DNA from: Austwickia chelonae NBRC 105200
GTDB taxonomy: Bacteria; Actinomycetota; Actinomycetes; Actinomycetales; Dermatophilaceae
Reading direction: 5' to 3'
Length of the DNA stretch: 64,000 nt
NCBI RefSeq assembly: GCF_000298175.1
Contig: NZ_BAGZ01000001.1
Location: 124,001-188,000, forward strand
Below the pieces are notes generated by a model, which saw only the letters and a list, made by a program, of their open reading frames with translations, ran no database searches and was not told the origin of the DNA. This document shows, in pieces, positions 1 to 64,000 of this stretch; positions within the stretch are counted from its first letter, which is position 1; every line of letters starts with the position of its first letter. A program made the translations under genes and the position numbers.

Positions 1-719
1 ATGCGCTCCCCGGTCAGTGCACGCCGGATGGTCTCTTCACCCTGCATACCGAACACGATCATGGGAAGCCGGTTCTCCATGCACAGGCTGAAGGCCGCAG
101 CGTCCACGACCTTGAGTCCTTCGCTGAGGGCCTGTCCGTAACTGACCCGTTCGAGCTTGCGTGCTTCCGGGTTGGTCCGGGGATCTGCGTCGTAAACGCC
201 GTCGACGCCGTTCTTGCTCATCAACACCGCATCACAACGGCATTCCAGGGCCCGCTGGGCAGAGACGGTGTCGGTGGAGAAATAGGGCATCCCTGCGCCA
301 GCGCCGAAGATGACCACACGCCCCTTCTCCAGGTGCCTCATCGCACGACGAGGAATGTACGGCTCTGCTACCTGGCCCATCGTGATCGCGGTCTGCACCC
401 GGGTGTCGATGCCCTGTTTCTCCAGGAAATCCTGGAGCGCCAGGCAGTTCATCACCGTACCCAGCATGCCGATGTAGTCGGCCCGAGCCCGGTCCATGCC
501 CCGCTGCTGCAGTTCGGCACCCCGGAAGAAATTGCCCCCTCCGACGACGATCGCGACCTGGATCCCGGTGCGCGCAGCATCAGCGATCTGCTTGGCGATC
601 CCCCGCACGATATCCGGGTCCACTCCGATCTGTCCGCCCCCGAAGGCTTCTCCCGAGAGCTTCAGCAGCACCCGCTGGTAGTCACGCTGGTCGTTCTGCG
701 GAGCAGGTGCCGTGGTCAA
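1..719 (-). CDS. pyrH: UMP kinase, 3' end cut by window edge
   Basis: Phosphorylates UMP to UDP in cytoplasmic pyrimidine nucleotide synthesis (bacterial amino-acid-kinase fold, unrelated to eukaryotic UMP kinase). The reading frame opens with TTG at 719, preceded by a GGGAG ribosome site, and soon gives the P-loop-like LLKLSGEAF and the [10 protein letters not shown] nucleotide-binding segment. The motifs GMPYFSTDT and [11 protein letters not shown], typical of PyrH, follow. About 239 codons are visible; the family is usually 240-250 residues, so only the last few are missing beyond base 1. It lies downstream of tsf, the standard rpsB-tsf-pyrH-frr order, so frr is expected next outside the window. 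Confidence 0.95.
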
Positions 720-935
720 AGTCGTCTCCCTCGTGGGGGCGGATGCGGTCACCCGATCCTCCCACAGGCTGGCCCCGGGGCGCCAAGTCGTCCGTCCTCG
801 GCGGCGCAGAAGAGCCAGACGGTTCCGTGCCGCAGGATTCGGCCCCCGTTCCGTTCTGCTGGAGGCAGTCCGAGGACGGAGCTCACCTGCCCTTACGGTG
901 GTGACAGACCGCTATTCCTAACTGGAGGAGAACGC

Positions 936-1544
936 GTGAACCGCGAGCCGAGCAACTGGGAACGTATCGTCGCCGAGAACCCTGACCATTCACATTGGTA
1001 TATCGAACGATTCCGCAATATGGCCCGACGAGGAGACGACCTCGCGGGTGAAGCGCGCCTCGTCGACACCTTGATTCCTCGTAACGCCCGGGTACTCGAC
1101 GCCGGGTGCGGACCGGGTCGTGTAGGCAGCGTTCTCCACGGGCTGGGCCATGACGTCGTGGGTGTGGACGTCGATCCGGTGCTGATCGAAGCTGCTCAGC
1201 AGGACCATCCCGGAGCTACCTGGCTCGTCGGCGACCTCGCGCTCCTCGATCTCCCCGCGCAGGGGGTCAACGAAGGGTTCGACGCCATCGTGTGCGCAGG
1301 AAATGTGATGACCTTCCTCGCCCCCAGTACACGTGGAGAGGTGCTCCGGCGTTTCGGTCTGCATCTGCGCGAAGGAGGACGGATCGCGGTGGGCTTCGGA
1401 GCAGGCCGTGGCTACTCCTTCGAGGAGTTCCGCGCTGATGTCGCTGCGGCAGGGCTGGCTGAAGATCTTTTGTTGTCCACCTGGGATCTGCGCCCGTTCT
1501 CCTCGGAGAGCGGTTTCCTCGTCGCAGTCCTCCGACAGGCCTGA
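936..1544 (+). CDS. Class I SAM-dependent methyltransferase, substrate unknown
   Basis: A 202-residue soluble protein with the class I methyltransferase signature: motif I VLDAGCGPGRVG binds S-adenosylmethionine, followed by the acidic VVGVDVDP that contacts the ribose, and a FDAIVCAGNV strand 4 segment. It has no extra domain, so the substrate cannot be read from the sequence. The GTG start at 936 was chosen because GGAGGAG lies just upstream and because the frame upstream of it is antisense to pyrH. It is transcribed towards tsf and ends at a strong hairpin. A short stand-alone methyltransferase in this position is not part of the usual pyrH neighbourhood. Confidence 0.85.
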   Translation: MNREPSNWERIVAENPDHSHWYIERFRNMARRGDDLAGEARLVDTLIPRNARVLDAGCGPGRVGSVLHGLGHDVVGVDVDPVLIEAAQQDHPGATWLVGDLALLDLPAQGVNEGFDAIVCAGNVMTFLAPSTRGEVLRRFGLHLREGGRIAVGFGAGRGYSFEEFRADVAAAGLAEDLLLSTWDLRPFSSESGFLVAVLRQA

Positions 1545-1558
1545 GAGGAACCGACGAC

Positions 1559-1592
1559 GGAGCCCGTACCTCCCCAAGGAGGTACGGGCTCC
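1559..1592. terminator. Bidirectional hairpin between convergent genes
   Basis: A perfect 15-bp inverted repeat (ggagcccgtacctcc with its complement and a four-base loop) lies between the ends of the methyltransferase (+) and tsf (-). Its symmetry and position fit a shared terminator; no long T-run is present on either side. Confidence 0.75.
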
Positions 1593-1609
1593 GTCGAAAC
1601 GGGGTCAGA

Positions 1610-2434
<825 letters not shown>

Positions 2435-2485
2435 GCGATATCCCTATCTGTTCGATGCGGAAGTCTGGAACGACAGGCTGTGCAC

Positions 2486-3334
2486 TCAGGCCTGAGGGGC
2501 TTCCTCGGTGGCGGGAGCAGCTTCGGCAGCAGCTTCAGCAGCCGGGGCCTCCACAGCGGGAGCGGCCTCGCCAGACAGGAGCTCGCGTTCCCATTCGGCC
2601 ATCGGCTCCTCGGCAGCAGCGCCTGCGCCCTCTCCACGACCCTGGCTGCGTGCGATCAGACCCTCCGCCACGGCGTCGGCGATCACGCGGGTCAGCAAGG
2701 TGACCGAACGGATGGCGTCGTCGTTACCCGGGATCTTGTAGTCGACCTCGTCGGGGTCGCAGTTGGTGTCGAGGATCGCAATGACCGGAAGGCGGAGCTT
2801 ACGCGCCTCGGTGACGGCGAGGTGCTCCTTCTTGGTGTCGACGATCCACACCGCCGAAGGAACCTTCTGCATGTCACGGATGCCGCCGAGGGTGCGCTCC
2901 AGCTTCTCCTTCTCCCGACGCAGGACGAGGAGTTCCTTCTTGGTGCGGCCGCTGCCCGCCACGTCGTCGAAGTCGATCTCCTCGAGCTCCTTCAGACGCG
3001 CGAGGCGCTTGTGGACAGTGTTGAAGTTGGTGAGCATCCCACCGAGCCAGCGGTGGTTCACATAGGGCATCCCGACCCGGGTCGCCTGCTCGGCGATCGG
3101 CTCCTGAGCCTGCTTCTTCGTCCCGACGAACAGGATCGTGCCGCCGTGGGAGACCGTCTGCTTGACGAACTCGAAGGCGTCGTTGATGTAGGTCAACGAC
3201 TGCTGCAGGTCGATGATGTAGATCCCGTTGCGCTCGGCCATGATGAAGCGCTTCATCTTCGGGTTCCAGCGACGCGTCTGGTGTCCGAAGTGGACGCCGC
3301 TCTCCAGGAGCTGGCGCATGGTGACGACGGCCAT
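2486..3334 (-). CDS. rpsB: 30S ribosomal protein S2
   Basis: Structural protein of the small subunit. The start at 3334 gives [20 protein letters not shown], the conserved S2 amino terminus; an in-frame ATG 18 bp upstream would only add residues not found in the family. The [11 protein letters not shown] and [12 protein letters not shown] segments are S2 signatures. At 282 residues it carries an Ala/Glu-rich C-terminal tail from about residue 235, a common extension in high-GC Gram-positives. It is first gene of the rpsB-tsf pair and is divergent from the aminotransferase gene. Confidence 0.97.
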
Positions 3335-3682
3335 GCCGAGGTCTCCCCTCATGAGTTCCAGTTGTCCACGACGATCACGGGTTTGCGACCGTCATGCCTG
3401 GCGTACGCGACATCCAGCCACCGGACCCAGAACCCCAAAGTGCGGAGAAACAGGACCCGGACTGCGACAGGACATCCCCTTCGTGAGGTCGACGACCTTC
3501 ACAACCGGGACGGCGTACGCGCGAATTCCATCCCGGTCAGCCGAGACGGTGCTTCCATCTTACGTCCGTCTACGGGCGCACGACGAATCCACCACAGGAC
3601 CTCCCCAGGCTTCCTCCTGAGGCATCGTCCCCTCCGTGGATACTCAGCGCCACATCACGAAACCCCTGGCTAAATTGTCAGC
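3335..3682. other. Divergent intergenic region, rpsB leader side
   Basis: About 350 bp without a supported gene separates rpsB from the aminotransferase. It must contain the rpsB promoter and leader, but I could not find a convincing -35/-10 pair on the minus strand. The only clear element is the -10 box next to the aminotransferase start, listed separately. Confidence 0.6.
3671..3676 (+). promoter_or_regulatory. -10 box TAAATT, leaderless start of aminotransferase
   Basis: TAAATT ends 6 nt before the ATG at 3683 and no ribosome site is present. In Actinobacteria a TANNNT box at this distance normally places the transcript start at the start codon. Confidence 0.6.
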
Positions 3683-4864
3683 ATGACTGCCCCCCTGACA
3701 TCCCGCATGCGCGAGTTCGGCACGACGATCTTCACCGTCATGAGCGATCTGGCAGCCCGACACGGGGCCGTCAACCTGGGGCAGGGCTTTCCCGACACCG
3801 ATGGTCCGGAACACCTCATGCGAGCCGCAGCGCAGGCCATCCAGGACGGACACAACCAGTACCCCCCGCTGCGAGGAAACGCCGTCCTGCGTGAAGCAGT
3901 CGCCGAGCACCAACATCGTTTCTACGACCTGTCGGTCGATCCCCACAACGAGATCCTCATCACCGCCGGTGCCACCGAAGGCCTGTCCGTATGCCTGAAC
4001 GCGCTCTGTGAACCCGGGGACGAAGTCGTCCTCATCGAGCCTTTCTACGACGCCTACGCCGCAGCTGTAGCCCTGGCCGGAGGTCGACGCCGCACCGTGC
4101 CATTACGCGGCCCCGACCTCCGCCTGCAGGAGTCCGATCTCCGCGCAGCCGTCGGGCCCCGCACGCGCGCCATCGTCGTGAACACACCGCACAATCCGAC
4201 CGGGAAGGTCTTCGACACGGAAGAACTCACCCTCATCGGCAAGATCGCGGTCGAAGCAGGGTGCTGGGTGATCACCGACGAGGTCTACGAACATCTGGTC
4301 TACGACGACGTCCGCCACGTCCCCCTGGCCGTGCTGGCACGCACCGTCCCGGAGCTGGCTCCTCTGGACGACCGGCTCCTGACGATCTCCTCGGCAGGAA
4401 AGACCTTCTCGGTCACCGGTTGGAAAATCGGCTGGATCACCGGACGCGCAGCAGGCATCGCAGCAACGGCCACCGTCAAGCAGTACCTGTCCTTCTCCGG
4501 CGGCGCACCTTTCCAGCCCGCGGTGGCCGCCGGGCTCCGGCAGGAGGACCGGCTCTTCGACGAACTCACCACCAGCATGCGCGTCCGGCGTGACATCCTC
4601 GCCGACGGCCTCCGCGAAGCAGGGTTCACCGTTCGCGGCGGCCAGGGCACCTACTTCCTACTGGCCGATGCGAGCCCCTTGGGAGTCACCGACGCCTCCG
4701 CCTTCTGCCAAGAGCTGCCTGCTCGCTGCGGCGTCGTGGGAATCCCCGTCACCGCTTTCTGTGACGAACCCGACCCTTACTCCACCCTGGTCCGTTTCGC
4801 CTACTGCAAACGTGAGGACGTTCTCGTCGAAGCCGCACGTCGGCTCCGCACACTGCATCACTGA
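3683..4864 (+). CDS. PLP-dependent class I/II aminotransferase
   Basis: Fold-type I aminotransferase of 393 residues. The PLP lysine is K240 in SSAGKTFSVTGWK; NTPHNPTG (167-174) and ITDEVYEHLVYDD (197-209) are the cofactor pocket; an arginine in LVRFAYC near the C terminus should bind the substrate carboxylate. The SAGKTFSVTGWKIGW segment is typical of the DapC / kynurenine aminotransferase / methionine aminotransferase subgroup. DapC (N-succinyl-diaminopimelate aminotransferase) is one possible role, but the exact substrate cannot be fixed. The start has a -10 box at 3671-3676 and no ribosome site, which suggests a leaderless message. Confidence 0.9.
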   Translation: MTAPLTSRMREFGTTIFTVMSDLAARHGAVNLGQGFPDTDGPEHLMRAAAQAIQDGHNQYPPLRGNAVLREAVAEHQHRFYDLSVDPHNEILITAGATEGLSVCLNALCEPGDEVVLIEPFYDAYAAAVALAGGRRRTVPLRGPDLRLQESDLRAAVGPRTRAIVVNTPHNPTGKVFDTEELTLIGKIAVEAGCWVITDEVYEHLVYDDVRHVPLAVLARTVPELAPLDDRLLTISSAGKTFSVTGWKIGWITGRAAGIAATATVKQYLSFSGGAPFQPAVAAGLRQEDRLFDELTTSMRVRRDILADGLREAGFTVRGGQGTYFLLADASPLGVTDASAFCQELPARCGVVGIPVTAFCDEPDPYSTLVRFAYCKREDVLVEAARRLRTLHH

Positions 4865-4959
4865 CAGCCGTTGTCCACAACCGTCCCGGGCCGGAGGACC
4901 CGCCCACATCTCGAAGTCGGAGAAGACAACACCGGCCCGGTACCAGGCACCCTCGTCGG

Positions 4960-5559
4960 ATGATCCCCGCTGTCTCCTCTTCCCTGTCTGCGCTGGCCCT
5001 GAGCGGGCTCTTCCCACTACTCGTCCTCCCGGCCGGCCCCCCTCCGGAGAACGTCGCCGGGCTCGATCCACTCCCTGCGCAGACCTCTCTCACCGTGCGC
5101 CAGGACGCGGAGCCTGCAGAGGCGAACACCCCCGGCACACGTCGAGCACGATGGCAATGGCCGCTGTCCCCCAAACCACCAGTCGTCCGCCCCTTCGACG
5201 CGCCTCCTCAACCATGGCTCGCCGGGCACCGTGGCGTCGACCTCCTCTCCACCAGAGGTTCCGCAGTCCGTGCTCCCGCAACCGGGATCGTGGCCTTCCG
5301 AGGCTCTGTCGCCGGGCGACCGGTGCTGTCGATCGATCATCCCGGCGGGCTCAGATCCACTTACGAGCCGGTTTCCTCGTCGCTCACCCCCGGCACCCCG
5401 GTCGCTGCCGGTCAGGTGATCGGACAGATCGACGTCGATGCCTCGCACTGCGCCCCGCAGACCTGTCTGCACTGGGGGCTGCGTCGAGGTGAAACCTATC
5501 TCGACCCGCTCCGTATGATCCGGCTCGCACCCATCGTGCTACGCCCCACCACCGGTTGA
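4960..5559 (+). CDS. Exported M23/LytM-type peptidase-like protein
   Basis: A 199-residue protein with a hydrophobic N terminus (about residues 7-26) followed by a LytM beta-barrel domain. The first zinc-ligand motif is intact as HRGVDL (H90, D94). The second motif, normally H-x-H, reads CLHWGL with Cys169 in place of the first histidine and H171 retained. M23 enzymes cut peptidoglycan cross-bridges; loss of the first histidine may mean weak or no catalysis, or a binding role. A LytM-like gene next to rpsB is a recurring actinobacterial arrangement. The start is the only available one: no in-frame ATG, GTG or TTG occurs just upstream, although the ribosome site is poor. Confidence 0.8.
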   Translation: MIPAVSSSLSALALSGLFPLLVLPAGPPPENVAGLDPLPAQTSLTVRQDAEPAEANTPGTRRARWQWPLSPKPPVVRPFDAPPQPWLAGHRGVDLLSTRGSAVRAPATGIVAFRGSVAGRPVLSIDHPGGLRSTYEPVSSSLTPGTPVAAGQVIGQIDVDASHCAPQTCLHWGLRRGETYLDPLRMIRLAPIVLRPTTG

Positions 5560-5589
5560 GACCCCGACCTGAGCCGGCAGAATCCTCTC

Positions 5590-6372
5590 TCACGGATCCT
5601 GACCGGTCACCGGCCACGGATAACGTACGCAACCGTCCAGACCCAAGGTCTGCTGCAACATCACCGGAGCCGGCGATCCCGGGGCGGAACAAGGCTCGTG
5701 CCCGTGCCCCAGAGCGTGACCGACCTCGTGGTTGATCAGATAGATGCGGTAGTGGAGCAGGTCGTCCGGATAGCTGGGGGCACCTTGCCTCCACCGACGG
5801 GCGTTCAAGGCGACCCGGTCGCCGTTTCGGCAACTGACCTGCCCCTCGGTCCGCAGAGGAGCACACATCCGATCCACGGTGGACGGACTCGCCAGGGTGA
5901 TCCTTACCTGCGGACGTTCCCCGGAGCGCAACTGCTCAGGTCCCAGGCTCACGAAGTGGACACTGTCCTGTGGTTCCCACCCCCGATGGTCGGTCAACAC
6001 CTCCCGAACCAGTGTGCTGAACCCGTCGGCGTCCGCATCGGCGCCTTCCTCGACCTCCACCGAATAGCTCACCCTGCGCCCGACGCGGGGGCTGTCCTCT
6101 CCCGGCACGGACAACACCCGCAGATTACCGCTACCCGTGCTGGGCACCGGAGACGGACCCGAAGTCGTCGACGATGTCAGAGAACCCGCCTGGGTACCTT
6201 CCCGATCAGAAAGTCCTTCGGGGAAGAAGATCGGCCCGATCACGGCGGACAGAGTCAGCCCGACCGCGGCCCAGGACAGTCCCCGAGCAGGCGAGAGATG
6301 CCGGAGCTCTGCTCTCGATGCTATCGACGGGTCCTCCCTCGACCGTTCACGCTCGCGGATGGGCTTGCTCAT
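5590..6372 (-). CDS. DUF3152 membrane-anchored metalloprotease-like protein
   Basis: A 260-residue protein with a positively charged cytoplasmic N terminus, one membrane segment (about residues 32-50), a Ser/Thr/Pro linker and a C-terminal extracytoplasmic domain. That domain contains HEVGHALGHGH (215-225), a metzincin-like HExxHxxGxxH zinc site with E216 as catalytic base. The family is DUF3152, widespread in Actinobacteria and without a defined substrate. Its start overlaps the end of xerC by 26 bp, so the two are probably co-transcribed. Confidence 0.8.
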   Translation of the reverse strand: MSKPIRERERSREDPSIASRAELRHLSPARGLSWAAVGLTLSAVIGPIFFPEGLSDREGTQAGSLTSSTTSGPSPVPSTGSGNLRVLSVPGEDSPRVGRRVSYSVEVEEGADADADGFSTLVREVLTDHRGWEPQDSVHFVSLGPEQLRSGERPQVRITLASPSTVDRMCAPLRTEGQVSCRNGDRVALNARRWRQGAPSYPDDLLHYRIYLINHEVGHALGHGHEPCSAPGSPAPVMLQQTLGLDGCVRYPWPVTGQDP

Positions 6373-7261
6373 ACGAGCTCCTCAACCGTTCAGCGGAGAC
6401 ATGGGTGTAGATCTGGGTGGTGCCGAGGCTCGCGTGTCCCAGCAGTTCCTGAACCGTTCGGAGATCTGCGCCCCCCTCCAAGAGGTGGGTCGCTGCGCTG
6501 TGCCGCAAACCGTGCGGGCTCATATCAGGGGCTTCCGGCACGTGTGCGATCACCTCGTGCACCACCCGACGCACTTCGCGTGGGTTGACCCGCCTACCTC
6601 GACGTCCGAGGAAGAGCGCCGGCCCCGATCCTGCGGTGACCAGCGGAGTTCGCCCCCGGTCCACCCACAGACGGAGAGCACGGGCTGCCGGGATACCGAA
6701 GGGCACGATCCGTTCTCGGTTCCCCTTGCCGATGACCCTGGCGACACACTGATCGATGTCGATGTCGTCCACGTCGAGCAGGACGAGTTCCCCCACCCGG
6801 ATGCCTGAGGCGTACAGGAGCTCCAGCATCGCCCGGTCCCGTATATGGACGGGATCCTCGTCGTCGGCGACCACCTCGGCCACGTTCATGACATCTGTGG
6901 CCTCCTGGACCTTGAGCACCCCCGGGAGGATCCGCCGCCGTGGAGGTGAGGCGAGCCTCTCGGAGGGGTCACCGGGGATCAGTTCCTGTTTGGCGGCCCA
7001 GTTGAAGAAAGCCCTCGCCGCGGCGGCACGCCGGGCGAGGGTTCCTCGAGCTGCCCCGGAGCCTGCCTGATCTGCCAACCAGGACCGCAGGTCGACCAGC
7101 TGGAACTGTCCCGGCCCGGTCAGTCCGTGTCTCCGACCGTAGTCCGCCAGATGCCGAAGGTCACCGAGATAAGCCCGCACTGTGTGTGGTGAAGCATTGC
7201 GCGCATGGCGTAGATATCTGCGGTACTCCTCGGTCGGGTGTTCCCAGGCATCTGTCGTCAC
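6347..7261 (-). CDS. xerC: Tyrosine recombinase XerC
   Basis: Site-specific recombinase that resolves chromosome dimers at dif together with XerD. With the GTG start at 7261 the protein has 304 residues: an N-terminal SAM-like core-binding domain (about 8-95) and a catalytic domain with R155, K179, H250, R253, H276 and nucleophile Y285, a complete set. Upstream frame extension lacks family similarity. Linkage to dprA is normal for Actinobacteria, and no attachment-site repeats or integrase cargo are seen, so this is a housekeeping Xer protein and not a phage integrase. Confidence 0.9.
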   Translation of the reverse strand: MTTDAWEHPTEEYRRYLRHARNASPHTVRAYLGDLRHLADYGRRHGLTGPGQFQLVDLRSWLADQAGSGAARGTLARRAAAARAFFNWAAKQELIPGDPSERLASPPRRRILPGVLKVQEATDVMNVAEVVADDEDPVHIRDRAMLELLYASGIRVGELVLLDVDDIDIDQCVARVIGKGNRERIVPFGIPAARALRLWVDRGRTPLVTAGSGPALFLGRRGRRVNPREVRRVVHEVIAHVPEAPDMSPHGLRHSAATHLLEGGADLRTVQELLGHASLGTTQIYTHVSAERLRSSYEQAHPRA

Positions 7262-7392
7262 AGGTCTCAAAATTCCTGAAGGACGGTCTCTCAAGCAAGT
7301 TCCCCCGCCGAGAGCCCTCCGACGGGCCCCGAGTAGACAGTGCGGATTCATGCCTGCAGGGCCAGTCAAAAAGCTTCTGCCGATCGACCTCG

Positions 7393-8592
7393 TCAGGTCC
7401 GCCGCCATCCCCAGGGGTCCTGGGTAGCCAGTCCCTCCAAAGAGAGCCGCCCCAATGCCGAACGCACCTCGCTCGGTGAGAGACCACCTTCCCCGGTCAA
7501 AGCGGCCAGGCCGAGACTCCGACGTGGAGAAAGCGCATCGAGCACTCGCCTGGACAATTCGTCCAGGCCGTCTCCCGGACGGTCCGGTGCTCTGCGTTCC
7601 GGAGCCAGATCGACACCGATCTGGCCGACTTCCTCGGCCACCTCGGCGGCGTCAGTGACCAAGGTCGCCATCCCCGAACGCACCATCTCATGACAACCGG
7701 CCGAGGCCATCGAGGTGACCGGTCCTGGAACAGCCATCACCGGACGATGCAGGGAGGAAGCCGTCCCTGCGGTGTTCCGTGACCCCGACCGCAGACCTGC
7801 TTCCACGACCACGGTGCCCGCTGCCATGGCTGCGATAATCCTGTTCCGCAACAGAAAACGCTGCCTCATCGGAGCAGCGCCCGGTGGCGTCTCGCTGATC
7901 ACCGCACCGGACCGTGCGATCTCACCGATCAATCCGGTGTGCATCGCCGGATAGGGTCGGTCCACGCCCCCTGCCAGCACCGCGATGGTCGACCCGCCCA
8001 CGGCGAGTGTGCCCCGATGGGCCGCGGCGTCGATCCCGCAGGCCGCTCCACTGACGATGGCGAAACCCCGCTCGGCCAGCCCTGCCGACAGCTCCGCAGC
8101 GTGGTTCTCCCCATAGGATGTGGAGGCCCGGGCCCCGACGACGGCCACACTGCGTCGACAGACCTCTCGAAGGTGAAGAGGGCCTCTGACCCACAGGATG
8201 TACGGTGGCCGTTCCAGGTCGTTCAAACCCTGAGGCCATTCGGGGTCGTCCGGGATGACGACGCGCCCGCCGAGTTGACCGATGCGCCCCAGGTCGGCGT
8301 CGAGATCGAGAGTGGACAGCCGCGCGGAGAAACGACCGTCCTCAGCTCCCTCCGGTAGCGAGGGCAACATGCGCAGCGCGGCGAAGGCACCATAGCTGGA
8401 GATCAGGCGATGGGCTTTGGCATCACCGGGCTCGGCGATCCGCGCCCACGCCGCCCGCGCTTCCCTCTCGTCGCCTGGTCTGCGTCCCCAGTTCTGCGGC
8501 CAGGCCGGCCAGGGGTCGCCATCCGGGCCGGCCGGGGGCAGGCCGGGCAGCGCCTCGGCGGGAAGGTCCAGAGGCAGGGAGATGCCGTTCAT
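7393..8592 (-). CDS. dprA: DNA-processing protein DprA
   Basis: Loads RecA onto incoming single-stranded DNA during transformation. The 399-residue product has an N-terminal SAM-like region, the Rossmann-like core with VAVVGARASTSYG and SGAACGIDAAAHRG, and RFLLRNRIIAAM, all DprA signatures, then a winged-helix C terminus. The ATG at 8592 overlaps the comM stop codon in an ATGA, so translation is coupled. DprA and ComM are both conserved in bacteria not known to be competent; no other competence genes are in the window. Confidence 0.95.
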   Translation of the reverse strand: MNGISLPLDLPAEALPGLPPAGPDGDPWPAWPQNWGRRPGDEREARAAWARIAEPGDAKAHRLISSYGAFAALRMLPSLPEGAEDGRFSARLSTLDLDADLGRIGQLGGRVVIPDDPEWPQGLNDLERPPYILWVRGPLHLREVCRRSVAVVGARASTSYGENHAAELSAGLAERGFAIVSGAACGIDAAAHRGTLAVGGSTIAVLAGGVDRPYPAMHTGLIGEIARSGAVISETPPGAAPMRQRFLLRNRIIAAMAAGTVVVEAGLRSGSRNTAGTASSLHRPVMAVPGPVTSMASAGCHEMVRSGMATLVTDAAEVAEEVGQIGVDLAPERRAPDRPGDGLDELSRRVLDALSPRRSLGLAALTGEGGLSPSEVRSALGRLSLEGLATQDPWGWRRT

Positions 8593-10148
8593 CCGTGTGC
8601 TCCTGCGTGTGCGCGTAAGGTCAGGGCGATACCGATGTCGGTCCGGGTCGGGGTGCCACCGCCGGCGAGGTCGCGGACAGTCTGGGCCAGCCGAAGCACC
8701 CGGTCGTAACCTCGCAGGGTGAGTTGGCCCCGTTCCAGGGCCCGGTCGAGATCGAGGCGAACTGTGGTTGGAACGGCGTGCACTCCTTGCCGGAGTTCGT
8801 GTCCGGGGACCTGGGCGTTGAGCGACCAGGGGCGTCCTGCGTAGCGTTCCTGTTGGATCGTCCTGGCCGCACTGACTCGCTCGGCGACAGCCGCGCTGTC
8901 CTCCCCTCCTGCGCCGCTGAGCATGGCCCTGTTGACCGCGGGAACCTGCACCTGGAGGTCGACTCTGTCCAACAGCGGTCCGACCAGACGTCCCAGGTAG
9001 TCGCGACGGGCGCGTGGGGTGCACGTGCACTCGTGACCTTTGCCGTGCCCGCGGCCGCAGGGGCAGGGATTCGCGGCAAGGACGAGCTGAAAACGTGCAG
9101 GATAGCGAACTGAGGCCCGGGAGCGCGCCACGACGACGGTCCCCGACTCCAACGGTTGGCGCAGAGATTGAAGAACGTGAGGACGGAATTCAGGCGCTTC
9201 GTCGAGGAAGAGCACCCCGTGGTGCGCCTGGGAGATCAATCCGGGTCTGGCCGCGCCGCTTCCTCCGCCGATCATCGCGGCCATCGAGGCACCGTGGTGA
9301 GGTGCGACGAAAGGAGCATGTCGGACGAGTACTCCTGCGGGGAGTGTCCCGAGAACGGAATGGATCGCTGTGCTCTCCAGCCCTTGTTCCTGAGTCAACG
9401 GCGGAAGGATAGAGGGAAGCCGTTCGGCAAGCATGGTCTTACCCGACCCCGGCGGTCCGAGCATGAACATGTGATGTCCGCCCGCCGCCGCGATCTCCAG
9501 CGCGAATCTCGCTTCGTCCTGACCGAGCACCTCTGCCAGGTCCGGCCTTTCACGCTCCAACGAGGGGTGCGCAGGAGAGGCCGCGCCGAGAAGTTCGGCC
9601 GGGTCCGGGTGTTCCGGCACCGGAAGTCCTCGCTCACGGGCCCCGTGCAGAGCTGACAGTTGGGAGAGGGTGTGAACCGGCCAGATGGTGATGCCCGGGA
9701 CCAGCTCGGCCTCGGCGGCATTGGCTGCAGGGACGACAGCTGCTTCGACCCCGGCCTGTGCTGCGGCGAGCACCAGGGGAAGCACACCGTGTACCGGGCG
9801 GATGGTTCCGTCCAGGCCTAACTCACCCAGGTGCATCACATCCGCCACTTGGGAGACGGGGAGACTACCGGTAGCGCTCAACGCCGCCACGGCAATGGCT
9901 AGGTCGAGACCGGACCCGTTCTTCGGCAAGGACGCCGGTGACAGGTTCACCACGATCTTGCGCGCCGGAAGGTCGAGACCGGAGTTGGCGGCTGCCGCTC
10001 TGATCCGGTCAGCTGCCTGCCGGCAGGCAGCGTCGGGTAGCCCCACGATCAGGAAGGTGGGAAGGCCGTTGCCCACATCGGCTTCGGCCTGTACCAATGC
10101 CCCGTCGACACCGTCCAGCACGGCACCCCGAGTGCGTCCCAGCGTCAT
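8589..10148 (-). CDS. comM: ComM/YifB-type AAA+ ATPase (Mg-chelatase-like)
   Basis: Hexameric helicase-like protein that promotes branch migration during natural transformation in organisms where it has been tested. The 519 residues comprise an N-terminal ChlI-like domain starting MTLGRTRGAVLDGVDG, the AAA+ module with Walker A GPPGSGKTML and Walker B GVLFLDEAPEF, and a C-terminal Mg-chelatase helical domain. The ATG at 10148 overlaps the yraN stop by 4 nt, and the 3' end overlaps dprA by 4 nt, so yraN-comM-dprA form a coupled operon. Confidence 0.95.
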   Translation of the reverse strand: MTLGRTRGAVLDGVDGALVQAEADVGNGLPTFLIVGLPDAACRQAADRIRAAAANSGLDLPARKIVVNLSPASLPKNGSGLDLAIAVAALSATGSLPVSQVADVMHLGELGLDGTIRPVHGVLPLVLAAAQAGVEAAVVPAANAAEAELVPGITIWPVHTLSQLSALHGARERGLPVPEHPDPAELLGAASPAHPSLERERPDLAEVLGQDEARFALEIAAAGGHHMFMLGPPGSGKTMLAERLPSILPPLTQEQGLESTAIHSVLGTLPAGVLVRHAPFVAPHHGASMAAMIGGGSGAARPGLISQAHHGVLFLDEAPEFRPHVLQSLRQPLESGTVVVARSRASVRYPARFQLVLAANPCPCGRGHGKGHECTCTPRARRDYLGRLVGPLLDRVDLQVQVPAVNRAMLSGAGGEDSAAVAERVSAARTIQQERYAGRPWSLNAQVPGHELRQGVHAVPTTVRLDLDRALERGQLTLRGYDRVLRLAQTVRDLAGGGTPTRTDIGIALTLRAHAGAHG

Positions 10149-10597
10149 GAGACCACACCGATGAGGTGGTCGATAGCTGGACGACCGCCCTGCGGTATCA
10201 GGATCCCGATCACGTCGATCCGCAGGCTCCTGGTCCCGCTGCTCTCCTCGGGGTGCGCCAGCAACCACCATCCGGCAAGTTTCCGCAGGCGCGCGACCTT
10301 CTTCCAGGTGACAGCTTCTGCTGGCGCGCCGTAAGCGAGGCTCCGACGGGTCTTCACCTCACAGATCACCAGGTCGTGTCCGTCCTGGGCGATGATGTCG
10401 ATCTCGCCGTCAGGACAGCGCCAATTACGACCGAGGATCTTCAGGCCTTTGTCCTGCAAGTAGCGGACAGCTAGTTTTTCACCGTAGGCACCCAAGGCCA
10501 CTCGTCGCCGGTCGGCAGACCTACGGGCTCCGGTCCCGGTACGGCCCAGGACCGGGGTACTTCCTCGACGGCATTCCTCGCCGTGCACACTCGTCAT
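10145..10597 (-). CDS. yraN: YraN family protein (UPF0102), endonuclease-like
   Basis: A 150-residue protein with a restriction-endonuclease-like core: GAYGEKLAVRYL, the DGEIDIIAQDG segment and VICEVKTRR carry the D...E-x-K pattern of that fold. The biological substrate of the family is not established. It is co-directional and translationally coupled with comM and dprA, and its N-terminal 30 residues are basic and poorly conserved. Position between DUF2469 and comM is standard for Actinobacteria. Confidence 0.9.
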   Translation of the reverse strand: MTSVHGEECRRGSTPVLGRTGTGARRSADRRRVALGAYGEKLAVRYLQDKGLKILGRNWRCPDGEIDIIAQDGHDLVICEVKTRRSLAYGAPAEAVTWKKVARLRKLAGWWLLAHPEESSGTRSLRIDVIGILIPQGGRPAIDHLIGVVS

Positions 10598-10721
10598 AGA
10601 GCCCAGGCTGAGGCTCCGGTCGTTCCGGAACTCACCTGTCGGCGGTCAGCTGTGGAAGAAGGGGGTCGAAGGCCAGGGTTGTGGATCGTGCCGCCGCAGC
10701 AGCGCTGTGCCTGCGTTGCGG

Positions 10722-11045
10722 TCAACGTCCGAAGGTGTCGCCCTCAGGAACCTCGAGATCTGACTTGGCCAGCTCTTCGATGTTGATGTCCTTGAAGGTC
10801 ACCACGCGTACGTTCTTGACGAAACGCGCCGGACGATAGACGTCCCATACCCACGCATCGGACATCTGGACGTCGAAGAACACTTCCCCGCCCTCGCTGC
10901 GTACTTTCACATCCACCGAATTACACAGGTAGAACCGCCGCTCCGTCTCTACGACATGGCTGAACAACCCGACGACATCGCGGTATTCGCGATAGAGCTG
11001 GAGCTCCATCTCGGTCTCGTACTTTTCGAGATCTTCAGCGCCCAT
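10722..11045 (-). CDS. DUF2469 family protein
   Basis: A 107-residue acidic protein starting MGAEDLEKYETEMELQLYRE, which is the conserved start of this actinobacterial family; the upstream ATG would add a divergent segment. The FSHVVETERRFYLCN and MSDAWVWDVYRP segments are almost invariant in the family. No function is known. Its start lies inside the last 11 bp of rnhB, and the family almost always accompanies rnhB and yraN, so co-expression is expected. Confidence 0.9.
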   Translation of the reverse strand: MGAEDLEKYETEMELQLYREYRDVVGLFSHVVETERRFYLCNSVDVKVRSEGGEVFFDVQMSDAWVWDVYRPARFVKNVRVVTFKDINIEELAKSDLEVPEGDTFGR

Positions 11046-11904
11046 CAACTGCCACCTCCACGTTCCCATCATGTCCCATACCGGACGGCAGGTCGGTCAT
11101 CGCCTCCCCGGCGACGCCGTGTCTCGTCGTGGGAGAGACGAATTCCCTGGAAACAACCTGAGATTCCATAGCCCCGTCGAGATTCCACGACCTGCGGTGC
11201 CATTCAGACGGGCCTTTCCCCCGCAAAGCCTCCAGATGAGCTGCGGAGCCGTATCCCTTGTTGCCCTCCCAGCCGTACCCGGGATACCTCTCGGCCTCGA
11301 CGACCATCATCGCGTCACGTTCCACCTTGGCGAGCACACTTGCCGCTGCCACCGACGAGCAGGTCATGTCAGCCTTGACCCTCGTCTGCACCGGCGGCTG
11401 GGGCCCCGCCTCGTCGGTCATTCCCAGCAGCCCTACCGTAGCCGGGTCCGTAAACCAGTCATATTTTCCGTCCAAGATGATCAGGTCGGGTCGGATCCCG
11501 CAGTTTTCGACAGCCCGTCGCCCGGCCAGCCGGAGAGCGCCGGTGATCCCCAGCGCATCGATCTCCTCCGGGAAGGCGTGACCAACCCCCCATCCCGCGG
11601 CCCATCGCCTGATCGGATCGACCAAGGATTCCCGGGCGGCGGCGGTGAGCAGCTTCGAATCCCGTACGCCGGAAGGCGCGGATCCTTCCGAAGGTCCGAG
11701 ACACACCACGCCGACGGATACCGGACCGGCCAAGGCGCCCCGCCCGACCTCGTCCATCCCGGCGATCATCCGGTAACCCTGACGTTGCAGTGCCCGCTCC
11801 AGACGCAGATTCGGCGCAGCGCGCGAAGCGCTGTGTCTCCGTCGTGTCCGCGGGCGGACTGGTAATGCCTCACCGGGCTCTCCTGCGTCGACCGGATCCG
11901 ACAT
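11035..11904 (-). CDS. rnhB: Ribonuclease HII
   Basis: Removes misincorporated ribonucleotides and RNA primers from RNA-DNA hybrids. The 289-residue product has a basic N-terminal extension of about 45 residues, then the catalytic GMDEVGRGALAGPV with the DE pair, and a later DMTCSSVAAASVLAKVERD segment with further acidic metal ligands. Ends overlapping DUF2469 and begins 2 bp after the upstream signal peptidase stop, so it belongs to the lepB-rnhB-DUF2469 run. Confidence 0.95.
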   Translation of the reverse strand: MSDPVDAGEPGEALPVRPRTRRRHSASRAAPNLRLERALQRQGYRMIAGMDEVGRGALAGPVSVGVVCLGPSEGSAPSGVRDSKLLTAAARESLVDPIRRWAAGWGVGHAFPEEIDALGITGALRLAGRRAVENCGIRPDLIILDGKYDWFTDPATVGLLGMTDEAGPQPPVQTRVKADMTCSSVAAASVLAKVERDAMMVVEAERYPGYGWEGNKGYGSAAHLEALRGKGPSEWHRRSWNLDGAMESQVVSREFVSPTTRHGVAGEAMTDLPSGMGHDGNVEVAVDGR

Positions 11905-11906
11905 CG

Positions 11907-12731
11907 CTACTTCTTCCCCTTCGGTTCAGGCACTTTGGCAAAGGTCTGTGGATCCGCTCCCAGCCCGGTGACCCTCCCCAACGGCCAGACCACGGCGAAG
12001 GCCCTCCCCACCACCTTGTCCATGGGAACGCTGCCATACAGCCCCGTGTGATTCTTCGCCTGGCCCCCGGACGGAGCGGTCCGTGGGAGACCCGGCGCAC
12101 CGGAAGTGCCAGGCTCGATGTCGTTGTACCGACTGTCCCGCGAATTCGAACGATGGTCGCCCAGCACCCAGATCTTCCCTTCAGGAACCGTGATGTCGAA
12201 GGGGATCTCACTGGCCTTGTCACCGGGGAACAGATAGGGCTCGTCGATCTCAACCCCGTTGATCTCGAGTTTCCCATTGGCCGAACAGCATTTCACCCGG
12301 TCTCCGGGCAAACCCACCACTCTTTTGATGAGATGGTTGTCTTCCTGGCTCGGCAGGATTCCTACCCAGGCCAGAGCGTCCTTGACCGTCTGGGAGGGAC
12401 CTTCCTTCCGGGGTAACGTCGGCATCCCACTCAGCCACTGCCCCGGATCCTCGAAGACCACGACGTCTCCCCTGGCCAGGGAGAACGGGCCAGGCGCCAA
12501 TTTACTGACCACGACGCGGTCGTCCCGGATAAGTGTGTCGTTCATCGAGTCGGAGGGAATCCAGAAGGGTTGCACCAAGAAGGTCTTGATCAGCGAGGAG
12601 ATGACCACCGCCAGAACGACCACGATGAAGACCTCACGGAGAAGAGCCAGGATGCGTCCTGCGATGGTGCGTGGAACTTCACCGTCTTTTTCGTCCCCGC
12701 TGTTCGATACACCACCCGCTTGTTCGCGCAT
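11907..12731 (-). CDS. lepB: Type I signal peptidase, first paralogue
   Basis: Cleaves signal peptides of Sec/Tat exported proteins on the outer face of the membrane. The 274-residue protein has one membrane anchor (IVVVLAVVISSLIKTF region), the catalytic serine in IPSDSMNDTL, the general-base lysine in LIKRVVGLPGDRV and the conserved GDHRSNSRDSR box. Start at 12731 is supported by CAGGAGAG 6 bp upstream. It follows a second, shorter signal peptidase, and the two differ most in the loop between the serine and lysine motifs. Confidence 0.95.
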   Translation of the reverse strand: MREQAGGVSNSGDEKDGEVPRTIAGRILALLREVFIVVVLAVVISSLIKTFLVQPFWIPSDSMNDTLIRDDRVVVSKLAPGPFSLARGDVVVFEDPGQWLSGMPTLPRKEGPSQTVKDALAWVGILPSQEDNHLIKRVVGLPGDRVKCCSANGKLEINGVEIDEPYLFPGDKASEIPFDITVPEGKIWVLGDHRSNSRDSRYNDIEPGTSGAPGLPRTAPSGGQAKNHTGLYGSVPMDKVVGRAFAVVWPLGRVTGLGADPQTFAKVPEPKGKK

Positions 12732-12811
12732 GTCTCTCCTGTCATAGCGTGACCGGTACCGAGGCACCGGACAGAATCGTGTCCTGCCCGGTGCCCCTGC
12801 AACCTTCGACG

Positions 12812-13513
12812 CTAGGAACCGACCGCCCCGATCCGGTTAAGCGGCCAGTATCGGAACATGACGGGACCGATCACGTCGTCCACGGCGACAGTACCCCCGC
12901 CGGGAGATCCGAGGTGTGCCCTCGAATCAGCCGACTGTGACCGGTGATCTCCCATGAGCCACAAACGACCTGGTGGCACGGTGATATCGAATTTCTGCTC
13001 GCTCGGCGGGTTGCCGGCATAAACGTACGGCTCGTTGATCGCTTTGCCGTTGACCGTGATCTTTCCGCCCGCATCACAGCAGACGATCCGGTCACCACCT
13101 ACGCCGATGACCCGTTTGACGTAGACGCTACGCGGCTCATGCCCTTCGAGTTTGCCCAACAGCTTCTCGACAGGGCCGGACTCAGCTCCAGGTACCGGGC
13201 CGAATGTCGACTCACCGTCGAAGACCACGATGTCGCCGCGGGCGATCCCGCTTCCGCCACTCCATTTGCTGACGATGACCCGGTCACCGGGGTTCAAGGT
13301 CGACTCCATCGAGGAGGACGGGATGCCGTAGACCCCCAGGACGTAGACCCTGACCAGCAAAGTCAGCAGAAAGACGACAGCCACCACAAGCCAGAACGGG
13401 GGCTGCCACGTGAAAGTGGCTGGCCGTTCTGCTCGGGTGGCTGTCGTCTGTGTGTCGTTGTTCACAGCACCCCAGCGCTTCCGCGACGAGGGCGCCGGAT
13501 CGTCTTCACGCAC
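12812..13513 (-). CDS. lepB: Type I signal peptidase, second paralogue
   Basis: A 233-residue signal peptidase I with an N-terminal membrane segment (PFWLVVAVVFLLTLLV), catalytic serine in IPSSSMESTL, lysine in VYVKRVIGVGGDR and the GDHRSQSADSR box. Start is GTG at 13513; an alternative GTG at 13465 would remove 16 basic residues. It lies 20 bp after rplS. Tandem signal peptidases after rplS are known in Streptomyces and relatives and may divide substrates between them. Confidence 0.93.
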   Translation of the reverse strand: MREDDPAPSSRKRWGAVNNDTQTTATRAERPATFTWQPPFWLVVAVVFLLTLLVRVYVLGVYGIPSSSMESTLNPGDRVIVSKWSGGSGIARGDIVVFDGESTFGPVPGAESGPVEKLLGKLEGHEPRSVYVKRVIGVGGDRIVCCDAGGKITVNGKAINEPYVYAGNPPSEQKFDITVPPGRLWLMGDHRSQSADSRAHLGSPGGGTVAVDDVIGPVMFRYWPLNRIGAVGS

Positions 13514-13533
13514 AAAGGGAAGATCTCCGCCGC

Positions 13534-13890
13534 TCAGCGGGCCGTGTTGTCGCGCTTCTCGCGGATCTTGGCGGCCTTGCCGCGCAGGTTCCGCAGGTAG
13601 TAGAGCTTGGCGCGACGGACGTCACCGCGGGTGACGACCTCGATCTTCTCCACGACCGGGGTGTGCACGGGGAAGGTACGTTCGACACCGACACCGAAGC
13701 TCACCTTACGGACGGTGTAGGTCTCGCCGATGCCTCCACCGTGGCGACGGATGACGACGCCCTGGAAGACCTGGACACGACTGCGCGTGCCTTCGATGAC
13801 TCGTACGTGCACCTTGACGGTGTCACCCGCGCGGAAGGCCGGGATGTCATCGCGGAGGCTTGCTGCGTCGACTGCGTCGAGCTTGTGCAT
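13534..13890 (-). CDS. rplS: 50S ribosomal protein L19
   Basis: Large-subunit protein at the interface with 30S. The start at 13890 gives [19 protein letters not shown], matching the family; earlier in-frame starts add non-conserved residues. [20 protein letters not shown] and the basic [18 protein letters not shown] tail are L19 signatures; 118 residues is the normal length. It is preceded by a roughly 240-bp leader region containing the motif at 14040-14053, so it probably has its own promoter downstream of trmD. Confidence 0.97.
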
Positions 13891-14039
13891 GGCGCATTCA
13901 CTTTCTCGGTCGTGCCACGGGTCAGGCCGGGTCAATCATCGATGAACCGCGCTGGCCAGGGCCGCATGTGCCACACCGTTGACGGCGAGGGCTACACATC
14001 CCCCCGTGGTAGGGGCCGAGCATAATTCCAGACGCGACT

Positions 14040-14053
14040 TACCATTGTGCCAG
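14040..14053 (-). promoter_or_regulatory. Conserved motif in rplS leader, shared with rpsP
   Basis: On the minus strand it reads CTGGCACAATGGTA, 150 nt before the rplS start. The rpsP leader carries CTGGCAGAATGGCA at 16884-16897, 127 nt before its start. Twelve of 14 bases match. Promoter element or protein-binding site; the role is inferred only from repetition at two ribosomal genes. Confidence 0.45.
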
Positions 14054-14129
14054 AGCCGACAGCTCGTACCGAAATCCTTAGCCAGACAGATCCTCTGAGT
14101 CACCATCGGGCCGAAGACCATGACCGGAG

Positions 14130-15362
14130 TCACGGTAGTCGGCGTTCCATCTCCAAGGTCCCCGGGATGCGCGGCGTCCCAGGACACAGCCGGAACCCGG
14201 CTTTCTTGTACATCCGCTGGTTACGTCCGCTCAACGAACCTGTTGTCAGCCAGGCGCGGACAGCTCGTCCATCTGCCTGCTCGAGACAGTGTCGGAGGAG
14301 AGCCCGCCCCAGACCACGCCCGGTCAGATCAGGCGCGACCATCAGACGACCTATCTCCCAGGTCCTCAACTCGCCCGCTGCATCACGGGGCCCCTGGACG
14401 AGTCGCCCCCGGACGGAGCCCACGAGGCGGCCGGAAATCGGCTCGCGCAGAGTCCACGTCCGCCAATCCGACTCCGGCATGAGCGATTCCCGGATCGTAT
14501 CCAGAGTCTCCGTCAGAGGCGGGATGGACAGGTTGCCGTTGATCTGAGCCTCGGTCACCCAGCAGGACCTGGTGAGAGTGAACAGCTCGCCTGCGTCCCC
14601 GGGGGTGGTCACGGACAGCGGAAGATCCTGTTCTCCACACAGGACCGCCGCACCCGGCAGCAGGTCTGGACGCCGCTGGGCTGTACGGACGAGACGCTGC
14701 TCGTGTCTCCATCGGGCGATCCGTCCGTGGTCACCGGAGAGCAACACCTGCGGGACCTCACGATCGCGCCAGATCGCAGGTTTGGTATAGACCGGATATT
14801 CGAGCAAACCCCCGGTATGCGACTCCTCCGCCAAGGACTCCTCGTTACCGATCACGCCGGGAAGCAACCTGGCCACCGCCTCGATGACCGCGAGGGCGGC
14901 CACTTCACCCCCGTTGAGGACGTAGTCACCCAAAGAAACGATGCGCACCCGGCTCTCGCCCAGACGTTCCTGCGCATAGGAGTAGACCCGTTCGTCGATG
15001 CCCTCGTAGCGGCCGCAGGCGAACATCAGCCACGGTTCGCGAGCTAGTTCGTAGGCCGAGGCCTGGGTCAGGGGAAGACCTCCCGGGCCGGGCACCACGA
15101 GGAGCGGACCTGCTGACGGACGATCTTGCTCAGAGCCGTCGAGCAGGCGGTCCAGCAGTTCACCCCAGGGCTCAGGTTTCATCACCATGCCTGCACCCCC
15201 GCCGTAGGGGCTGTCGTCGACAGTCCGGTGTCGATCATGGGTGTAAGCCCGCAGGTCGTGTACCCGAACATCGAGCAACCCGTCGGCCCGAGCCTTGCCG
15301 ATGAGAGAGAGATCCAGCGGGCTCAGATAAGCGGGGAAGATGGTGGCGATATCGATACGCAT
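14130..15362 (-). CDS. trmD: tRNA (guanine-37 N1)-methyltransferase TrmD fused to a GNAT domain
   Basis: Methylates G37 of tRNAs reading CNN codons to prevent +1 frameshifting. Residues 1-235 are a complete Trm[11 protein letters not shown] (51-60), [11 protein letters not shown] (116-126) and [11 protein letters not shown] (143-153), the trefoil-knot SAM site. After a linker, residues about 257-410 form a GNAT acetyltransferase domain with a strand 4 IGRLMVAP and acetyl-CoA loop [11 protein letters not shown] (346-356), then [13 protein letters not shown]. No stop or frameshift separates them. TrmD alone is usually 230-270 residues. Start ATG at 15362 follows GAGGTGA and lies 8 bp after rimM. 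The GNAT substrate is unknown. Confidence 0.93.
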
Positions 15363-15370
15363 ACTTTCGA

Positions 15371-15883
15371 TCACCTCGCCCCGTCGAGGTCGAACAGTCC
15401 GTCCGGTGCATCGATCACGACACGCTCGTTTGCCAGATCGACGATCGGCACCAATGCCTCGACGAAGGGGACGGACCCGGTGCGGCCGTCGTCCAGACGC
15501 ACGGACAACCGATCCTGTGCCGCGCCGATGGACAGCCCGGTGACCTGCCCGAGGCGTTCCCCGGAAAGGGAGAACACGCTCAGACCGATGAGCTCGCTCT
15601 CGTACCAACCTTCGCCGTCGCTCTCCTCCGCCGGGAGGACAAGGCGCCCACCGCGCAAAGCTTCCGCGGCGGTACGGTCGGGATGGCCCTCGAAACCCAA
15701 CAGCCATATCCCGTTGTGCACCCTGGCCGTCGACAAGACGAGCTCTTCTGTGTCAGGAAGACCTTCCACAACGAAGACTGCCCCTGGGGAGAATCTGTTC
15801 TCCGGATCGTCGGTATGGATCTGAACGGTGACCTCGCCACGCAGGCCATGTGCTTTACCGATCCGGGCCACCACGGTGTCCAC
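15371..15883 (-). CDS. rimM: Ribosome maturation factor RimM
   Basis: Assists assembly of the 30S head by binding S19. The 170-residue protein has the N-terminal beta-barrel starting with [18 protein letters not shown] and the PRC-barrel domain around the [13 protein letters not shown] segment. GTG start with GAGGAG upstream. Gene order khpA-rimM-trmD matches other Actinobacteria. A perfect hairpin at 15972-16004 separates it from khpA, which may partly uncouple the two. Confidence 0.95.
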
Positions 15884-15971
15884 GATTTACTCCTCGTGCG
15901 AGATAGAGATGTCTGTGTGTACTTCACACGGGCATCGGCTTTGTCGACAGCTCGATGAAGCGGGCAGACCA

Positions 15972-16004
15972 CAGGGGCACGACGCCCATGGCATCGTGCC
16001 CCTG
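15972..16004 (-). terminator. Hairpin between khpA and rimM
   Basis: Perfect 11-bp stem (caggggcacga with its complement) and an 11-nt loop. No T-run follows on the minus strand, so it may be a pause, an RNA-processing site or partial terminator inside the operon, not a full stop. Confidence 0.5.
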
Positions 16005-16029
16005 CGATAGAGACAGTTGACCGGGATGC

Positions 16030-16272
16030 TCAGCGCATCCGATCGGTGTCGACGATGTCCACCCGGACAGGGCGCCCTCCGGCCAGTGCCGTCATCACCG
16101 TGCGCAAGGCGCTGGCGGTGCGACCGGAACGGCCGATGACACGACCCAGGTCGTCGGGGTGCACCCGCACCTCGAGGACCTCGCCACGTCGCAGCTCACG
16201 ATGCCTGACGACGACGTCCTCGTCGTGCTCGACGATGCCTTTGACGAGATGCTCGAGGGCTTCCTCGAGCAC
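16030..16272 (-). CDS. khpA: KH-domain RNA-binding protein KhpA
   Basis: A small cytoplasmic RNA-binding protein of 80 residues consisting of a single KH domain; the GRVIGRSGRTASALRTVM segment contains the GxxG loop (GRSG) that contacts RNA. In Gram-positives KhpA pairs with KhpB (EloR/Jag) in post-transcriptional control of cell elongation. The start lies 2 bp after the rpsP stop, so it is co-translated with S16. Length and position are typical. Confidence 0.93.
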   Translation of the reverse strand: MLEEALEHLVKGIVEHDEDVVVRHRELRRGEVLEVRVHPDDLGRVIGRSGRTASALRTVMTALAGGRPVRVDIVDTDRMR

Positions 16273-16274
16273 GA

Positions 16275-16757
16275 TCAGGCCTCGCTCTTCTCGTCGGCCT
16301 CCGCCGCAGCTTCCTCGGTGGGAGCCTCAGCAGCGGCCTCCTCGGACTTCTCCGCCTTGGCGGCCTTCTTCTTGGCCGTCGTGGGGCCGTTCTTCTCGTA
16401 CTCCTCGTCGGCCTTGCCCGCCGCAGCCATGGCTGCTTCGTACAGGTCCTTCTTGGAGGGCTTGACCGGCTGAGGCTTGAGAGTGCCCTCGGCACCTTCC
16501 TCACCCTTGAACTTCTGCCAGTCGCCGGTGATCTTCAACAGGGCCTGCACCTGCTCGGTGGGCTGGGCGCCCACTCCCAGCCAGTACTGCACACGATCGG
16601 AGTTGATCTCGATGACCGACGGCTCGGCGGTGGGGTGGTACTTGCCGATCTCCTCAATCGCACGTCCGTCCCGCTTGGTGCGGGAGTCCATGACGACGAC
16701 GCGGTAGAACGGTGCACGGATCTTGCCCATGCGCTTCAAACGAATTTTGACGGCCAC
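16275..16757 (-). CDS. rpsP: 30S ribosomal protein S16
   Basis: Early-binding small-subunit assembly protein. From GTG at 16757 the frame reads [20 protein letters not shown], the conserved S16 start, with GGAGAG upstream. The core ends near residue 100 ([12 protein letters not shown]) and is followed by a Lys/Ala/Glu-rich tail giving 160 residues in total, longer than the roughly 80 of E. coli but normal for Actinobacteria. It is the first gene of the rpsP-khpA-rimM-trmD operon and has a leader with the motif at 16884-16897. Confidence 0.97.
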
Positions 16758-16883
16758 GAGTGTGGTCTCTCCTTGTTCTGTGAGTGAGCACGGCGAGACC
16801 GGCGAGGGAATAGGCCGGGGTACCGGTACTCGGTGTGTAGGCGTCCAGCCCGCGCGAGTCTGGCTCGGACAGACGGGTACGGA

Positions 16884-16897
16884 TGCCATTCTGCCAG
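16884..16897 (-). promoter_or_regulatory. Conserved motif in rpsP leader, shared with rplS
   Basis: Minus strand CTGGCAGAATGGCA, 127 nt before the rpsP start; near-identical copy at 14040-14053 before rplS. The 16758-17036 region holds no gene and nothing else recognisable. Confidence 0.45.
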
Positions 16898-17036
16898 ATC
16901 TGTGGGCCTGCATCGGTGAAGATCCACCGCCCAACCCCTACCCACCTGTGTCGAACACTCACATCTGCACCCTCCGAGTCGACTTGCACAACACGGGATT
17001 CACCCACCGCCCCACCGCCCCACCCGGAGAAGAACC

Positions 17037-17603
17037 GTGTCAGCTGCCGCACCCGTCCCTGTTCCCCGCGACCACGAGATCACCTTCGGGGACGACGAAC
17101 TCATCGTCAGCAAAACCGACTTGAAAGGCATCATCACCTACGCCAACGACGTCTTCGTCCGGATCAGCGGATACCGCGAGGAGGAGTTGATCGGCGCACC
17201 CCACAACATCGTGCGACATCCGGACTGTCCTGCAGGGGTGTTCAAGCTGCTCTGGGACACCATCTCGCAAGGAAAAGAGATCTTCGCCTATGTGAAGAAC
17301 CGATCCAGGGACGGGGGGCACTACTGGGTGCTCGCCCACGTCACCCCGACCCACGACCGTGCAGGCACGACCGTCGGATACCACTCCAGCCGACGATGCC
17401 CGGAACGAGCCGCGATCGACGAAGTCGAAGAGCTCTACGCCCTGATGCGCGCTGAAGAGAACCGACACACCAATCGCCGAGAGGCCGCCACGGCAGGGTT
17501 GGGTCTAGTCGCTCGAGCGCTGGCCGACAGAGGTGTCACCTACGACGAATACGTATGGGATCTGATCCACCGGACCACTCCTGCGCACCGCAGGGCCGCA
17601 TGA
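17037..17603 (+). CDS. PAS domain sensor protein, Aer-like
   Basis: A 188-residue soluble protein. Residues about 15-120 form a PAS domain of the aerotaxis receptor type: [40 protein letters not shown] and [17 protein letters not shown]. Aer-type PAS domains bind FAD and report redox state or oxygen; whether this one binds FAD cannot be shown here. The C-terminal 60 residues are helical. GTG start at 17037 with GAGAAG upstream. Its stop overlaps the start of the following signalling protein (ATGATGA), so the pair behaves as one receptor split into two chains. Confidence 0.85.
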
Positions 17604-18508
17604 TGAAGCGGACGGACGGGGCCGCCCCTGAGAACACGACGCTGACCCTCACCGAAGCGGTGGAAAGCATCGGCCGAGTGATGTACCGAATCGCCGAAGG
17701 AGACCTCGACGCCCGGGTCGTCCTCCTGGACGCCCCCGAACCGGCAGTCCGCCTCGGGCACCATGTCAACACAGCGCTCGACCTCCTGGAGGCCTACACC
17801 CGCGAGACCCAGGCCTGCCTACGTGCCTCCGCGGAAGGCCGCTTCTACCGGGTGGTGCTGCTACGAGGTATGCCCGGGCAGTTCAGGGAGGGCGCCAAGG
17901 CCATCAACGCGGCCCGGGAGTCCATGCTCGCCCACGACACACAGCTGACCCGGCGCGACCACGAACGCACCGAGGTCGCCGAGGAGGTCGCTGCCGTCTC
18001 AGGCCGTCTGAGCGGTGCGGCTCTGGAACTGGGGGAAGCTGCAGAGGCGCTGTCCCACACGACCAAAGGTGCTGTTGACGCCGCGGAACAGGCCAGGTCC
18101 ACCGTCGAGGAACTCGAACGTGCGAGCACCGAGATCGAAACCGCGGTACGACTCATCTCCTCCGTCGCCTCCCAGACCCGGCTCCTGGCGTTGAATGCCA
18201 CCATCGAAGCCGCCCGGGCCGGTGACTCAGGGCGCGGTTTCGCGGTAGTAGCCGGAGAAGTGAAGAATCTCGCGAACGAGACCACCCAGTCCTCCGACGG
18301 GATCAGCGCTCAGGTCCGGGCCGCTCAGGAAGCCGCGGAAGAAGCCGCCTCCGCCATCGCGGCCATCGGATCCGCCATCGACGAGATCGATCGCCAGATC
18401 CAGGGGATCACCAACCGTATCGGTGGCTCGCAAGGGCTGATGCCGATGTCGACGGCATTGTCCGACCAGGTGCACCGGCTCACCGGACCAGCCCACCGAA
18501 CTGACTGA
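17600..18508 (+). CDS. Soluble methyl-accepting chemotaxis signalling protein
   Basis: A 302-residue protein without any membrane segment. Residues about 20-125 are HAMP-like helices, followed by a coiled-coil signalling domain whose hairpin tip is [20 protein letters not shown] and [20 protein letters not shown], the CheA/CheW contact region of chemoreceptors. Translation is coupled to the PAS gene upstream. Together they resemble a cytoplasmic energy-taxis receptor cut in two. The coiled coil is short compared with typical receptors. No che or flagellar genes are in the window, so the partner kinase would have to be elsewhere. Confidence 0.85.
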
Positions 18509-18631
18509 AGCGCCAGGAGCTGTTCGAGACCGCAACGAACTGCCAGTTCGGGCATATCGCCCCTTCGACTTGGTCTTCCCTCCTGCCGCCCCCAGCTGAC
18601 GCCGAGCACGGATATCCGTGATCCCCTCGTC

Positions 18632-19669
18632 TCAGGCAAGCCGAGAGTCCGGCCCATTCCGGTCGGAAGCGAAGCAGCGTACTGCCTGCGACCCGCAGGC
18701 TCTCGCACGCAGAGCCACCGAGACCGTCCCGATCGGCCCACCCCGAACGAGCAGGTCGGCCCATTCCGTTGCGGAGAGCACGAACGGGGAGCAGCAGGTG
18801 GACAAGTCCTCCACCATCTGCCGGGTCACAACGCAATCCTCCAGAATGACGGCATCTGCCGCCCGCAGCATCTGGACAGCGGCCTGCGAACCGAGTGTCT
18901 CAGCCTGCGCCGCGGAGAGCACCACGGCGCTCAGCTCGTCCGCCAACTGCGCGGCCGTTGTCACTCCGGTCGGCTTGTCGAGAGCCCCGGCAGGAAGCAC
19001 AACGGTCGTCCTCCGTCGCGTCACAGGCGCATAGGGACGGGCAGGCCATTCCGACGAGACGACCCCGTAGTTCAGATGGTCCCGCCATGCGTGACGCCCG
19101 GTCTCGTCCGGAAGCCACAGATATTCCGGCCATTCCCCCCGCAAACGGAACCCCAGGGAGCGGAGAAGACCTGCCGAACGCACATTTCCTGGCTGCACTG
19201 AGGCCTCCACCCGGTGTAGGCCCATGCCGATCGGTTCCGGCGCGAAAGCCAGGTCGACCACGAGTCGCAGACCTTCGGCGAACAGCCCACGGCCAGCGTA
19301 AGGATCGTACGCGTCATAACCCATCGCCGCAGCGAGTGCGCGTCCTCGCACCACATTGGTCACGTTGATCCGGCCGACGATGTCATGGTCACCTTCGGGC
19401 TCGGAAGCATGGACGATGAAGGTGCGATGGGAAGCGGACTGCCAACGCAGATGCCGTGACAGGTCGTGCGGGTCGACGGGATTCCACCGGGACAGCCTGG
19501 CTCGGGAGCCTTCGACGGCGATGCGATAGGGCACGATGTCCGCTGCGGTCACAGTGGCGACGTGGACCCGTTCCCCTTGGGCGCTCATCGCCCGGCCGAG
19601 GACATTCTCCTCAGTGGCCGGTTGCGGAATTCGGCTCTCGGGATTCTTTTCACGAAAGGCACGATCCAT
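18632..19669 (-). CDS. GNAT acetyltransferase (RimJ/RimL-like) with C-terminal domain of unknown function
   Basis: The N-terminal two-thirds (about residues 30-215 of 345) is a GNAT domain of the ribosomal-protein-acetylating type: YDAYDPYAGRGLFAEGLRLV is the acetyl-CoA motif, followed by LHRVEASVQPGNVRSAGLL. Residues about 230-345 form an additional globular segment with VVLPAGALDKPTGVTTAAQL and ADAVILEDCVVTRQMVEDL that I do not recognise. Start is uncertain: ATG 19669 lies 9 bp after the amidohydrolase stop; ATG 19588 would trim 27 residues and leave the domain intact. Convergent with the chemoreceptor gene. Confidence 0.75.
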   Translation of the reverse strand: MDRAFREKNPESRIPQPATEENVLGRAMSAQGERVHVATVTAADIVPYRIAVEGSRARLSRWNPVDPHDLSRHLRWQSASHRTFIVHASEPEGDHDIVGRINVTNVVRGRALAAAMGYDAYDPYAGRGLFAEGLRLVVDLAFAPEPIGMGLHRVEASVQPGNVRSAGLLRSLGFRLRGEWPEYLWLPDETGRHAWRDHLNYGVVSSEWPARPYAPVTRRRTTVVLPAGALDKPTGVTTAAQLADELSAVVLSAAQAETLGSQAAVQMLRAADAVILEDCVVTRQMVEDLSTCCSPFVLSATEWADLLVRGGPIGTVSVALRARACGSQAVRCFASDRNGPDSRLA

Positions 19670-19677
19670 GGGAAAAG

Positions 19678-20766
19678 TCACCGGACGAGTCGGCCACGTA
19701 GCACGGTCCGATGAGGACGGCCGAGGATGCGTAGGTCGGTACGTGGGTCGTCGAGAAAGACGAGGAAATCGGCTTCGGCGCCCTCTTCGAGTCCGGGTCG
19801 GCCGAGCCACTCCCGGGCGTGCCATGTCGCCGCTGCCAGGGCTCCGTCGACACCCATCCGGGTTCGAGACAGTTCGAGGACCTCGTGGGCGACCAGTCCA
19901 TGAGGGATCTGTCCGCCGGCATCGGTGCCGCAGTATATGGGGACACCTGCTTCGTGAGCAGCGCTGACCGTCTCGTAGCGGCGACGGTGGAGATCGAGCA
20001 TATGTGCCGCGTAACTGGGGAAACGACGGCGCCCGGCAGCGGCGAAGTCAGGGAAGTTAAGGATATTCACCAGGGTCGGAACGATGGCGATCCGCTGTGC
20101 GGCGAAGGTGTCGATCGTCTCGGGAACCAGCCCGGTGGCATGTTCGATGCAGTCGACGCCGGCGACGGCGAAATCGACGAGCGATTGTTCACCGAAGCAG
20201 TGCGCGGTGACACGAGCACCTTCTTCGTGAGCTGCTGCGACAGCTTGGGAGAGCACCTCGACCGGCCAGCAGATCCCTAGGTCGCCGCGTTCGCGGTCGA
20301 TCCAGTCCCCGATCAATTTCACCCATCCGTCACCGGATCGAGCTTCCTGGCGCACATAGTCGACGAGCAGATCCGGTTCGATCTCATGGGCGAAGTTCGG
20401 GATGTACCGCCGGGTCCGGGCGATATGGCGCCCGGCGCGGATGATCCGGGGAAGATCTTCACGTTCTTGAAGCCATCGGGTGTCAGCCGGCGATCCGGCG
20501 TCCCGGACAAGGAGCACCCCGGCGTCGCGTTCGGCCAGCGCATGAGCTTCGGCACGATGCGGATCGACTGCACCGTGTTGCTCCAGACCGATGTGGCAGT
20601 GGGCGTCGACCATTCCGGGATAGACATGCCCACGAACGGTCTCGACGTCGACCGTCGAGCTCGGGGGGGCATAGCTGACCCGGCCGTCGACGACCCAGAT
20701 GTCATCGCGGATCTCGTCGGCGCTGACATGGATCTGACCTGAGACGTGCAGCACGGGAGCGCTCAT
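19678..20766 (-). CDS. Amidohydrolase, imidazolonepropionase-like
   Basis: A metal-dependent hydrolase of the amidohydrolase superfamily, 362 residues. Metal ligands are in place: VDAHCHIG (HxH), lysine in DGWVKLIGDW, histidines in TAHCFGE and IEHATGL, and aspartate in CGTDAGGQ. The composite beta domain is split between the N terminus and the C terminus (ADFLVFLDDPRTDL). The closest general class is imidazolonepropionase/prolidase-like hydrolases of unknown substrate. Start has a -10 box TAGGTT 7 nt upstream and no ribosome site. The GNAT gene follows after 9 bp and is probably co-transcribed. Confidence 0.85.
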   Translation of the reverse strand: MSAPVLHVSGQIHVSADEIRDDIWVVDGRVSYAPPSSTVDVETVRGHVYPGMVDAHCHIGLEQHGAVDPHRAEAHALAERDAGVLLVRDAGSPADTRWLQEREDLPRIIRAGRHIARTRRYIPNFAHEIEPDLLVDYVRQEARSGDGWVKLIGDWIDRERGDLGICWPVEVLSQAVAAAHEEGARVTAHCFGEQSLVDFAVAGVDCIEHATGLVPETIDTFAAQRIAIVPTLVNILNFPDFAAAGRRRFPSYAAHMLDLHRRRYETVSAAHEAGVPIYCGTDAGGQIPHGLVAHEVLELSRTRMGVDGALAAATWHAREWLGRPGLEEGAEADFLVFLDDPRTDLRILGRPHRTVLRGRLVR

Positions 20767-20773
20767 AGGCCTG

Positions 20774-20779
20774 AACCTA
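20774..20779 (-). promoter_or_regulatory. -10 box TAGGTT, leaderless start of amidohydrolase
   Basis: TAGGTT on the minus strand ends 7 nt before the ATG at 20766, with no ribosome site between. Fits a transcript starting at the start codon. Confidence 0.6.
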
Positions 20780-20819
20780 TCGCGGCTCCCGTGCCGTGAC
20801 GTGGACGACTCTTCGTCGA

Positions 20820-22490
20820 TCAGCCTTTGAGGAACTTGTCGAAGCCTTTGGGCAAGGACGCCGGATCGAGGCCAGCAGTATTCCCAGCCTGCGGGGCCAC
20901 TCCCTGTGATGGCCCCACGCCGAGAGCTTTCCCCTGATCGGCAAGGTCTTCGGGAAGTGCTCCGGGCCCGCCGAAGGCATTCTGCAGAGCGGTTTCCCGT
21001 GCTTGAGCCTGGCGCTCGGCCATGGCTTTCTCCTGCGCGGCACGCTTGGCCGGGTTCCCGGACTTGCCTTTCTTCTTGGGCTGTTTCTTCCGGGCGGATC
21101 CTCCCCCGATGCCGGGCATGCCTGGCATCCCGGGGATCCCACCCCCTCGGCGGAGTTGACGCATCATCTTCTGCGCTTCACCGAAGCGCTCCAGCAGCTG
21201 GTTGACCTCGGTCACCGACACGCCAGAGCCTTTGGCGATACGAGCCCGACGCGATCCGTTGATCTGTTTGGGGTGTGTGCGTTCGAAGGGGGTCATGGAA
21301 CGCACCATGGCCTCGACCCGGTCGAATTCACGCTCATCGAGCGCATTGAGCTGGTCGCGCATCTGGTTCATCCCGGGCATCATGCCCAAGAGCTGCTTCA
21401 ACGAGCCCATTTTCTTGATCGCCGACATCTGCTGCAGGAAGTCGTCGAAGGTGAAGTCCTCGTCCGTGAGGAACTTCCTGGCCATCTCGTCCTGCTGACG
21501 CTGGTCGAAAGCCCGCTGAGCTTGTTCGATCAGGGTCAGTACGTCACCCATGTCGAGGATGCGACTGGCCATCCGGTCAGGGTGGAAGACCTCGAAGTCC
21601 TTGGTCTGCTCCCCGACGGAGGCGAACATGATGGGCCGGCCGGTGACCCCGGCAACAGAGAGTGCGGCGCCGCCTCGGGCGTCACCGTCCAGTTTGGACA
21701 GCACGACACCGGTGAAGTCGAGAGTGTCGAGGAAGGCTGTGGCCGTGTCGACCGCAGCCTGGCCGATCATCGCGTCGATGACGAAGAGGATCTCATCGGG
21801 GCGGACCGCGTTCTTGATGTCGGCGGCCTGGGCCATCAGCTCTTCGTCGATGGCCAGACGTCCGGCGGTGTCCACGATGACCACGTCGTGCTGATCTCGC
21901 CGAGCCTGCTCGACACCATCGCGCGCGACCTGCACCGGGTCGCCAAATCCGCGTGTCCCCGATCCTGTTTCGATGGCAGCGTCATTGCCTGCGACATTGC
22001 CCTTCTCCGGCGCGTAGACCGGCACGCCGGCCCGTTCTCCGACGACCTGGAGCTGGGTGACCGCATTCGGACGCTGCAGGTCGGCGGCCACCAGCAGCGG
22101 TGTGTGCCCCTGGCTCTTCAACCAGTATCCGAGTTTCCCGGCCAGGGTGGTCTTACCCGCTCCTTGAAGACCGACCAACATGATCACCGTGGGCGGGTTC
22201 TTCGCGAGGTTGAGATTGCGGGTCTGTCCACCCAGGACAGAGACCAGCTCCTCATGGACGATCTTGACGACCTGCTGACCCGGGTTGAGCGCTTCGTGCA
22301 CCTCACTGCCCAGCGCACGTTCACGCACCTGCCCCGTGAACTGCCGCACGACAGGTAGGGCGACATCGGCGTCCAGGAGGGCGACCCGGATGTCACGGAT
22401 GGTCGCATTCAGGTCGCGCTCGGTGACACGGCCCTTGCTGCGCAGGTTCTTGAAGGTCGCGGCGAGGCGATCTGACAGGCTGTTGAACAC
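20820..22490 (-). CDS. ffh: Signal recognition particle protein Ffh (SRP54)
   Basis: GTPase that binds signal sequences and 4.5S RNA and targets ribosomes to FtsY. The 556-residue product has the NG domain with GLQGAGKTTLAGKLG, DTAGRL and TKLDGDARGGA, then the methionine-rich M domain (MGSLKQLLGMMPGMNQM). The C-terminal tail is Gly/Lys-rich and longer than in E. coli. GTG start at 22490, 6 nt after a TAGCCT -10 box, predicting a leaderless message. Its receptor ftsY lies at 29851-31017 in the same window. Confidence 0.97.
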   Translation of the reverse strand: MFNSLSDRLAATFKNLRSKGRVTERDLNATIRDIRVALLDADVALPVVRQFTGQVRERALGSEVHEALNPGQQVVKIVHEELVSVLGGQTRNLNLAKNPPTVIMLVGLQGAGKTTLAGKLGYWLKSQGHTPLLVAADLQRPNAVTQLQVVGERAGVPVYAPEKGNVAGNDAAIETGSGTRGFGDPVQVARDGVEQARRDQHDVVIVDTAGRLAIDEELMAQAADIKNAVRPDEILFVIDAMIGQAAVDTATAFLDTLDFTGVVLSKLDGDARGGAALSVAGVTGRPIMFASVGEQTKDFEVFHPDRMASRILDMGDVLTLIEQAQRAFDQRQQDEMARKFLTDEDFTFDDFLQQMSAIKKMGSLKQLLGMMPGMNQMRDQLNALDEREFDRVEAMVRSMTPFERTHPKQINGSRRARIAKGSGVSVTEVNQLLERFGEAQKMMRQLRRGGGIPGMPGMPGIGGGSARKKQPKKKGKSGNPAKRAAQEKAMAERQAQARETALQNAFGGPGALPEDLADQGKALGVGPSQGVAPQAGNTAGLDPASLPKGFDKFLKG

Positions 22491-22496
22491 CTGCCA

Positions 22497-22502
22497 AGGC
22501 TA
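22497..22502 (-). promoter_or_regulatory. -10 box TAGCCT, leaderless start of ffh
   Basis: TAGCCT on the minus strand ends 6 nt before the GTG start of ffh; there is no ribosome site. Confidence 0.55.
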
Positions 22503-22617
22503 ACGAATCGGGGGGCTCTCGTGTGCGTCCGCCCGGATCGCGTCGACAGGGCGGCGTCCAGGCCCGCGAAGGAGTACATCCGCATGGTTCCGACATGATC
22601 GGATCCGACGACATGGC

Positions 22618-22654
22618 AGCGGTGCCCACCTGGTCATCATCGGTGGGCACCGCT
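22618..22654 (-). terminator. Hairpin after sugar ABC operon
   Basis: Perfect 13-bp stem (agcggtgcccacc with its complement) and an 11-nt loop, 54 bp after the chvE-like gene. No T-run. Position supports termination of the ABC transporter operon. Confidence 0.65.
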
Positions 22655-22707
22655 GATCGGACGCATTTCGAGAAGCCGGAGCCACTTGAAGGGCCCCACC
22701 CGTGGTC

Positions 22708-23814
22708 CTATTTGGTCAACGACGACAGGTTGGGATCATTGGCGTATTCCTCGGCAGCATTGGCCTTGGTGACGATGTGCGGGTCGAGCAGCTGCGCAGG
22801 CACGACCTTGGCCTTGTTGTCGTAGTCCTTCTCGTTGTTGATCGCCGGTTTCTGGCCCTTCTGCAACGCCTTGGCCATGTCGATGGCTGCCTTGACCAAG
22901 TTTCGGGTGTCCTTGTTGATCGTCGAGTACTGCTCGCCCTTCATGATCGACTGGACCGAGGCGACCTCTGAGTCCTGACCGGTGACCACCGGGATCGGCT
23001 TACCTGCAGAACGGGCCGAGGTGATGATGGCTCGCGCCAAGGTGTCATTCGGGGAGAGCACGCCGTCAAGTGTCTTGCCAGCGGCATAGGTACTGGTCAG
23101 GATGGTATCCATCCGACGCTGGGCGTTCTCGGCCTTCCACCCTTCGGTGGTGGCCTGCTTGAAGTCCTTCTGCCCGGAGCCGACGACCACGGAGCCTTTC
23201 TCGATCTCCGGTTTCAGGACGTCCATGGCCCCGTCGAAAAAGACCTGGCTGTTGGCGTCGTCGGGAGACCCGGCGAAGAGCTCGATCGTGTAGGGGCCCT
23301 CCGCCTTCTTGCTCTTCATCCCCTCCAGTAGCGCTTTGCCCTGCAACTGCCCGACCTTGCGGTTGTCGTAGGCCAGGTAGTAATCGACGTTGGGGGTCTC
23401 CTTCAGCAAACGGTCGTAGGCGACGACGACTGCTCCGGCATCCTTCGCTGCTTTGGCCTGGGTGCCGAGTTGGCTGCCGTCCTTCGCTCCGACAAAAATC
23501 ACCTTTGCGCCGCGGGTCACCATTGCTTGGATCTGGTTCTGCTGATCAGCAACGGTGTTGGTGGCAGCCGCATATTGCACGTCAGCCTTGAACCCGGCTT
23601 CTTTCAACCCGTCCTCGAAGAGTTTTCCGGCGAGGACCCAGTTCTCACTGGTCTTGTCGGGCAGGGCGACGCCCACCATGGCGTCGGCCGGGAAGCCCTT
23701 GGCGGTTCCGCCACCGGCGGAGGACCCGGTCTCGCGGCTGGAGTTACCGCAGGCTGTCAGGGCCAGCAGCGCGGCGGCGCTCACAGCTGCGGCCTTGATC
23801 GCGATGGAACGCAT
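22708..23814 (-). CDS. chvE: Sugar ABC transporter substrate-binding lipoprotein, ChvE type
   Basis: Extracytoplasmic sugar-binding protein of the CUT2 (ribose/multiple monosaccharide) class, 368 residues. Signal peptide with lipobox LTACG gives a lipid-anchored protein. The periplasmic-binding fold is shown by VGVALPDKTSENW, GAKDGSQLGTQ and VVTGQDSEVASVQ, similar to ChvE family. Start ATG at 23814 with AGAGAAG upstream. It is the last gene of the operon, after the ATPase and permease; in most CUT2 operons the binding protein comes first. Exact sugar (glucose, xylose, arabinose or others) is not deducible. Confidence 0.9.
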   Translation of the reverse strand: MRSIAIKAAAVSAAALLALTACGNSSRETGSSAGGGTAKGFPADAMVGVALPDKTSENWVLAGKLFEDGLKEAGFKADVQYAAATNTVADQQNQIQAMVTRGAKVIFVGAKDGSQLGTQAKAAKDAGAVVVAYDRLLKETPNVDYYLAYDNRKVGQLQGKALLEGMKSKKAEGPYTIELFAGSPDDANSQVFFDGAMDVLKPEIEKGSVVVGSGQKDFKQATTEGWKAENAQRRMDTILTSTYAAGKTLDGVLSPNDTLARAIITSARSAGKPIPVVTGQDSEVASVQSIMKGEQYSTINKDTRNLVKAAIDMAKALQKGQKPAINNEKDYDNKAKVVPAQLLDPHIVTKANAAEEYANDPNLSSLTK

Positions 23815-23857
23815 GACTTCTCTTTTCTCGTGGTGAGTGTGGAGGAAGAGGCCCCGG

Positions 23858-25114
23858 TTAGGGCTGGGTCGCGTCGGCTCCGGTGGTGGGGGATACCCGT
23901 GGGACACCGTTGTCGTTGCGGGATTTCAGAAAATGTCCGATGATGCTGGGCTTGCCTTGTTTCTTGTTCCAGACGTCGATCGCTACGGCGAAGAGGAGAA
24001 CCAGGCCCTTGATGATCTGGACCCGGTCGGATCCGATGCCCTCGAGCGCGAGCCCGGTGTTCAGGAAGGCCATGACGAGTCCGCCGACGATGGAACCGAT
24101 GACGGTGCCGACGCCTCCGGTGACTGCGGCCCCACCGATGAAGACCGCAGCGATGGCGTCAAGTTCCCAGCTGTTCCCGTCCTGGGGCCCGGATGCCGTC
24201 GAGCGTGCGACGAAGATCATCCCGGCCAGTGCGGCGAGGACCGACATGTTCATCATGACGAAAAAGTTCGTCCGCTGTGTCTTCACCCCGGCCAGGGTCG
24301 CTGCGCGCAGGTTGCCACCGACGGCGTAGACATGGCGGCCGAAGACGGTGCGTCCGGTGACGAAGGAGTAGAGCAGGACGAGTGCGACGAGGACCAATCC
24401 GGAGACGGGGAAGGAGGTCCCAGGCCGACCGGAGGCGAAGAGCAGTGTCGCCGAGACGAGCACAGCAGACAGGAGCACGATCCGCAGCATGGTCACGATC
24501 ATCGGCACCACAGTCGCCTTCATCTTGACCCGGATACGCCGGTCATGGAGTTCGTGCCAGACGACATAGGCCGTGGCCAGCAGACCGATGATCAACGTCG
24601 GTTCGTTGTAGGGGAGCCCGGTGTGCAGTTCGGGGAGGAACCCGGCACCGATGTATTGGAAATCCTCCGGGACGGGAACCGACTGGCTGTTCCCCACCCA
24701 TTGATTGGCGCCTCGGAAGATCATCATTCCTGCGAGGGTCACGATGAATGCGGGGACGCCCCAGTAGGCAACCCAGTATCCCTGCCAGGCTCCCACGGCG
24801 GCGCCGATCAACAACCCGATGAGAAAGGCGACCCAGGAAGGCGTGCCGTTCTGCATGAGCTTGGCGACGATGATGCCGACGAAGGCTGCTACCGATCCGA
24901 CCGACAGGTCGATATGCCCAGCGATGATGACCATCACCATACCGATGGCCAGGATGAGGATGTAGGAGTATTGACTGACCACGGATATGAGATTGTCCGG
25001 GGTCAACATCAACCCACCGGTCCGGAACTGGAAGAACACCAGGATCACGGCCAGCGCGAAGATCATACCGAATTGCCGCAGGTCTCCGCCTACGACCTTC
25101 CTGATCAATTCCAT
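23858..25114 (-). CDS. mmsB: Sugar ABC transporter permease, MmsB/GguB type
   Basis: Inner-membrane channel subunit of 418 residues with about ten membrane helices. IAGHIDLSVGSVAAFVGI and FGRHVYAVGGNLRAATLAG are conserved CUT2 permease segments; the latter region contains the ATPase-contact loop. The long insert between helices 5 and 7 is typical of the GguB subgroup, larger than RbsC. ATG at 25114 follows GAGGAG. It lies 15 bp after the ATPase gene and 43 bp before the binding protein gene. Confidence 0.92.
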   Translation of the reverse strand: MELIRKVVGGDLRQFGMIFALAVILVFFQFRTGGLMLTPDNLISVVSQYSYILILAIGMVMVIIAGHIDLSVGSVAAFVGIIVAKLMQNGTPSWVAFLIGLLIGAAVGAWQGYWVAYWGVPAFIVTLAGMMIFRGANQWVGNSQSVPVPEDFQYIGAGFLPELHTGLPYNEPTLIIGLLATAYVVWHELHDRRIRVKMKATVVPMIVTMLRIVLLSAVLVSATLLFASGRPGTSFPVSGLVLVALVLLYSFVTGRTVFGRHVYAVGGNLRAATLAGVKTQRTNFFVMMNMSVLAALAGMIFVARSTASGPQDGNSWELDAIAAVFIGGAAVTGGVGTVIGSIVGGLVMAFLNTGLALEGIGSDRVQIIKGLVLLFAVAIDVWNKKQGKPSIIGHFLKSRNDNGVPRVSPTTGADATQP

Positions 25115-25128
25115 TGTCGTCTTTCTCC

Positions 25129-26676
25129 TCACGCCTTCACGGCCTGGGTCATGTGCTTCATCAGACGTTCCTGATCTGCTTCGGCCGCAGGCAGGCATGC
25201 CGTGATCGATCCTTCGAAGATGGTGTATATCCGATCGCAGAGACCAAGAAGTTCAGGAAGCTCGGAGGAGACCACGATGATTCCCTTTCCCTCCTGAGCC
25301 AGCTTGTTGATGATCGTGTAGATCTCATACTTGGCTCCGACGTCGATGCCCCGGGTGGGTTCGTCGAGGATCAACAGATCAGGGTCCGTGAACATCCATT
25401 TTCCGAGCACCACTTTTTGCTGGTTACCACCGGAGAGTTTGTCCACCCCCTCATCGACGGTAGGCGCTTTGATACGCAAGTCCTGACGAAATGTCTCGGC
25501 GGCACCTCGTTCGGCGAAGGCATCGACGACATTGATCGGTGCGATTTTGCGGAGTTTCGCCGCAACAGTCGATTTCTTGATGTCGTCGAGGAGATTCAGA
25601 CCGAGGTTCTTACGGTCCTCACTCACGTAGGCAACGCCATGTTTGATCGCCTGACTGACGTTCTTCATCTCGATGGGCAGGCCTTCCTTGTAGACCTGGC
25701 CTCCCAACCAGACCCCGTAGGAACGCCCGAACAAGCTCATCACCAGTTCGGTCCGCCCCGACCCCATGAGCCCGGCGAATCCCACGATCTCTCCCCTGCG
25801 GACCGTGAAGTCGGAGTGCTTGCACACCAGACGTTCGGAGACGACCGGATGCTGCACCGTCCAGTCACGGACTTCGAAAAAGACGTCGCCGATCTGCGGG
25901 ATCCGCTCGGGGAACCGACTCTCCAGGGATCGTCCCACCATTCCTCGGATGATCCGATCCTCGTTGACACCGCCAGCGTCGACATCCAAGGTCTCGATGC
26001 TGCGGCCGTCACGGATGATGGTGATGGAGTTCGAGATTTCTTCGATCTCGTTGAGTTTGTGGCTGATCATGATCGCGGTGATCCCCTTGGACCTCAGGTC
26101 GGAGATCAGTTCGAGCAGATGTTCGGAGTCGGTCTCGTTCAAAGCCGCGGTGGGCTCGTCGAGGATCAGTAGCCGGACATCCTTCGCCAAGGCTTTAGCG
26201 ATCTCGACCAGCTGCTGTTTACCTACGCCGAGATCTTTGATCTTCGTGTCCGGATCCTCACGCAGACCGACACGGTCCATCAGGGCTTGTGCGCGCAAGT
26301 TCGCAGCGCGCCAGTCGATCGCGCCATAGGACGTGACTTCGTTACCCAGGAAAAGATTCTCAGTGATGGAGAGTTCTGGGATAAGGGCGAGTTCCTGGTG
26401 GATGATGACGATTCCGGCCGACTCCGAAGCCTTGATGTCCTTGAACCGGACCTCCTGGCCGTCGAGCAGAATCTGTCCTTCGTAGCTCCCATAGGGGTAG
26501 ACACCGGAGAGCACTTTCATCAGGGTCGATTTCCCGGCACCATTTTCGCCGCAGATGGCATGGACTTCACCGCGGCGCACGATCAGCGACACTTCGTCCA
26601 GCGCCTTCACGCCTGGGAAGCGTTTGGTGATCTGCCGCATCTCGAGAATGTTCTCGTGCGCGCTTTCGCCCGTCAT
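25129..26676 (-). CDS. mmsA: Sugar ABC transporter ATPase, MmsA/GguA type
   Basis: A 515-residue protein with two fused ABC cassettes, as in all CUT2 importers. The first has Walker A GENGAGKST, signature LGVGKQQLVEIAKAL and Walker B LLILDEPTAAL. The second has a degenerate Walker A (GLMGSGRTE), signature LSGGNQQKVVLGKW and LLILDEPTRGID; degeneration of the second P-loop is normal for this class. It is first in the operon mmsA-mmsB-chvE. The 326-bp gap upstream should carry the promoter and operator for the ROK regulator. Confidence 0.93.
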   Translation of the reverse strand: MTGESAHENILEMRQITKRFPGVKALDEVSLIVRRGEVHAICGENGAGKSTLMKVLSGVYPYGSYEGQILLDGQEVRFKDIKASESAGIVIIHQELALIPELSITENLFLGNEVTSYGAIDWRAANLRAQALMDRVGLREDPDTKIKDLGVGKQQLVEIAKALAKDVRLLILDEPTAALNETDSEHLLELISDLRSKGITAIMISHKLNEIEEISNSITIIRDGRSIETLDVDAGGVNEDRIIRGMVGRSLESRFPERIPQIGDVFFEVRDWTVQHPVVSERLVCKHSDFTVRRGEIVGFAGLMGSGRTELVMSLFGRSYGVWLGGQVYKEGLPIEMKNVSQAIKHGVAYVSEDRKNLGLNLLDDIKKSTVAAKLRKIAPINVVDAFAERGAAETFRQDLRIKAPTVDEGVDKLSGGNQQKVVLGKWMFTDPDLLILDEPTRGIDVGAKYEIYTIINKLAQEGKGIIVVSSELPELLGLCDRIYTIFEGSITACLPAAEADQERLMKHMTQAVKA

Positions 26677-27002
26677 ACCTCGTCGTACTCCCTCCGGGTT
26701 CTCCGGGCGGGAGACGCCGAGCGACCCTGCCCGTTGAAGAAGTGAACCCTGGCCAGCCCGTTGCGGTCAAGTCATGAACACATAACGGTTCTGCGGGCCA
26801 GTGCCCCCACTCCAGGGTCCCTCTTTGACAGCGCTTCGGAAAGCTTTCTTTGGAGCGACGGAAAAGACCGAGGGAGAAGTCGACTGAGCTCTACCAGATC
26901 CTCGGTTAAGGCCCTGGTCCGACCTTCGCCGATGTCGACAACAGCTGTCTGAAATATGAGAAAGTTCCTCCGCGAGGGTGCGCCCCCGTCAGTGACGACC
27001 GG
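26677..27002 (-). promoter_or_regulatory. Upstream region of sugar transporter operon with palindrome
   Basis: No gene is supported here. A perfect 10-bp palindrome GAAAGCTTTC lies at 26839-26848 in a locally AT-richer stretch, about 165 bp before mmsA; it could be the operator for the ROK protein encoded just upstream, but no second copy was found near the ROK start. No clear -35/-10 pair was identified. Confidence 0.3.
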
Positions 27003-28226
27003 TCAGCACCTCGAAGGGAGCAGCCATGTATTTTCCGATTCCTGCTGGAAAACCAGCGAGCACGCCCCCAAAACCTCTGCCCGCTCCCCCAACGACGAGA
27101 GCACCACCTCGGTACGAGCACTCACCGTCGGAGAAGCGAAACGCCGGATGCCCCGTCTGACCGGACCAAGCAGATCGCCTCCCAGCCCCACCAGAGAGCC
27201 CCCGATCACCACCACAGCCGGGTTCAGCACATTGACCATCATTCCCAGGACCTGCCCCAGCGCCATCCCTGCGTCCTCCGCGACCCGACCGGCTGCGGGA
27301 TCTCCGGCCCGCACCGTCTCCACCAGCCGTGCGATCCCCGCGTCATGTTCCAGCACTCCGGCCTTGACCAGCGCCTCGACCATCACCGAGGTGGAAGCCA
27401 CCGTCTCCAGACAGCCCCTATTCCCACACCTGCAGACCAGCCCGTGCTCGGCGACAGGAATGTGCCCGATCTCGCCGGTGATCCCCATCGCTCCCCGATA
27501 CACCTGCCCGGAGAGCACAAGTCCAGCACCGATTCCCGTCCCCACTTTGACGTACAGCAGATGGCCGGCCTCGGCATAAGGACCCCACGTGATCTCCGCC
27601 AGGCCTCCCAAGTTGGCGTCATTATCCAGATACACGGGCCGCCGTAACACTTCCCGAAGCCGGTCGATCGGACGAAAATCCACCCAGGCGGGGAGGATCA
27701 CCCCGTGTGCGATCTTCCCCGAACCGGCATCGATCGGCCCCGGGATCCCGACGCCGCAACCAACGACCTGCGACCGCTCGAGTCCTGCGCGTTCGAGCAG
27801 GATGGTGAGCACTCGATCGGCCAAGCCGATGCTGTCCTCCGCATGATGGTCCGCAGGAAGCCCCACGGCTTTCTCGGCTACGACCTCGCGATTCAGTGTG
27901 CAGAGCGCGATGCGCAGATGCCGACGGCCCATGTCGATACCGACAGCCACCTTGCACTGCGGGACACCCCCCAGCTCGACGAGCACTGCCCGCCGCCCCG
28001 ACGATGTGGTCGGAGAGGTGGCGACCACGCCTTCGGAACGCAGCTTGGCCACCAGATTGGAGATCGTCGCCGGTGACAGTCCCGTGGATTTGCTCAAGGC
28101 CACCTGGGTCATCGGACCGCTCTCGGTCAGGCAGGCCAGCACCCGCCTGGTGTTCGCAGACCGCAGAGCACTCTGCGAACCCGCACCAGGAGTGCTGTCG
28201 GCGGAGCCGAGAAGACTGTCGGCCAT
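27003..28226 (-). CDS. ROK family transcriptional regulator
   Basis: A 407-residue regulator: winged helix-turn-helix (about residues 22-80, PMTQVALSKSTGLSPATISN) followed by a sugar-kinase-fold ROK domain. GIDMGRRHLRIAL is the phosphate-1 loop, GVGIPGPID and GTGIGAGLVL the ROK signature, and CRCGNRGCLE the zinc-binding cluster. ROK regulators sense sugars or sugar phosphates and usually repress transporter genes. It sits immediately upstream of mmsA-mmsB-chvE on the same strand, so it is the likely local regulator of that operon. Confidence 0.92.
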   Translation of the reverse strand: MADSLLGSADSTPGAGSQSALRSANTRRVLACLTESGPMTQVALSKSTGLSPATISNLVAKLRSEGVVATSPTTSSGRRAVLVELGGVPQCKVAVGIDMGRRHLRIALCTLNREVVAEKAVGLPADHHAEDSIGLADRVLTILLERAGLERSQVVGCGVGIPGPIDAGSGKIAHGVILPAWVDFRPIDRLREVLRRPVYLDNDANLGGLAEITWGPYAEAGHLLYVKVGTGIGAGLVLSGQVYRGAMGITGEIGHIPVAEHGLVCRCGNRGCLETVASTSVMVEALVKAGVLEHDAGIARLVETVRAGDPAAGRVAEDAGMALGQVLGMMVNVLNPAVVVIGGSLVGLGGDLLGPVRRGIRRFASPTVSARTEVVLSSLGERAEVLGACSLVFQQESENTWLLPSRC

Positions 28227-28250
28227 GCCGACATAATCGTTGCCGAGGAT

Positions 28251-28256
28251 ATTGTA
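28251..28256 (-). promoter_or_regulatory. -10 box TACAAT upstream of ROK regulator
   Basis: A near-consensus TACAAT lies 25 bp before the ROK start on the minus strand in an AT-richer stretch. No good -35 is visible at 16-18 bp. Confidence 0.4.
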
Positions 28257-28346
28257 GTCAAGAAGTGAACACAGAAGTGCGTCGAGCAGACACTCTGAAA
28301 AGGGGGCTGAATCACGGACCCCTCAGGACTCCCCAGACATGAGAGT

Positions 28347-28377
28347 GGCCCCGGCCACCTCACCCGCGGCCGGGGCC
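28347..28377 (-). terminator. Hairpin after the ftsY-linked gene
   Basis: Perfect 10-bp stem ggccccggcc/ggccggggcc with an 11-nt loop, about 80 bp past the stop at 28458. It separates the ftsY-linked gene from the ROK regulator. Confidence 0.65.
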
Positions 28378-28457
28378 TTACCCCTGTCTCCCACAGCTGA
28401 AACAGTATTCGCTGACCCTGGGAAACTCCTGTACTCGGCCTACCAATCCCCTGGCAC

Positions 28458-29831
28458 CTAGGACCAACGTTTGGAAGAGGGAGCGTCCGGAGGCGCGGCA
28501 TCATGCTCCAAGGGGCCCGACAATCTCCGACGCCGGCCCATCACCCGCCAGGCCAAAGCACCCGCCGCGATCACACCCGGGATCAGAGCGCATAGGACCC
28601 AGGCCTTCCAAGCCACCGGATCGCGGTCGTCGACCCCCGGGAGCTCACGAGACACCGGGACCGCCCTGCTGGCAACGATCACGGCGTCGCTGAGTGGCCA
28701 AGAGTCCGAGTTGTAGTGCTTCTTCTCGCCTTTCTCCGAGGACAAAACCTCGAAGAGTGCCGTCTCCCTAGAAATCTGGACAGCCAGTTCTTCATTTCCG
28801 TGAGCTCGAGCAGCAGCCATCGTCATCACCGTCGCGAGAGGAGAGACCCCCACGATCAACGGCCCGGAGTCAGCATCGCTGACTCCCCACCAACCACCTG
28901 GGAACTCGCATACCGCGACCAGGCCCAGCCGAGGACACAGAAACGTGTTCTCGAAAGCCACCCAGTCACGGCTCGAAGTAGCGGGGTCGATCGACGGCCA
29001 GAAGATCTGGATGATCGCCTGCGATGTCGCCCGAGGACCTTCGATGCTCCGCCCGGTGGCGTCGGTCACGTGCGGCAACAGTTTCGTCGAGGGGTCACGC
29101 AACGGTTCCAACCGAGGCACCCAAGTCGCCAATGCCTCCGTCACCCCGGGCACGCCCACAATCTCGTCCGCACGACGCAAAGCGCCGGCCACCACCACGC
29201 TGTCCACCGGCCGATAGACATTGGGATAGGAGGCCAGGAGCCCCGAGGGAGACATTGTCAAAGCGTTGACCAGCGGTGACGCCTTCTCCCGAACGACCTT
29301 GGCGTCGGCTTCCTCACCGGACAACCGAGCCACTTGGGTCGCCAGGAGCAGAGTCCACCCCTGGTAGAAAGCTCCGTTCTCCGGAAGAGCAGCCGCAACG
29401 TACCGCTGTTTGATCTCTTCATGCTCCACCCGGTAGAGATAAGCCCTCAGCAGCGGTAAACGCACCGCAGCCGGTCGACTCTCGTCATGCGCCGCAGCCA
29501 TTCCGGTCAGGACCAGCTGGAGGAAAGCTCCGTCACGGTGCTTCTTCTGCATCCTGTCCGGTGCATCCGAGGACGTCTGGCCTTCCAGCCACGTCAGCTG
29601 CTGTCCCACGGCTGCAGAAACGTCGTGCCGGCCGAAGGCGACATGGGCGAGTCTCGCCGAGACGGCGAAGCTGCCGGTGAGCACCACGACAAGAATCAGT
29701 GTGACGAAGAGCGAGCCGACCTTCCTGGCGATTCTCGCCACCCCCGCCGGCGCCCCGATACGCGGAACCGCGCTGGCATCAGCCGTGACGACACCCCCGC
29801 TCTGGGGTGACTCTTTCATGTCCTGCACCAC
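28458..29831 (-). CDS. Membrane-anchored protein of unknown function downstream of ftsY
   Basis: Not recognised. About 453-457 residues: an N-terminal cytoplasmic segment, one membrane helix (LFVTLILVVVLTGSFAVSA), an extracytoplasmic part of about 340 residues rich in alpha-helical repeats with aromatic segments (FPGGWWGVSDADSGPLIVG, NGAFYQGWTLLLATQVARL), a second helix near the C terminus (VLCALIPGVIAAGALAWRV) and a basic tail. The helical pattern recalls alpha/alpha-barrel enzymes, but no catalytic motif can be named. GTG-type start at 29831 or ATG at 29819, both shortly after the ftsY stop, so co-transcription with ftsY is likely. Confidence 0.7.
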   Translation of the reverse strand: MVQDMKESPQSGGVVTADASAVPRIGAPAGVARIARKVGSLFVTLILVVVLTGSFAVSARLAHVAFGRHDVSAAVGQQLTWLEGQTSSDAPDRMQKKHRDGAFLQLVLTGMAAAHDESRPAAVRLPLLRAYLYRVEHEEIKQRYVAAALPENGAFYQGWTLLLATQVARLSGEEADAKVVREKASPLVNALTMSPSGLLASYPNVYRPVDSVVVAGALRRADEIVGVPGVTEALATWVPRLEPLRDPSTKLLPHVTDATGRSIEGPRATSQAIIQIFWPSIDPATSSRDWVAFENTFLCPRLGLVAVCEFPGGWWGVSDADSGPLIVGVSPLATVMTMAAARAHGNEELAVQISRETALFEVLSSEKGEKKHYNSDSWPLSDAVIVASRAVPVSRELPGVDDRDPVAWKAWVLCALIPGVIAAGALAWRVMGRRRRLSGPLEHDAAPPDAPSSKRWS

Positions 29832-29850
29832 TTACCCACTGGCCGCGGAC

Positions 29851-31017
29851 TCACCCGAGAATGGCATCGACGAAGGTCTCGGGATCGAACGGTGCGAGAT
29901 CGTCCGGGCCTTCTCCCAGGCCGACGAGTTTCACCGGAACTCCGAGCTTGCGTTGGACACCGACGACGATCCCGCCCTTGGCTGTCCCGTCCAATTTCGT
30001 CAATACGATCCCGGTGACATCGACAGCTTCTCCGAAGACTTCGGCCTGCACCAACCCGTTCTGACCGGTAGTGGCATCCAGGACGAGCAAGACCTCGTCG
30101 ATGGGGGAGATCTTCTCCACCACGCGTTTCACTTTGGCCAGCTCCGCCATCAGGTTCGCTTTGTTGTGCAGCCGACCGGCGGTATCCAGGAGGACCACAT
30201 CTGCGTCGGTCTCGTTCGCCGACTTCACCGCGTCGAAAGCCACCGATGCCGGATCCGCCCCTTCACGGTCCGAACGCACCGTGCGGACACCGACCCGTTC
30301 CCCCCACGTCTGCAGCTGGTCGGCGGCCGCCGCGCGGAAGGTGTCAGCAGCACCCAGGACGACTTCGTGGTCCTGGGCCACCATGACTCTGGCCAGTTTC
30401 CCCACAGTGGTCGTCTTCCCGGTCCCGTTGACTCCGACGACGAGCACCACTGCGCTCCGGTCACCTTGTCTGGTGGAAGTCACCTCGCGGTCCATCGTCG
30501 GATCGACGATCCGGATCAGCTCCTCGCGGAGCCATCCACGAACAGTGGTCTCGTCGCGGACCCCCTCCACGAGCACCCGCTGTTTCAACGAGGAGATCAG
30601 TTCCTGGGTCGCTTCGACTCCCAGGTCCGACGCCAGAAGTGTGTCCTCGACGTCTTCCCAAGTGGTCTCGTCGATATGACCTCGCGACAGCAGGTTGAGA
30701 AGCCCTTGCCCGATACCGGAGTTGCTCCGGGACAGGCGGTCGCGCAGACGGTGCATCCGCCCGACCACGGCATCAGGGTGTTCCGCGGACGAGGGCGCGC
30801 CCGGCCCCGGGACGAGCGTCCCGGACGGCGATCTGGAACCCGCTTGATCTGCAAGGTCTTTCTCGGATGCGCGAGGCGACGCCTGCCGGTCCTCTTCCGG
30901 CCCGGGACGTCGCTGCCCTCGGAGCAGCGAGACCATGCCCACCAGAAGCGCGAGGACAAGCAGCGTTCCGGTGACGAGCAGAGCCCAGAAATCGGCAAGA
31001 AACTGTTCCACAGGCAC
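29851..31017 (-). CDS. ftsY: Signal recognition particle receptor FtsY
   Basis: SRP receptor GTPase that docks Ffh-ribosome complexes at SecYEG. The 388-residue protein starts with a membrane helix (LLVTGTLLVLALLVGMVSLL, residues 13-32), the actinobacterial form of membrane attachment, then a charged linker of about 55 residues and the NG domain: GVNGTGKTTTVGKLA, DTFRAAAADQL, DTAGRLHNKANLM and TKLDGTAKGG. It lies downstream of smc with only a small membrane-protein gene between, the usual actinobacterial smc-ftsY neighbourhood. Confidence 0.97.
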   Translation of the reverse strand: MPVEQFLADFWALLVTGTLLVLALLVGMVSLLRGQRRPGPEEDRQASPRASEKDLADQAGSRSPSGTLVPGPGAPSSAEHPDAVVGRMHRLRDRLSRSNSGIGQGLLNLLSRGHIDETTWEDVEDTLLASDLGVEATQELISSLKQRVLVEGVRDETTVRGWLREELIRIVDPTMDREVTSTRQGDRSAVVLVVGVNGTGKTTTVGKLARVMVAQDHEVVLGAADTFRAAAADQLQTWGERVGVRTVRSDREGADPASVAFDAVKSANETDADVVLLDTAGRLHNKANLMAELAKVKRVVEKISPIDEVLLVLDATTGQNGLVQAEVFGEAVDVTGIVLTKLDGTAKGGIVVGVQRKLGVPVKLVGLGEGPDDLAPFDPETFVDAILG

Positions 31018-31221
31018 ATCCTGTCATCGTGACGACAACTAGGGCCGGTCGAACCACTGACTGGTCACGACGAGTTCTCGGTCGAGCCACCACTCAGAAG
31101 GTTGCTGATTCGTCAGAACGGGTGTCGACTCGGTCGGCCGGGTCAAGTTCTCCTCAGGCCCAGACCTGATGAGGTCAAGGACGACGAGAACCGACCCGGC
31201 CGAACCGAATCTGCGAAGCTC

Positions 31222-31455
31222 TCAGACCCGAGCGGCTTCGCCTTCCCGGTCCGTGACGCTCGCGGCCACGGCAGCCGACTGCCGACGAGCCAGGCGGCCC
31301 ATCGCCTCCGAACGCTCTCGCGCCAGCGCGACCCGAGAACGGTTGCGCTCGGTAAGGATGTATCGCCCTTCCCGTCGTGCCTCCACGGTGACCGCCCCTA
31401 CTACTAGACAGCCGATGACGAAAGTGACAAGAACGAAAAGAATCAGCGCGACCAT
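31222..31455 (-). CDS. Small single-pass membrane protein
   Basis: A 77-residue predicted protein with an N-terminal membrane helix (LILFVLVTFVIGCLVVGAV) and a basic, arginine-rich cytoplasmic tail with a heptad-like pattern. It is not part of a family I can name. Support is the clean hydrophobic/charged division, good codon usage and a position between smc and ftsY on the same strand. The ribosome site is weak. Confidence 0.55.
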   Translation of the reverse strand: MVALILFVLVTFVIGCLVVGAVTVEARREGRYILTERNRSRVALARERSEAMGRLARRQSAAVAASVTDREGEAARV

Positions 31456-31563
31456 GACTCAATTGTCTTAGGTCTCCCTGAACGGTTTGCATCCGGGGGG
31501 GCACCTGGCGGTCACTCCTTCATAACGATTGCCGAAGGACTCCCCTTCACCAGCAGATCTGAT

Positions 31564-31593
31564 CGAATAACGGCACGAATAGGCATTATTCGT
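31564..31593. repeat. AT-rich inverted CGAATA repeats after smc
   Basis: CGAATAA, ACGAATA and TATTCGT occur within 30 bp; the last two form a perfect 7-bp inverted repeat with a 5-nt loop (31575-31593). This low-GC patch starts 7 bp from the smc stop codon. It could be a weak terminator or a protein-binding site. Confidence 0.4.
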
Positions 31594-31599
31594 ATTTTG

Positions 31600-34500
31600 T
31601 CAGCTCTGCGCCGTACGAACGTCGTCCACAGCCGTGTTCGAACCGGAAAGGCCTGGGACCTGAGCAAGGCCTCGGATCCGTTGTGAGACCACGGTGGTCA
31701 CTCCATCACCCCGCATCGTCACACCGTACAGCGCATCGGCGACTTCCATCGTGCGTTTCTGATGGGTGATGACGATGAGCTGGCTGGAGTCCCGGAGCTC
31801 CTCGAAAAGCCCGATGAGCCGCCCCAGGTTGGTGTCGTCCAAGGCGGCCTCGACCTCATCCATGATGTAGAAGGGACTAGGCCTGGCCTTGAAGATCGAC
31901 ACCAGCAGCGCCACCGCCGTCAACGAGCGCTCTCCGCCGGAGAGCAGGGAGAGACGTTTGATCCTTTTTCCCGGCGGCCGTGCTTCCACCTCGATACCCG
32001 TCGTCAGTAGATCGTTCGGATCGGTAAGCACCAATTTTCCTTCTCCGCCGGGAAAGAGACGGGAAAAAACGCCTTCGAACTCCCTGGCCGTGTCGGCGAA
32101 AGCCTCGGCGAAAACCTTTTCCACCCGATCGTCCACCTCTTTCACGATCGCCAGCAGATCGCGCTTACCGCTCTTGAGATCCTCCAGCTGTTCGACCAGG
32201 AAACGGTGCCTTTCCTCGAGCGCCGCATACTCCTCCAGCGCGAGGGGGTTGATCTTCCCCAGCCGGGAGAGGCCTCGCTCCGCAGAACGCAGCCGCCGTT
32301 CCTGCTCGACCCGCACGTACGGATGGAAGGACAGTGACTCGGAGCCGCCCGCGCCCGGAACACGGCCCACGTCGGTGAGCACAGGAACCGGACGATGAGG
32401 CCCGAACTCCTCGACAAGCGAATCCGGTTCGATGCCCAGTTCCTCCACCGCCCGGTTCTGCACCTGCTCGATACGTAACCGCAGCTGGGTACGAGCGACT
32501 TCGTCCCGATGCATCGAATCCGTCAATTCACGCAAGGAGTCGGTGAGCTCCCCCACTTTCAAGCGCATATCACGCAGACCGCGTTCCTCCGCCTCCCGGC
32601 GGGAGACCGCTTCGTCCCGCGCTTTCTCTGCTTTCTCCGAGATGTCCCGTAACCGTGCCGCTCCCTGTCGTGCCTGTACACGGATACCGGCCGCCACCAG
32701 CCTCTGGTGCTCCCTCCGGCGACGACGCCTTTCCGCCTGTTCCCGAGCGGCACACTCAGCTCGCGCCCTGGCCTCCAGGGCTTCCGCACGCCCTTTGGCC
32801 GAGCGGACTCTTTCCTCACATCCGCGAAGACGCAGATGTACCTCGGTCTCTTCTGCTCGGGCCTTGGCCAGCGCGCGCTCCAGACGATCCCTCTCCTCGA
32901 CCGACGACTCAGCGGCAGAAATCGGCTCTTCCTCAGCTGCCGCCAATCTTCCCTGCAGGGCAGCGAGTTCTCGTTCGCCGTCCTCCAGCTGCTGTGCAAC
33001 CCGCGCTATCGCTCGTTCACCCCTCGCGCACTCCGCCTTTGCTGACCTCACCTGCGCGCCCAGGCCCCCGAGCCGTTCGGCAAGAGCATTGATCCGTGCG
33101 TCCGAAGCATGAAGATCGGTCAACGCCGCTTCGGCCTCCGCCTCGTATGCGCTGACCTCTGCCAGCAGTTCACGCATCCGGAAACGGGAACGATCCCGTC
33201 GGGCACCCGCCGCAGCGGCCCGTTCCTCGGCTTCAGACCGCGCTGCCTGGAGTTCCAGCTGGCTGGGCACCGAAGCGCTCCCGCCTCGGACGAAATCCGC
33301 CGCGTAGACATCCCCCTGTCTGGTCACTGCGCTCGCCTCCGGAAAGGCACGAAGAACATCTCTGGCGGCGACTGCGTCCTCCACGAGGAACACCCCGGAC
33401 AGCAGCCTGTCCACCACCGCTCGGATCTGCGGAGGCACCTCGACCACGTCCTGTGCCCGCACCCAGTCCGCCCCGGCTTCCTCCTCCGTCGATATCACGG
33501 CCTGTTCTCCGAGCTCTCCCGGAAGCAGGAGGACCGCGCGACCGGCGTCCTGATCACGAAGTCTGGTGATCGCGGTATCGACGGTATCGACGGTATCGAC
33601 CACCACCGCGTCCACCGCACGGTCCAATGCCGCTGCGATCGCAGCCTCGTGACCGGCGTGCACCGTCATGAGCTGAGCTAATGACCCCTTCACTCCGGGG
33701 TGGGCGGGGTTCTCACCGTCACCGAGAAGGACCGCAGCACCATCCTTGCGACGCAGCGCCAGCGCCAAGGCCTCAAGTCTTCCCTGGGCCGCGCTGCGAT
33801 CGCCTTCGGCAGCACGTTCTTGCTCGCGGATCGCGTCGACCTCAGCGCGGAGTGCAGCCAACGCATCGAGTGCTTTCTCGTAAGCCTCGTCGAGCAGGGT
33901 CTCTCCGTCCTCGTCGGCGACGATGCTCGATTCAAGTCGGGCGAACTCTGCGGCAGCGGCCCCTGCACGTTCCTCGGACTGCGCCACGGTCTGTCGCAGG
34001 CGGCCGATCTCCTCGCGGAGTGAGTCCACGCGGCTCCTCCGGGCAGCCACCTGACCGGCCAGTTGCGCTAACCCTTCCCTCCGGTCGGCTGCGGCTCGTT
34101 CGGCGCGATCGAGTCGCGCACGCTCGGCGTTCCAGGCTTTCTCCAGCTGCTCCCGTTGATCGCTCGAGGTCTCGAGCTCCTCCCGGAGCACATGCAGCTC
34201 GGCTGCCAGCTTGGCTTCCTGCTCGCGTGCCGCTACCGACTGGGTCTGCAGATGTGCCGGGTCCGGTCCCGAGGTGCGGCTCTCTTCAGCCGGGGAGCTC
34301 AGGAGCCGTTCACGCTCGCCGGCCTGATCCGCGACCGCTTCGAGTCGTTCCGTCAGAAGGCTCAGAGCGTGGCAACATTCCTCAGCCCGTTTGACTTGCG
34401 GAGCGTCGGACCGGATCCGTTCTTCTACGGTCTTCAGACGCTCGAGCCCCTGCCGAGTCTCCTCGGCGAGGAGATCTCGCCTCCTGGTCGTCTCCAGCTC

Positions 34501-35241
34501 TCCGGCGATCTCCTTGTCCAGGGTCGTGGTCAGCTGGACCAGATCATCGGCAAGAAGCCTCAGACGGGAATCCCGGGCCTCAGCCTGGATCAATGCTGCC
34601 CGTCGTGCTGTCTCAGCTTGCCGACCGAGCGGGCCCAGCTGTCGTCGGATCTCCGCAGTGAGGTCCTTCACCCTGACGAGTTTGCTTTCCATCGTCGCCA
34701 GCTTCCGCAGCGCTTTCTCCTTGCGCTTGCGGTGTTTGAGGACCCCCGCGGCTTCCTCCACGAAGCCTCGCCGTTCTTCCGGTGTCGCGCGCAGAACGGC
34801 GTCCAGTTGCCCTTGACCGACGATCACATGCATTTCCCGGCCGATCCCGGCGTCGGAGAGCAGTTCCTGGATATCGATGAGGCGGCAGGTCGTTCCGTTG
34901 ATGGCGTAGTCGCTGCCGCCCCCTCGGAACATGATCCGACTGATGGTGACCTCTGCGTAATCGATCGGCAGTGCGCCGTCACTGTTGTCGATCGTCATCG
35001 TGACCTCGGCCCGGCCCAACGCCGGGCGGCCGGCCGTCCCGGCGAAGATGACGTCCTCCATTTTGCCCCCGCGCAGGGATTTCGCGCCCTGCTCCCCCAT
35101 CACCCAGGAGAGGGCGTCGACCACATTGGATTTACCCGAACCGTTCGGACCGACGATGCAGGTGATGCCAGGTTCCAGACGGAGATGAGTCGCCGAGGCG
35201 AAAGATTTGAAGCCTTTGAGGGTAAGACTTTTGACGTACAC
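31600..35241 (-). CDS. smc: Chromosome segregation ATPase SMC
   Basis: A 1213-residue condensin subunit that organises and segregates the chromosome with ScpA/ScpB. N-terminal Walker A is GPNGSGKSNVVDALSWVMGE; two long coiled coils flank the hinge (about residues 500-670); the C-terminal head has signature LSGGERSLTAVALLVSIFKA and Walker B PFYIMDEVEAALDD. GTG start gives the canonical YVKSLTLKGFKSFA. Full-length and without disruption. It is divergent from the lipoprotein gene at 35439. Confidence 0.97.
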   Translation of the reverse strand: MYVKSLTLKGFKSFASATHLRLEPGITCIVGPNGSGKSNVVDALSWVMGEQGAKSLRGGKMEDVIFAGTAGRPALGRAEVTMTIDNSDGALPIDYAEVTISRIMFRGGGSDYAINGTTCRLIDIQELLSDAGIGREMHVIVGQGQLDAVLRATPEERRGFVEEAAGVLKHRKRKEKALRKLATMESKLVRVKDLTAEIRRQLGPLGRQAETARRAALIQAEARDSRLRLLADDLVQLTTTLDKEIAGELETTRRRDLLAEETRQGLERLKTVEERIRSDAPQVKRAEECCHALSLLTERLEAVADQAGERERLLSSPAEESRTSGPDPAHLQTQSVAAREQEAKLAAELHVLREELETSSDQREQLEKAWNAERARLDRAERAAADRREGLAQLAGQVAARRSRVDSLREEIGRLRQTVAQSEERAGAAAAEFARLESSIVADEDGETLLDEAYEKALDALAALRAEVDAIREQERAAEGDRSAAQGRLEALALALRRKDGAAVLLGDGENPAHPGVKGSLAQLMTVHAGHEAAIAAALDRAVDAVVVDTVDTVDTAITRLRDQDAGRAVLLLPGELGEQAVISTEEEAGADWVRAQDVVEVPPQIRAVVDRLLSGVFLVEDAVAARDVLRAFPEASAVTRQGDVYAADFVRGGSASVPSQLELQAARSEAEERAAAAGARRDRSRFRMRELLAEVSAYEAEAEAALTDLHASDARINALAERLGGLGAQVRSAKAECARGERAIARVAQQLEDGERELAALQGRLAAAEEEPISAAESSVEERDRLERALAKARAEETEVHLRLRGCEERVRSAKGRAEALEARARAECAAREQAERRRRRREHQRLVAAGIRVQARQGAARLRDISEKAEKARDEAVSRREAEERGLRDMRLKVGELTDSLRELTDSMHRDEVARTQLRLRIEQVQNRAVEELGIEPDSLVEEFGPHRPVPVLTDVGRVPGAGGSESLSFHPYVRVEQERRLRSAERGLSRLGKINPLALEEYAALEERHRFLVEQLEDLKSGKRDLLAIVKEVDDRVEKVFAEAFADTAREFEGVFSRLFPGGEGKLVLTDPNDLLTTGIEVEARPPGKRIKRLSLLSGGERSLTAVALLVSIFKARPSPFYIMDEVEAALDDTNLGRLIGLFEELRDSSQLIVITHQKRTMEVADALYGVTMRGDGVTTVVSQRIRGLAQVPGLSGSNTAVDDVRTAQS

Positions 35242-35355
35242 GGCGTTCGTCTCTCCTGGCTCCGTAAATGGACGCAGCCACTCTACCCGCGACGCCGCAG
35301 CCTGCGATGATGCCGCACACCGTCCTCAACGATCGGCGGTATCGGCTGGACTCGA

Positions 35356-35385
35356 TTCACGGTTCGGCGAGGCTCCCCCTAGGCT
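35356..35385 (+). promoter_or_regulatory. Possible promoter of lipoprotein gene
   Basis: TTCACG (35356-35361) and TAGGCT (35380-35385) with an 18-bp spacer lie 53 bp before the ATG at 35439. The -35 box is imperfect. Confidence 0.35.
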
Positions 35386-35438
35386 GACAGGCACTGTTCG
35401 TGGACACCTACACCATGCATTGAGGGGAACTCCATCCC

Positions 35439-36197
35439 ATGAGTCTTCGTCGCGGCCTAGCCGCTTTTGCCCTGCTTCCGTTCGTCCTCACCGCATGCGG
35501 CGGGTCCGACAGCAACGATTCGGGTGCGAAGAAGAACGCTGCTCCAGCAGCTTCCGGAAAGAGCCTGATGCAGCTCTGCGAGCCGGGCAAAACTGTGGAG
35601 AAAGCCGCCTTCCTGGAGGCAACGAAGAGCGATGCCGACAAGAAAAAGGCATTCCATTTCGCAGGGACACTTCCGCCGAGCCCGGAAGGGAAGAGCACTC
35701 TTGTGGCAGACATCGACAGAACCGATAGCAATTCGCCCAAGATGTCGATGCGAATCACGTCACCCAAGAAGACCGAGACCCACATCATCCTCATCGGCAA
35801 AGACACCTACATCATGTCCCCGGAAAGCAACAAGAAGTATCAGAAGTCGACAGCACAAGACACTGATCTCATGGCTTTCGCAAAAATGAGTTTCGCGAAC
35901 GGAGAGATCGACGAGAGCACCGAGAGCATCACTTGTGTCGGCCAGGAGGATCTCGACGGCAAGAAGACCAGCCGCTTCTCGATGAAAATGCCCGGCCAAC
36001 CGGCTCGGGGAGGCAATGCCGCAGGATCCCCCGGCGGCGCCACGGACAAGTTCGACTTCTGGTTCGACGAGAAAGGTTTCCGGGTGAAGGGCTCCATGCC
36101 CTCCGGTGAATTCACCTTTTCCAAGTGGGGGGAGAAGCCAGCCATCACCGAACCCCCGGCCAACCAGGTCACCCAAGCTCCTGCTGCCAAGCCCTGA
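35439..36197 (+). CDS. LolA/LprG-like lipoprotein, paralogue A
   Basis: A 252-residue exported lipoprotein: signal peptide with lipobox LTACG (cleavage before the cysteine), a low-complexity linker and a beta-rich domain. The pattern KDTYIMSPESNKKYQKS, then CVGQEDLDGKKTSRFSMKMP and FDFWFDEKGF, then KWGEKPAITEPPANQV resembles LppX/LprG/LolA-like lipid carriers of Actinobacteria. It is related to the gene at 36448 (see that entry). Ribosome site GAGGGGAA upstream. Specific ligand unknown. Confidence 0.8.
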   Translation: MSLRRGLAAFALLPFVLTACGGSDSNDSGAKKNAAPAASGKSLMQLCEPGKTVEKAAFLEATKSDADKKKAFHFAGTLPPSPEGKSTLVADIDRTDSNSPKMSMRITSPKKTETHIILIGKDTYIMSPESNKKYQKSTAQDTDLMAFAKMSFANGEIDESTESITCVGQEDLDGKKTSRFSMKMPGQPARGGNAAGSPGGATDKFDFWFDEKGFRVKGSMPSGEFTFSKWGEKPAITEPPANQVTQAPAAKP

Positions 36198-36205
36198 TCT
36201 CGAGC

Positions 36206-36243
36206 GGTTGTGGTTGCCCGTTCTTCGAGTGGCAACCACAACC
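36206..36243 (+). terminator. Hairpin between the two lipoprotein genes
   Basis: Perfect 13-bp stem ggttgtggttgcc/ggcaaccacaacc with a 12-nt loop, starting 9 bp after the first lipoprotein stop. No T-run follows, but its position suggests that the two lipoproteins are separate transcription units. Confidence 0.7.
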
Positions 36244-36447
36244 CGGTCGTTCATCCCCTCGATCCGGCACCTTGACCTGTCGAGGCCCCGGCCGGTACCC
36301 CTCCCCCTGCCTTGACGTCCCGGCAGGAGCAGCCGAAAAGGCACAGGGGGCCGCCTCCCCGGTACCCTGGAGTGGTTCCGCCCATCAGACACGGCTCGTC
36401 CTTCGGCTTCACGACCACCTCGCCGCGAGCCCCGGAGAAGGAGACCT

Positions 36448-37242
36448 ATGAATTCCGCCCTGGCCCGACGGCTGACCATGTTGGTGCTCGCAGCACCCCT
36501 GGCGCTCACGGCGTGCTCGGGTGGTTCCTCCCCGCAGCCCACCGGCGCGGCGAGTTCCTCCGCCCCGAACCTGGGCGAGCTCCAGCCCGGACAGCAGGTC
36601 GACAAGAACAAATTCTTCGAGACCGCGCGTTTCGGCGTGAAGCAGCTGAAGAGCCACAGCTTCACGAGCGAATACGGAAAATCCGGATCGGTCATGACGT
36701 CTTCGGGAGTGATCGATAATTCTGACCCCGGCAACGTAAAACGCCAGGTCACCATGAAGAGCCCCACGGGGAAGTCGCAAGACTTCGTCGTGGCCGACAA
36801 GTTCTTGTACTCGCGCACGAGCAATAGCAGCGATAAATGGATCAAGGCTCCGGTCGGGCAACGTGCCGACCAGATCCTGGCCTCGGTCAGCGCCGTACCC
36901 GACGACAGCAAGAATCTCGTTCAGCTGATCACCTATGTGGGCGAGGAAGATGTCAACGGCAAGAAGACGAAACATTTCTCGTTGACCTTGAATGCACCCA
37001 CAGGGAGCACAGCCGCAGCCACAGGTGATGCAGGCACTTCCAAAGTCGAGTACTGGCTGGACGATAAATATCTACCCCGCAAGATGGTCAATGTCGTCAA
37101 CGGTCTCCCGAGCACCACGCTCTACGACAAGTGGGGAGAGCCAGTGACCATCACTGTCCCCCCAGAGGACCAAGTGACCTTGGCTCCTTCCACCACGCCA
37201 CCGGGTTCGCCTGCGCCGACGGCCAGCAGCCCTGCTAAATAG
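36448..37242 (+). CDS. LolA/LprG-like lipoprotein, paralogue B
   Basis: A 264-residue lipoprotein with lipobox LTACS and the same design as the preceding gene: YVGEEDVNGKKTKHFSLTL, KVEYWLDDKYLPRKMVN and DKWGEPVTITVPPEDQV line up with the equivalents in paralogue A. Tandem duplication is the simplest explanation, though the two have diverged strongly. The domain is expected on the outer face of the membrane and may bind a lipid or lipoglycan. Ribosome site GGAGAAGGAG upstream of ATG. Confidence 0.8.
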   Translation: MNSALARRLTMLVLAAPLALTACSGGSSPQPTGAASSSAPNLGELQPGQQVDKNKFFETARFGVKQLKSHSFTSEYGKSGSVMTSSGVIDNSDPGNVKRQVTMKSPTGKSQDFVVADKFLYSRTSNSSDKWIKAPVGQRADQILASVSAVPDDSKNLVQLITYVGEEDVNGKKTKHFSLTLNAPTGSTAAATGDAGTSKVEYWLDDKYLPRKMVNVVNGLPSTTLYDKWGEPVTITVPPEDQVTLAPSTTPPGSPAPTASSPAK

Positions 37243-37292
37243 CCCTCAGCAGGGTGGCTGCGCTCGTCCTGCGCCGAGGGTCGTCACCACTC

Positions 37293-37574
37293 TCATCGTT
37301 CAGCGAAGCCGACAAGATCAGGACGTATATTTCCTCGCTGCACCACCACTGACTCGACACGGCCAGGGCGACCTGCGCTGCTGGGCTTCTCCGCCAGCAG
37401 AAGATGCAGTTGTTCGAGGGCTGCAGGATCACCCTGGGCACACACTTCCACGCGACCATCTGCCATATTTCTCGCGAAACCCACGAGTCCGAGTTCAAGG
37501 GCCCGCGATCTGGTCCACCAGCGGAAACCGACCCCTTGGACCCGGCCTCGGACGAAAATGGTCACCTTCTCCAT
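37293..37574 (-). CDS. acyP: Acylphosphatase
   Basis: Hydrolyses acyl phosphates such as carbamoyl phosphate. The 93-residue protein has the diagnostic VRGRVQGVGFRWWTR with the phosphate-binding arginine and GFARNMADGRVEV with the catalytic asparagine. The start at 37574 gives MEKVTIFVRGR, the normal position. It lies 66 bp upstream of nothing else on its strand but downstream of mutM, as in other Actinobacteria where acyP accompanies the rnc-mutM-smc block. Confidence 0.93.
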   Translation of the reverse strand: MEKVTIFVRGRVQGVGFRWWTRSRALELGLVGFARNMADGRVEVCAQGDPAALEQLHLLLAEKPSSAGRPGRVESVVVQRGNIRPDLVGFAER

Positions 37575-37640
37575 GTCTGAGATCGTAGGGCCTCGCTGTA
37601 CGGTCATCTGCAGCGCAGGGATGATCTCAAGGGCGCTCGT

Positions 37641-38519
37641 TCAACGCGGTAGAGGCTGGCAACGAGGGCAGAAGTGCGAAGAACGGTTCATAAAGGACTC
37701 TCGATATATCGCACTCCCGCACCGGGAGCAGGGTTTCCCGGCTCGGCCGTACACCTGAAGTGAACGTTCGAAGTAGCCACTGGCACCATTGACATTGACG
37801 TAGAGCGCATCGAAGCTCGTCCCACCGGCGTCCAGCGCTTCGGTCATGACTTCGCGGGCGTACCCGATCAATCCGATGATGCGGTCGGCGCTGAGCGCAG
37901 AAGCCGGGTGTTCACCATGAACCCCGGCACGCCATAGAGCTTCGTCAGCATAGATATTCCCGATTCCACTCACGAGACGCTGATCGAGCAAAGCCCGCTT
38001 GACCGCTGTTCTCCGTTTTCGAAGTGCCATCGCCAGATCTTCCGGAACGAATCCGGCTTCCAACGGATCCGGCGCAATATGCGCGATCGAAGCAGGAACA
38101 CCGTGAGCTAATTCAGAATACGTGAGTTTACTGTCAGGGATAAGGTCCGACCAGGCCAGCCCGCCGAAAGTACGTTGATCGACAAAGCGGAGCTGAAATC
38201 CATCGTCGTCGAAGTCAAAGGTGGCATGTTGATGTTTATGCCGAGGACATTCCTTCGACGAGACCAGCATCTGACCGCTCATCCCCAGGTGGATGATCAA
38301 GGCCTCATAGGAAGGGGCCAGAACCATCCATAGATATTTCCCCCTCCGTTCGACCGCGATGCAGCGTTGGCCAGCAGCTCTTGCGGACAGGTCCGAGGCG
38401 CCGGACAGATGTCGACGAGCAACCCTGGATCCGGACAGATGCAATGCGCCGATGGTACGGCCGAGGACATGTTCTTCCAGCCCTCGCCGTACCACCTCCA
38501 CTTCGGGAAGCTCAGGCAT
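37641..38519 (-). CDS. mutM: Formamidopyrimidine-DNA glycosylase
   Basis: Base-excision repair enzyme removing 8-oxoguanine and FaPy lesions. The start at 38519 gives [15 protein letters not shown], with the catalytic P2 and E3 after methionine removal. The conserved lysine follows in VERRGKYLW; the zinc finger is [12 protein letters not shown] with later CPRCQ. The 292-residue length is normal. The start overlaps the rnc 3' end by 8 bp, so rnc and mutM are coupled. Confidence 0.96.
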
Positions 38520-39315
38520 GTGTCCCTTGCACATCGGCGGGACCTTCAGCCGCTTCCACGATATCGGCGGCTTCCCTGGTGGCGACCTGGGCACGGCGGT
38601 CCAGTTCGGTCCAGGCCACCTCGGCAGCGCGTTGTTCGGCTTCCTTCTTGGAATGGCCCACGCCTTCGCCGAGAACTTCTTCGCCGATCACCGCGCGAGC
38701 AGTGAAAACCTTCTCGTGGTCGGGTCCGTTCTCGGAGACCTTGTACTCGGGAACCCCGTAAGCACCGGATGCCGCGAGTTCCTGCAGACTGGTCTTCCAG
38801 TCAAGGCCTGCCCCGAGCCTGGTGGACGCTTTCATCAGCGGATCAACGAGATGGTGCACGAAAACACGAGAAGTCTCGATCCCCTCGGCCAGATACACCG
38901 TCCCGATCACCGCCTCGACAGTGTCGGCGAGGATAGAGGCTTTGTCCCGGCCCCCAGTCGCTTCTTCTCCTCTCCCGAGGAGAAGAAAGTCTCCCAATCC
39001 GAGAGTCCGACCGACTGCCGCCAAAGCGCGCATGTTGACGCAAGCCGCGCGCAGCTTGGCCAGCTGCCCCTCGGCAAGGTCAGGATGATCGCTGTACAGC
39101 GATTCAGTGACGACGAGCCCCAACACCGAATCGCCCAGGAACTCTAAGCGCTCGTTGTTGGGGATTCCGCCGTTCTCATAGGCATAGCTGCGGTGTGTCA
39201 GAGCATGACGAAGAGCGCCCTCATCGAGCCGTACACCCAAGATCTCGTGGATCCGGTCGACGAGCTCAACGACAGGGCGTTCTTCACCACGTCCGCTCTT
39301 GTGGCTGGAAGCCAT
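38512..39315 (-). CDS. rnc: Ribonuclease III
   Basis: Cleaves double-stranded RNA in rRNA and mRNA processing. The 267-residue protein has the catalytic [18 protein letters not shown], a second acidic cluster in [16 protein letters not shown] and a C-terminal double-stranded-RNA-binding domain ([11 protein letters not shown]...[13 protein letters not shown]). Start at 39315 (MASSHKSG) lies 11 bp after the rpmF stop; the earlier in-frame ATG would overlap rpmF. Belongs to DUF177-rpmF-rnc-mutM. Confidence 0.96.
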
Positions 39316-39325
39316 GCGCCGCGGG

Positions 39326-39520
39326 TCAGGCCTGGTGCTCGCTGCGCTCGGCGACGGCGTAGTGACGCCCGTTGTAGGAGCCACAGGACGAGCAGGCAAT
39401 ATGCGGCATCTTCGGCGACGAGCAGCTCGGGCACGTAGCCAGAGCTGTAGGCATCGCCTTCCAGTTGGCGCGACGGGAGCGGGTGTTGGAGCGCGACATC
39501 TTCCGCTTGGGGACGGCCAC
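39326..39520 (-). CDS. rpmF: 50S ribosomal protein L32, zinc-binding form
   Basis: A 64-residue ribosomal protein with the conserved [20 protein letters not shown] start. It has the two cysteine pairs CPSCSSPK and CSSCGSYNG, so it is the zinc-containing (C+) form. GTG start follows GAGGAAC and lies one base after the DUF177 stop (TGAcGTG), which indicates translational coupling. In Actinobacteria the zinc-free form can replace this one under zinc limitation; no such paralogue is in this window. Confidence 0.96.
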
Positions 39521-39521
39521 G

Positions 39522-40106
39522 TCAGTTCCTCTTCTCTTCAACGTGGACGCCGTCGGTCAATAGACCGGTAAGAGACGCCCAGCGGGGGTCGATGATCTCG
39601 TGGGAATGCTCCAAGTCATCGGCAAGAGATTGACCGCACTCGGAGCACAGACCGGGACAATCCGTCCGGCAAACCGGCTGGAACGGAAGTTGCAACACCA
39701 CCGCGTCCCGGAGTACGGGCTGGAGATCGAGCAGGTCTTTCTCCAACACGTACTGGTCTTCGTCGTCGTCTCCCACCTCATGATGGTGGGTCGCGCGGTC
39801 GGCGTAGGCGAACAATTCCTGGAAGCGAGCCTGCACAGGCAGGCTCATCGTCTCCAGGCACCGCACGCAGGCGCCCCGTGCAACCGACTCGACCGTTCCG
39901 GAGACGAGCACACCTTCCAGGACGGACTCGAGCCGAGCATCGATCTCGAGTTCCTCCCCGGCGGGGATGGCAATGACATCCGTGCCCATCTCACTGTCCA
40001 GCCGGACGATGCGCTGGAACTCGCTCATGGAACCGGCACGCCTTCCCAGAACTCGGGTGTCGAACACCAGAGGGCTGCGAGGATCTACGCTGTTCATGGC
40101 TTCCAC
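39522..40106 (-). CDS. DUF177 (YceD-like) protein
   Basis: A 194-residue member of the DUF177 family, which always accompanies rpmF and is linked to large-subunit rRNA metabolism. Conserved features are the [14 protein letters not shown] segment and the late cysteine cluster [16 protein letters not shown], a possible metal site, followed by IDPRWASL. Start could be ATG 40106 or, three codons later, ATG 40097. A promoter-like pair is at 40166-40195. Confidence 0.9.
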
Positions 40107-40165
40107 ATCGTCGGCGGGACTTCATTTCAGAACGGTCTTGTCACATCGACACAGACCGACTTCCC

Positions 40166-40195
40166 ACTGTAGCGTCCGGCGCGGCAGTGCCCCAA
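40166..40195 (-). promoter_or_regulatory. Candidate promoter of DUF177-rpmF-rnc-mutM
   Basis: Minus strand TTGGGG (40195-40190), 18-bp spacer, TACAGT (40171-40166). About 60 bp before the DUF177 start. Confidence 0.45.
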
Positions 40196-40229
40196 ATGGC
40201 TCCCGAACAAGCCGGAGAACTGTCGATAC

Positions 40230-40730
40230 TCAGCGTGAACTCGCCAGTCGGTCCTGCAAAGCTTGCCGTACTCGGACGGAGACCAAGCCGGAGATATCTC
40301 CCCCCAAACGAGCAACTTCCTTCATCAAGGATGAAGAGACCTGACTGTAAGTAGGTTCTCCGGGCAGGAAAAGAGTCTCGACCCCCGTCAGATGACGATT
40401 CATCACCGCCATCGGCAACTCGTAGCTGTAGTCGGTCTCCCCCCGCAACCCCTTGATGATGGCTTGCACCCCCAGGTCCCTGCAGACATCGACCAGAAGT
40501 CGATCGGCGAAGGTCACGACCCGCACCGTGGTCAGGCCCGCGTCTGAGAGCTCCTTCTCGACCATCTCGAGCCGCTCCTGCGGAGTGAAGAGGCCTTGTT
40601 TGGCCGGATTGTGCAGGATGGCGACCACGACCTCGTCGTACAGACCACAAGCCCTGGTGATCACATCCAGGTGGCCGAGGGTGACCGGGTCGTACGACCC
40701 GGGACAGACGCAACGACGGACAACGCTCAC
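40230..40730 (-). CDS. coaD: Phosphopantetheine adenylyltransferase
   Basis: Penultimate step of coenzyme A synthesis: ATP plus 4'-phosphopantetheine gives dephospho-CoA. The 166-residue protein has the nucleotidyltransferase motif CPGSYDPVTLGHLDVI, IKGLRGETDYSYELPMAVMN and the C-terminal PTYSQVSSSLMKEVARLGGD, corresponding to the ISSS motif. GTG start at 40730 lies 7 nt after TAGGTT, so the message is probably leaderless. Confidence 0.96.
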   Translation of the reverse strand: MSVVRRCVCPGSYDPVTLGHLDVITRACGLYDEVVVAILHNPAKQGLFTPQERLEMVEKELSDAGLTTVRVVTFADRLLVDVCRDLGVQAIIKGLRGETDYSYELPMAVMNRHLTGVETLFLPGEPTYSQVSSSLMKEVARLGGDISGLVSVRVRQALQDRLASSR

Positions 40731-40737
40731 ATCGAAA

Positions 40738-40743
40738 AACCTA
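40738..40743 (-). promoter_or_regulatory. -10 box TAGGTT, leaderless start of coaD
   Basis: TAGGTT on the minus strand ends 7 nt before the GTG start at 40730; there is no ribosome site. Confidence 0.6.
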
Positions 40744-40759
40744 ACAGTGAAGGCTCTGC

Positions 40760-41215
40760 TCAGGCGGTGCGGGCACTCAGATCCGCCCGTAGCGCCTCCG
40801 GAGTGGGATGACTGACGGCGTCGCCATTCCTCAAGATGGCGGTCGGAACCACCTCCGCACCTCCGTTCACATCACGTACGAAGGCAGCTGCCTCGTCATC
40901 GGCCCACACATTGACCCACAGGATCTGACCGGACACAGAACGAAGTGCCGAACGTAGGCGGAGACATCCCCAGGACCCAGGACGCCAGTAGACCACGACG
41001 AACCCGTCACGTACATGACGTTGCTGCGCATCCCAATGGGTCAACGAACGGTCCTGCCGCAAAGGAGAGGACACCCAGGCTGCCGCCAGGCACACGGACA
41101 TGACGACTAAGCCCCATAACGCTGAGTCGGCACCGATGAGCATGGCGCACAAGGCCACTCCTGTCACGACCCATACAGCGGCATGCCGCCAACGAGCTCG
41201 CTGCGATCTGCTCAC
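40760..41215 (-). CDS. Membrane protein with glutaredoxin-like domain lacking first active-site cysteine
   Basis: A 151-residue protein: two membrane helices (AVWVVTGVALCAMLIGAD and WGLVVMSVCLAAAWVS), then a thioredoxin/glutaredoxin-like domain of about 80 residues. The active-site region reads VVYWRPGSWGCLRLRSAL; the normal CxxC is SWGC, so the first cysteine is serine. The cis-proline equivalent is in EVVPTAIL. Possibly a redox protein with altered mechanism or a non-catalytic thiol sensor on the cytoplasmic side. GTG start 7 nt after a TAGAGT box. It lies 29 bp upstream of coaD. Confidence 0.75.
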   Translation of the reverse strand: MSRSQRARWRHAAVWVVTGVALCAMLIGADSALWGLVVMSVCLAAAWVSSPLRQDRSLTHWDAQQRHVRDGFVVVYWRPGSWGCLRLRSALRSVSGQILWVNVWADDEAAAFVRDVNGGAEVVPTAILRNGDAVSHPTPEALRADLSARTA

Positions 41216-41222
41216 CTGTCGG

Positions 41223-41228
41223 ACTCTA
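41223..41228 (-). promoter_or_regulatory. -10 box TAGAGT, leaderless start of redoxin-like gene
   Basis: TAGAGT on the minus strand ends 7 nt before the GTG at 41215. The rest of the 285-bp gap 41216-41500 holds nothing else I can support. Confidence 0.6.
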
Positions 41229-41500
41229 TCCGCGGCTCATGTGTGCACATGACCACTCGCCGCACAGATGGCCTGTTCGTAATCGAGACGCAACCAAGCA
41301 GAGACCCAGATGTCACCGTCGCCACCGGATGCGAAAAGAAGCACCAGAGACAACCTCGATGAGAGCAGACCGGCTGCTGCCTGAGAAGAAGCCTCAGTTT
41401 CGTCTCCATCCGCTCAGCACGACAAAGAAAGAAGAACACAGCATGGCACTCCAGCCCCGAACACGTCGTCTTTACCCCGAACGTTCTTCTTGGTTATGGA

Positions 41501-42121
41501 CTAAGGATGTTCGACATCGGTAAATGCCCCTGGGTTCAGGTCTGTCTCCGCGAACCACAATTGCGTTTCGCCATATCGCTTCTCCGAAAACCTCCGCAGT
41601 CCCTGAGGCCAGGCGGGCTCCAAGGAACGGGTGGAGCGTTCCACCACCACTACTGCCGAGTCGGTCAACCAGCCGCGGTGGACAAGAAGATCCAAATCCT
41701 CCGACAGACGCTCGTCCCCCAAGTCGTAAGGGGGGTCGGACAGTACCAGGTCATACGGATTCGTCATCGCGCCGCCCCCTAGGAATCGCTGGACCGAATC
41801 GCTCCGGACCGCTCCCGCCGGAACAGGAGAACGGCCCCGGCAAGACTCCGTCACCAAGGCGAGATTCCGCCGAGCCACACCAGCCGCAGCCCGGGCCTGC
41901 TCCACGAGAACGACCTCGATCGCTCCCCGGCTCATGGCTTCCAGGCCCAAAGCTCCCGAACCTGCGTAAAGATCCAACACCCGAGCGCCCTCCACCGCGC
42001 CCAGGTGTTCCAGACGGGAGAAGAGCGCCTCCCTCACCCGGTCACTCGTCGGCCTCGTTCCCGATCCTGGGGGGGTCGACAGCCGCAGGCCACCAGCCGC
42101 CCCGGCCACGATACGTGTCAT
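41501..42121 (-). CDS. rsmD: 16S rRNA (guanine-966 N2)-methyltransferase RsmD
   Basis: A 206-residue methyltransferase acting on assembled 30S precursor. MTRIVAGAAGGLRLSTPPGS is the family start; SAM motif VLDLYAGSGALGLEAMSRG and catalytic VLSDPPYDLGD (N6/N2-type DPPY) are intact. Start at 42121 lies 5 bp after the recG stop; upstream in-frame starts would overlap recG. Usually followed directly by coaD; here a redoxin-like gene and a gap intervene. Confidence 0.95.
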   Translation of the reverse strand: MTRIVAGAAGGLRLSTPPGSGTRPTSDRVREALFSRLEHLGAVEGARVLDLYAGSGALGLEAMSRGAIEVVLVEQARAAAGVARRNLALVTESCRGRSPVPAGAVRSDSVQRFLGGGAMTNPYDLVLSDPPYDLGDERLSEDLDLLVHRGWLTDSAVVVVERSTRSLEPAWPQGLRRFSEKRYGETQLWFAETDLNPGAFTDVEHP

Positions 42122-42125
42122 CTCG

Positions 42126-44396
42126 TCATCCTCGTTCCAGGAAAGCTGCCCGTTCTGCATCCATCATGTGGTCAACCGCAGCAGCCAGAACCGGGTACCT
42201 GGTCAACGAAGCATCCTCGCCCACGATAGCGAGTGCGTCCTCCCTGGCCTGGACGATGATCTGTTCATCGGTGCGGACCCTCAGAACTTTCAGGGAGGAA
42301 GCTCCCCCGGCCTGTTTGGCGCCCAGGACATCGCCCTCTCTGCGTTGACGCAGGTCGAGCCGGGACAGCTCGAACCCGTCCGTCGTCGATGCCACCGCCC
42401 CCAGTCGCTCGCGAGCCGCCGAGGACCGGGAACCGGTCACCAGGAGACACAGTCCGGCTGCCGTTCCCCGGCCGACCCGCCCCCGCAGCTGATGGAGCTG
42501 GCTGACTCCGAAACGATCGGCGTCCAACACGACCATGGTCGTCGCATTGGGAACGTCGACCCCGACCTCGACGATGGTGGTGGCGACAAGAACGTCGATC
42601 TCGCCCCCGGAGAAGGCATTCATCACGGATTCTTTCTCCTCCGCAGGGAGCCGCCCGTGCAGGAGTCCGATCCGCAACCCTTGCAGAGCCGGGTGTTCTC
42701 GAAGCTCCTCCAATGTGGACAAAACCCCTCGAGGTGGGCGGGTTCCTCTCCGCCCGGACTCTCCACTGCTCAGATCCGGATCCGGGAGTGGGTCGCCCCA
42801 CTCGTCGTATTCCTCGTCCCCGTAGAAGTTGTCCACTTCGTGTTCCCCCTGCATCGCCTCCTCTGCGGAGAGAGCGAAGAGGTCGGTGTCCTCGTCCGAC
42901 TCGCCGATCCGAGGGCAGACGACATAGGCCTGATGCCCGCCGCGCACCTCTTCGGCAAGTCGTTCCCAGGTTCTGTCGTACCAGCGGGGGTTGTCCACCA
43001 CATGGGAGACGATCGGTGAACGGCCGGCGGGAACCTGGTCCAGGACAGAGGTGTCCATGTCGCCGAAGACTGTCATCGCTACCGTACGTGGGATCGGCGT
43101 CGCGGTCATCACCAAGACGTGCGGAGTGCCTGCGCGAGCCTTCTTCCGCAGACTGTCACGCTGCTCCACCCCGAATCGATGCTGCTCGTCGACTACGACC
43201 AGTCCCAGGTCGGCGAAATCGACCCCGTCTTGAAGAAGCGCGTGAGTGCCCACGACGATCCCGGCCTGACCAGACGCCGCTTCCAGGAGAGCTCTACGAC
43301 GCTCGGTCGTGTTCTGGTGCCCGGTGAGCAAGGTGACCGTCGTCCCACGCGTCGATCCACCGAGCAGTCCGCCCTCGGCCAGGTCACCGAGCAGCCCTCG
43401 GATGGAGCGGAAATGTTGAGCTGCCAGAACCTCAGTCGGCGCCAGGAGCACAGCCTGCCCGCCGGCGTCGACCACAGCGAGCATCGCCCGGAGGGCCACC
43501 ACGGTCTTGCCCGAGCCCACCTCACCCTGGAGCAGGCGGTTCATCGGACGTTTCCGGGCCAGGTCGGCGAGAATCTCGTCACAGACCCTGGTCTGCCCAT
43601 CGGTCAGCGTGAAGGGCATGCGGCGGTCGAATTCGGTCAACAAACCTGCGCCGTGCTGATCACGAGGAACGGCCATCGCCTGGGCCTGCTCATTCCGACG
43701 CTTGGCTAGGACGACTTGCAGGACGAGGGCCTCTTCGTACTTCAGGGCCTTCATCCCCCGGTGGTGGTCAGCGTGCTTCTTGGGCCGATGGACCATTTCC
43801 ATGGCCTGGACGAAAGTCGGTAGTTCACGTCTGCACCGAACCTCCTCCGGCACCAGGGCAGGAGGTTCCTCCATCATCAGAAGGGTCTGAGCAGCCAGAC
43901 GACTGATCGTGAACGAAGGCAATTTGGGCACGTCCAGATAGATGGGGAAGAGCTCGACTCCGTCCAGACTTGTCCGGTCGCCGGAGTCCTCCTCGCCGAA
44001 TACTTCGTAGGCCGGATGCGCCAACTGCCATCGAGCACCGTAACGGCCGACCTGGCCTGCGAAGATGCCACGAACTCCCGACTTCAGCGCGAGTTCGTGG
44101 CCATAGGCGGAGAAGAAGGTCAGATCGATCTCCTGCCCTCCTGTCGTACGGACGGTGGCATTGAGCATCCGTCCCCGTCGGTGGAGCATCCGCCGGGTGC
44201 TGGCCGTGACGACCTGCCCGACGAAGGCGATCGGATCCCCCTCTCGGAGAGATCCCAGGTCGGTCTGTCGGTCCAGGTATCGCCGGGGCAGGAACCACAG
44301 AAGATCTTCGACGGTCTCCAGGCCACGATGAGAGTTCAGTTGCTTGGCTGCATGGGCGGGGAGTGCATTCTTCAACGGTGTGCGGAGAGTGACCAT
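42126..44396 (-). CDS. recG: ATP-dependent DNA helicase RecG
   Basis: Branch-migrates stalled forks and Holliday junctions. The 756-residue protein has the N-terminal wedge OB domain (EGDPIAFVGQVVTAS...), Walker A GEVGSGKTVVALRAM, LVVVDEQHRFGVEQR (RecG-type DEQH box), TATPIPRT and the helicase C domain with TTIVEVGVDVPNATTMVV and QLRGRVGRG. An acidic insert (DTDLFALSAEEAMQGEHEVD) in the helicase C region lengthens it. Start MVTLRTPLKNALPA at 44396. Confidence 0.95.
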   Translation of the reverse strand: MVTLRTPLKNALPAHAAKQLNSHRGLETVEDLLWFLPRRYLDRQTDLGSLREGDPIAFVGQVVTASTRRMLHRRGRMLNATVRTTGGQEIDLTFFSAYGHELALKSGVRGIFAGQVGRYGARWQLAHPAYEVFGEEDSGDRTSLDGVELFPIYLDVPKLPSFTISRLAAQTLLMMEEPPALVPEEVRCRRELPTFVQAMEMVHRPKKHADHHRGMKALKYEEALVLQVVLAKRRNEQAQAMAVPRDQHGAGLLTEFDRRMPFTLTDGQTRVCDEILADLARKRPMNRLLQGEVGSGKTVVALRAMLAVVDAGGQAVLLAPTEVLAAQHFRSIRGLLGDLAEGGLLGGSTRGTTVTLLTGHQNTTERRRALLEAASGQAGIVVGTHALLQDGVDFADLGLVVVDEQHRFGVEQRDSLRKKARAGTPHVLVMTATPIPRTVAMTVFGDMDTSVLDQVPAGRSPIVSHVVDNPRWYDRTWERLAEEVRGGHQAYVVCPRIGESDEDTDLFALSAEEAMQGEHEVDNFYGDEEYDEWGDPLPDPDLSSGESGRRGTRPPRGVLSTLEELREHPALQGLRIGLLHGRLPAEEKESVMNAFSGGEIDVLVATTIVEVGVDVPNATTMVVLDADRFGVSQLHQLRGRVGRGTAAGLCLLVTGSRSSAARERLGAVASTTDGFELSRLDLRQRREGDVLGAKQAGGASSLKVLRVRTDEQIIVQAREDALAIVGEDASLTRYPVLAAAVDHMMDAERAAFLERG

Positions 44397-44641
44397 TGCT
44401 CGTCCTTTCCCTGCGACATCCCCCGGCAGACGGGGGTCGGCGCCGTCGTTCCGCCCCGGCCTCGACGGGCATGGACCATTTCTCCGCCGTATCGGGGTTC
44501 GTCGGCGGGTAGCACTGCGCGGACGCACGGCGTCTGACAGAGAACTGTCCCGGAGCTACCGTCGGTGCTCGCAGCGGCACATCCCGCTGCCATCTGCCGT
44601 CGGGCCTTCTCCGGAATCAGCACTTCGATCACCTCAGCCAC
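44372..44641 (-). CDS. Possible small cysteine-containing protein overlapping recG start
   Basis: An 89-residue frame beginning GTG at 44641, preceded by a strong ribosome site GAAGGAGAA at good spacing. The product begins VAEVIEVLIPEKARRQM and contains four cysteines (AGCAA, VLCQTPCV, PVCRG) with a basic, low-complexity C terminus. It overlaps recG by 25 bp. No family is recognised, and the C-terminal half looks like ordinary GC-rich sequence, so only the initiation region argues for translation. In many Actinobacteria a DAK-domain gene fills this place between rpmB and recG; it is absent here. Confidence 0.4.
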   Translation of the reverse strand: MAEVIEVLIPEKARRQMAAGCAAASTDGSSGTVLCQTPCVRAVLPADEPRYGGEMVHARRGRGGTTAPTPVCRGMSQGKDEQWSLSAHR

Positions 44642-44802
44642 AAGTTCTCCTTCGATGAGGCGATCACTCTCTGCGAACTTTCCCAGGCTTTCGACACAGA
44701 AGGCTAACTGCCCTCTCCGACAAGGAACACACCTCCGATTTCGGCCGATGTCCCCGCCGGTTGTCGACTGCATTTGGGCTTGCGCCCTGCCCTCGGCTAC
44801 GC

Positions 44803-44831
44803 TTGACCGGTTCCCTGAGTACGAATGTAGT
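44803..44831 (+). promoter_or_regulatory. Promoter of rpmB
   Basis: TTGACC (44803-44808), 17-bp spacer, TGTAGT (44826-44831), then a T-run. This gives a leader of about 45 nt before rpmB. Confidence 0.6.
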
Positions 44832-44885
44832 TTTTTGTACCTGGGGAGTCCCACGATCATCATCACGTCCCCGTAGGAGATTCCC

Positions 44886-45080
44886 GTGGCTGCCAACTGC
44901 GATGTCTGCGGCAAGGGGCCGACCTTCGGTCACAGCATCTCGCACTCACACCGCCGCACGAACCGCCGTTGGACCCCGAACATCCAGCGGGTCAAGGCGT
45001 TCGTCGGCGAAGCAGGTGTCACCCCGAAGCGGCTCAATGTCTGCACTTCCTGCCTCAAAGCAGGAAAGGTCAAGCGCTGA
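44886..45080 (+). CDS. rpmB: 50S ribosomal protein L28, zinc-binding form
   Basis: A 64-residue ribosomal protein. VAANCDVCGKGPTFGHSISH and NVCTSCLKAGKVKR carry the two CxxC pairs, so this is the zinc-containing C+ form. GTG start with GTAGGAG upstream. Own promoter at 44803-44831 and a strong terminator at 45103-45131 make it a monocistronic unit. Confidence 0.96.
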   Translation: MAANCDVCGKGPTFGHSISHSHRRTNRRWTPNIQRVKAFVGEAGVTPKRLNVCTSCLKAGKVKR

Positions 45081-45102
45081 TTCCTTAGCGTTCGTCGACG
45101 AC

Positions 45103-45131
45103 AACCGTTCCCGTTAGCGGGAACGGTTTTT
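45103..45131 (+). terminator. Rho-independent terminator of rpmB
   Basis: Stem aaccgttcccg/cgggaacggtt, 4-nt loop ttag and a following T-run. The clearest intrinsic terminator in the window. Confidence 0.9.
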
Positions 45132-45151
45132 GTCGTTCCCTGGACCATTTC

Positions 45152-46150
45152 TCAACCGCCGAAATGATCCCATCCTCCGCCCTGCCTCCGCTCGCCGTCC
45201 ACCGTCACTCCTGTACCGACGGTCACTTCACCGATCCGGCGAAAGCCGTCGGGAAGAGAAATATTCGGTGGGAAGAAGGCGAGCAGAGCGTGTTCCTCGC
45301 CGCCTGTGAGAACCATCTCGAGAGCCTTCGTCCTCCCCCAGACTGCCGAGATGGCGTCGACATCCGCAGCCAGTTGCTCTGAAAAGAGAGACACGCGAAC
45401 GCCGCTGGCTGAAGCGACCCGTCCTGCATCGCGAATCAACCCGTCGCTGATATCGATCAGCGCATGCGCACCAGCTTCGGCCGCTCGAGGTCCTGCGGCC
45501 AAGGGCGGCCGAGGAACCCGATGCAGGTCGATCAACTCCTGCGCGGCCTTCTTCGCCGACAGATCTGAGGGCGCATTGTGGAGAAGAGCCAGGCCTGCAC
45601 CCGATCTGCCCAGAGACCCAGCCACCGCGACGACATCTCCCCTCTGCGCCCCGGATCGGAGCACCGGGGCTCTGCCCTGCAGATCTCCGAAAGAAGTCAC
45701 CGACAGGACCACCACCCCAGCGGGAGCACCTCCCAGGTCGCCGCCGAGGACAGGACAGCCAGCCTCCAGACAGGACTCACCGATCCCCCGGGCCAGGTCC
45801 TCGACCCACGCGATCTCGGTGTCCGCACCCGCCAAAAGTGTCACCAGCAAACCTGCCGGAACCGCGCCCATGGCTGCTACATCCGCAAGATTCTGCGCCA
45901 CGATCTTCCGACCGACCTCGTCTCCGGACGACCAGTCGTCACGCCAATCGATATTTCTCATCGAGGCGTCGGTCGAGGTGACGAAGCGTCCGTCCCCTGC
46001 CGACATCACGGCAGCGTCGTCACCTGGCCCGACGAGAACCCGCTCGTCGGGGACAGCCATCAACGGCAGGATGATGCGGAGTACTTCCTCTTCGCTCAGA
46101 TCACCGAGACGAGCTCGGCGCTCCGGCTGGTTCGACGGGGACGTGGACAT
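45152..46150 (-). CDS. thiL: Thiamine-monophosphate kinase
   Basis: Phosphorylates thiamine monophosphate to thiamine diphosphate. The 332-residue protein of the PurM/ThiL fold has VGPGDDAAVM, TSTDASM with metal aspartates, AQNLADVAAMGAVPAG and the C-terminal ALIDISDGLIRDAGRVA, then VLTGGEEHALLAFF. GAGGAAC upstream of ATG. Divergent from the Lrp-type gene; convergent with rpmB. Confidence 0.95.
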   Translation of the reverse strand: MSTSPSNQPERRARLGDLSEEEVLRIILPLMAVPDERVLVGPGDDAAVMSAGDGRFVTSTDASMRNIDWRDDWSSGDEVGRKIVAQNLADVAAMGAVPAGLLVTLLAGADTEIAWVEDLARGIGESCLEAGCPVLGGDLGGAPAGVVVLSVTSFGDLQGRAPVLRSGAQRGDVVAVAGSLGRSGAGLALLHNAPSDLSAKKAAQELIDLHRVPRPPLAAGPRAAEAGAHALIDISDGLIRDAGRVASASGVRVSLFSEQLAADVDAISAVWGRTKALEMVLTGGEEHALLAFFPPNISLPDGFRRIGEVTVGTGVTVDGERRQGGGWDHFGG

Positions 46151-46238
46151 TGTGCAGTGTTCCTCCGCTCGAAGTCGTCAGGGCAGGGTAGCGTGCTTCA
46201 GGTGGGAGGTTCCCGCTGAAGGCGTCTAGGAGGTTCAC

Positions 46239-46472
46239 ATGGTTCAGGCCTACATCCTCATCCAGACCGAGGTCGGCAAATCCTCAATCGTCGCCAACAC
46301 CATCGGTGAGCTGGACGGTGTCGTCGAAACCGCAGAGGTCACCGGCCCTTATGACGTGATCGCACATCTCGAGGCCGAGTCGATCGAAGCTCTCGGCAAA
46401 CTGGTCATCGCTCGTATCCAGGAAGTGCCGAGCATCACTCGAACGACCACCTGTACCGTCGTGCATGTCTGA
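46239..46472 (+). CDS. Lrp/AsnC ligand-binding (RAM) domain protein without HTH
   Basis: A 77-residue protein that consists only of the ligand-binding domain of Lrp/AsnC regulators: VQAYILIQTEVGKSSIVANT, VTGPYDVIAHLEAESIEALG, RIQEVPSITRTTTCTVV. Stand-alone RAM domains form rings, bind amino acids and may modulate full-length Lrp proteins. TAGGAGG ribosome site. In Actinobacteria it is regularly found beside thiL and DUF3515. Followed by DUF3515 after 17 bp. Confidence 0.9.
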   Translation: MVQAYILIQTEVGKSSIVANTIGELDGVVETAEVTGPYDVIAHLEAESIEALGKLVIARIQEVPSITRTTTCTVVHV

Positions 46473-46489
46473 GGATCCCCCGGATCTCG

Positions 46490-46981
46490 GTGGACCCCCG
46501 AGTGGAAGCACATCGCCCGACGAGAGCCCAGACCATTCTTTCCGCGTTCCTCATCTGCGTGTTCCTTCTCGCCGCAGGCTACTGGTTCAGCGCCGGACGT
46601 GGCCCGACTGTGTCACCGGCAGAACATGCCTCCGACGAATCATGTCTTCAGGTCGCCGAGCACTGGCCCCGCCAGGTCGCCGGTCAGGATCGCAGAGCTG
46701 TCCGTGGGAATCCGACGGCTGCTGCGGCATGGGGAGAACCCATGATCATCGCTCGTTGCGGCGTAAACTCCCCGGGGCCGACCACCGACGACTGTATTGC
46801 TGCCGACGGCGTCGACTGGGTCGGCCGACGGCTCACCGACGGGATGGCCTTCGTCACCTACGGGCGGACACCCGCCATCGAGATCCTGGTCCCTCACGAA
46901 TACGCCCCGGAGCCTCTGCTCCTGGGCGCTTTCGCCGGGGCAGCCGCGAAGATTCCCCAAGGACCGCACACGTGCAGGTGA
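46490..46981 (+). CDS. DUF3515 membrane-anchored protein
   Basis: A 163-residue protein with one N-terminal membrane helix (ILSAFLICVFLLAAGYWFS) and an extracytoplasmic domain containing paired cysteines (DESCLQVAEHWPRQV, IARCGV, DDCIAADGVDW). Family DUF3515, found next to ddl or thiL in Actinobacteria, function unknown. GTG start at 46490. Convergent with ddl, 13 bp apart. Confidence 0.85.
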   Translation: MDPRVEAHRPTRAQTILSAFLICVFLLAAGYWFSAGRGPTVSPAEHASDESCLQVAEHWPRQVAGQDRRAVRGNPTAAAAWGEPMIIARCGVNSPGPTTDDCIAADGVDWVGRRLTDGMAFVTYGRTPAIEILVPHEYAPEPLLLGAFAGAAAKIPQGPHTCR

Positions 46982-46994
46982 ACGGCAGGGCGAG

Positions 46995-48116
46995 TCAGCG
47001 CAAGCCGATCCGACGCTCCCGCGCCAGCTCGACGAGTTCGCTGATCAGCTCTGGATAGCTCACCCCGGTCTCCGCCCACACCTGCGGATACATGGAAGTC
47101 GAAGTGAAGCCCGGCATCGTGTTGATCTCGTTGATCACGATCCGCCGGTCCGAGGTGTAGAAGAAATCAACTCTCGCCAACCCCTCACAGCCCGCAGCAG
47201 CAAAAGCGATCAGCGCTTCCGCCCGCATGCGATCGGCGTCCTCCACCGGAAGCTCAGCGGGGCAGGACAATCTCACGTCTTCGGCATGCAGATATTTCGC
47301 ATCGAAGTCGTACAGGTCGTGTCCATGCTCCACAGCGATCTCGCCGAGCTCACTCGCACGATCAGGCCGGCCCGCCCGGCCTTCGAGGACGCCGCACTCG
47401 ATCTCTCGGCCGAGGATGCCTTCCTCGATCATCACCTTCGGGTCGTGCTCGCGGGCGACCTCTACCGCAGCTCTCAGTTCCTCCGGTCCGGCGACCCGGA
47501 CAACACCCATGCTCGACCCTCCCCGGCAAGGCTTGACGAACAGGGGATAGGCCAGTTTCTCGCAACGAGCGAGCGCACCGTCCGGGTCTCGGCGCCATTC
47601 TTTGTCGGTGATCACGACATAAGGACCGACGTCCAACCCGGCCTCGATGAAGGCCATTTTCATGAACTGTTTGTCCATCATGAGTGCGGAAGCGAGCACT
47701 CCCGAACCGACATAACGGATATCGACCAGTTCGAGCATCCCCTGGACAGTACCGTCCTCACCGAAAGGGCCGTGCAGGAGCGGGAAGACGACGTCGATCT
47801 CGCCCAACTCAACCGGGGCCTTGCCTGGCTCGAGGAGCATCCACGAACGATCGTCGCTGCTCCTGGGCGGCACGACTTCGACGGAGCGTTGCGACACCTT
47901 CGGTAGTTCCTGACCGGAGAAGGTCAGCTCGTGCAGGTCACCGTCCTGCAGCACCCAACGCCCCTCCTCGGTGATCCCGATCGGGACCACTTCGTAACGA
48001 TCCTTGTCGATCGCGGCGAGGACACTGGCGGCAGTGACACAGGAGACCGAATGTTCGGAGGACCGCCCCCCGAAGACCAGGGCGATACGGGGCTTATGAG
48101 ATTGCTGCGTGCTCAT
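46995..48116 (-). CDS. ddl: D-alanine-D-alanine ligase
   Basis: Makes the D-Ala-D-Ala dipeptide of peptidoglycan. The 373-residue ATP-grasp protein has VFGGRSSEHSVSCVTA, FPLLHGPFGEDGTVQGML, the ATP-binding FVKPCRGGSSMGVVRV and metal-binding VINEINTMPGFTSTSMYPQ. The active-site region with tyrosine in YDFDAKYLHAED suggests D-Ala (vancomycin-sensitive type) and not D-Lac. Start ATG 48116, 8 nt after TAGAGT, predicts a leaderless message. Confidence 0.95.
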   Translation of the reverse strand: MSTQQSHKPRIALVFGGRSSEHSVSCVTAASVLAAIDKDRYEVVPIGITEEGRWVLQDGDLHELTFSGQELPKVSQRSVEVVPPRSSDDRSWMLLEPGKAPVELGEIDVVFPLLHGPFGEDGTVQGMLELVDIRYVGSGVLASALMMDKQFMKMAFIEAGLDVGPYVVITDKEWRRDPDGALARCEKLAYPLFVKPCRGGSSMGVVRVAGPEELRAAVEVAREHDPKVMIEEGILGREIECGVLEGRAGRPDRASELGEIAVEHGHDLYDFDAKYLHAEDVRLSCPAELPVEDADRMRAEALIAFAAAGCEGLARVDFFYTSDRRIVINEINTMPGFTSTSMYPQVWAETGVSYPELISELVELARERRIGLR

Positions 48117-48124
48117 CGCCGAAG

Positions 48125-48130
48125 ACTCTA
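48125..48130 (-). promoter_or_regulatory. -10 box TAGAGT, leaderless start of ddl
   Basis: TAGAGT on the minus strand ends 8 nt before the ATG at 48116; no ribosome site. Confidence 0.6.
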
Positions 48131-48251
48131 CGCGTTCTCCGGACGGACCAGGGCGAGTGTTCAATCTCAAGTTCAGAACAATCTCCGCGATCCGGCCGGA
48201 AGCCGCTGAACATGATTTCCGGCCGAGGCGCGAAGTCCCTTCAGCGGCAGC

Positions 48252-49721
48252 TCATCCCCTGCTCAAGTCGGCTGACTTGGCATCGACCGCTGGTGCACGG
48301 GTGATGAGTTTGTGCCCTCCCCACAGCACCAGGAAGAGCGGAAGACCGATGTATGAGGAGAGCAGGGCTTCCACCTTGATCTCACCGATGACAGCTTGGT
48401 AGTTCTGCCCCAGGATCACCACGGCGCACATCACCAAAGCGAGGATCGGCCCCAGGGGGAACCAACGCGCCCGGTACGGCAGCTCCGACGGATCATGCCC
48501 TTGGGCGACAAAGGCCTTACGGAAGCGGTAGTGACACCAGGCGATCCCCATCCAGGTGATGAAGCCGGCCAATCCGGACGCGCTGACCAGCCAGGTATAG
48601 GCGCCCCCGTCGCCGATCAGGCTGGTGAGGAAACACAGAGCGCCGATCGCGGTGGTCGCGACCAACGCTGCCATCGGTACGCCGCGTTTGTTGGTGGTCG
48701 CCAGGAAGCGCGGTGCTTTACCGTCCAGGGCGAGCGAATACAGCATCCGGGTCGAGGCGAACATCCCTGAGTTCCCTGCAGACAGGATCGAGGTCAGGAT
48801 CACCGCGTTCAACAGCGCCGCGGCCCCTGCAATACCCGCACGTTCGAAGACCAGGGTGAACGGGGACACAGCCACCGCCTCGACGCCACTGTCCAGAAGC
48901 CGTTTGTCGGTGTACGGAATCAGGAAACCGATGATGCCGATGGCGCCGATGTAGAAAAGCATGATCCGGAAGAAGACCGCCTTGATCGCCTTGGGGATGG
49001 TCTTCTCCGGTTCTTTCGCCTCACCAGCGGCAACCCCGATGAGCTCGGTGCCCTGGAAGGAGAACCCGGCGATCATGAAGATGGCCAGCACCGCCGGCAT
49101 CCCGCCCACGAAGGGCGCATCGCCCAACGTCCAGTTACTCGTCCCGGGGGAGCTCCCGCCCAGGACACCCATGATCATCAGAACTCCGATACCCAGGAAG
49201 ACGATGATGGTGATCACCTTGATGCCAGCGAACCAGAACTCGCTCTCGCCGAAGGCCTTCACGCTGATCGCGTTGAGGAGGAAGAGCAGGGTGAGGAAGA
49301 TCGCGGACCAGATCCAGGCCGGGACGTCAGGCAACCAGTACTTCATCACCAGGGAGGCAGCCACCAGCTCGGCGGCGACGGTGATAGCCCAGTTGAACCA
49401 GTAGTTCCATCCGGTGGCGAACCCGAAGGAGCGACTGACGAAACGTGTGCCGTAGGCCTCGAAGGACCCTGCGACCGGCAGGTAGGTGGACATCTCCCCC
49501 AGACTCTGCATCAGCAGGTAGACCATCAGACCGATCGCCGCGTAGGCCAGCAGCGCGCCGCCAGGTCCCGCCGTGCTGATACTTGCGCCGGAGGCGACGA
49601 AGAGACCGGTCCCGATCGCACCCCCGATGGCGATCATGTTGATGTGGCGAGCTTTCAAACCACGTCTTAGACCCTGTTCTTGGTTACTGTCCGACTTGTC
49701 GCTAGCGGTCATGGACGCCAC
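48252..49721 (-). CDS. Amino acid permease, LysP-like
   Basis: APC superfamily transporter, 489 residues with 12 predicted membrane helices. ARHINMIAIGGAIGTGLFVA is the substrate-site segment of helix 1; AGFSFQGTELIGVAAGEAKE and IPKAIKAVFFRIMLFY match the lysine permease (LysP) subgroup. Substrate is likely a basic amino acid but other APC members cannot be excluded. Start GTG 49721 or ATG 49712. It lies between gpsA and ddl, two genes that are normally adjacent, so it is an insertion in an otherwise conserved block. Confidence 0.9.
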   Translation of the reverse strand: MASMTASDKSDSNQEQGLRRGLKARHINMIAIGGAIGTGLFVASGASISTAGPGGALLAYAAIGLMVYLLMQSLGEMSTYLPVAGSFEAYGTRFVSRSFGFATGWNYWFNWAITVAAELVAASLVMKYWLPDVPAWIWSAIFLTLLFLLNAISVKAFGESEFWFAGIKVITIIVFLGIGVLMIMGVLGGSSPGTSNWTLGDAPFVGGMPAVLAIFMIAGFSFQGTELIGVAAGEAKEPEKTIPKAIKAVFFRIMLFYIGAIGIIGFLIPYTDKRLLDSGVEAVAVSPFTLVFERAGIAGAAALLNAVILTSILSAGNSGMFASTRMLYSLALDGKAPRFLATTNKRGVPMAALVATTAIGALCFLTSLIGDGGAYTWLVSASGLAGFITWMGIAWCHYRFRKAFVAQGHDPSELPYRARWFPLGPILALVMCAVVILGQNYQAVIGEIKVEALLSSYIGLPLFLVLWGGHKLITRAPAVDAKSADLSRG

Positions 49722-49783
49722 TTTCTCATTCGCCCTCGAAGAGGTCGGTGCTGATCACCGAATTGACTGGTGAATGTTATCGG

Positions 49784-50785
49784 CTAAATTTTCTCCGCTT
49801 TCAGCTCCCGTGCCATGAGCGCACGGGCGACCAGGGCGGGGTGGTGCCCGTCGTGCACCACCGCAACCACGGCTTCCACCAGGGGCAGCTCGACGCCGTG
49901 GTCCTGGGCCAAAGCCAGAATCGATTCGCAGGACTTGACCCCCTCGGCGGTCTGCCGAGTCGCTGCCACGATCTCCTCGAGGCTGTGTCCCTGTCCCAAG
50001 GCCACTCCGACCGAATGATTCCGGGAGAGCGGCGACATACATGTGGCGATCAGGTCGCCCACACCTGCCAGCCCTTGGAAGGTCTGCGGCTCGGCGCCCA
50101 GTACTGTTCCCAGACGGACCGTCTCGGCCAGCCCGCGGGTGATCAGAGTGGCTCGGGTGTTATCACCGAAACCGAGGCCTGCAGCCGTCCCCACGGCCAC
50201 CGCCACGACATTCTTGGTCGCTCCGCCAAGCTCGCACCCGATCACATCGGTATCGGTGTAGGGGCGGAAGGACGGGCTGGCGACACACTCGGCCACCTGG
50301 GCGGCAGCCGATCGGTTCACCGAGGCGACCACAGCCGCCGCAGGCTGTCTGGCTGCGATCTCGTGGGAGAGGTTCGGCCCGGTCACCACGACGATCCGAT
50401 CCGGCGCGACCCCGGCCGACTCCTCGATCACCTGGGACATGCGCAGCTTGGTCCCCAGCTCGATCCCCTTGGCCAAGGAGACCACGACAGCCCTCGCCGG
50501 GATAGCCGCCCCCCACCGGGCCAGTGTCTCCCTCAGACGCTGGCTGGGAATCGCCAGGACGACGACCTCCGCCCCGTCAAGAGCGATCCCTGGATCGCTG
50601 GTCGCCCGGATCTCGTCGGGCAACCGAACGCCGGGGAGATAGTCCGGGTTGATCCGGTGCTCCTCGATGGACGCAGCGAGTTCAGGACGTCGCCCCCACA
50701 GCCTGACCTGGCACCCGGCATCGGCCAGAATCATCGCGAAGGCCGTTCCCCAGCTGCCGGAGCCCATGACGGCGACCTGCCTCAC
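49784..50785 (-). CDS. gpsA: Glycerol-3-phosphate dehydrogenase [NAD(P)+]
   Basis: Makes sn-glycerol 3-phosphate for phospholipid synthesis. The 333-residue protein starts VRQVAVMGSGSWGTAFAM, the NAD(P)-binding Rossmann loop, and has the catalytic VGCELGGATKN-type segment (IGCELGGATKNVVAVAVG) with the conserved lysine. GTG start at 50785 overlaps the plsC stop (GTGA). Coupling with plsC joins two successive steps of glycerolipid synthesis. Confidence 0.96.
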   Translation of the reverse strand: MRQVAVMGSGSWGTAFAMILADAGCQVRLWGRRPELAASIEEHRINPDYLPGVRLPDEIRATSDPGIALDGAEVVVLAIPSQRLRETLARWGAAIPARAVVVSLAKGIELGTKLRMSQVIEESAGVAPDRIVVVTGPNLSHEIAARQPAAAVVASVNRSAAAQVAECVASPSFRPYTDTDVIGCELGGATKNVVAVAVGTAAGLGFGDNTRATLITRGLAETVRLGTVLGAEPQTFQGLAGVGDLIATCMSPLSRNHSVGVALGQGHSLEEIVAATRQTAEGVKSCESILALAQDHGVELPLVEAVVAVVHDGHHPALVARALMARELKAEKI

Positions 50786-51528
50786 CGGAAGTCCTCCCGG
50801 GTCACCCGCTCGATCCGGCGTCCGGCGCGCAGGTCCCAACGCCCACGTGGTGCCTCGAGCCGACGGACCTTCTCCAGCTCAACGGTGATCGAAGACATGA
50901 TGCGTTCGGTGGCCTCGCGCAACAAGGGTCCGTCAAGTTCCTGACCGTACAGGTCGTCCATCTTGACCGCGGGGCCGGCCAACATGTGGCTGACCACCCG
51001 GATACCTTTGTCCGCCTTGCGGTGGCGGATGAACTGTGTACCCCATTGCGCCAGAGGGATCACCGGGCGGCCCGTGGCCAGCGCGACCCGGGCCGCGCCG
51101 GTCTTGCCCGTCATCGGCCACCAGTCCGGGTCCTTGGTCAAAGTGCCCTCGGGCATGAGCACCACGCACTTGCCACCGGCGACCGCGTCGATGGCGCTCT
51201 GGAAGGCGTGCGAGGCATGGGAGGTCCCTCGATGGACGGGGATCTGACCCGAACGCGTCATGATCGGCCCGATCACCGGCGCCCGGAACAGGGACTCCTT
51301 AGCCAGGAAATAAGGGAAGTGCCCGCTGTCGTACAGGAAACGGGCCACTGCGAAGGGGTCGGCCTGCGAGATGTGGTTGGCGCAGACGAGAAAGCCCCCG
51401 CTCTTGGGGAGATGCTCTGCACCCGCCCATCGATCCCGAGTCAGCGCCCCGATGGAGGTCCGAGCGAAGAACATCCCTAATCGATAGGTGCCGTTCAATC
51501 CTTCGCTTCCGCTCCTGCTCGACGACAC
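50782..51528 (-). CDS. plsC: 1-acyl-sn-glycerol-3-phosphate acyltransferase
   Basis: Acylates lysophosphatidic acid at the membrane. The 248-residue protein has the acyltransferase motif ANHISQADP (H-x4-D), the substrate-site GQIPVHRGTSH, and LMPEGTLTKDPDW. GTG start with AAGGAGAGG upstream. Translationally coupled to gpsA, which supplies the glycerol 3-phosphate backbone. No strong N-terminal membrane helix; the first 20 residues are polar. Confidence 0.93.
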   Translation of the reverse strand: MSSSRSGSEGLNGTYRLGMFFARTSIGALTRDRWAGAEHLPKSGGFLVCANHISQADPFAVARFLYDSGHFPYFLAKESLFRAPVIGPIMTRSGQIPVHRGTSHASHAFQSAIDAVAGGKCVVLMPEGTLTKDPDWWPMTGKTGAARVALATGRPVIPLAQWGTQFIRHRKADKGIRVVSHMLAGPAVKMDDLYGQELDGPLLREATERIMSSITVELEKVRRLEAPRGRWDLRAGRRIERVTREDFR

Positions 51529-51710
51529 GTGCCCTCTCCTTCGTTGTCCGCCAGACCCGCCCTCGGGCCCTGCACCGGTTCCCCCGGTGCCAGGTTCACA
51601 CGAGCATCATCAAACCAGGAGTGCCCGGCATCGCGGACAAGGTGTCTGCCCGCAGGGCCTGCAGGACCCAGGCCCAGTGGATGGAGAATGCCTCGCGCTC
51701 AGTCGCCGGT

Positions 51711-51716
51711 TAGGTT
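51711..51716 (+). promoter_or_regulatory. -10 box TAGGTT, leaderless start of small gene
   Basis: TAGGTT ends 7 nt before the ATG at 51724 with no ribosome site between. Confidence 0.6.
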
Positions 51717-51723
51717 GAGATCT

Positions 51724-51960
51724 ATGCAGGCAAGTGTGCACCGTTATGACGAAGCTTCGGGAAAAGCCCAGGTCGTGACCGATGCCGGAGAAGTGTTGAC
51801 CGTCAGCGCGACCGTGGTGAGATCCTCCGGGTTCCACCGCCTCCGCATCGGGCAGCGGCTGTCGCTGGGCCTCGACGAATCGGCATCGGTCGTCCGCATC
51901 TCCGTACCGGGGATCGAACCACGTCAGTCTCCTGCCGGGACAACCCCTGATACTGCCTGA
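51724..51960 (+). CDS. Small OB-fold-like protein, cold-shock-like
   Basis: A 78-residue protein (MQASVHRYDEASGKAQVVTD, later RLRIGQRLSLGLDE) of a type found next to hup and plsC in Actinobacteria. The alternating pattern of short beta strands, the conserved GxAxVxxDxG start and RxGQRL turn look like a small beta-barrel similar to cold-shock domains, but the RNP motifs are not present. The start is supported by the -10 box at 51711-51716. Function unknown. Confidence 0.65.
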   Translation: MQASVHRYDEASGKAQVVTDAGEVLTVSATVVRSSGFHRLRIGQRLSLGLDESASVVRISVPGIEPRQSPAGTTPDTA

Positions 51961-52000
51961 GTCCGCCCCGACATGACTCCGCGCCGGAAGAGAAAAGACG

Positions 52001-52039
52001 ACTGCGGTGTGCGCCACGAAGAATGACACACACCGCAGT
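52001..52039. terminator. Hairpin between convergent small gene and hup
   Basis: Perfect 11-bp stem actgcggtgtg/cacaccgcagt, loop of 17 nt, positioned between the two converging stops. Confidence 0.65.
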
Positions 52040-52088
52040 ACGGTCTCGCCCGGCCCCGTGGAGGGACGCGGGGTTGGGCTGGAAATCC

Positions 52089-52490
52089 TCAGGCGGATTT
52101 CTTCTTGGCCCGGCTGTTCTTGCTCGCTGCGATGGTGGCTTCGTTCTTGGCCCGCACCTGAGCTGCGGTCCCGGCGGCTGCACGCGCAGCAGCCGGCCCA
52201 GCCTTGGGCAGGGTCGCCGGCTCGGCGACGTACATCTTGAAAGCCGTGCCGGGACGGAACTTCGGCACCGCAGTCGACTCGATACGGACCGACTGTCCGG
52301 TACGCGGGTTGCGTCCGGTGCGGGCCGCACGGTCTGCGCGCTCGAAAGTGCCGAAGCCGGTGATCCCGACCTTTCCACCGTGAGCAACTTCGCGGATGAT
52401 CACATCGAAGACTGCCTCGATGGCATCCTGGGCTTGCTTCTTCCCCCCGAGTCGACTCTCAAGAGCGTCGACCAGATCAGCCTTGTTCAC
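52089..52490 (-). CDS. hup: HU-type nucleoid protein with short basic tail
   Basis: Histone-like DNA-binding protein of 133 residues. Residues 1-90 are the HU fold: VNKADLVDALESRLGG, GFGTFERADRAARTGRNPRT with the DNA-intercalating arm. The C-terminal 40 residues are an Ala/Lys-rich tail (NSRAKKKSA), much shorter than the 100-residue tail of mycobacterial HupB. GTG start with GAGAGGA upstream. The long region upstream to leuD has a candidate promoter at 52854-52883. Confidence 0.94.
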   Translation of the reverse strand: MNKADLVDALESRLGGKKQAQDAIEAVFDVIIREVAHGGKVGITGFGTFERADRAARTGRNPRTGQSVRIESTAVPKFRPGTAFKMYVAEPATLPKAGPAAARAAAGTAAQVRAKNEATIAASKNSRAKKKSA

Positions 52491-53020
52491 GTGTTTCCTC
52501 TCCCTCCAGAGATGGTGGCTCGACCGGCGGACCGGCCGCGCTGCTGTGGTGAGAGCACCGTGCCCCCCCACATCCATGTGCACGTCCACGCTCAGGCGAT
52601 GAGGGACCTGTGCGGGAACGCTCCTCCACGGTTCTCCCCCGAGCGTTGGGCTCCGGCGCACCGGCGCCAGCCACGCTCATAGAGGACTTGTTATCCGAAC
52701 TTCCAGGTGACTCGTCCAGATGAGGACGGTCGCACCCCTTATCGGCCGAGGTCTCGTGAACCACAGAGGAACCCAGCGAGTGTGCTCGCGACTGAGGCAC
52801 AAGAGGACCACCAAGGCAGGACCCTTGAGGGATATCTGCGCAGCTCATCGACCATTTAAGTGAGCTCGGACCGAATTCGTCAACGTCTTTGCGCGAGCAT
52901 CACTGAGAAGCCCGATATCTCGCCTCGCGGGATCCCTGAACCACTCCCTGGACCGTGTACGGACACCGTGGCGCCGCGAGGGCGCACGGAGGCAGGAGTC
53001 GAATCGAGGAACTGCCTGGG
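52491..53020 (-). other. Long intergenic region between leuD and hup
   Basis: 530 bp without a convincing gene. A good -35/-10 pair facing hup lies at 52854-52883, which would leave about 360 nt of untranslated leader or room for a small RNA. No terminator for leuD was recognised, and no tRNA structure was found. Confidence 0.55.
52854..52883 (-). promoter_or_regulatory. Candidate promoter facing hup
   Basis: Minus strand TTGACG (52883-52878), 18-bp spacer, TTAAAT (52859-52854). A near-consensus -35 and AT-rich -10, but 360 bp from the hup start. Confidence 0.45.
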
Positions 53021-53614
53021 TCAGATGCCCCCGGCAGTGGGTTTGTATGCGGGGCGTCGAGCCTCGTAGCCAGCGATGTCCGGCTCGTGGCGCAATGTCA
53101 GACCGATGTCATCCAGGCCTTCCATGAGCCGCCATCGCACGTACTCGTCGACGTCAAAGGGAACGACCACGTCCTTACAGCTGATCGTACGTTCGGTGAG
53201 GTCCACCGCGACCTGCACACCAGGTTCATCCTCCAATAGCTTCAGCAGTAGCTCCGCGTCACTGGCGCTGACCTGCGCGGTGAGCAACCCGGATTTACCG
53301 GAGTTGCCCCTGAAGATGTCAGCGAACCGAGATGATACGACGACACGAAAGCCGTAATCCATTAGCGCCCAGACCGCGTGCTCGCGAGAACTGCCTGTTC
53401 CGAAGTCTGATCCGGCGACAAGGACTGAACCTGCTTGGTACACAGGGTTATTGAGAACGAAGCTCGGATCGGAGCGCCATTGCGCGAAAAGTCCGTCATC
53501 GAAGCCAGAGCGAGTCACCCGCTTCAGATACGAGGCCGGAATGATCTGATCCGTATCCACATTGGTGCGCCGCAGCGGGACCGCGACACCGGTGTGCGTG
53601 GTGAACTTCTCCAT
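53021..53614 (-). CDS. leuD: 3-isopropylmalate dehydratase small subunit
   Basis: Swivel subunit of isopropylmalate isomerase in leucine synthesis. The 197-residue protein starts [20 protein letters not shown], with [12 protein letters not shown] and [19 protein letters not shown], the aconitase swivelling-domain signature. GGACGTC-type site upstream. It lies 97 bp after leuC, which encodes the partner. Confidence 0.96.
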
Positions 53615-53711
53615 CAGACGTCCTCCTGACAAGTGAGCGACACGAAAGTTCGGGCAACACGGCCGAGAGGAACACAGGAACCCGGCTCAGCCGAACCGCT
53701 GCGGGGCGGGT

Positions 53712-55127
53712 TCAGCGGGGAAGCAGATCTGCCTCCGGCAGGTCGGCCGGAGAAGCCAGCCTTCCGACGACAGCCGTTGCTGCAGCCACCGCAGGACTCA
53801 CCAGATGGGTCCGTCCCCCGTTTCCCTGACGTCCTTCGAAGTTGCGATTGGACGTGGAAGCACATCGCTCTCCGGGCGACAGCTGGTCCGGGTTCATCCC
53901 CAGACACATCGAGCAACCGGGCAGGCGCCACTGGCCACCCGCCTCGACGACGACCGCATCGATCCCCTCGGCCTCGGCCTGTGCCTTCACCTGAGCAGAG
54001 CCGGGAACCACGAGCAGACGCGTCCCCTCCGCGACCCTCCGACCCCGGAGGACCTCGGACACCACACGCAGGTCCTCGATCCGACCATTGGTGCAGGAGC
54101 CGACGAAGACGGCATCGACCGCGACCTCACGCAGCGGAGTGCCCGGCGCGAGCCCCATGTAGTCGAGAGCCCGGGCAGCGGTACGGGCGACATCGTCGTC
54201 CCCCAGGCTCGAGGGATCAGGTACGACGTCCGACAGCGGCGCGCCCTGCGCAGGATTGGTGCCCCAGGTCACGAAGTGGCTCAAGCTCGCCGCCTCGATG
54301 CGGACCTCGGTGTCGTAAACCGCATCCGGATCACTCGCCAAGGCCCGCCAGTCGGCCACCGCAGCCTCCCAGTCGGCGCCGACAGGGGCGTGCGGGCGAC
54401 CCCGGAGATACGCGAAGGTCGTCTCGTCGGGAGCCACCATGCCTGCTCTCGCCCCGGCCTCGATGGACATATTGCACAAGGTCATCCGCGACTCCATCGA
54501 GAGGGATTCGATCGCGCTCCCCCGGTACTCGATGACATGCCCCTGTCCACCGCCGGTCCCGATCCGGGAGATGACCGCCAGGACGATGTCCTTGGCCCCG
54601 ACGCCGGGAGGCAGCTCTCCGTCGACGTGGACCGCCATCGTCCGGAAAGGCACCAACGGCAGGGTCTGAGTGGCCATGACATGTTCGACCTCACTGGTGC
54701 CGATCCCGAAGGCCAAGGCGCCGAAGGCTCCGTGCGTACTGGTGTGGGAGTCACCGCAGACGATGGTCATCCCGGGCTGGGTGAGCCCGAGTTCCGGACT
54801 GATGATGTGCACGATCCCCTGGCGCTCGTGTCCCATCGGGTAGAGCCGGACACCGAATTCCTCGCAGTTACGGCGCAGCGTCTCCACCTGGGTACGACTC
54901 ACCGGGTCCTCGATCGGACCGGGGAGGGTGGGTACGTTGTGGTCCTCGGTGGCGACGGTGAGCTCCGGCCTGCGCAGAGCACGTCCGGCCAGGCGCAGCC
55001 CGTCGAAGGCCTGGGGGCTGGTGACCTCATGGAGAAGATGCAGGTCGATGTACAGCAGATCGGGCTCGCCGGGAGCCGATCTGACGACATGCTGCGCCCA
55101 CACTTTTTCGGCCAGCGTGAAGCCCAT
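53712..55127 (-). CDS. leuC: 3-isopropylmalate dehydratase large subunit
   Basis: Fe-S subunit of isopropylmalate isomerase. The 471-residue aconitase-family protein begins [15 protein letters not shown], has [20 protein letters not shown], the [15 protein letters not shown] cluster cysteine and [20 protein letters not shown] with the other two 4Fe-4S ligands. ATG at 55127 has GGAG 6 nt upstream; the ATG at 55139 has no usable site. Divergent from ndgR, its probable regulator. Confidence 0.96.
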
Positions 55128-55188
55128 GGCGATCTCCATCTCCGAGACGACCGTCTCACAACAGGTCAATGGCGGCATCTGTCATAAC

Positions 55189-55252
55189 TGTGAGGCCCAT
55201 GGTTCACACGTTCAAGATGTGGCGAGCTTGCGTCTCATGACGTGGGACGTCA
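55189..55252. promoter_or_regulatory. Candidate operators between leuC and ndgR
   Basis: Two inverted repeats: TGTGA-N10-TCACA (55189-55208) and TGACGTgggACGTCA (55238-55252), the second only 10 bp before the ndgR start. NdgR-type IclR regulators control leuCD in Streptomyces and also their own gene, so binding here is plausible. Confidence 0.4.
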
Positions 55253-55262
55253 CACTGAGTGC

Positions 55263-56018
55263 ATGGAAAGTTCTAGTGGGGTCGGTGTCCTGGACAAGGC
55301 CGCAACCGTTCTCGGCGCCCTGGAAGCGGGACCGTCGACTCTCGCACAGCTCGTTGCCATCACCGGATTGGCTCGCCCCACCGCCCATCGCCTGGCGGTG
55401 GCTCTCGAACACCATCGGCTGGTATCCCGCGACATGCAAGGCAGATTCATCCTCGGCCCGCGCCTGGCAGAACTTGCCTCAGCCGCCGGCGAAGACCGGC
55501 TCCTGGCCGCTGCAGGCGCCGTTCTGGGAGCACTCCGGGACCACACTCACGAATCCGCGCAACTCTTCCGACGCCAAGGGGACATGCGCATCTGTGTCGC
55601 AGCCGCCGAACGCCCCATGGGACTACGCGACTCCATCCCGGTAGGAGCAACCTTGTCGATGCTCGCCGGATCCGCAGCGCAGGTCCTCCTCGCCTGGGAA
55701 GAACCGGACCGACTCCACCGCGGTCTCCAGGGCGCGGAATTCACCGCCACCACCCTCTCCGGCGTTCGACGCCGCGGATGGGCACAGAGCGTCGGTGAAC
55801 GTGAGCCGGGAGTAGCCTCGGTGTCCGCACCCGTCCGCAATCCCGCCGGGCGGGTCATCGCCGCCGTCTCGATCTCCGGACCGATCGAACGCATCTCCCG
55901 ACAGCCCGGGCGCCTCCACGCCGCGACCGTGGTCGCCGGAGCCAACAAGTTGACCGAGGTCCTCGCCCGGGCGCATGCCCAGCAGCAGGCCGCACAGGAG
56001 TCCGCACACAAGCACTGA
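55263..56018 (+). CDS. ndgR: IclR family regulator NdgR
   Basis: A 251-residue transcription factor: winged HTH (about residues 8-65, STLAQLVAITGLARPTAHRL) and the IclR effector domain (VPVGATLSMLAGSAAQVLLA-like IPVGATLSMLAGSAAQ). NdgR in Streptomyces controls branched-chain amino acid genes, including leuCD, and divergence from leuC supports the same role here. ATG at 55263. A strong hairpin follows at 56021-56067. Confidence 0.93.
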   Translation: MESSSGVGVLDKAATVLGALEAGPSTLAQLVAITGLARPTAHRLAVALEHHRLVSRDMQGRFILGPRLAELASAAGEDRLLAAAGAVLGALRDHTHESAQLFRRQGDMRICVAAAERPMGLRDSIPVGATLSMLAGSAAQVLLAWEEPDRLHRGLQGAEFTATTLSGVRRRGWAQSVGEREPGVASVSAPVRNPAGRVIAAVSISGPIERISRQPGRLHAATVVAGANKLTEVLARAHAQQQAAQESAHKH

Positions 56019-56020
56019 CC

Positions 56021-56067
56021 ATCCGTGGGGGCCCCTCACCGAGAAGAGAAGATGGGCCCCCACGGAT
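56021..56067 (+). terminator. Terminator after ndgR
   Basis: Perfect 14-bp stem atccgtgggggccc/gggcccccacggat, 19-nt loop, 2 bp after the ndgR stop, then tcttcc. It also marks the border of the molybdenum hydroxylase cluster. Confidence 0.8.
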
Positions 56068-56138
56068 TCTTCCCGCACCCGGTTGGACCTCCCGCGTCCG
56101 AGAGGACCAAGCCCGCACCTGCTCCGCCCCAGGGACGT

Positions 56139-57143
56139 TCAGAGTCGCTCCAGAAGCACCCGCACGCTCCCTCCACAGATCATGTCCAGTTCGTTCCCAC
56201 GCCGACCGGACAGGTCGTAATCAGCCACCGCGAGAGCATCGTCCCCCTCCGCAAGCAGAGCCTGCGCCCGACGGACCACCTCCAGTTCCACCGCTCCCCC
56301 GCCGACCGATCCGGCCACCGGCCCCTGAATGCCCACCACCATGCGCGCGCCGGTACCCCGCGGAGTCGACCCGGCGTCACCGATCACCGTGGCCAGAACG
56401 GCCGGCAATTCCGGTGTCCGCGCCAACCCACGGATCGTGTCCGCCACCTCGGCATCGACGACCTGCCCCTGGCATTCGGCGCGGACCTGCACCAGCTCCG
56501 CGCAGATCGAGACCGCAATCTCCCCCGGATCCGGTCCACCCAGATGGACACCGATCGGTGAACGCAGCTCACGGGTCAGTTCCGGAGACAACCCCGCCTC
56601 GACCAGTTCCCGACGGACCAATGCCGCCTTGCGTCGGGAACCGATCATGCCGACGTACTGATGCGGACGCGTCAGACAGAGCAGCGCACACTCACGGTCA
56701 CTGCGATGCCCCGGCGTGACGACCACGAAATAGCTGTTGGCATGCTCCGACAGGGCACGCAAGGCCACACCGTAGTCATCAACGACGATCTGATCCGCCC
56801 CGGTCAACCGGTCGGACCTGGCCAGGCCGGGACGGTCGTCGATCACCACGGTATGAAAACCGATCACCGAAGAGATCTGCGCGACAGCGCGGCCGACATG
56901 GCCGGCACCCAGGATCACCAGCCGGGGCGTGCCCCACAGCTCCTCCGCGAAATAACCGCCCGAACCGGTCTCCCGACAGGTGGCGCCGAAAGGTCTTCGA
57001 GGAGTGCCGGTCAGGCTGTCCCGATCACCGTCCCACGGATCGCACCGCCCGGCTCGTGGCCCACTGGTCCAGTGCAAACGGGCGTAGACGCCCTGAGCAT
57101 CGACCTGACCCAGCAGCTCGACATAATCCACTCGCCGCATCAT
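56139..57143 (-). CDS. xdhC: XdhC-family protein with Rossmann domain before CoxI domain
   Basis: A maturation factor for molybdenum hydroxylases (cofactor sulphuration or selenation and insertion). In the 334 residues the order is: N-terminal unit (1-70), Rossmann domain with VILGAGHVGRAVAQ (76-89) and PGHRSDRECALL, YVGMIGSRRKAALV and IGVHLGGPDPGEIAVSICAE, then the CoxI-type domain GDAGSTPRGTGARMVVG and GSVGGGAVELEVV at the C terminus. Classic XdhC has the CoxI domain first. This permuted form accompanies selenium-dependent hydroxylase clusters in Clostridia. Start ATG 57143 overlaps the yqeC stop by 4 nt. Last gene of the cluster. Confidence 0.85.
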   Translation of the reverse strand: MMRRVDYVELLGQVDAQGVYARLHWTSGPRAGRCDPWDGDRDSLTGTPRRPFGATCRETGSGGYFAEELWGTPRLVILGAGHVGRAVAQISSVIGFHTVVIDDRPGLARSDRLTGADQIVVDDYGVALRALSEHANSYFVVVTPGHRSDRECALLCLTRPHQYVGMIGSRRKAALVRRELVEAGLSPELTRELRSPIGVHLGGPDPGEIAVSICAELVQVRAECQGQVVDAEVADTIRGLARTPELPAVLATVIGDAGSTPRGTGARMVVGIQGPVAGSVGGGAVELEVVRRAQALLAEGDDALAVADYDLSGRRGNELDMICGGSVRVLLERL

Positions 57144-58000
57144 CGATCTCCCTGCCACGCCGGCGGAATCGGAAGCCGGTCCTCCCGACCGGTGCCATTC
57201 TCCCCCCGGCAGCACGCCACCTGACGAGAAGGGTCCACTCCGACACAGATCACCTGGTGACCGTCCAACAGACCGATCAGTGCGCGAATGTCCTCGTCGA
57301 ACACTCCACCGTCGACGTGGGTCAGCACGACCGAGACCTGGCCGGCCCAACCCCACCGACGGGCCGGATCCAGATAACCCTGCTGCAGCAGCATCGCGAC
57401 TGCTCCGGCATCGAGATCGGCCCCGACCCCAGAACCGATGCCCAGGATCTCCCGGGCACGCTCCGAGCGAAAACACACCTGCTCCAACGGACGACACAAT
57501 GCATCGACGCTCGCCACGACCAGGAGAAGATCCACCGCCGGAGGAACCACCGGCTCGTGCGCCGCCGGCACTTTGAACGGCAGGCCGCGGGCACCGTCCG
57601 CCTCGACCAAGACGACATCGAAGGCACTGCGCAATCGATCGATCCCGTCGCCGGGGAAGGCCGAGATCTTGCCGTCCCCGCACGGCTGCCCGGCAACCAA
57701 CAAGCCCGGTTCATCCCTGCGGGCCAAGGCCTCCTCCACGTCCAGAGCCGCGCCCCGTTCCAGCCACAACCGGGTGGTCGTGGTCAGAACGGCGCTCAAC
57801 CCGAGAACCGCGCATTCCTGCCCGACAGCCCGCAAAAGGGTGGTCTTACCGCCTGCGCCCACCGCAGCCAGAACCACCCTTCTCCGGCAGCCCAGGACAC
57901 ATGTTTCGAGCAGCTCCGTGACGCCCAAGGCCGAGAGCAGCCCCGGCCCCGCCCGTCCAGGGCCTTCCCAGACCACGGGCCAGACCGGGCGGTCGGTCAT
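57140..58000 (-). CDS. yqeC: YqeC-type selenium cofactor biosynthesis protein
   Basis: A 286-residue P-loop protein of the YqeC family, a marker of the selenium-dependent molybdenum hydroxylase system with an unknown biochemical step. The P-loop is AVGAGGKTTLL (about residues 46-56), followed by TTTTRLWLERG and VVLVEADGARGLPFKVPAAH, EPVVPPAVDLLLVVASVDAL, then the RPLEQVCFR segment; these are family hallmarks. ATG at 58000 overlaps the yqeB stop; its 3' end overlaps xdhC. Confidence 0.85.
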   Translation of the reverse strand: MTDRPVWPVVWEGPGRAGPGLLSALGVTELLETCVLGCRRRVVLAAVGAGGKTTLLRAVGQECAVLGLSAVLTTTTRLWLERGAALDVEEALARRDEPGLLVAGQPCGDGKISAFPGDGIDRLRSAFDVVLVEADGARGLPFKVPAAHEPVVPPAVDLLLVVASVDALCRPLEQVCFRSERAREILGIGSGVGADLDAGAVAMLLQQGYLDPARRWGWAGQVSVVLTHVDGGVFDEDIRALIGLLDGHQVICVGVDPSRQVACCRGENGTGREDRLPIPPAWQGDR

Positions 58001-58950
58001 CGCCCCGGCTCCAGGACGTCGATCCCAGAACCCGCGCCCCTCCGACATCGGCCCGACAACCCTTGGAGCACCGCGTCCAGCGCGCCTCCCCCCACGGCTC
58101 TGGCCTTGTCGGAGATCGTGTCGCAACATGCGACCATCGCAGGCCGCGGGTCGACATCGGCGATCTTGAGACCCCGCGAGACCACCGTCTCCTCAGGAAT
58201 CATGCCGCGAACGACCCCCGACAGCGGAGAGAGCACCTCGGAAGAGGTTTCCGCACCTTCCAGAACGCAGAGCGCCTCCCCTGCACGCACGACAGCGCCG
58301 ATATCCCGCAGGACCCGGACCCGGCCGGCTTCAGGAGCCCTGACGACCCGGTCGGCACCGTGACCGGCGATCGTCCCGGGGACCCCGGTGTTGGCAAGAG
58401 CCGCCCCGAGGGAGATCACGCGCCCCAGATCGTGTCCACGCATCGTCTCCACGACGTAGTCGACGTCCTCTCCGGCAACGAAACCCGGACCGCACCCGAC
58501 GGTGACATCCCCCATGCCACGGTGGGTACCGACATTCCGTTTCGCGAGCATCGCGTCGACCACCGCCACCGGACGAGCCCTGCGGACCAGTTCTGCCTCG
58601 GAGTCAACGACCACAGGGATCCGGTATTCACCCGGCCGGCCGGACCTTCGCTGCTCGGCCAGGATCTGCCGAGCCTGCTCGAGACCGAGGGCACGAACCC
58701 CGACGAGGTCCTCGACCCGCCAGCTGCCCTGACGGACCGCGGTGCACAAAGACGCCCGCCACCGGACTGCCATCGGTCGGGCGAGATCCAGGGCGATGAC
58801 GTCGAAACCGGCGTGAGCACAGCGCTGGACGACCCCGGTGGCGATGTCCCCAGCCCCCCGGACGACGATCAGCGGAGTCGAACCCGGACACCTACCGAGG
58901 TGTTCCAGGGGGCCGGAGGGCTCCTGAAGGCCGGGAGCGCCCGGAGTCAT
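57997..58950 (-). CDS. yqeB: YqeB-type (EF2563) selenium-dependent molybdenum hydroxylase accessory protein
   Basis: A 317-residue protein of the EF2563/YqeB family: LIVVRGAGDIATGVVQRCAH (Rossmann-like, 27-46), PMAVRWRASLCTAVRQG, VDAMLAKRNVGTHRGMGDVT, GPGFVAGEDVDYVVETMRGH and the C-terminal barrel-like GLKIADVDPR and CDTISDKARAVGGGAL. The family is genomically linked with selD and Se-dependent xanthine dehydrogenase. In E. coli YqeB also contains an XdhC part; here that part is the separate downstream gene. Translational coupling by 4-nt overlaps on both sides. Confidence 0.85.
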   Translation of the reverse strand: MTPGAPGLQEPSGPLEHLGRCPGSTPLIVVRGAGDIATGVVQRCAHAGFDVIALDLARPMAVRWRASLCTAVRQGSWRVEDLVGVRALGLEQARQILAEQRRSGRPGEYRIPVVVDSEAELVRRARPVAVVDAMLAKRNVGTHRGMGDVTVGCGPGFVAGEDVDYVVETMRGHDLGRVISLGAALANTGVPGTIAGHGADRVVRAPEAGRVRVLRDIGAVVRAGEALCVLEGAETSSEVLSPLSGVVRGMIPEETVVSRGLKIADVDPRPAMVACCDTISDKARAVGGGALDAVLQGLSGRCRRGAGSGIDVLEPGR

Positions 58951-61628
58951 CGGCGCCGCACCGGGCGATAGAAGGTGTCCTCCAACGGGAGCGCGAGCCG
59001 GAAGAGACCGTCCTTCTTGAAGTAGGCATTCTGCAGGGCTGGCGCACCCAGGCAGCAGGTGATCTCGCCGATGCCCTTGGCCCCGTAGGCATAGGTCGGA
59101 TCAGCACGGTTCACGAAGATCGCGCGGACCGGAGGCATCTGATTGGCCTTGACCAATCCGAGCTGGGCCAGCTTGACCTGTGGGATCCCGTCCTCACACC
59201 GGAAATACTCAGTCACCCCGTACCCGATGGCCATGGCGACGCCACCGATCACCTGCCCCTCGCAGGCCACCGGGTTGATCACCCGGCCGGCGTCATGAGC
59301 CGCGACCACCTGGACGATCTCACCCTTGGTGTCGATCACGAAGATCTGCGTCGCGAAACCGTAGGAGATGTGGCTGACCGGGTTCGCCTTCGTCGAGCCG
59401 ATCGGATCGGTCTCGAAGTCGAACTCTCCCTCGTAGAGCTTCCCTTCGAGGTCAGCCAGGGCCAGCCCGGAATCCAGATCCCGTTTGAGTGCCTGCGCCG
59501 CTTCACGTGCTGCCTGACCGGTGAAGACCGTCTGACGGGAAGCAGTCGTGGTGCCCGCGTCCGGCGAATAGCTGGTGTCCGGGGCGTCCACCACGATGTG
59601 GCGTCTCTCCAGCCCCGTGGTCTCCGCGACCATCTGAAGGATGACCGTGGTGATGCCCTGTCCGATCCCGGCCGCGGACGAACGGGCGTGGACCACTCCG
59701 TCGATGACCTCGAGGTTGCATCGCCCCGGGTCCTTCAACCCGACGCCGACTCCGGCATTCTTCATCGCGCAGGCGATACCCACGTGGAGCTCCGGATCGG
59801 CTTCATACCGTTCGAAGTCGTCCCGGACGGCCTCCAAGGTCTCGACGAGGGCGGTGTCCGCGCCGACGATCTGCCCGTTCGGCAGCGCCTGCCCCGGGCG
59901 GACGGCATTGCGATGACGGATCTCCCAACCGGAGAGACCGACCTGGCGGGCGAGGTCGTTGACGAGACATTCCACCGCCATCGCCGACTGGGTGACCCCG
60001 AAACCACGGAAGGCCCCTGCCGGTGGATTGTTGGTGTACACGGCATCACCGACCACGCTCACATTGGCGTAGTGATAGGGCCCGGAGGCATGGGTACATG
60101 CTCGCTGCAGCACCGGGCCACCCAAGGAGGCATAGGCTCCCGTGTCCGAGACGATCCGGGCCTGCATCGCCTGCAGAATGCCCTGGTCGTCGCAGCCGAG
60201 CTTCATCGTGATCTTCATGGCATGGCGTTTCGGGTGATAGTTCAAGCTGTCGGTCCGACTGAACTTCACCTTGACCGGCCGCCCGGTCAGATAGGCGCAC
60301 AACGCTGCCTGGTGCTGGACCGACATGTCTTCCTTGCCGCCGAAACCGCCACCGACCAGGGCCGAACGGATCCTGACCTTCTCCAGGGGCAGGCCGAGGT
60401 ACTCACTGACCTCGTGGTATTCGTCGTAGATTCCCTGACCTGCGGTGATCACCATGATCCCCTCGCCGTCGGGGATCCCGATGGCCGCCTCGGTCTCCAT
60501 GAAAGCGTGTTCTTGCGGAGGCAGATCGAAGGTCGCCTCGGCGACATACGAGGAGGCTGCGAAACCGGCAGCGATGTCGCCCCGGGAGATCTCTTCGTGG
60601 GCACAGATATTGCCCTCGGGAACGACGAAGGAACCGAATCGGGTGAAACCTTCCCCGTGGATCTGCGGTGCACCCTCCGCCATGGCTGCTTCCGGACTGG
60701 TCAAGGGCTCGAGTACCTCGTACTCGACCTCGACCGCAGCGGCAGCGGATTCGGCCTGGGAGCGGGTCTGCGCCACGACCATCGCCAGGGTGTCCCCGAT
60801 CGCCTTGGTCGTCTCGCCCACGGCGATCATGCCCGGCCAGTCCTTGTAGAGATGACCCAGGTAGCGTTCTCCGGGGATGTCCTCGGCGGTGAAGATCCCG
60901 AGAACTCCTGGCATAGCGCACGCCGCGCCGGTGTCGATGGACAGGATCCGCGCGCGCGGGTGGGCGGTGAAGACGTGTCGGCCGTGGACCATACCGGGGA
61001 TCTCGATGTCGTCGACGTACTGCCCTTCGCCCAGCGCTTTCTCCACGGCGTCGATGCGCAGCACGTCTTCACCGACACCTGCGTTCTGCCCAGGGGCGGG
61101 GATCTCCCGTCCTTCCCGTAGCAGATCTGCGGCGAGGAGCACGCCGTCGACGATCTGCTGGTAGCCGGTGCACCGGCACATATTGGTGCGCAGGGCGTGG
61201 CGGACCTCGTCGGCGGTCGGGGCGGGGTTCGCATCGATCAGGGATTTCGCGGAGACGACCATCCCGGGTACGCAGAAGCCGCACTGGACCGAGCCCGCGG
61301 TACCGAAGGCGTGTCCGTAGACCGCTTTCTCCCGCTCGCTGAGCCCTTCGACCGTGGTGATCCGTTTGCCGGCGAGTCGTTTGACCCGTTGGGTGCAGGC
61401 TCGGACCGCCTTGCCTTCGACGAGGATCATGCAGGTACCGCAGGATCCCTGGTTGCATCCGTCCTTCACGGAGATCAGACGGAGATCGTCCCGGAGCAGG
61501 TCGAGCAGTTCGGTGTCCTCGGAGACCTGATGGGCTTCTCCGTTGATGAACAGGGTGTGGACCGCGGTAGCGCCGTCGTCGGGTGTGCGGGTCCGGGGGA
61601 CTCGTCGCCGGGTGTTCTCCGTGGTCAT
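58947..61628 (-). CDS. xdh: Selenium-dependent xanthine dehydrogenase-type molybdenum hydroxylase
   Basis: One 893-residue chain combines two parts. Residues about 22-175 hold two 2Fe-2S domains: plant-type C58, C63, C66, C78 and helical-bundle C116, C119, C151, C153. Residues about 185-890 are the molybdopterin-binding large domain with VGGGFGGKEDMS, GAFRGFGVTQ and the catalytic glutamate in GAKGIGEIT. There is no FAD domain, so electrons pass to another acceptor. This fused architecture is that of Se-dependent xanthine dehydrogenases. First gene of the coupled cluster; weak ribosome site GGCAGGCG upstream of ATG. Confidence 0.88.
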   Translation of the reverse strand: MTTENTRRRVPRTRTPDDGATAVHTLFINGEAHQVSEDTELLDLLRDDLRLISVKDGCNQGSCGTCMILVEGKAVRACTQRVKRLAGKRITTVEGLSEREKAVYGHAFGTAGSVQCGFCVPGMVVSAKSLIDANPAPTADEVRHALRTNMCRCTGYQQIVDGVLLAADLLREGREIPAPGQNAGVGEDVLRIDAVEKALGEGQYVDDIEIPGMVHGRHVFTAHPRARILSIDTGAACAMPGVLGIFTAEDIPGERYLGHLYKDWPGMIAVGETTKAIGDTLAMVVAQTRSQAESAAAAVEVEYEVLEPLTSPEAAMAEGAPQIHGEGFTRFGSFVVPEGNICAHEEISRGDIAAGFAASSYVAEATFDLPPQEHAFMETEAAIGIPDGEGIMVITAGQGIYDEYHEVSEYLGLPLEKVRIRSALVGGGFGGKEDMSVQHQAALCAYLTGRPVKVKFSRTDSLNYHPKRHAMKITMKLGCDDQGILQAMQARIVSDTGAYASLGGPVLQRACTHASGPYHYANVSVVGDAVYTNNPPAGAFRGFGVTQSAMAVECLVNDLARQVGLSGWEIRHRNAVRPGQALPNGQIVGADTALVETLEAVRDDFERYEADPELHVGIACAMKNAGVGVGLKDPGRCNLEVIDGVVHARSSAAGIGQGITTVILQMVAETTGLERRHIVVDAPDTSYSPDAGTTTASRQTVFTGQAAREAAQALKRDLDSGLALADLEGKLYEGEFDFETDPIGSTKANPVSHISYGFATQIFVIDTKGEIVQVVAAHDAGRVINPVACEGQVIGGVAMAIGYGVTEYFRCEDGIPQVKLAQLGLVKANQMPPVRAIFVNRADPTYAYGAKGIGEITCCLGAPALQNAYFKKDGLFRLALPLEDTFYRPVRRR

Positions 61629-61721
61629 GTCGCCTGCCCGTTCTGGATCGCGTCCGGCGACCAGCGCGCTTTCCCGGTGCAGCCGCTTGTGACGGCCCGA
61701 TCACAGCCCACCGCTCACCAG

Positions 61722-61750
61722 AGTATGGTCAACTTTGTCCAACGTCAGAA
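61722..61750 (-). promoter_or_regulatory. Promoter and operator-like palindrome upstream of xdh
   Basis: Minus strand TTCTGA (61750-61745), 17-bp spacer, CATACT (61727-61722). The spacer contains the imperfect palindrome TGGTCAActTTGTCCA (61726-61741), one mismatch between its 7-bp arms, a place where a repressor would block polymerase. The leader to xdh would be about 85 nt. Confidence 0.45.
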
Positions 61751-61789
61751 TAACTCGATCTGCTTCGTCGGACAGCAGGGTTGACGCAA

Positions 61790-61826
61790 GGGGCGCCCGT
61801 CGTGGTGAACCCACGACGGGCGCCCC
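61790..61826 (-). terminator. Strong hairpin between membrane-protein gene and xdh
   Basis: Perfect 16-bp stem ggggcgcccgtcgtgg with its complement and a 5-nt loop, 25 bp past the stop at 61851. No T-run, but the stem is long and GC-rich. Confidence 0.75.
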
Positions 61827-61850
61827 GGAAGACAGACGCGGAACGGCCGA

Positions 61851-63215
61851 TCAGACCAGTTCGCTCCGATCGTCGCCCGGCTCCCCGTACAGTTCCTGCT
61901 CGGCCAGCAGCCCCTGATAGGCGTCCCGGATCGCCAGATTGACCTCGTTCTCGGCCAGGACCGGGTCGAGGAAGGACTTCCGATAGGTCTCGTCGCTGTT
62001 CGACGAGGCCGCGAAGGACAATCCGCTGAAGCAGGCCAGGAGGAAGCTCACCTTGAAGTGCACCGAGCTGAACGGGAGCTTGAAACCAGCCACCATCATC
62101 GGCTCGGGCACCGAGGAGATCCAGGTCTTGGCCACGGCGTCGGTGATCGCCATCTGACCGAAGAAGGTGAAGAAGACCCCCATCAACATGGTGAAGAGGA
62201 ACACCTGGATCACCTGCGCAGCGATCGCCACCAACTGAAGGTTGACCCGCTCACTGACCCGCAGCGGAGGACGCAGACGCGGCATGGAGACGGAGGCGAA
62301 GGGAGTACCCCGCAACAACGAACGCATCCGCTGCTCGTTCTCCACGGACTCCGCATAGGAGAACTCGGCCTCGTTCCGACTTTCGTGCTTGTGGAACATC
62401 GTGTGCATCTCGTCGAGCGCGGTCACCACGACGACCAGCAGGGCCAGGACCAGCAGAACCATCCCGACACCGAAGGTCCGCCCGTAGTCGATCCCCGCGG
62501 CGACCTGCCAGATCTCGGCATTGAAGAAGAAGAAGAGCACCACGACCAGGAAGACCGGGAGGACCCGGGCGATCATCGCGCCCAGAGCGGTGGCCTGGCT
62601 CACCGAACGCTTCAACGACCAGACCAGCACATTGCCCACCCCGATATAGGTCAGGAAGAGCAGGATCACCAGCAGGGAGAACTGCCACAGCAAGCTGATG
62701 AAGAAGCTGTCCCCGTCGATCTCCTTGCCCATCACGGGAGGCAGCAGAAGGTGGATCAATCCGATGATCACAGCGAGAAGTTTGCTGCCCGAGTTCGGCA
62801 GGGCCCGCAACAACCAGCCGATCCCCAGACCGACCGGGAGCGCGAGGATCGGGCCGCCCAAGACGAGGAATCCACTCAGGATGAAGGCCACCTCGTCTTC
62901 CTCACGAACGAGCCCGTCCTCCGTCTCCTGGACGCCGTCCACCACGGAGGCAGCGAGCAACCAGAGGACGTTGATCACCGTCATGGCGGAGAGCAGTGCG
63001 GAAACCCTGCGCAACAACGCCCGACTCCGTGAGCGGCGAGTGAGTACCTGAGGGAGCCCCCGCGCCCTGATCCAGGCTTCACAGGCATCCATCTGGGCAT
63101 CTGCCATCGCGGCATTCCGTCCTTCCGTCATTCCTCGCATATCGCCGATACGTTCGGCGGCAGCCTCCCCCACGAGCCTCAGGACGGCCGAGACGGCGTA
63201 GTCATCAGGCCCCAC
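61851..63215 (-). CDS. Polytopic membrane protein of unknown function
   Basis: Not recognised. A 454-residue protein with a soluble N-terminal part of about 65 residues, seven or eight membrane helices (e.g. MTVINVLWLLAASVVDG, LVILLFLTYIGVGNVLVWSL, VLPVFLVVVLFFFFNAEIW, FLFTMLMGVFFTFFGQMAI), a large cytoplasmic loop with charged residues near EMHTMFHKHESRNEAEF, and an acidic C terminus. No transporter motif could be assigned. GTG start at 63215 has no clear ribosome site, so the N terminus is uncertain. It is bounded by hairpins on both sides and transcribed alone. Confidence 0.7.
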   Translation of the reverse strand: MGPDDYAVSAVLRLVGEAAAERIGDMRGMTEGRNAAMADAQMDACEAWIRARGLPQVLTRRSRSRALLRRVSALLSAMTVINVLWLLAASVVDGVQETEDGLVREEDEVAFILSGFLVLGGPILALPVGLGIGWLLRALPNSGSKLLAVIIGLIHLLLPPVMGKEIDGDSFFISLLWQFSLLVILLFLTYIGVGNVLVWSLKRSVSQATALGAMIARVLPVFLVVVLFFFFNAEIWQVAAGIDYGRTFGVGMVLLVLALLVVVVTALDEMHTMFHKHESRNEAEFSYAESVENEQRMRSLLRGTPFASVSMPRLRPPLRVSERVNLQLVAIAAQVIQVFLFTMLMGVFFTFFGQMAITDAVAKTWISSVPEPMMVAGFKLPFSSVHFKVSFLLACFSGLSFAASSNSDETYRKSFLDPVLAENEVNLAIRDAYQGLLAEQELYGEPGDDRSELV

Positions 63216-63320
63216 ACATCATGTCGAGAACAGAGACCTACGCGCCGGACCGGGCGTAAGACACCTGGACGATTCATAATGCTGCTGAACAAAGGGTAAA
63301 AGGATAGGACCCCAATGAGA

Positions 63321-63352
63321 AAGGCGGCCCCCTCTTTCGAGGGGGCCGCCTT
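63321..63352 (-). terminator. Terminator of the tRNA-Gln/tRNA-Glu unit
   Basis: Perfect 13-bp stem aaggcggccccct with its complement, 6-nt loop, pyrimidine-rich flank. Located 9 bp after tRNA-Glu on the minus strand; also T-rich on the plus side, so it may act in both directions. Confidence 0.85.
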
Positions 63353-63361
63353 TCTTCTTTG

Positions 63362-63434
63362 TAGCCCCGACCGGATTCGAACCGGCGCTACCGCCTTGAG
63401 AGGGCGGCGTGCTAGGCCACTACACAACGGGGCC
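63362..63434 (-). tRNA. tRNA-Glu (CUC)
   Basis: A 73-nt cloverleaf on the minus strand. Acceptor GGCCCCG pairs with CGGGGCT (a G-U at position 1-72); anticodon stem CCGCC/GGCGG closes the loop CTCTCAA, giving anticodon CTC for codon GAG. T-arm GGTTCGAATCC is canonical. CCA is not encoded. It follows tRNA-Gln in the same transcript. Confidence 0.93.
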
Positions 63435-63543
63435 ATTTACTGCCTGAGCAGCGGATGAAACCTTACCTTTGAGCGGCAGTTTCTTCCAAATCGGCACTGG
63501 ATAAATCACCACCCAGCGCCTCATCGCGTATTTACTCGATGAG

Positions 63544-63615
63544 CTGGGGTACCAGGACTCGAACCTAGACTAACTGAACCAGAATCAGTCGTGCTGCCAA
63601 TTACACCATACCCCA
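63544..63615 (-). tRNA. tRNA-Gln (CUG)
   Basis: A 72-nt cloverleaf on the minus strand. Acceptor TGGGGTA pairs with TACCCCA (U1-A72, typical of tRNA-Gln); anticodon stem ACTGA/TCAGT closes loop TTCTGGT, anticodon CTG for codon CAG; discriminator G73. CCA not encoded. Divergent from glnS. Confidence 0.93.
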
Positions 63616-63671
63616 TGGGGCATCCCCCACTGGTGAAGCAGTTGCCCACCAGCTAGGCGATCCGAGAAAGC

Positions 63672-63701
63672 ACTCTAGCCTCCGAGTGCCTTGTAACCCA
63701 A
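63672..63701 (-). promoter_or_regulatory. Promoter of the tRNA-Gln/tRNA-Glu unit
   Basis: Minus strand TTGGGT (63701-63696), 18-bp spacer, TAGAGT (63677-63672), about 57 bp before tRNA-Gln. Confidence 0.55.
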
Positions 63702-63874
63702 ATCAGCCCGGCGCCATCCGCTCCCCTGGAAGAGGAACGACCACCGCCGGACGACCGGCCTCTGCTCACATCGGCGCCCAGCCAGCAGAACTGAGAACTA
63801 CACCCGACCCGCCTCCCCCGGCCGGCCTCCCCCGCAGAGCCCGCCACAGCGGGAGACGGCACCGCTGCAGGCAC

Positions 63875-63880
63875 TAGAGT
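63875..63880 (+). promoter_or_regulatory. -10 box TAGAGT, leaderless start of glnS
   Basis: TAGAGT ends 8 nt before the ATG at 63889, no ribosome site. The gap 63616-63888 holds otherwise only the tRNA promoter. Confidence 0.6.
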
Positions 63881-63888
63881 GAAGTGTT

Positions 63889-64000
63889 ATGAGCGAGCCC
63901 GATGCCACGTCGCCGGCAGGCGATTTCGTCCGTGAACAGATCCGCCGTGACAACGCCGCAGGCATCTTCTCAGGGCGCGTCCAGACCAGATTCCCACCTG
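63889..64000 (+). CDS. glnS: Glutaminyl-tRNA synthetase, 5' end only
   Basis: Charges tRNA-Gln with glutamine directly. Only the first 37 codons are visible, starting MSEPDATSPAGDFVREQIRR and ending SGRVQTRFPP, which leads into the RFPPEPNGYLHIGHA region of class I GlnRS. The DFVREQI-type N terminus and GRVxTRFPP are specific to GlnRS; GltX starts differently. The adjacency of tRNA-Gln supports the call. Many Actinobacteria instead use GluRS plus GatCAB. Confidence 0.85.
   Translation, partial: MSEPDATSPAGDFVREQIRRDNAAGIFSGRVQTRFPP

Follow-up and report, generated by a model that had tools for sequence, protein, structure and literature searches.

One of the closest described counterparts of the locus reported here is the selenium cluster EF2563–EF2582 of Enterococcus faecalis (copy in NZ_CP142821.1), a single contiguous cluster with selD, mocA, sclA and yedF, an XdhC of the usual domain order, and uric-acid genes and a pyruvate:ferredoxin oxidoreductase nearby; its SelD is reported as an orphan (PMC2276186). 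The selenium-cofactor trait is also listed for Collinsella aerofaciens (PMC2432076, Table 1), and homologues of YqeB and YqeC are described from organisms without SelD as well (PMC2432076). A second point of reference is the reductive uric-acid pathway of E. coli, C. difficile and C. sporogenes, with YgfK, SsnA, HyuA, YgeW, YgeY and carbamate kinase, for which E. coli XdhD with YgfM, and C. sporogenes XdhAC, are reported to reduce urate to yanthine (PMC12507026; PMC12990295); SsnA has already been reported from Actinomycetota (PMC12507026).

We analysed a window of 64,000 nucleotides from Austwickia chelonae (the source genome, G000), in which a four-gene cassette occupies positions 56139–61628 on the minus strand in the order xdh, yqeB, yqeC and domain-swapped xdhC. 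A first-pass annotation had delimited these genes and their successive ATGA overlaps; the coordinates and all three joints were confirmed. The cassette and its flanks comprise the following features:

55242–56018, plus strand: gene of an IclR-family regulator (PF01614, PF09339), ndgR-like by its position beside leuCD; left flank, outside the system
56021–56067, strand not assigned: 14-bp hairpin between the convergent xdhC and IclR/ndgR genes (folding z −3.27; 0 of 200 shuffles as good)
56139–57143, minus strand: xdhC, 334 aa, Rossmann domain followed by CoxI domain (swapped order)
57140–58000, minus strand: yqeC, 286 aa, P-loop protein, selenium-cofactor accessory protein by profile
57997–58950, minus strand: yqeB, 317 aa, selenium-cofactor accessory protein by profile
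58947–61628, minus strand: xdh, 893 aa, fused [2Fe-2S] and molybdenum hydroxylase of the XdhAC type
61629–61805, minus strand: upstream region of xdh, likely its promoter region
61790–61826, minus strand: 16-bp hairpin between orf454 and xdh (folding z −4.86; 0 of 200 shuffles as good)
61851–63215, minus strand: orf454, between xdh and tRNA-Glu; right flank, outside the system

All three diagnostic proteins score above the cut-offs of their families: Xdh reaches 1194.8 bits against TIGR03311 (cut-off 830.45), YqeB 278.8 bits against TIGR03309 (cut-off 220), and YqeC 128.9 bits against TIGR03172 (cut-off 73.05) and 119.7 bits against PF19842 (cut-off 27.6). These scores rule out chance open reading frames, and the overlap of xdh with yqeB links a molybdenum hydroxylase of family TIGR03311 directly to the accessory gene. 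Profile search of Xdh detects the domains Fer2, Fer2_2, Ald_Xan_dh_C, MoCoBD_1 and MoCoBD_2, and no FAD domain. Its E. faecalis counterpart, annotated as a selenium-dependent xanthine dehydrogenase, is 51% identical over 875 columns; the two systems also have in common YqeB (47% identical), YqeC (25% over 117 columns), XdhC and SelD. Unlike the E. faecalis cluster, the four genes of A. chelonae stand alone, with selD and a MocA-like gene on other contigs and with the XdhC domains swapped.

The site lies, as first described, between ndgR and a tRNA/glnS locus, except that orf454 intervenes between xdh and tRNA-Glu. This gene has no family above cut-off in profile searches and has relatives in the congeners G010 (67% identity) and G012 (43%), while the IclR-family gene on the other side is 99.6% identical to that of G010 and 98% to that of G011. 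Of the terminators proposed for both flanks, a strong hairpin is indeed present on each side; neither is followed by a T-run and neither is listed by a consensus terminator scan, so that a role as terminators is no more than plausible. The upstream region of xdh is 77.5% identical to its counterpart in G010 (blastn, 178 columns, E 5.4e-35), and a consensus scan lists no sigma-70 match within it. The GC3 of the four cassette genes (0.74–0.81) falls inside the range of four neighbours (0.68–0.86), which gives no sign of compositional foreignness.

YqeB shares 38–48% identity with its 67 counterparts at named loci, and its structure model has a pLDDT of 91. Residues 199–267 adopt a biotinyl/lipoyl carrier fold in this model (Z 11.5 and rmsd 1.3 over 69 residues to 5gu9; TMt 0.84 to 5gu8). 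The hairpin of this domain lacks a modifiable lysine, the window sequence there being GAET; in columns 230–244 of 68 aligned sequences no column holds more than seven lysines, and four columns are gapped in 62 of them. Beyond the carrier-like domain no whole-chain fold relative was found, the remaining chain being barely covered by the comparison. In YqeC, residues G48, G50, G51, K52, E133, D135, G136, K143 and P150 are invariant across 45 sequences. When the fold was compared with the SIMIBI-type P-loop NTPases, Foldseek returned seven matches at E ≤ 0.001 (ParA, MinD-like FlhG, Fe proteins and relatives, SRP54) with a low TMq of 0.33–0.40; deletion of YqeC in C. difficile is described as without phenotype in PMC11448449.

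The permuted domain order noted for XdhC was borne out: the Rossmann domain PF13478 (residues 75–217, 123.8 bits) precedes the CoxI domain PF02625 (residues 246–303, 58.8 bits). The protein aligns crosswise to E. faecalis XdhC (37–223 to 155–335 and 248–334 to 18–102), and falls under the equivalog scores of TIGR02964 (132.2 versus 161.6) and NF045664 (242.7 versus 350). Among 80 named loci, 11 have a Rossmann-first XdhC beside yqeB; their titles place all of these in Bacillota, and the clostridial loci L069, L083, L091 and L115 belong to them. L069 and L083 have the order yqeC-yqeB-xdhC in contrast to xdh-yqeB-yqeC-xdhC, and the molybdenum enzymes nearby differ. No swapped XdhC was present on the viral contigs searched, and a limited literature search returned no paper on circular permutation of XdhC.

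The selenium donor gene, missing from the window, is present in the genome: selD scores 374.3 bits (cut-off 125) at C26:173040–173957, on another contig than the cassette, in an open frame carrying GGCACK, which we take to be the catalytic motif of SelD. As the first-pass annotation had anticipated, selA was not found in A. chelonae (at 1e-30); ybbB was likewise not found at 1e-5, and no tRNA-Sec lies around selD, the region examined for it. A lack of other selenophosphate users would strengthen the case for the trait without defining it. The outcome that would have spoken against the annotation, no selD together with YqeB and YqeC below cut-off, is thus absent. The search for ygfJ/mocA, a common but non-defining partner of the trait, gave a MocA-like protein on another contig, beside pbuX and ygfK; at 71.7 bits it is far under the TIGR03310 cut-off of 186.45 and is ruled out as a true YgfJ.

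Across 186 genomes of the family, selD is above cut-off in 119, selA in 119 and both in 116, leaving selD without selA in G000, G010 and G101 only. YqeB is above cut-off in G000 and G010 only; belonging to one genus, these count as one event. Genome G101 (89% complete) has neither selA nor yqeB. SelD of G000 and G010 is 89% identical and selA is gone from both. Their selD adjoins mutAB and a permease, in contrast to G012, where its neighbours are selA, selB and tRNA-Sec; retention of selD at an ancestral position is therefore unsupported.

The source genome encodes the reductive uric-acid pathway, with YgfK, SsnA, HyuA, YgeW, YgeY and carbamate kinase each above a cut-off. Matches reach 1223.7 bits for TIGR03315 (cut-off 835.3), 508.9 for TIGR03314 (455.5), 713.5 for TIGR03316 (500) and 595.3 for TIGR03526 (321.5); carbamate kinase scores 316 bits for NF009007 (cut-off 266) and 315.1 for TIGR00746, under its cut-off of 358.25, and HyuA 490.8 bits for TIGR02033 (cut-off 393.25). 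A PLP lyase at the position of YgeX (diaminopropionate ammonia-lyase) matches only general dehydratase/threonine synthase models and is related to the lyase of the G011 cluster (615 bits). Compared with the reference pathway introduced above, the enzyme is of the fused type and lacks a YgfM FAD subunit, and the genes are split among three contigs (C33, C29 and C17), hyuA being on C17, away from the rest.

The genes xdh and hyuA adjoin ssnA and ygfK in the congeners G011 and G012 but are missing from the ssnA/ygfK cluster of G000 and G010. The HyuA encoded elsewhere in G000 and G010 shares only 40–42% identity with the HyuA proteins of G011 and G012, a pair with 72% mutual identity. The cassette enzyme most likely fills the xdh gap of the uric-acid cluster as a urate reductase, not as a purine oxidase; its substrate and electron donor are deduced from gene company. 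Urate reduction is the more likely reaction, ahead of the oxidation of purines or related heterocycles proposed at first.

We consider it probable that the cassette is a horizontally acquired selenium-dependent molybdenum hydroxylase acting as urate reductase, and it very probably puts selenium into the molybdenum enzyme that starts oxygen-free uric acid breakdown. In the scheme we propose, SelD would make selenophosphate, XdhC would hold the molybdenum cofactor, YqeB would put selenium in place of the sulfur ligand on molybdenum, and YqeC, as a putative P-loop NTPase similar to the class of MinD and the nitrogenase Fe protein, would gate the hand-over. The finished enzyme would convert uric acid to 2,8-dioxopurine (yanthine), with electrons probably from reduced ferredoxin because a FAD domain is lacking; YgfK, SsnA, HyuA, YgeW, YgeY, carbamate kinase and the lyase would then degrade the ring to pyruvate, ammonia and carbamoyl phosphate.

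Oxidation of xanthine to urate by a selenium-dependent xanthine dehydrogenase would agree with the name of TIGR03311, with the E. faecalis EF2570 enzyme, reported as a selenium-dependent xanthine dehydrogenase (PMC11448449), and with a PbuX-type xanthine permease in A. chelonae (451.3 bits, cut-off 414.15). We hold it unlikely, since an ordinary, FAD-bearing xanthine dehydrogenase is already encoded about 7 kb beyond the cassette (XdhL, TIGR02965, 916.6 bits, cut-off 849.5; XdhS, TIGR02963, 444.2 bits, under the cut-off of 467), its molybdenum subunit is present in all four genus members examined, and the window enzyme itself lacks a FAD domain. Window-type enzymes (at least 750 bits to the window protein) have at least two uric-acid genes beside them at 14 of 15 loci, the window and G010 being left out, versus 7 of 21 loci of other molybdenum hydroxylases, in a count whose score limits were chosen after the table was seen and whose rows are not independent, 7 being Brachyspira. 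Service to another heterocycle pathway, nicotinate-like or pyrimidine, with a different enzyme acting on uric acid, appears very unlikely: one of the solved structures nearest to the window enzyme is that of nicotinate dehydrogenase, which bears selenium (3hrd_A, 264.5 bits), but the cassette holds no nicotinate gene, and both homology to the window Xdh and TIGR03311 find only the same two molybdenum hydroxylases in the genome, that of the cassette and the ordinary one.

The third alternative concerns selenium itself. The enzyme could carry the ordinary sulfur ligand, with YqeB, YqeC and XdhC as generic maturation factors and selD as a relic of a former selenocysteine system. TIGR03311 proteins above cut-off do occur in G011, G012, G151 and G182, which have no yqeB, and three of them (G011, G151 and G182) have no selD at 1e-40, so that membership of this Xdh family is no proof of selenium; the loss of selA may be recent, and selD may simply persist for now. 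Seven actinobacteria are moreover listed with an orphan selD and no known selenium trait (PMC5029168, Table 1), which makes selD without selA weak evidence when taken alone. Against this, TIGR03309 is reported solely from selD-positive genomes (PMC2276186), the yqeB and selD mutants of C. difficile are reported to behave alike (PMC11448449), and both yqeB genomes of the family retain selD without selA. We regard a sulfur-bearing enzyme as improbable.

Returning to the selenium-dependent urate reductase, the cassette looks horizontally gained, as its site is empty in G011 and G012, the two other genus members examined, and its Xdh lies outside their clade. A single clade of the family's Xdh proteins is rejected by an AU test set up after a first tree had been seen (p 0.0011; 0.0079 with E. 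faecalis added). No mobile-element ends were seen by eye, and the cassette edges have no usable similarity to the matching sites in G011 and G012. Common origin with Coriobacteria-like members of the phylum is not supported, the window YqeB falling outside the Collinsella/Kribbibacterium group; it forms a long branch whose Bacillota/Spirochaetota neighbours are weakly supported by a quick tree method. A selenium-dependent molybdenum hydroxylase cluster in an actinobacterium, the main claim of the first-pass annotation, is supported, the new part being its occurrence in this family, since the trait was already listed for C. aerofaciens, which belongs to the same phylum.

The XdhAC proteins of the uric-acid clusters of G011 and G012 belong to the same NCBI family as the window enzyme (48% identity) and accompany the same set of pathway genes; they differ in their Xdh clade and in the absence of yqeB from both genomes and of selD from G011. 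The cassette would have replaced this other XdhAC, which lies inside the uric-acid cluster in relatives. Tentatively, and at slightly under even chance, urate reductase may exist in two states within one genus, one without selenium genes (G011 and G012) and a horizontally gained selenium form equipped with its own YqeB, YqeC and domain-swapped XdhC (G000 and G010). The latter would have displaced the former and would have given selD a continued use once the selenocysteine system was gone. If so, selenium would be an upgrade that members of the Xdh family can do without and can acquire by transfer, and the name "selenium-dependent XDH" (TIGR03311) would be wrong for some of them.

The system itself is known and the lineage is new for it; unusually, a single genus includes members that have the selenium genes and members that do not. 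In the source genome the set is small, four genes located away from the other purine genes, and two congeners have the same enzyme type and pathway but no selenium genes. The part played by selenium can therefore be tested, as can the contributions of YqeB, YqeC and the dedicated XdhC. It is also a warning that annotation as "selenium-dependent xanthine dehydrogenase" alone does not establish selenium use.

In an alignment of 17 Xdh rows, columns 85, 204, 573 and 601 are fixed differently according to the presence of yqeB, column 573 being K in E. faecalis; column 665 is Q in yqeB-linked rows except for T in Kribbibacterium, and H in the five other rows. These residues may reflect mere descent, and we claim a function for none. 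Among 72,556 plasmid records, 21 carry YqeB, all at less than 60% identity.

The cassette consists of four genes in the order xdh, yqeB, yqeC, xdhC, each start overlapping the preceding stop by ATGA, and agrees in coordinates, gene order and joints with the first-pass annotation. NCBIfam profile searches place Xdh, YqeB and YqeC above the cut-offs of TIGR03311 (named selenium-dependent XDH), TIGR03309 and TIGR03172, respectively.

Genes of the cassette, with profile scores (cut-offs in brackets)
58947-61628, minus strand: xdh, TIGR03311, 1194.8 bits (830.45)
57997-58950, minus strand: yqeB, TIGR03309, 278.8 bits (220)
57140-58000, minus strand: yqeC, TIGR03172, 128.9 bits (73.05)
56139-57143, minus strand: xdhC, both XdhC domains in reversed order

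Domain profiles show the [2Fe-2S] and molybdenum parts of Xdh fused in one protein and detect no FAD domain. XdhC aligns with its E. faecalis counterpart as two crossed pieces; this domain-swapped form accounts for 12 of 69 XdhC-like frames, one in the congener G010 and the others at 11 named loci whose titles all indicate Bacillota, and a limited literature search found no publication on it. As for the flanking terminators claimed earlier, folding gives a stable hairpin at both ends of the four-gene run, but the terminator scan lists neither. Between the cassette and tRNA-Glu lies orf454 (61851-63215), which matches no family above cut-off and has relatives in the congeners G010 (67%) and G012 (43%), with none found in the matching stretch of the third, G011.

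The reading of the cluster as a selenium-dependent molybdenum hydroxylase system is supported, with a changed substrate. The selD gene, missing from the window, is present on another contig of the A. chelonae genome (374.3 bits, cut-off 125). Among 186 genomes of the family, selD and selA are each above cut-off in 119 and occur together in 116; selD stands without selA in A. chelonae, G010 and G101 (89% complete, no yqeB above cut-off), and selA without selD in G011, G128 and G174. YqeB exceeds its cut-off in two of the 186, A. chelonae and G010, and a homology search found ybbB in none of the four genus members. Within the genes searched, the cassette would be the sole known selenium use remaining in A. 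chelonae, which is suggestive and not proof, because Table 1 of PMC5029168 records an orphan selD with no known trait in seven actinobacteria. YqeB was matched at 1e-20 in 22 of 396 genomes drawn from the phylum (16 above cut-off), all except A. chelonae marked as outside its class, whose share of the draw is not given. The trait is not new for the phylum, since Collinsella aerofaciens was listed for it by Zhang et al., 2008 (PMC2432076); as far as searched, it is new for the family.

The suggested reaction, purine oxidation, we amend to urate reduction. Contig C29 of A. chelonae encodes YgeW, YgeY, carbamate kinase, a PLP lyase, SsnA, YgfK, a PbuX-type permease, a MocA-like protein and an XdhC in the usual domain order, and contig C17 encodes HyuA, the gene set of the reductive uric-acid pathway as outlined in PMC12507026 and PMC12990295. 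Upstream of ygeW, a pyruvate:ferredoxin oxidoreductase shares 47% identity over 1190 columns with the copy in the E. faecalis cluster. This second XdhC (L134:6763-8463) and the MocA-like gene stand back to back close to ygfK; the XdhC may serve the ordinary XDH described below. SsnA is above cut-off in seven of the 186 family genomes, including all four genus members. The uric-acid cluster of G011 and G012 has the order ygfK-ssnA-hyuA-xdh, and hyuA and xdh are missing from this position in A. chelonae and G010, whose copies at other places belong to different kinds; between the two pairs, Xdh is 48% and HyuA 40-42% identical (72% for HyuA of G011 and G012). Judged from gene content, leaving out the window Xdh would open a hole in the A. 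chelonae pathway. At least two uric-acid genes accompany Xdh of the window's type at 14 of 15 loci, the exception being Kribbibacterium (L105), against 7 of 21 loci with other molybdenum hydroxylases (Fisher p 0.0004), in a comparison that omits the window and G010, whose limits were chosen after the table was seen and whose rows are not independent. That the enzyme oxidizes xanthine appears unlikely, because an ordinary two-subunit XDH with FAD, about 7 kb past the cassette on its contig C33 (L132:6152-10047), already covers this reaction. Urate reduction is thus favoured by the pathway gap, the uric-acid gene company of this Xdh type and the ordinary XDH. The latter adjoins a fumarylacetoacetate-hydrolase-like gene and gltX, and its molybdenum subunit occurs in all four genus members.

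The cassette site is empty in G011, where ~170 bp separate tRNA-Glu from IclR, and in G012, with ~320 bp between IclR and the relative of orf454; in G010 it is occupied, in the same gene order. In the Xdh tree, the window protein pairs with that of G010 alone (support 100/100), and those of G011, G012 and two further genomes, G151 and G182, form a separate clade (100/99 or better). An AU test, made after a first tree and accompanied by a long-branch warning from the program, rejects a single clade for the family (p 0.0011, and 0.0079 once E. faecalis is included). The window YqeB forms a long branch apart from the actinobacterial group. Gain of the cassette from outside is the simplest reading of these comparisons.

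TIGR03311 is above cut-off in six of seven genomes tested (A. chelonae, G010, G011, G012, G151, G182) and matched in pieces only in G180, a family member with a fragmented assembly and many molybdenum-hydroxylase pieces (19 TIGR03311 matches at 1e-20). YqeB has no match at 1e-3 in G011, G012 and G182 and only a 22.6-bit fragment in G151 in the same search; selD has none at 1e-40 in G011, G151 and G182 (completeness: G011 and G012 100%, G182 96%, G151 88%). The enzymes of these four relatives are either sulfur-based or supplied by an as yet unrecognised selenium route. What lifts the cassette above the routine is that its enzyme type occurs within a single genus both with and without the selenium genes. 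G011 also carries selA and selB relatives (L197:6084-10167; 50% and 46% identical to those of G012) in a stretch where no tRNA was found; together with its missing selD, they represent either a decaying selenocysteine system or an assembly gap.

The YqeB model (pLDDT 91) begins with an alternating strand-helix pattern that we read as Rossmann-like, and structure comparison likens its residues ~199-267 to biotin carrier domains (Z ~11), the carrier lysine being absent from this region. A cysteine relay within YqeB itself seems unlikely, since none of the 34 invariant columns in an alignment of 68 sequences is cysteine. The YqeC model (pLDDT 83) weakly resembles P-loop NTPases of the ParA/MinD/Fe-protein/SRP type. 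XdhC might hold the cofactor, YqeB place the selenium and YqeC act as an NTP-driven gate. Deletion of yqeB is reported to matter in C. difficile, and that of yqeC to have no obvious phenotype (PMC11448449).

Flanks of 3 kb on either side were available for 58 named YqeB loci; YqeC lies within 3 kb of yqeB at 40 of them and an XdhC frame at 37, with YqeB in that same frame at 14 of the 37. Fusion of YqeB and XdhC had already been described in 2008 (PMC2276186). At L213 and L215 (from the genomes of L041 and L044), XdhC is fused to the C-terminus of YqeB, the reverse of the gammaproteobacterial XdhC-YqeB fusion (L076, L078, L094). Three plasmid-collection records labelled Escherichia coli (H1, H2, H4; 4.8-4.9 Mb) look like entire chromosomes. 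YqeB-like proteins scoring below the TIGR03309 cut-off (193-219 bits) occur in other Actinomycetota (L048, L049, L050, L051; genomes G284 and G287); the four loci read (L048-L051) all show the start motif RGxGDVGSA, and three have, by eye, a 6-phosphogluconate-dehydrogenase-like frame nearby.
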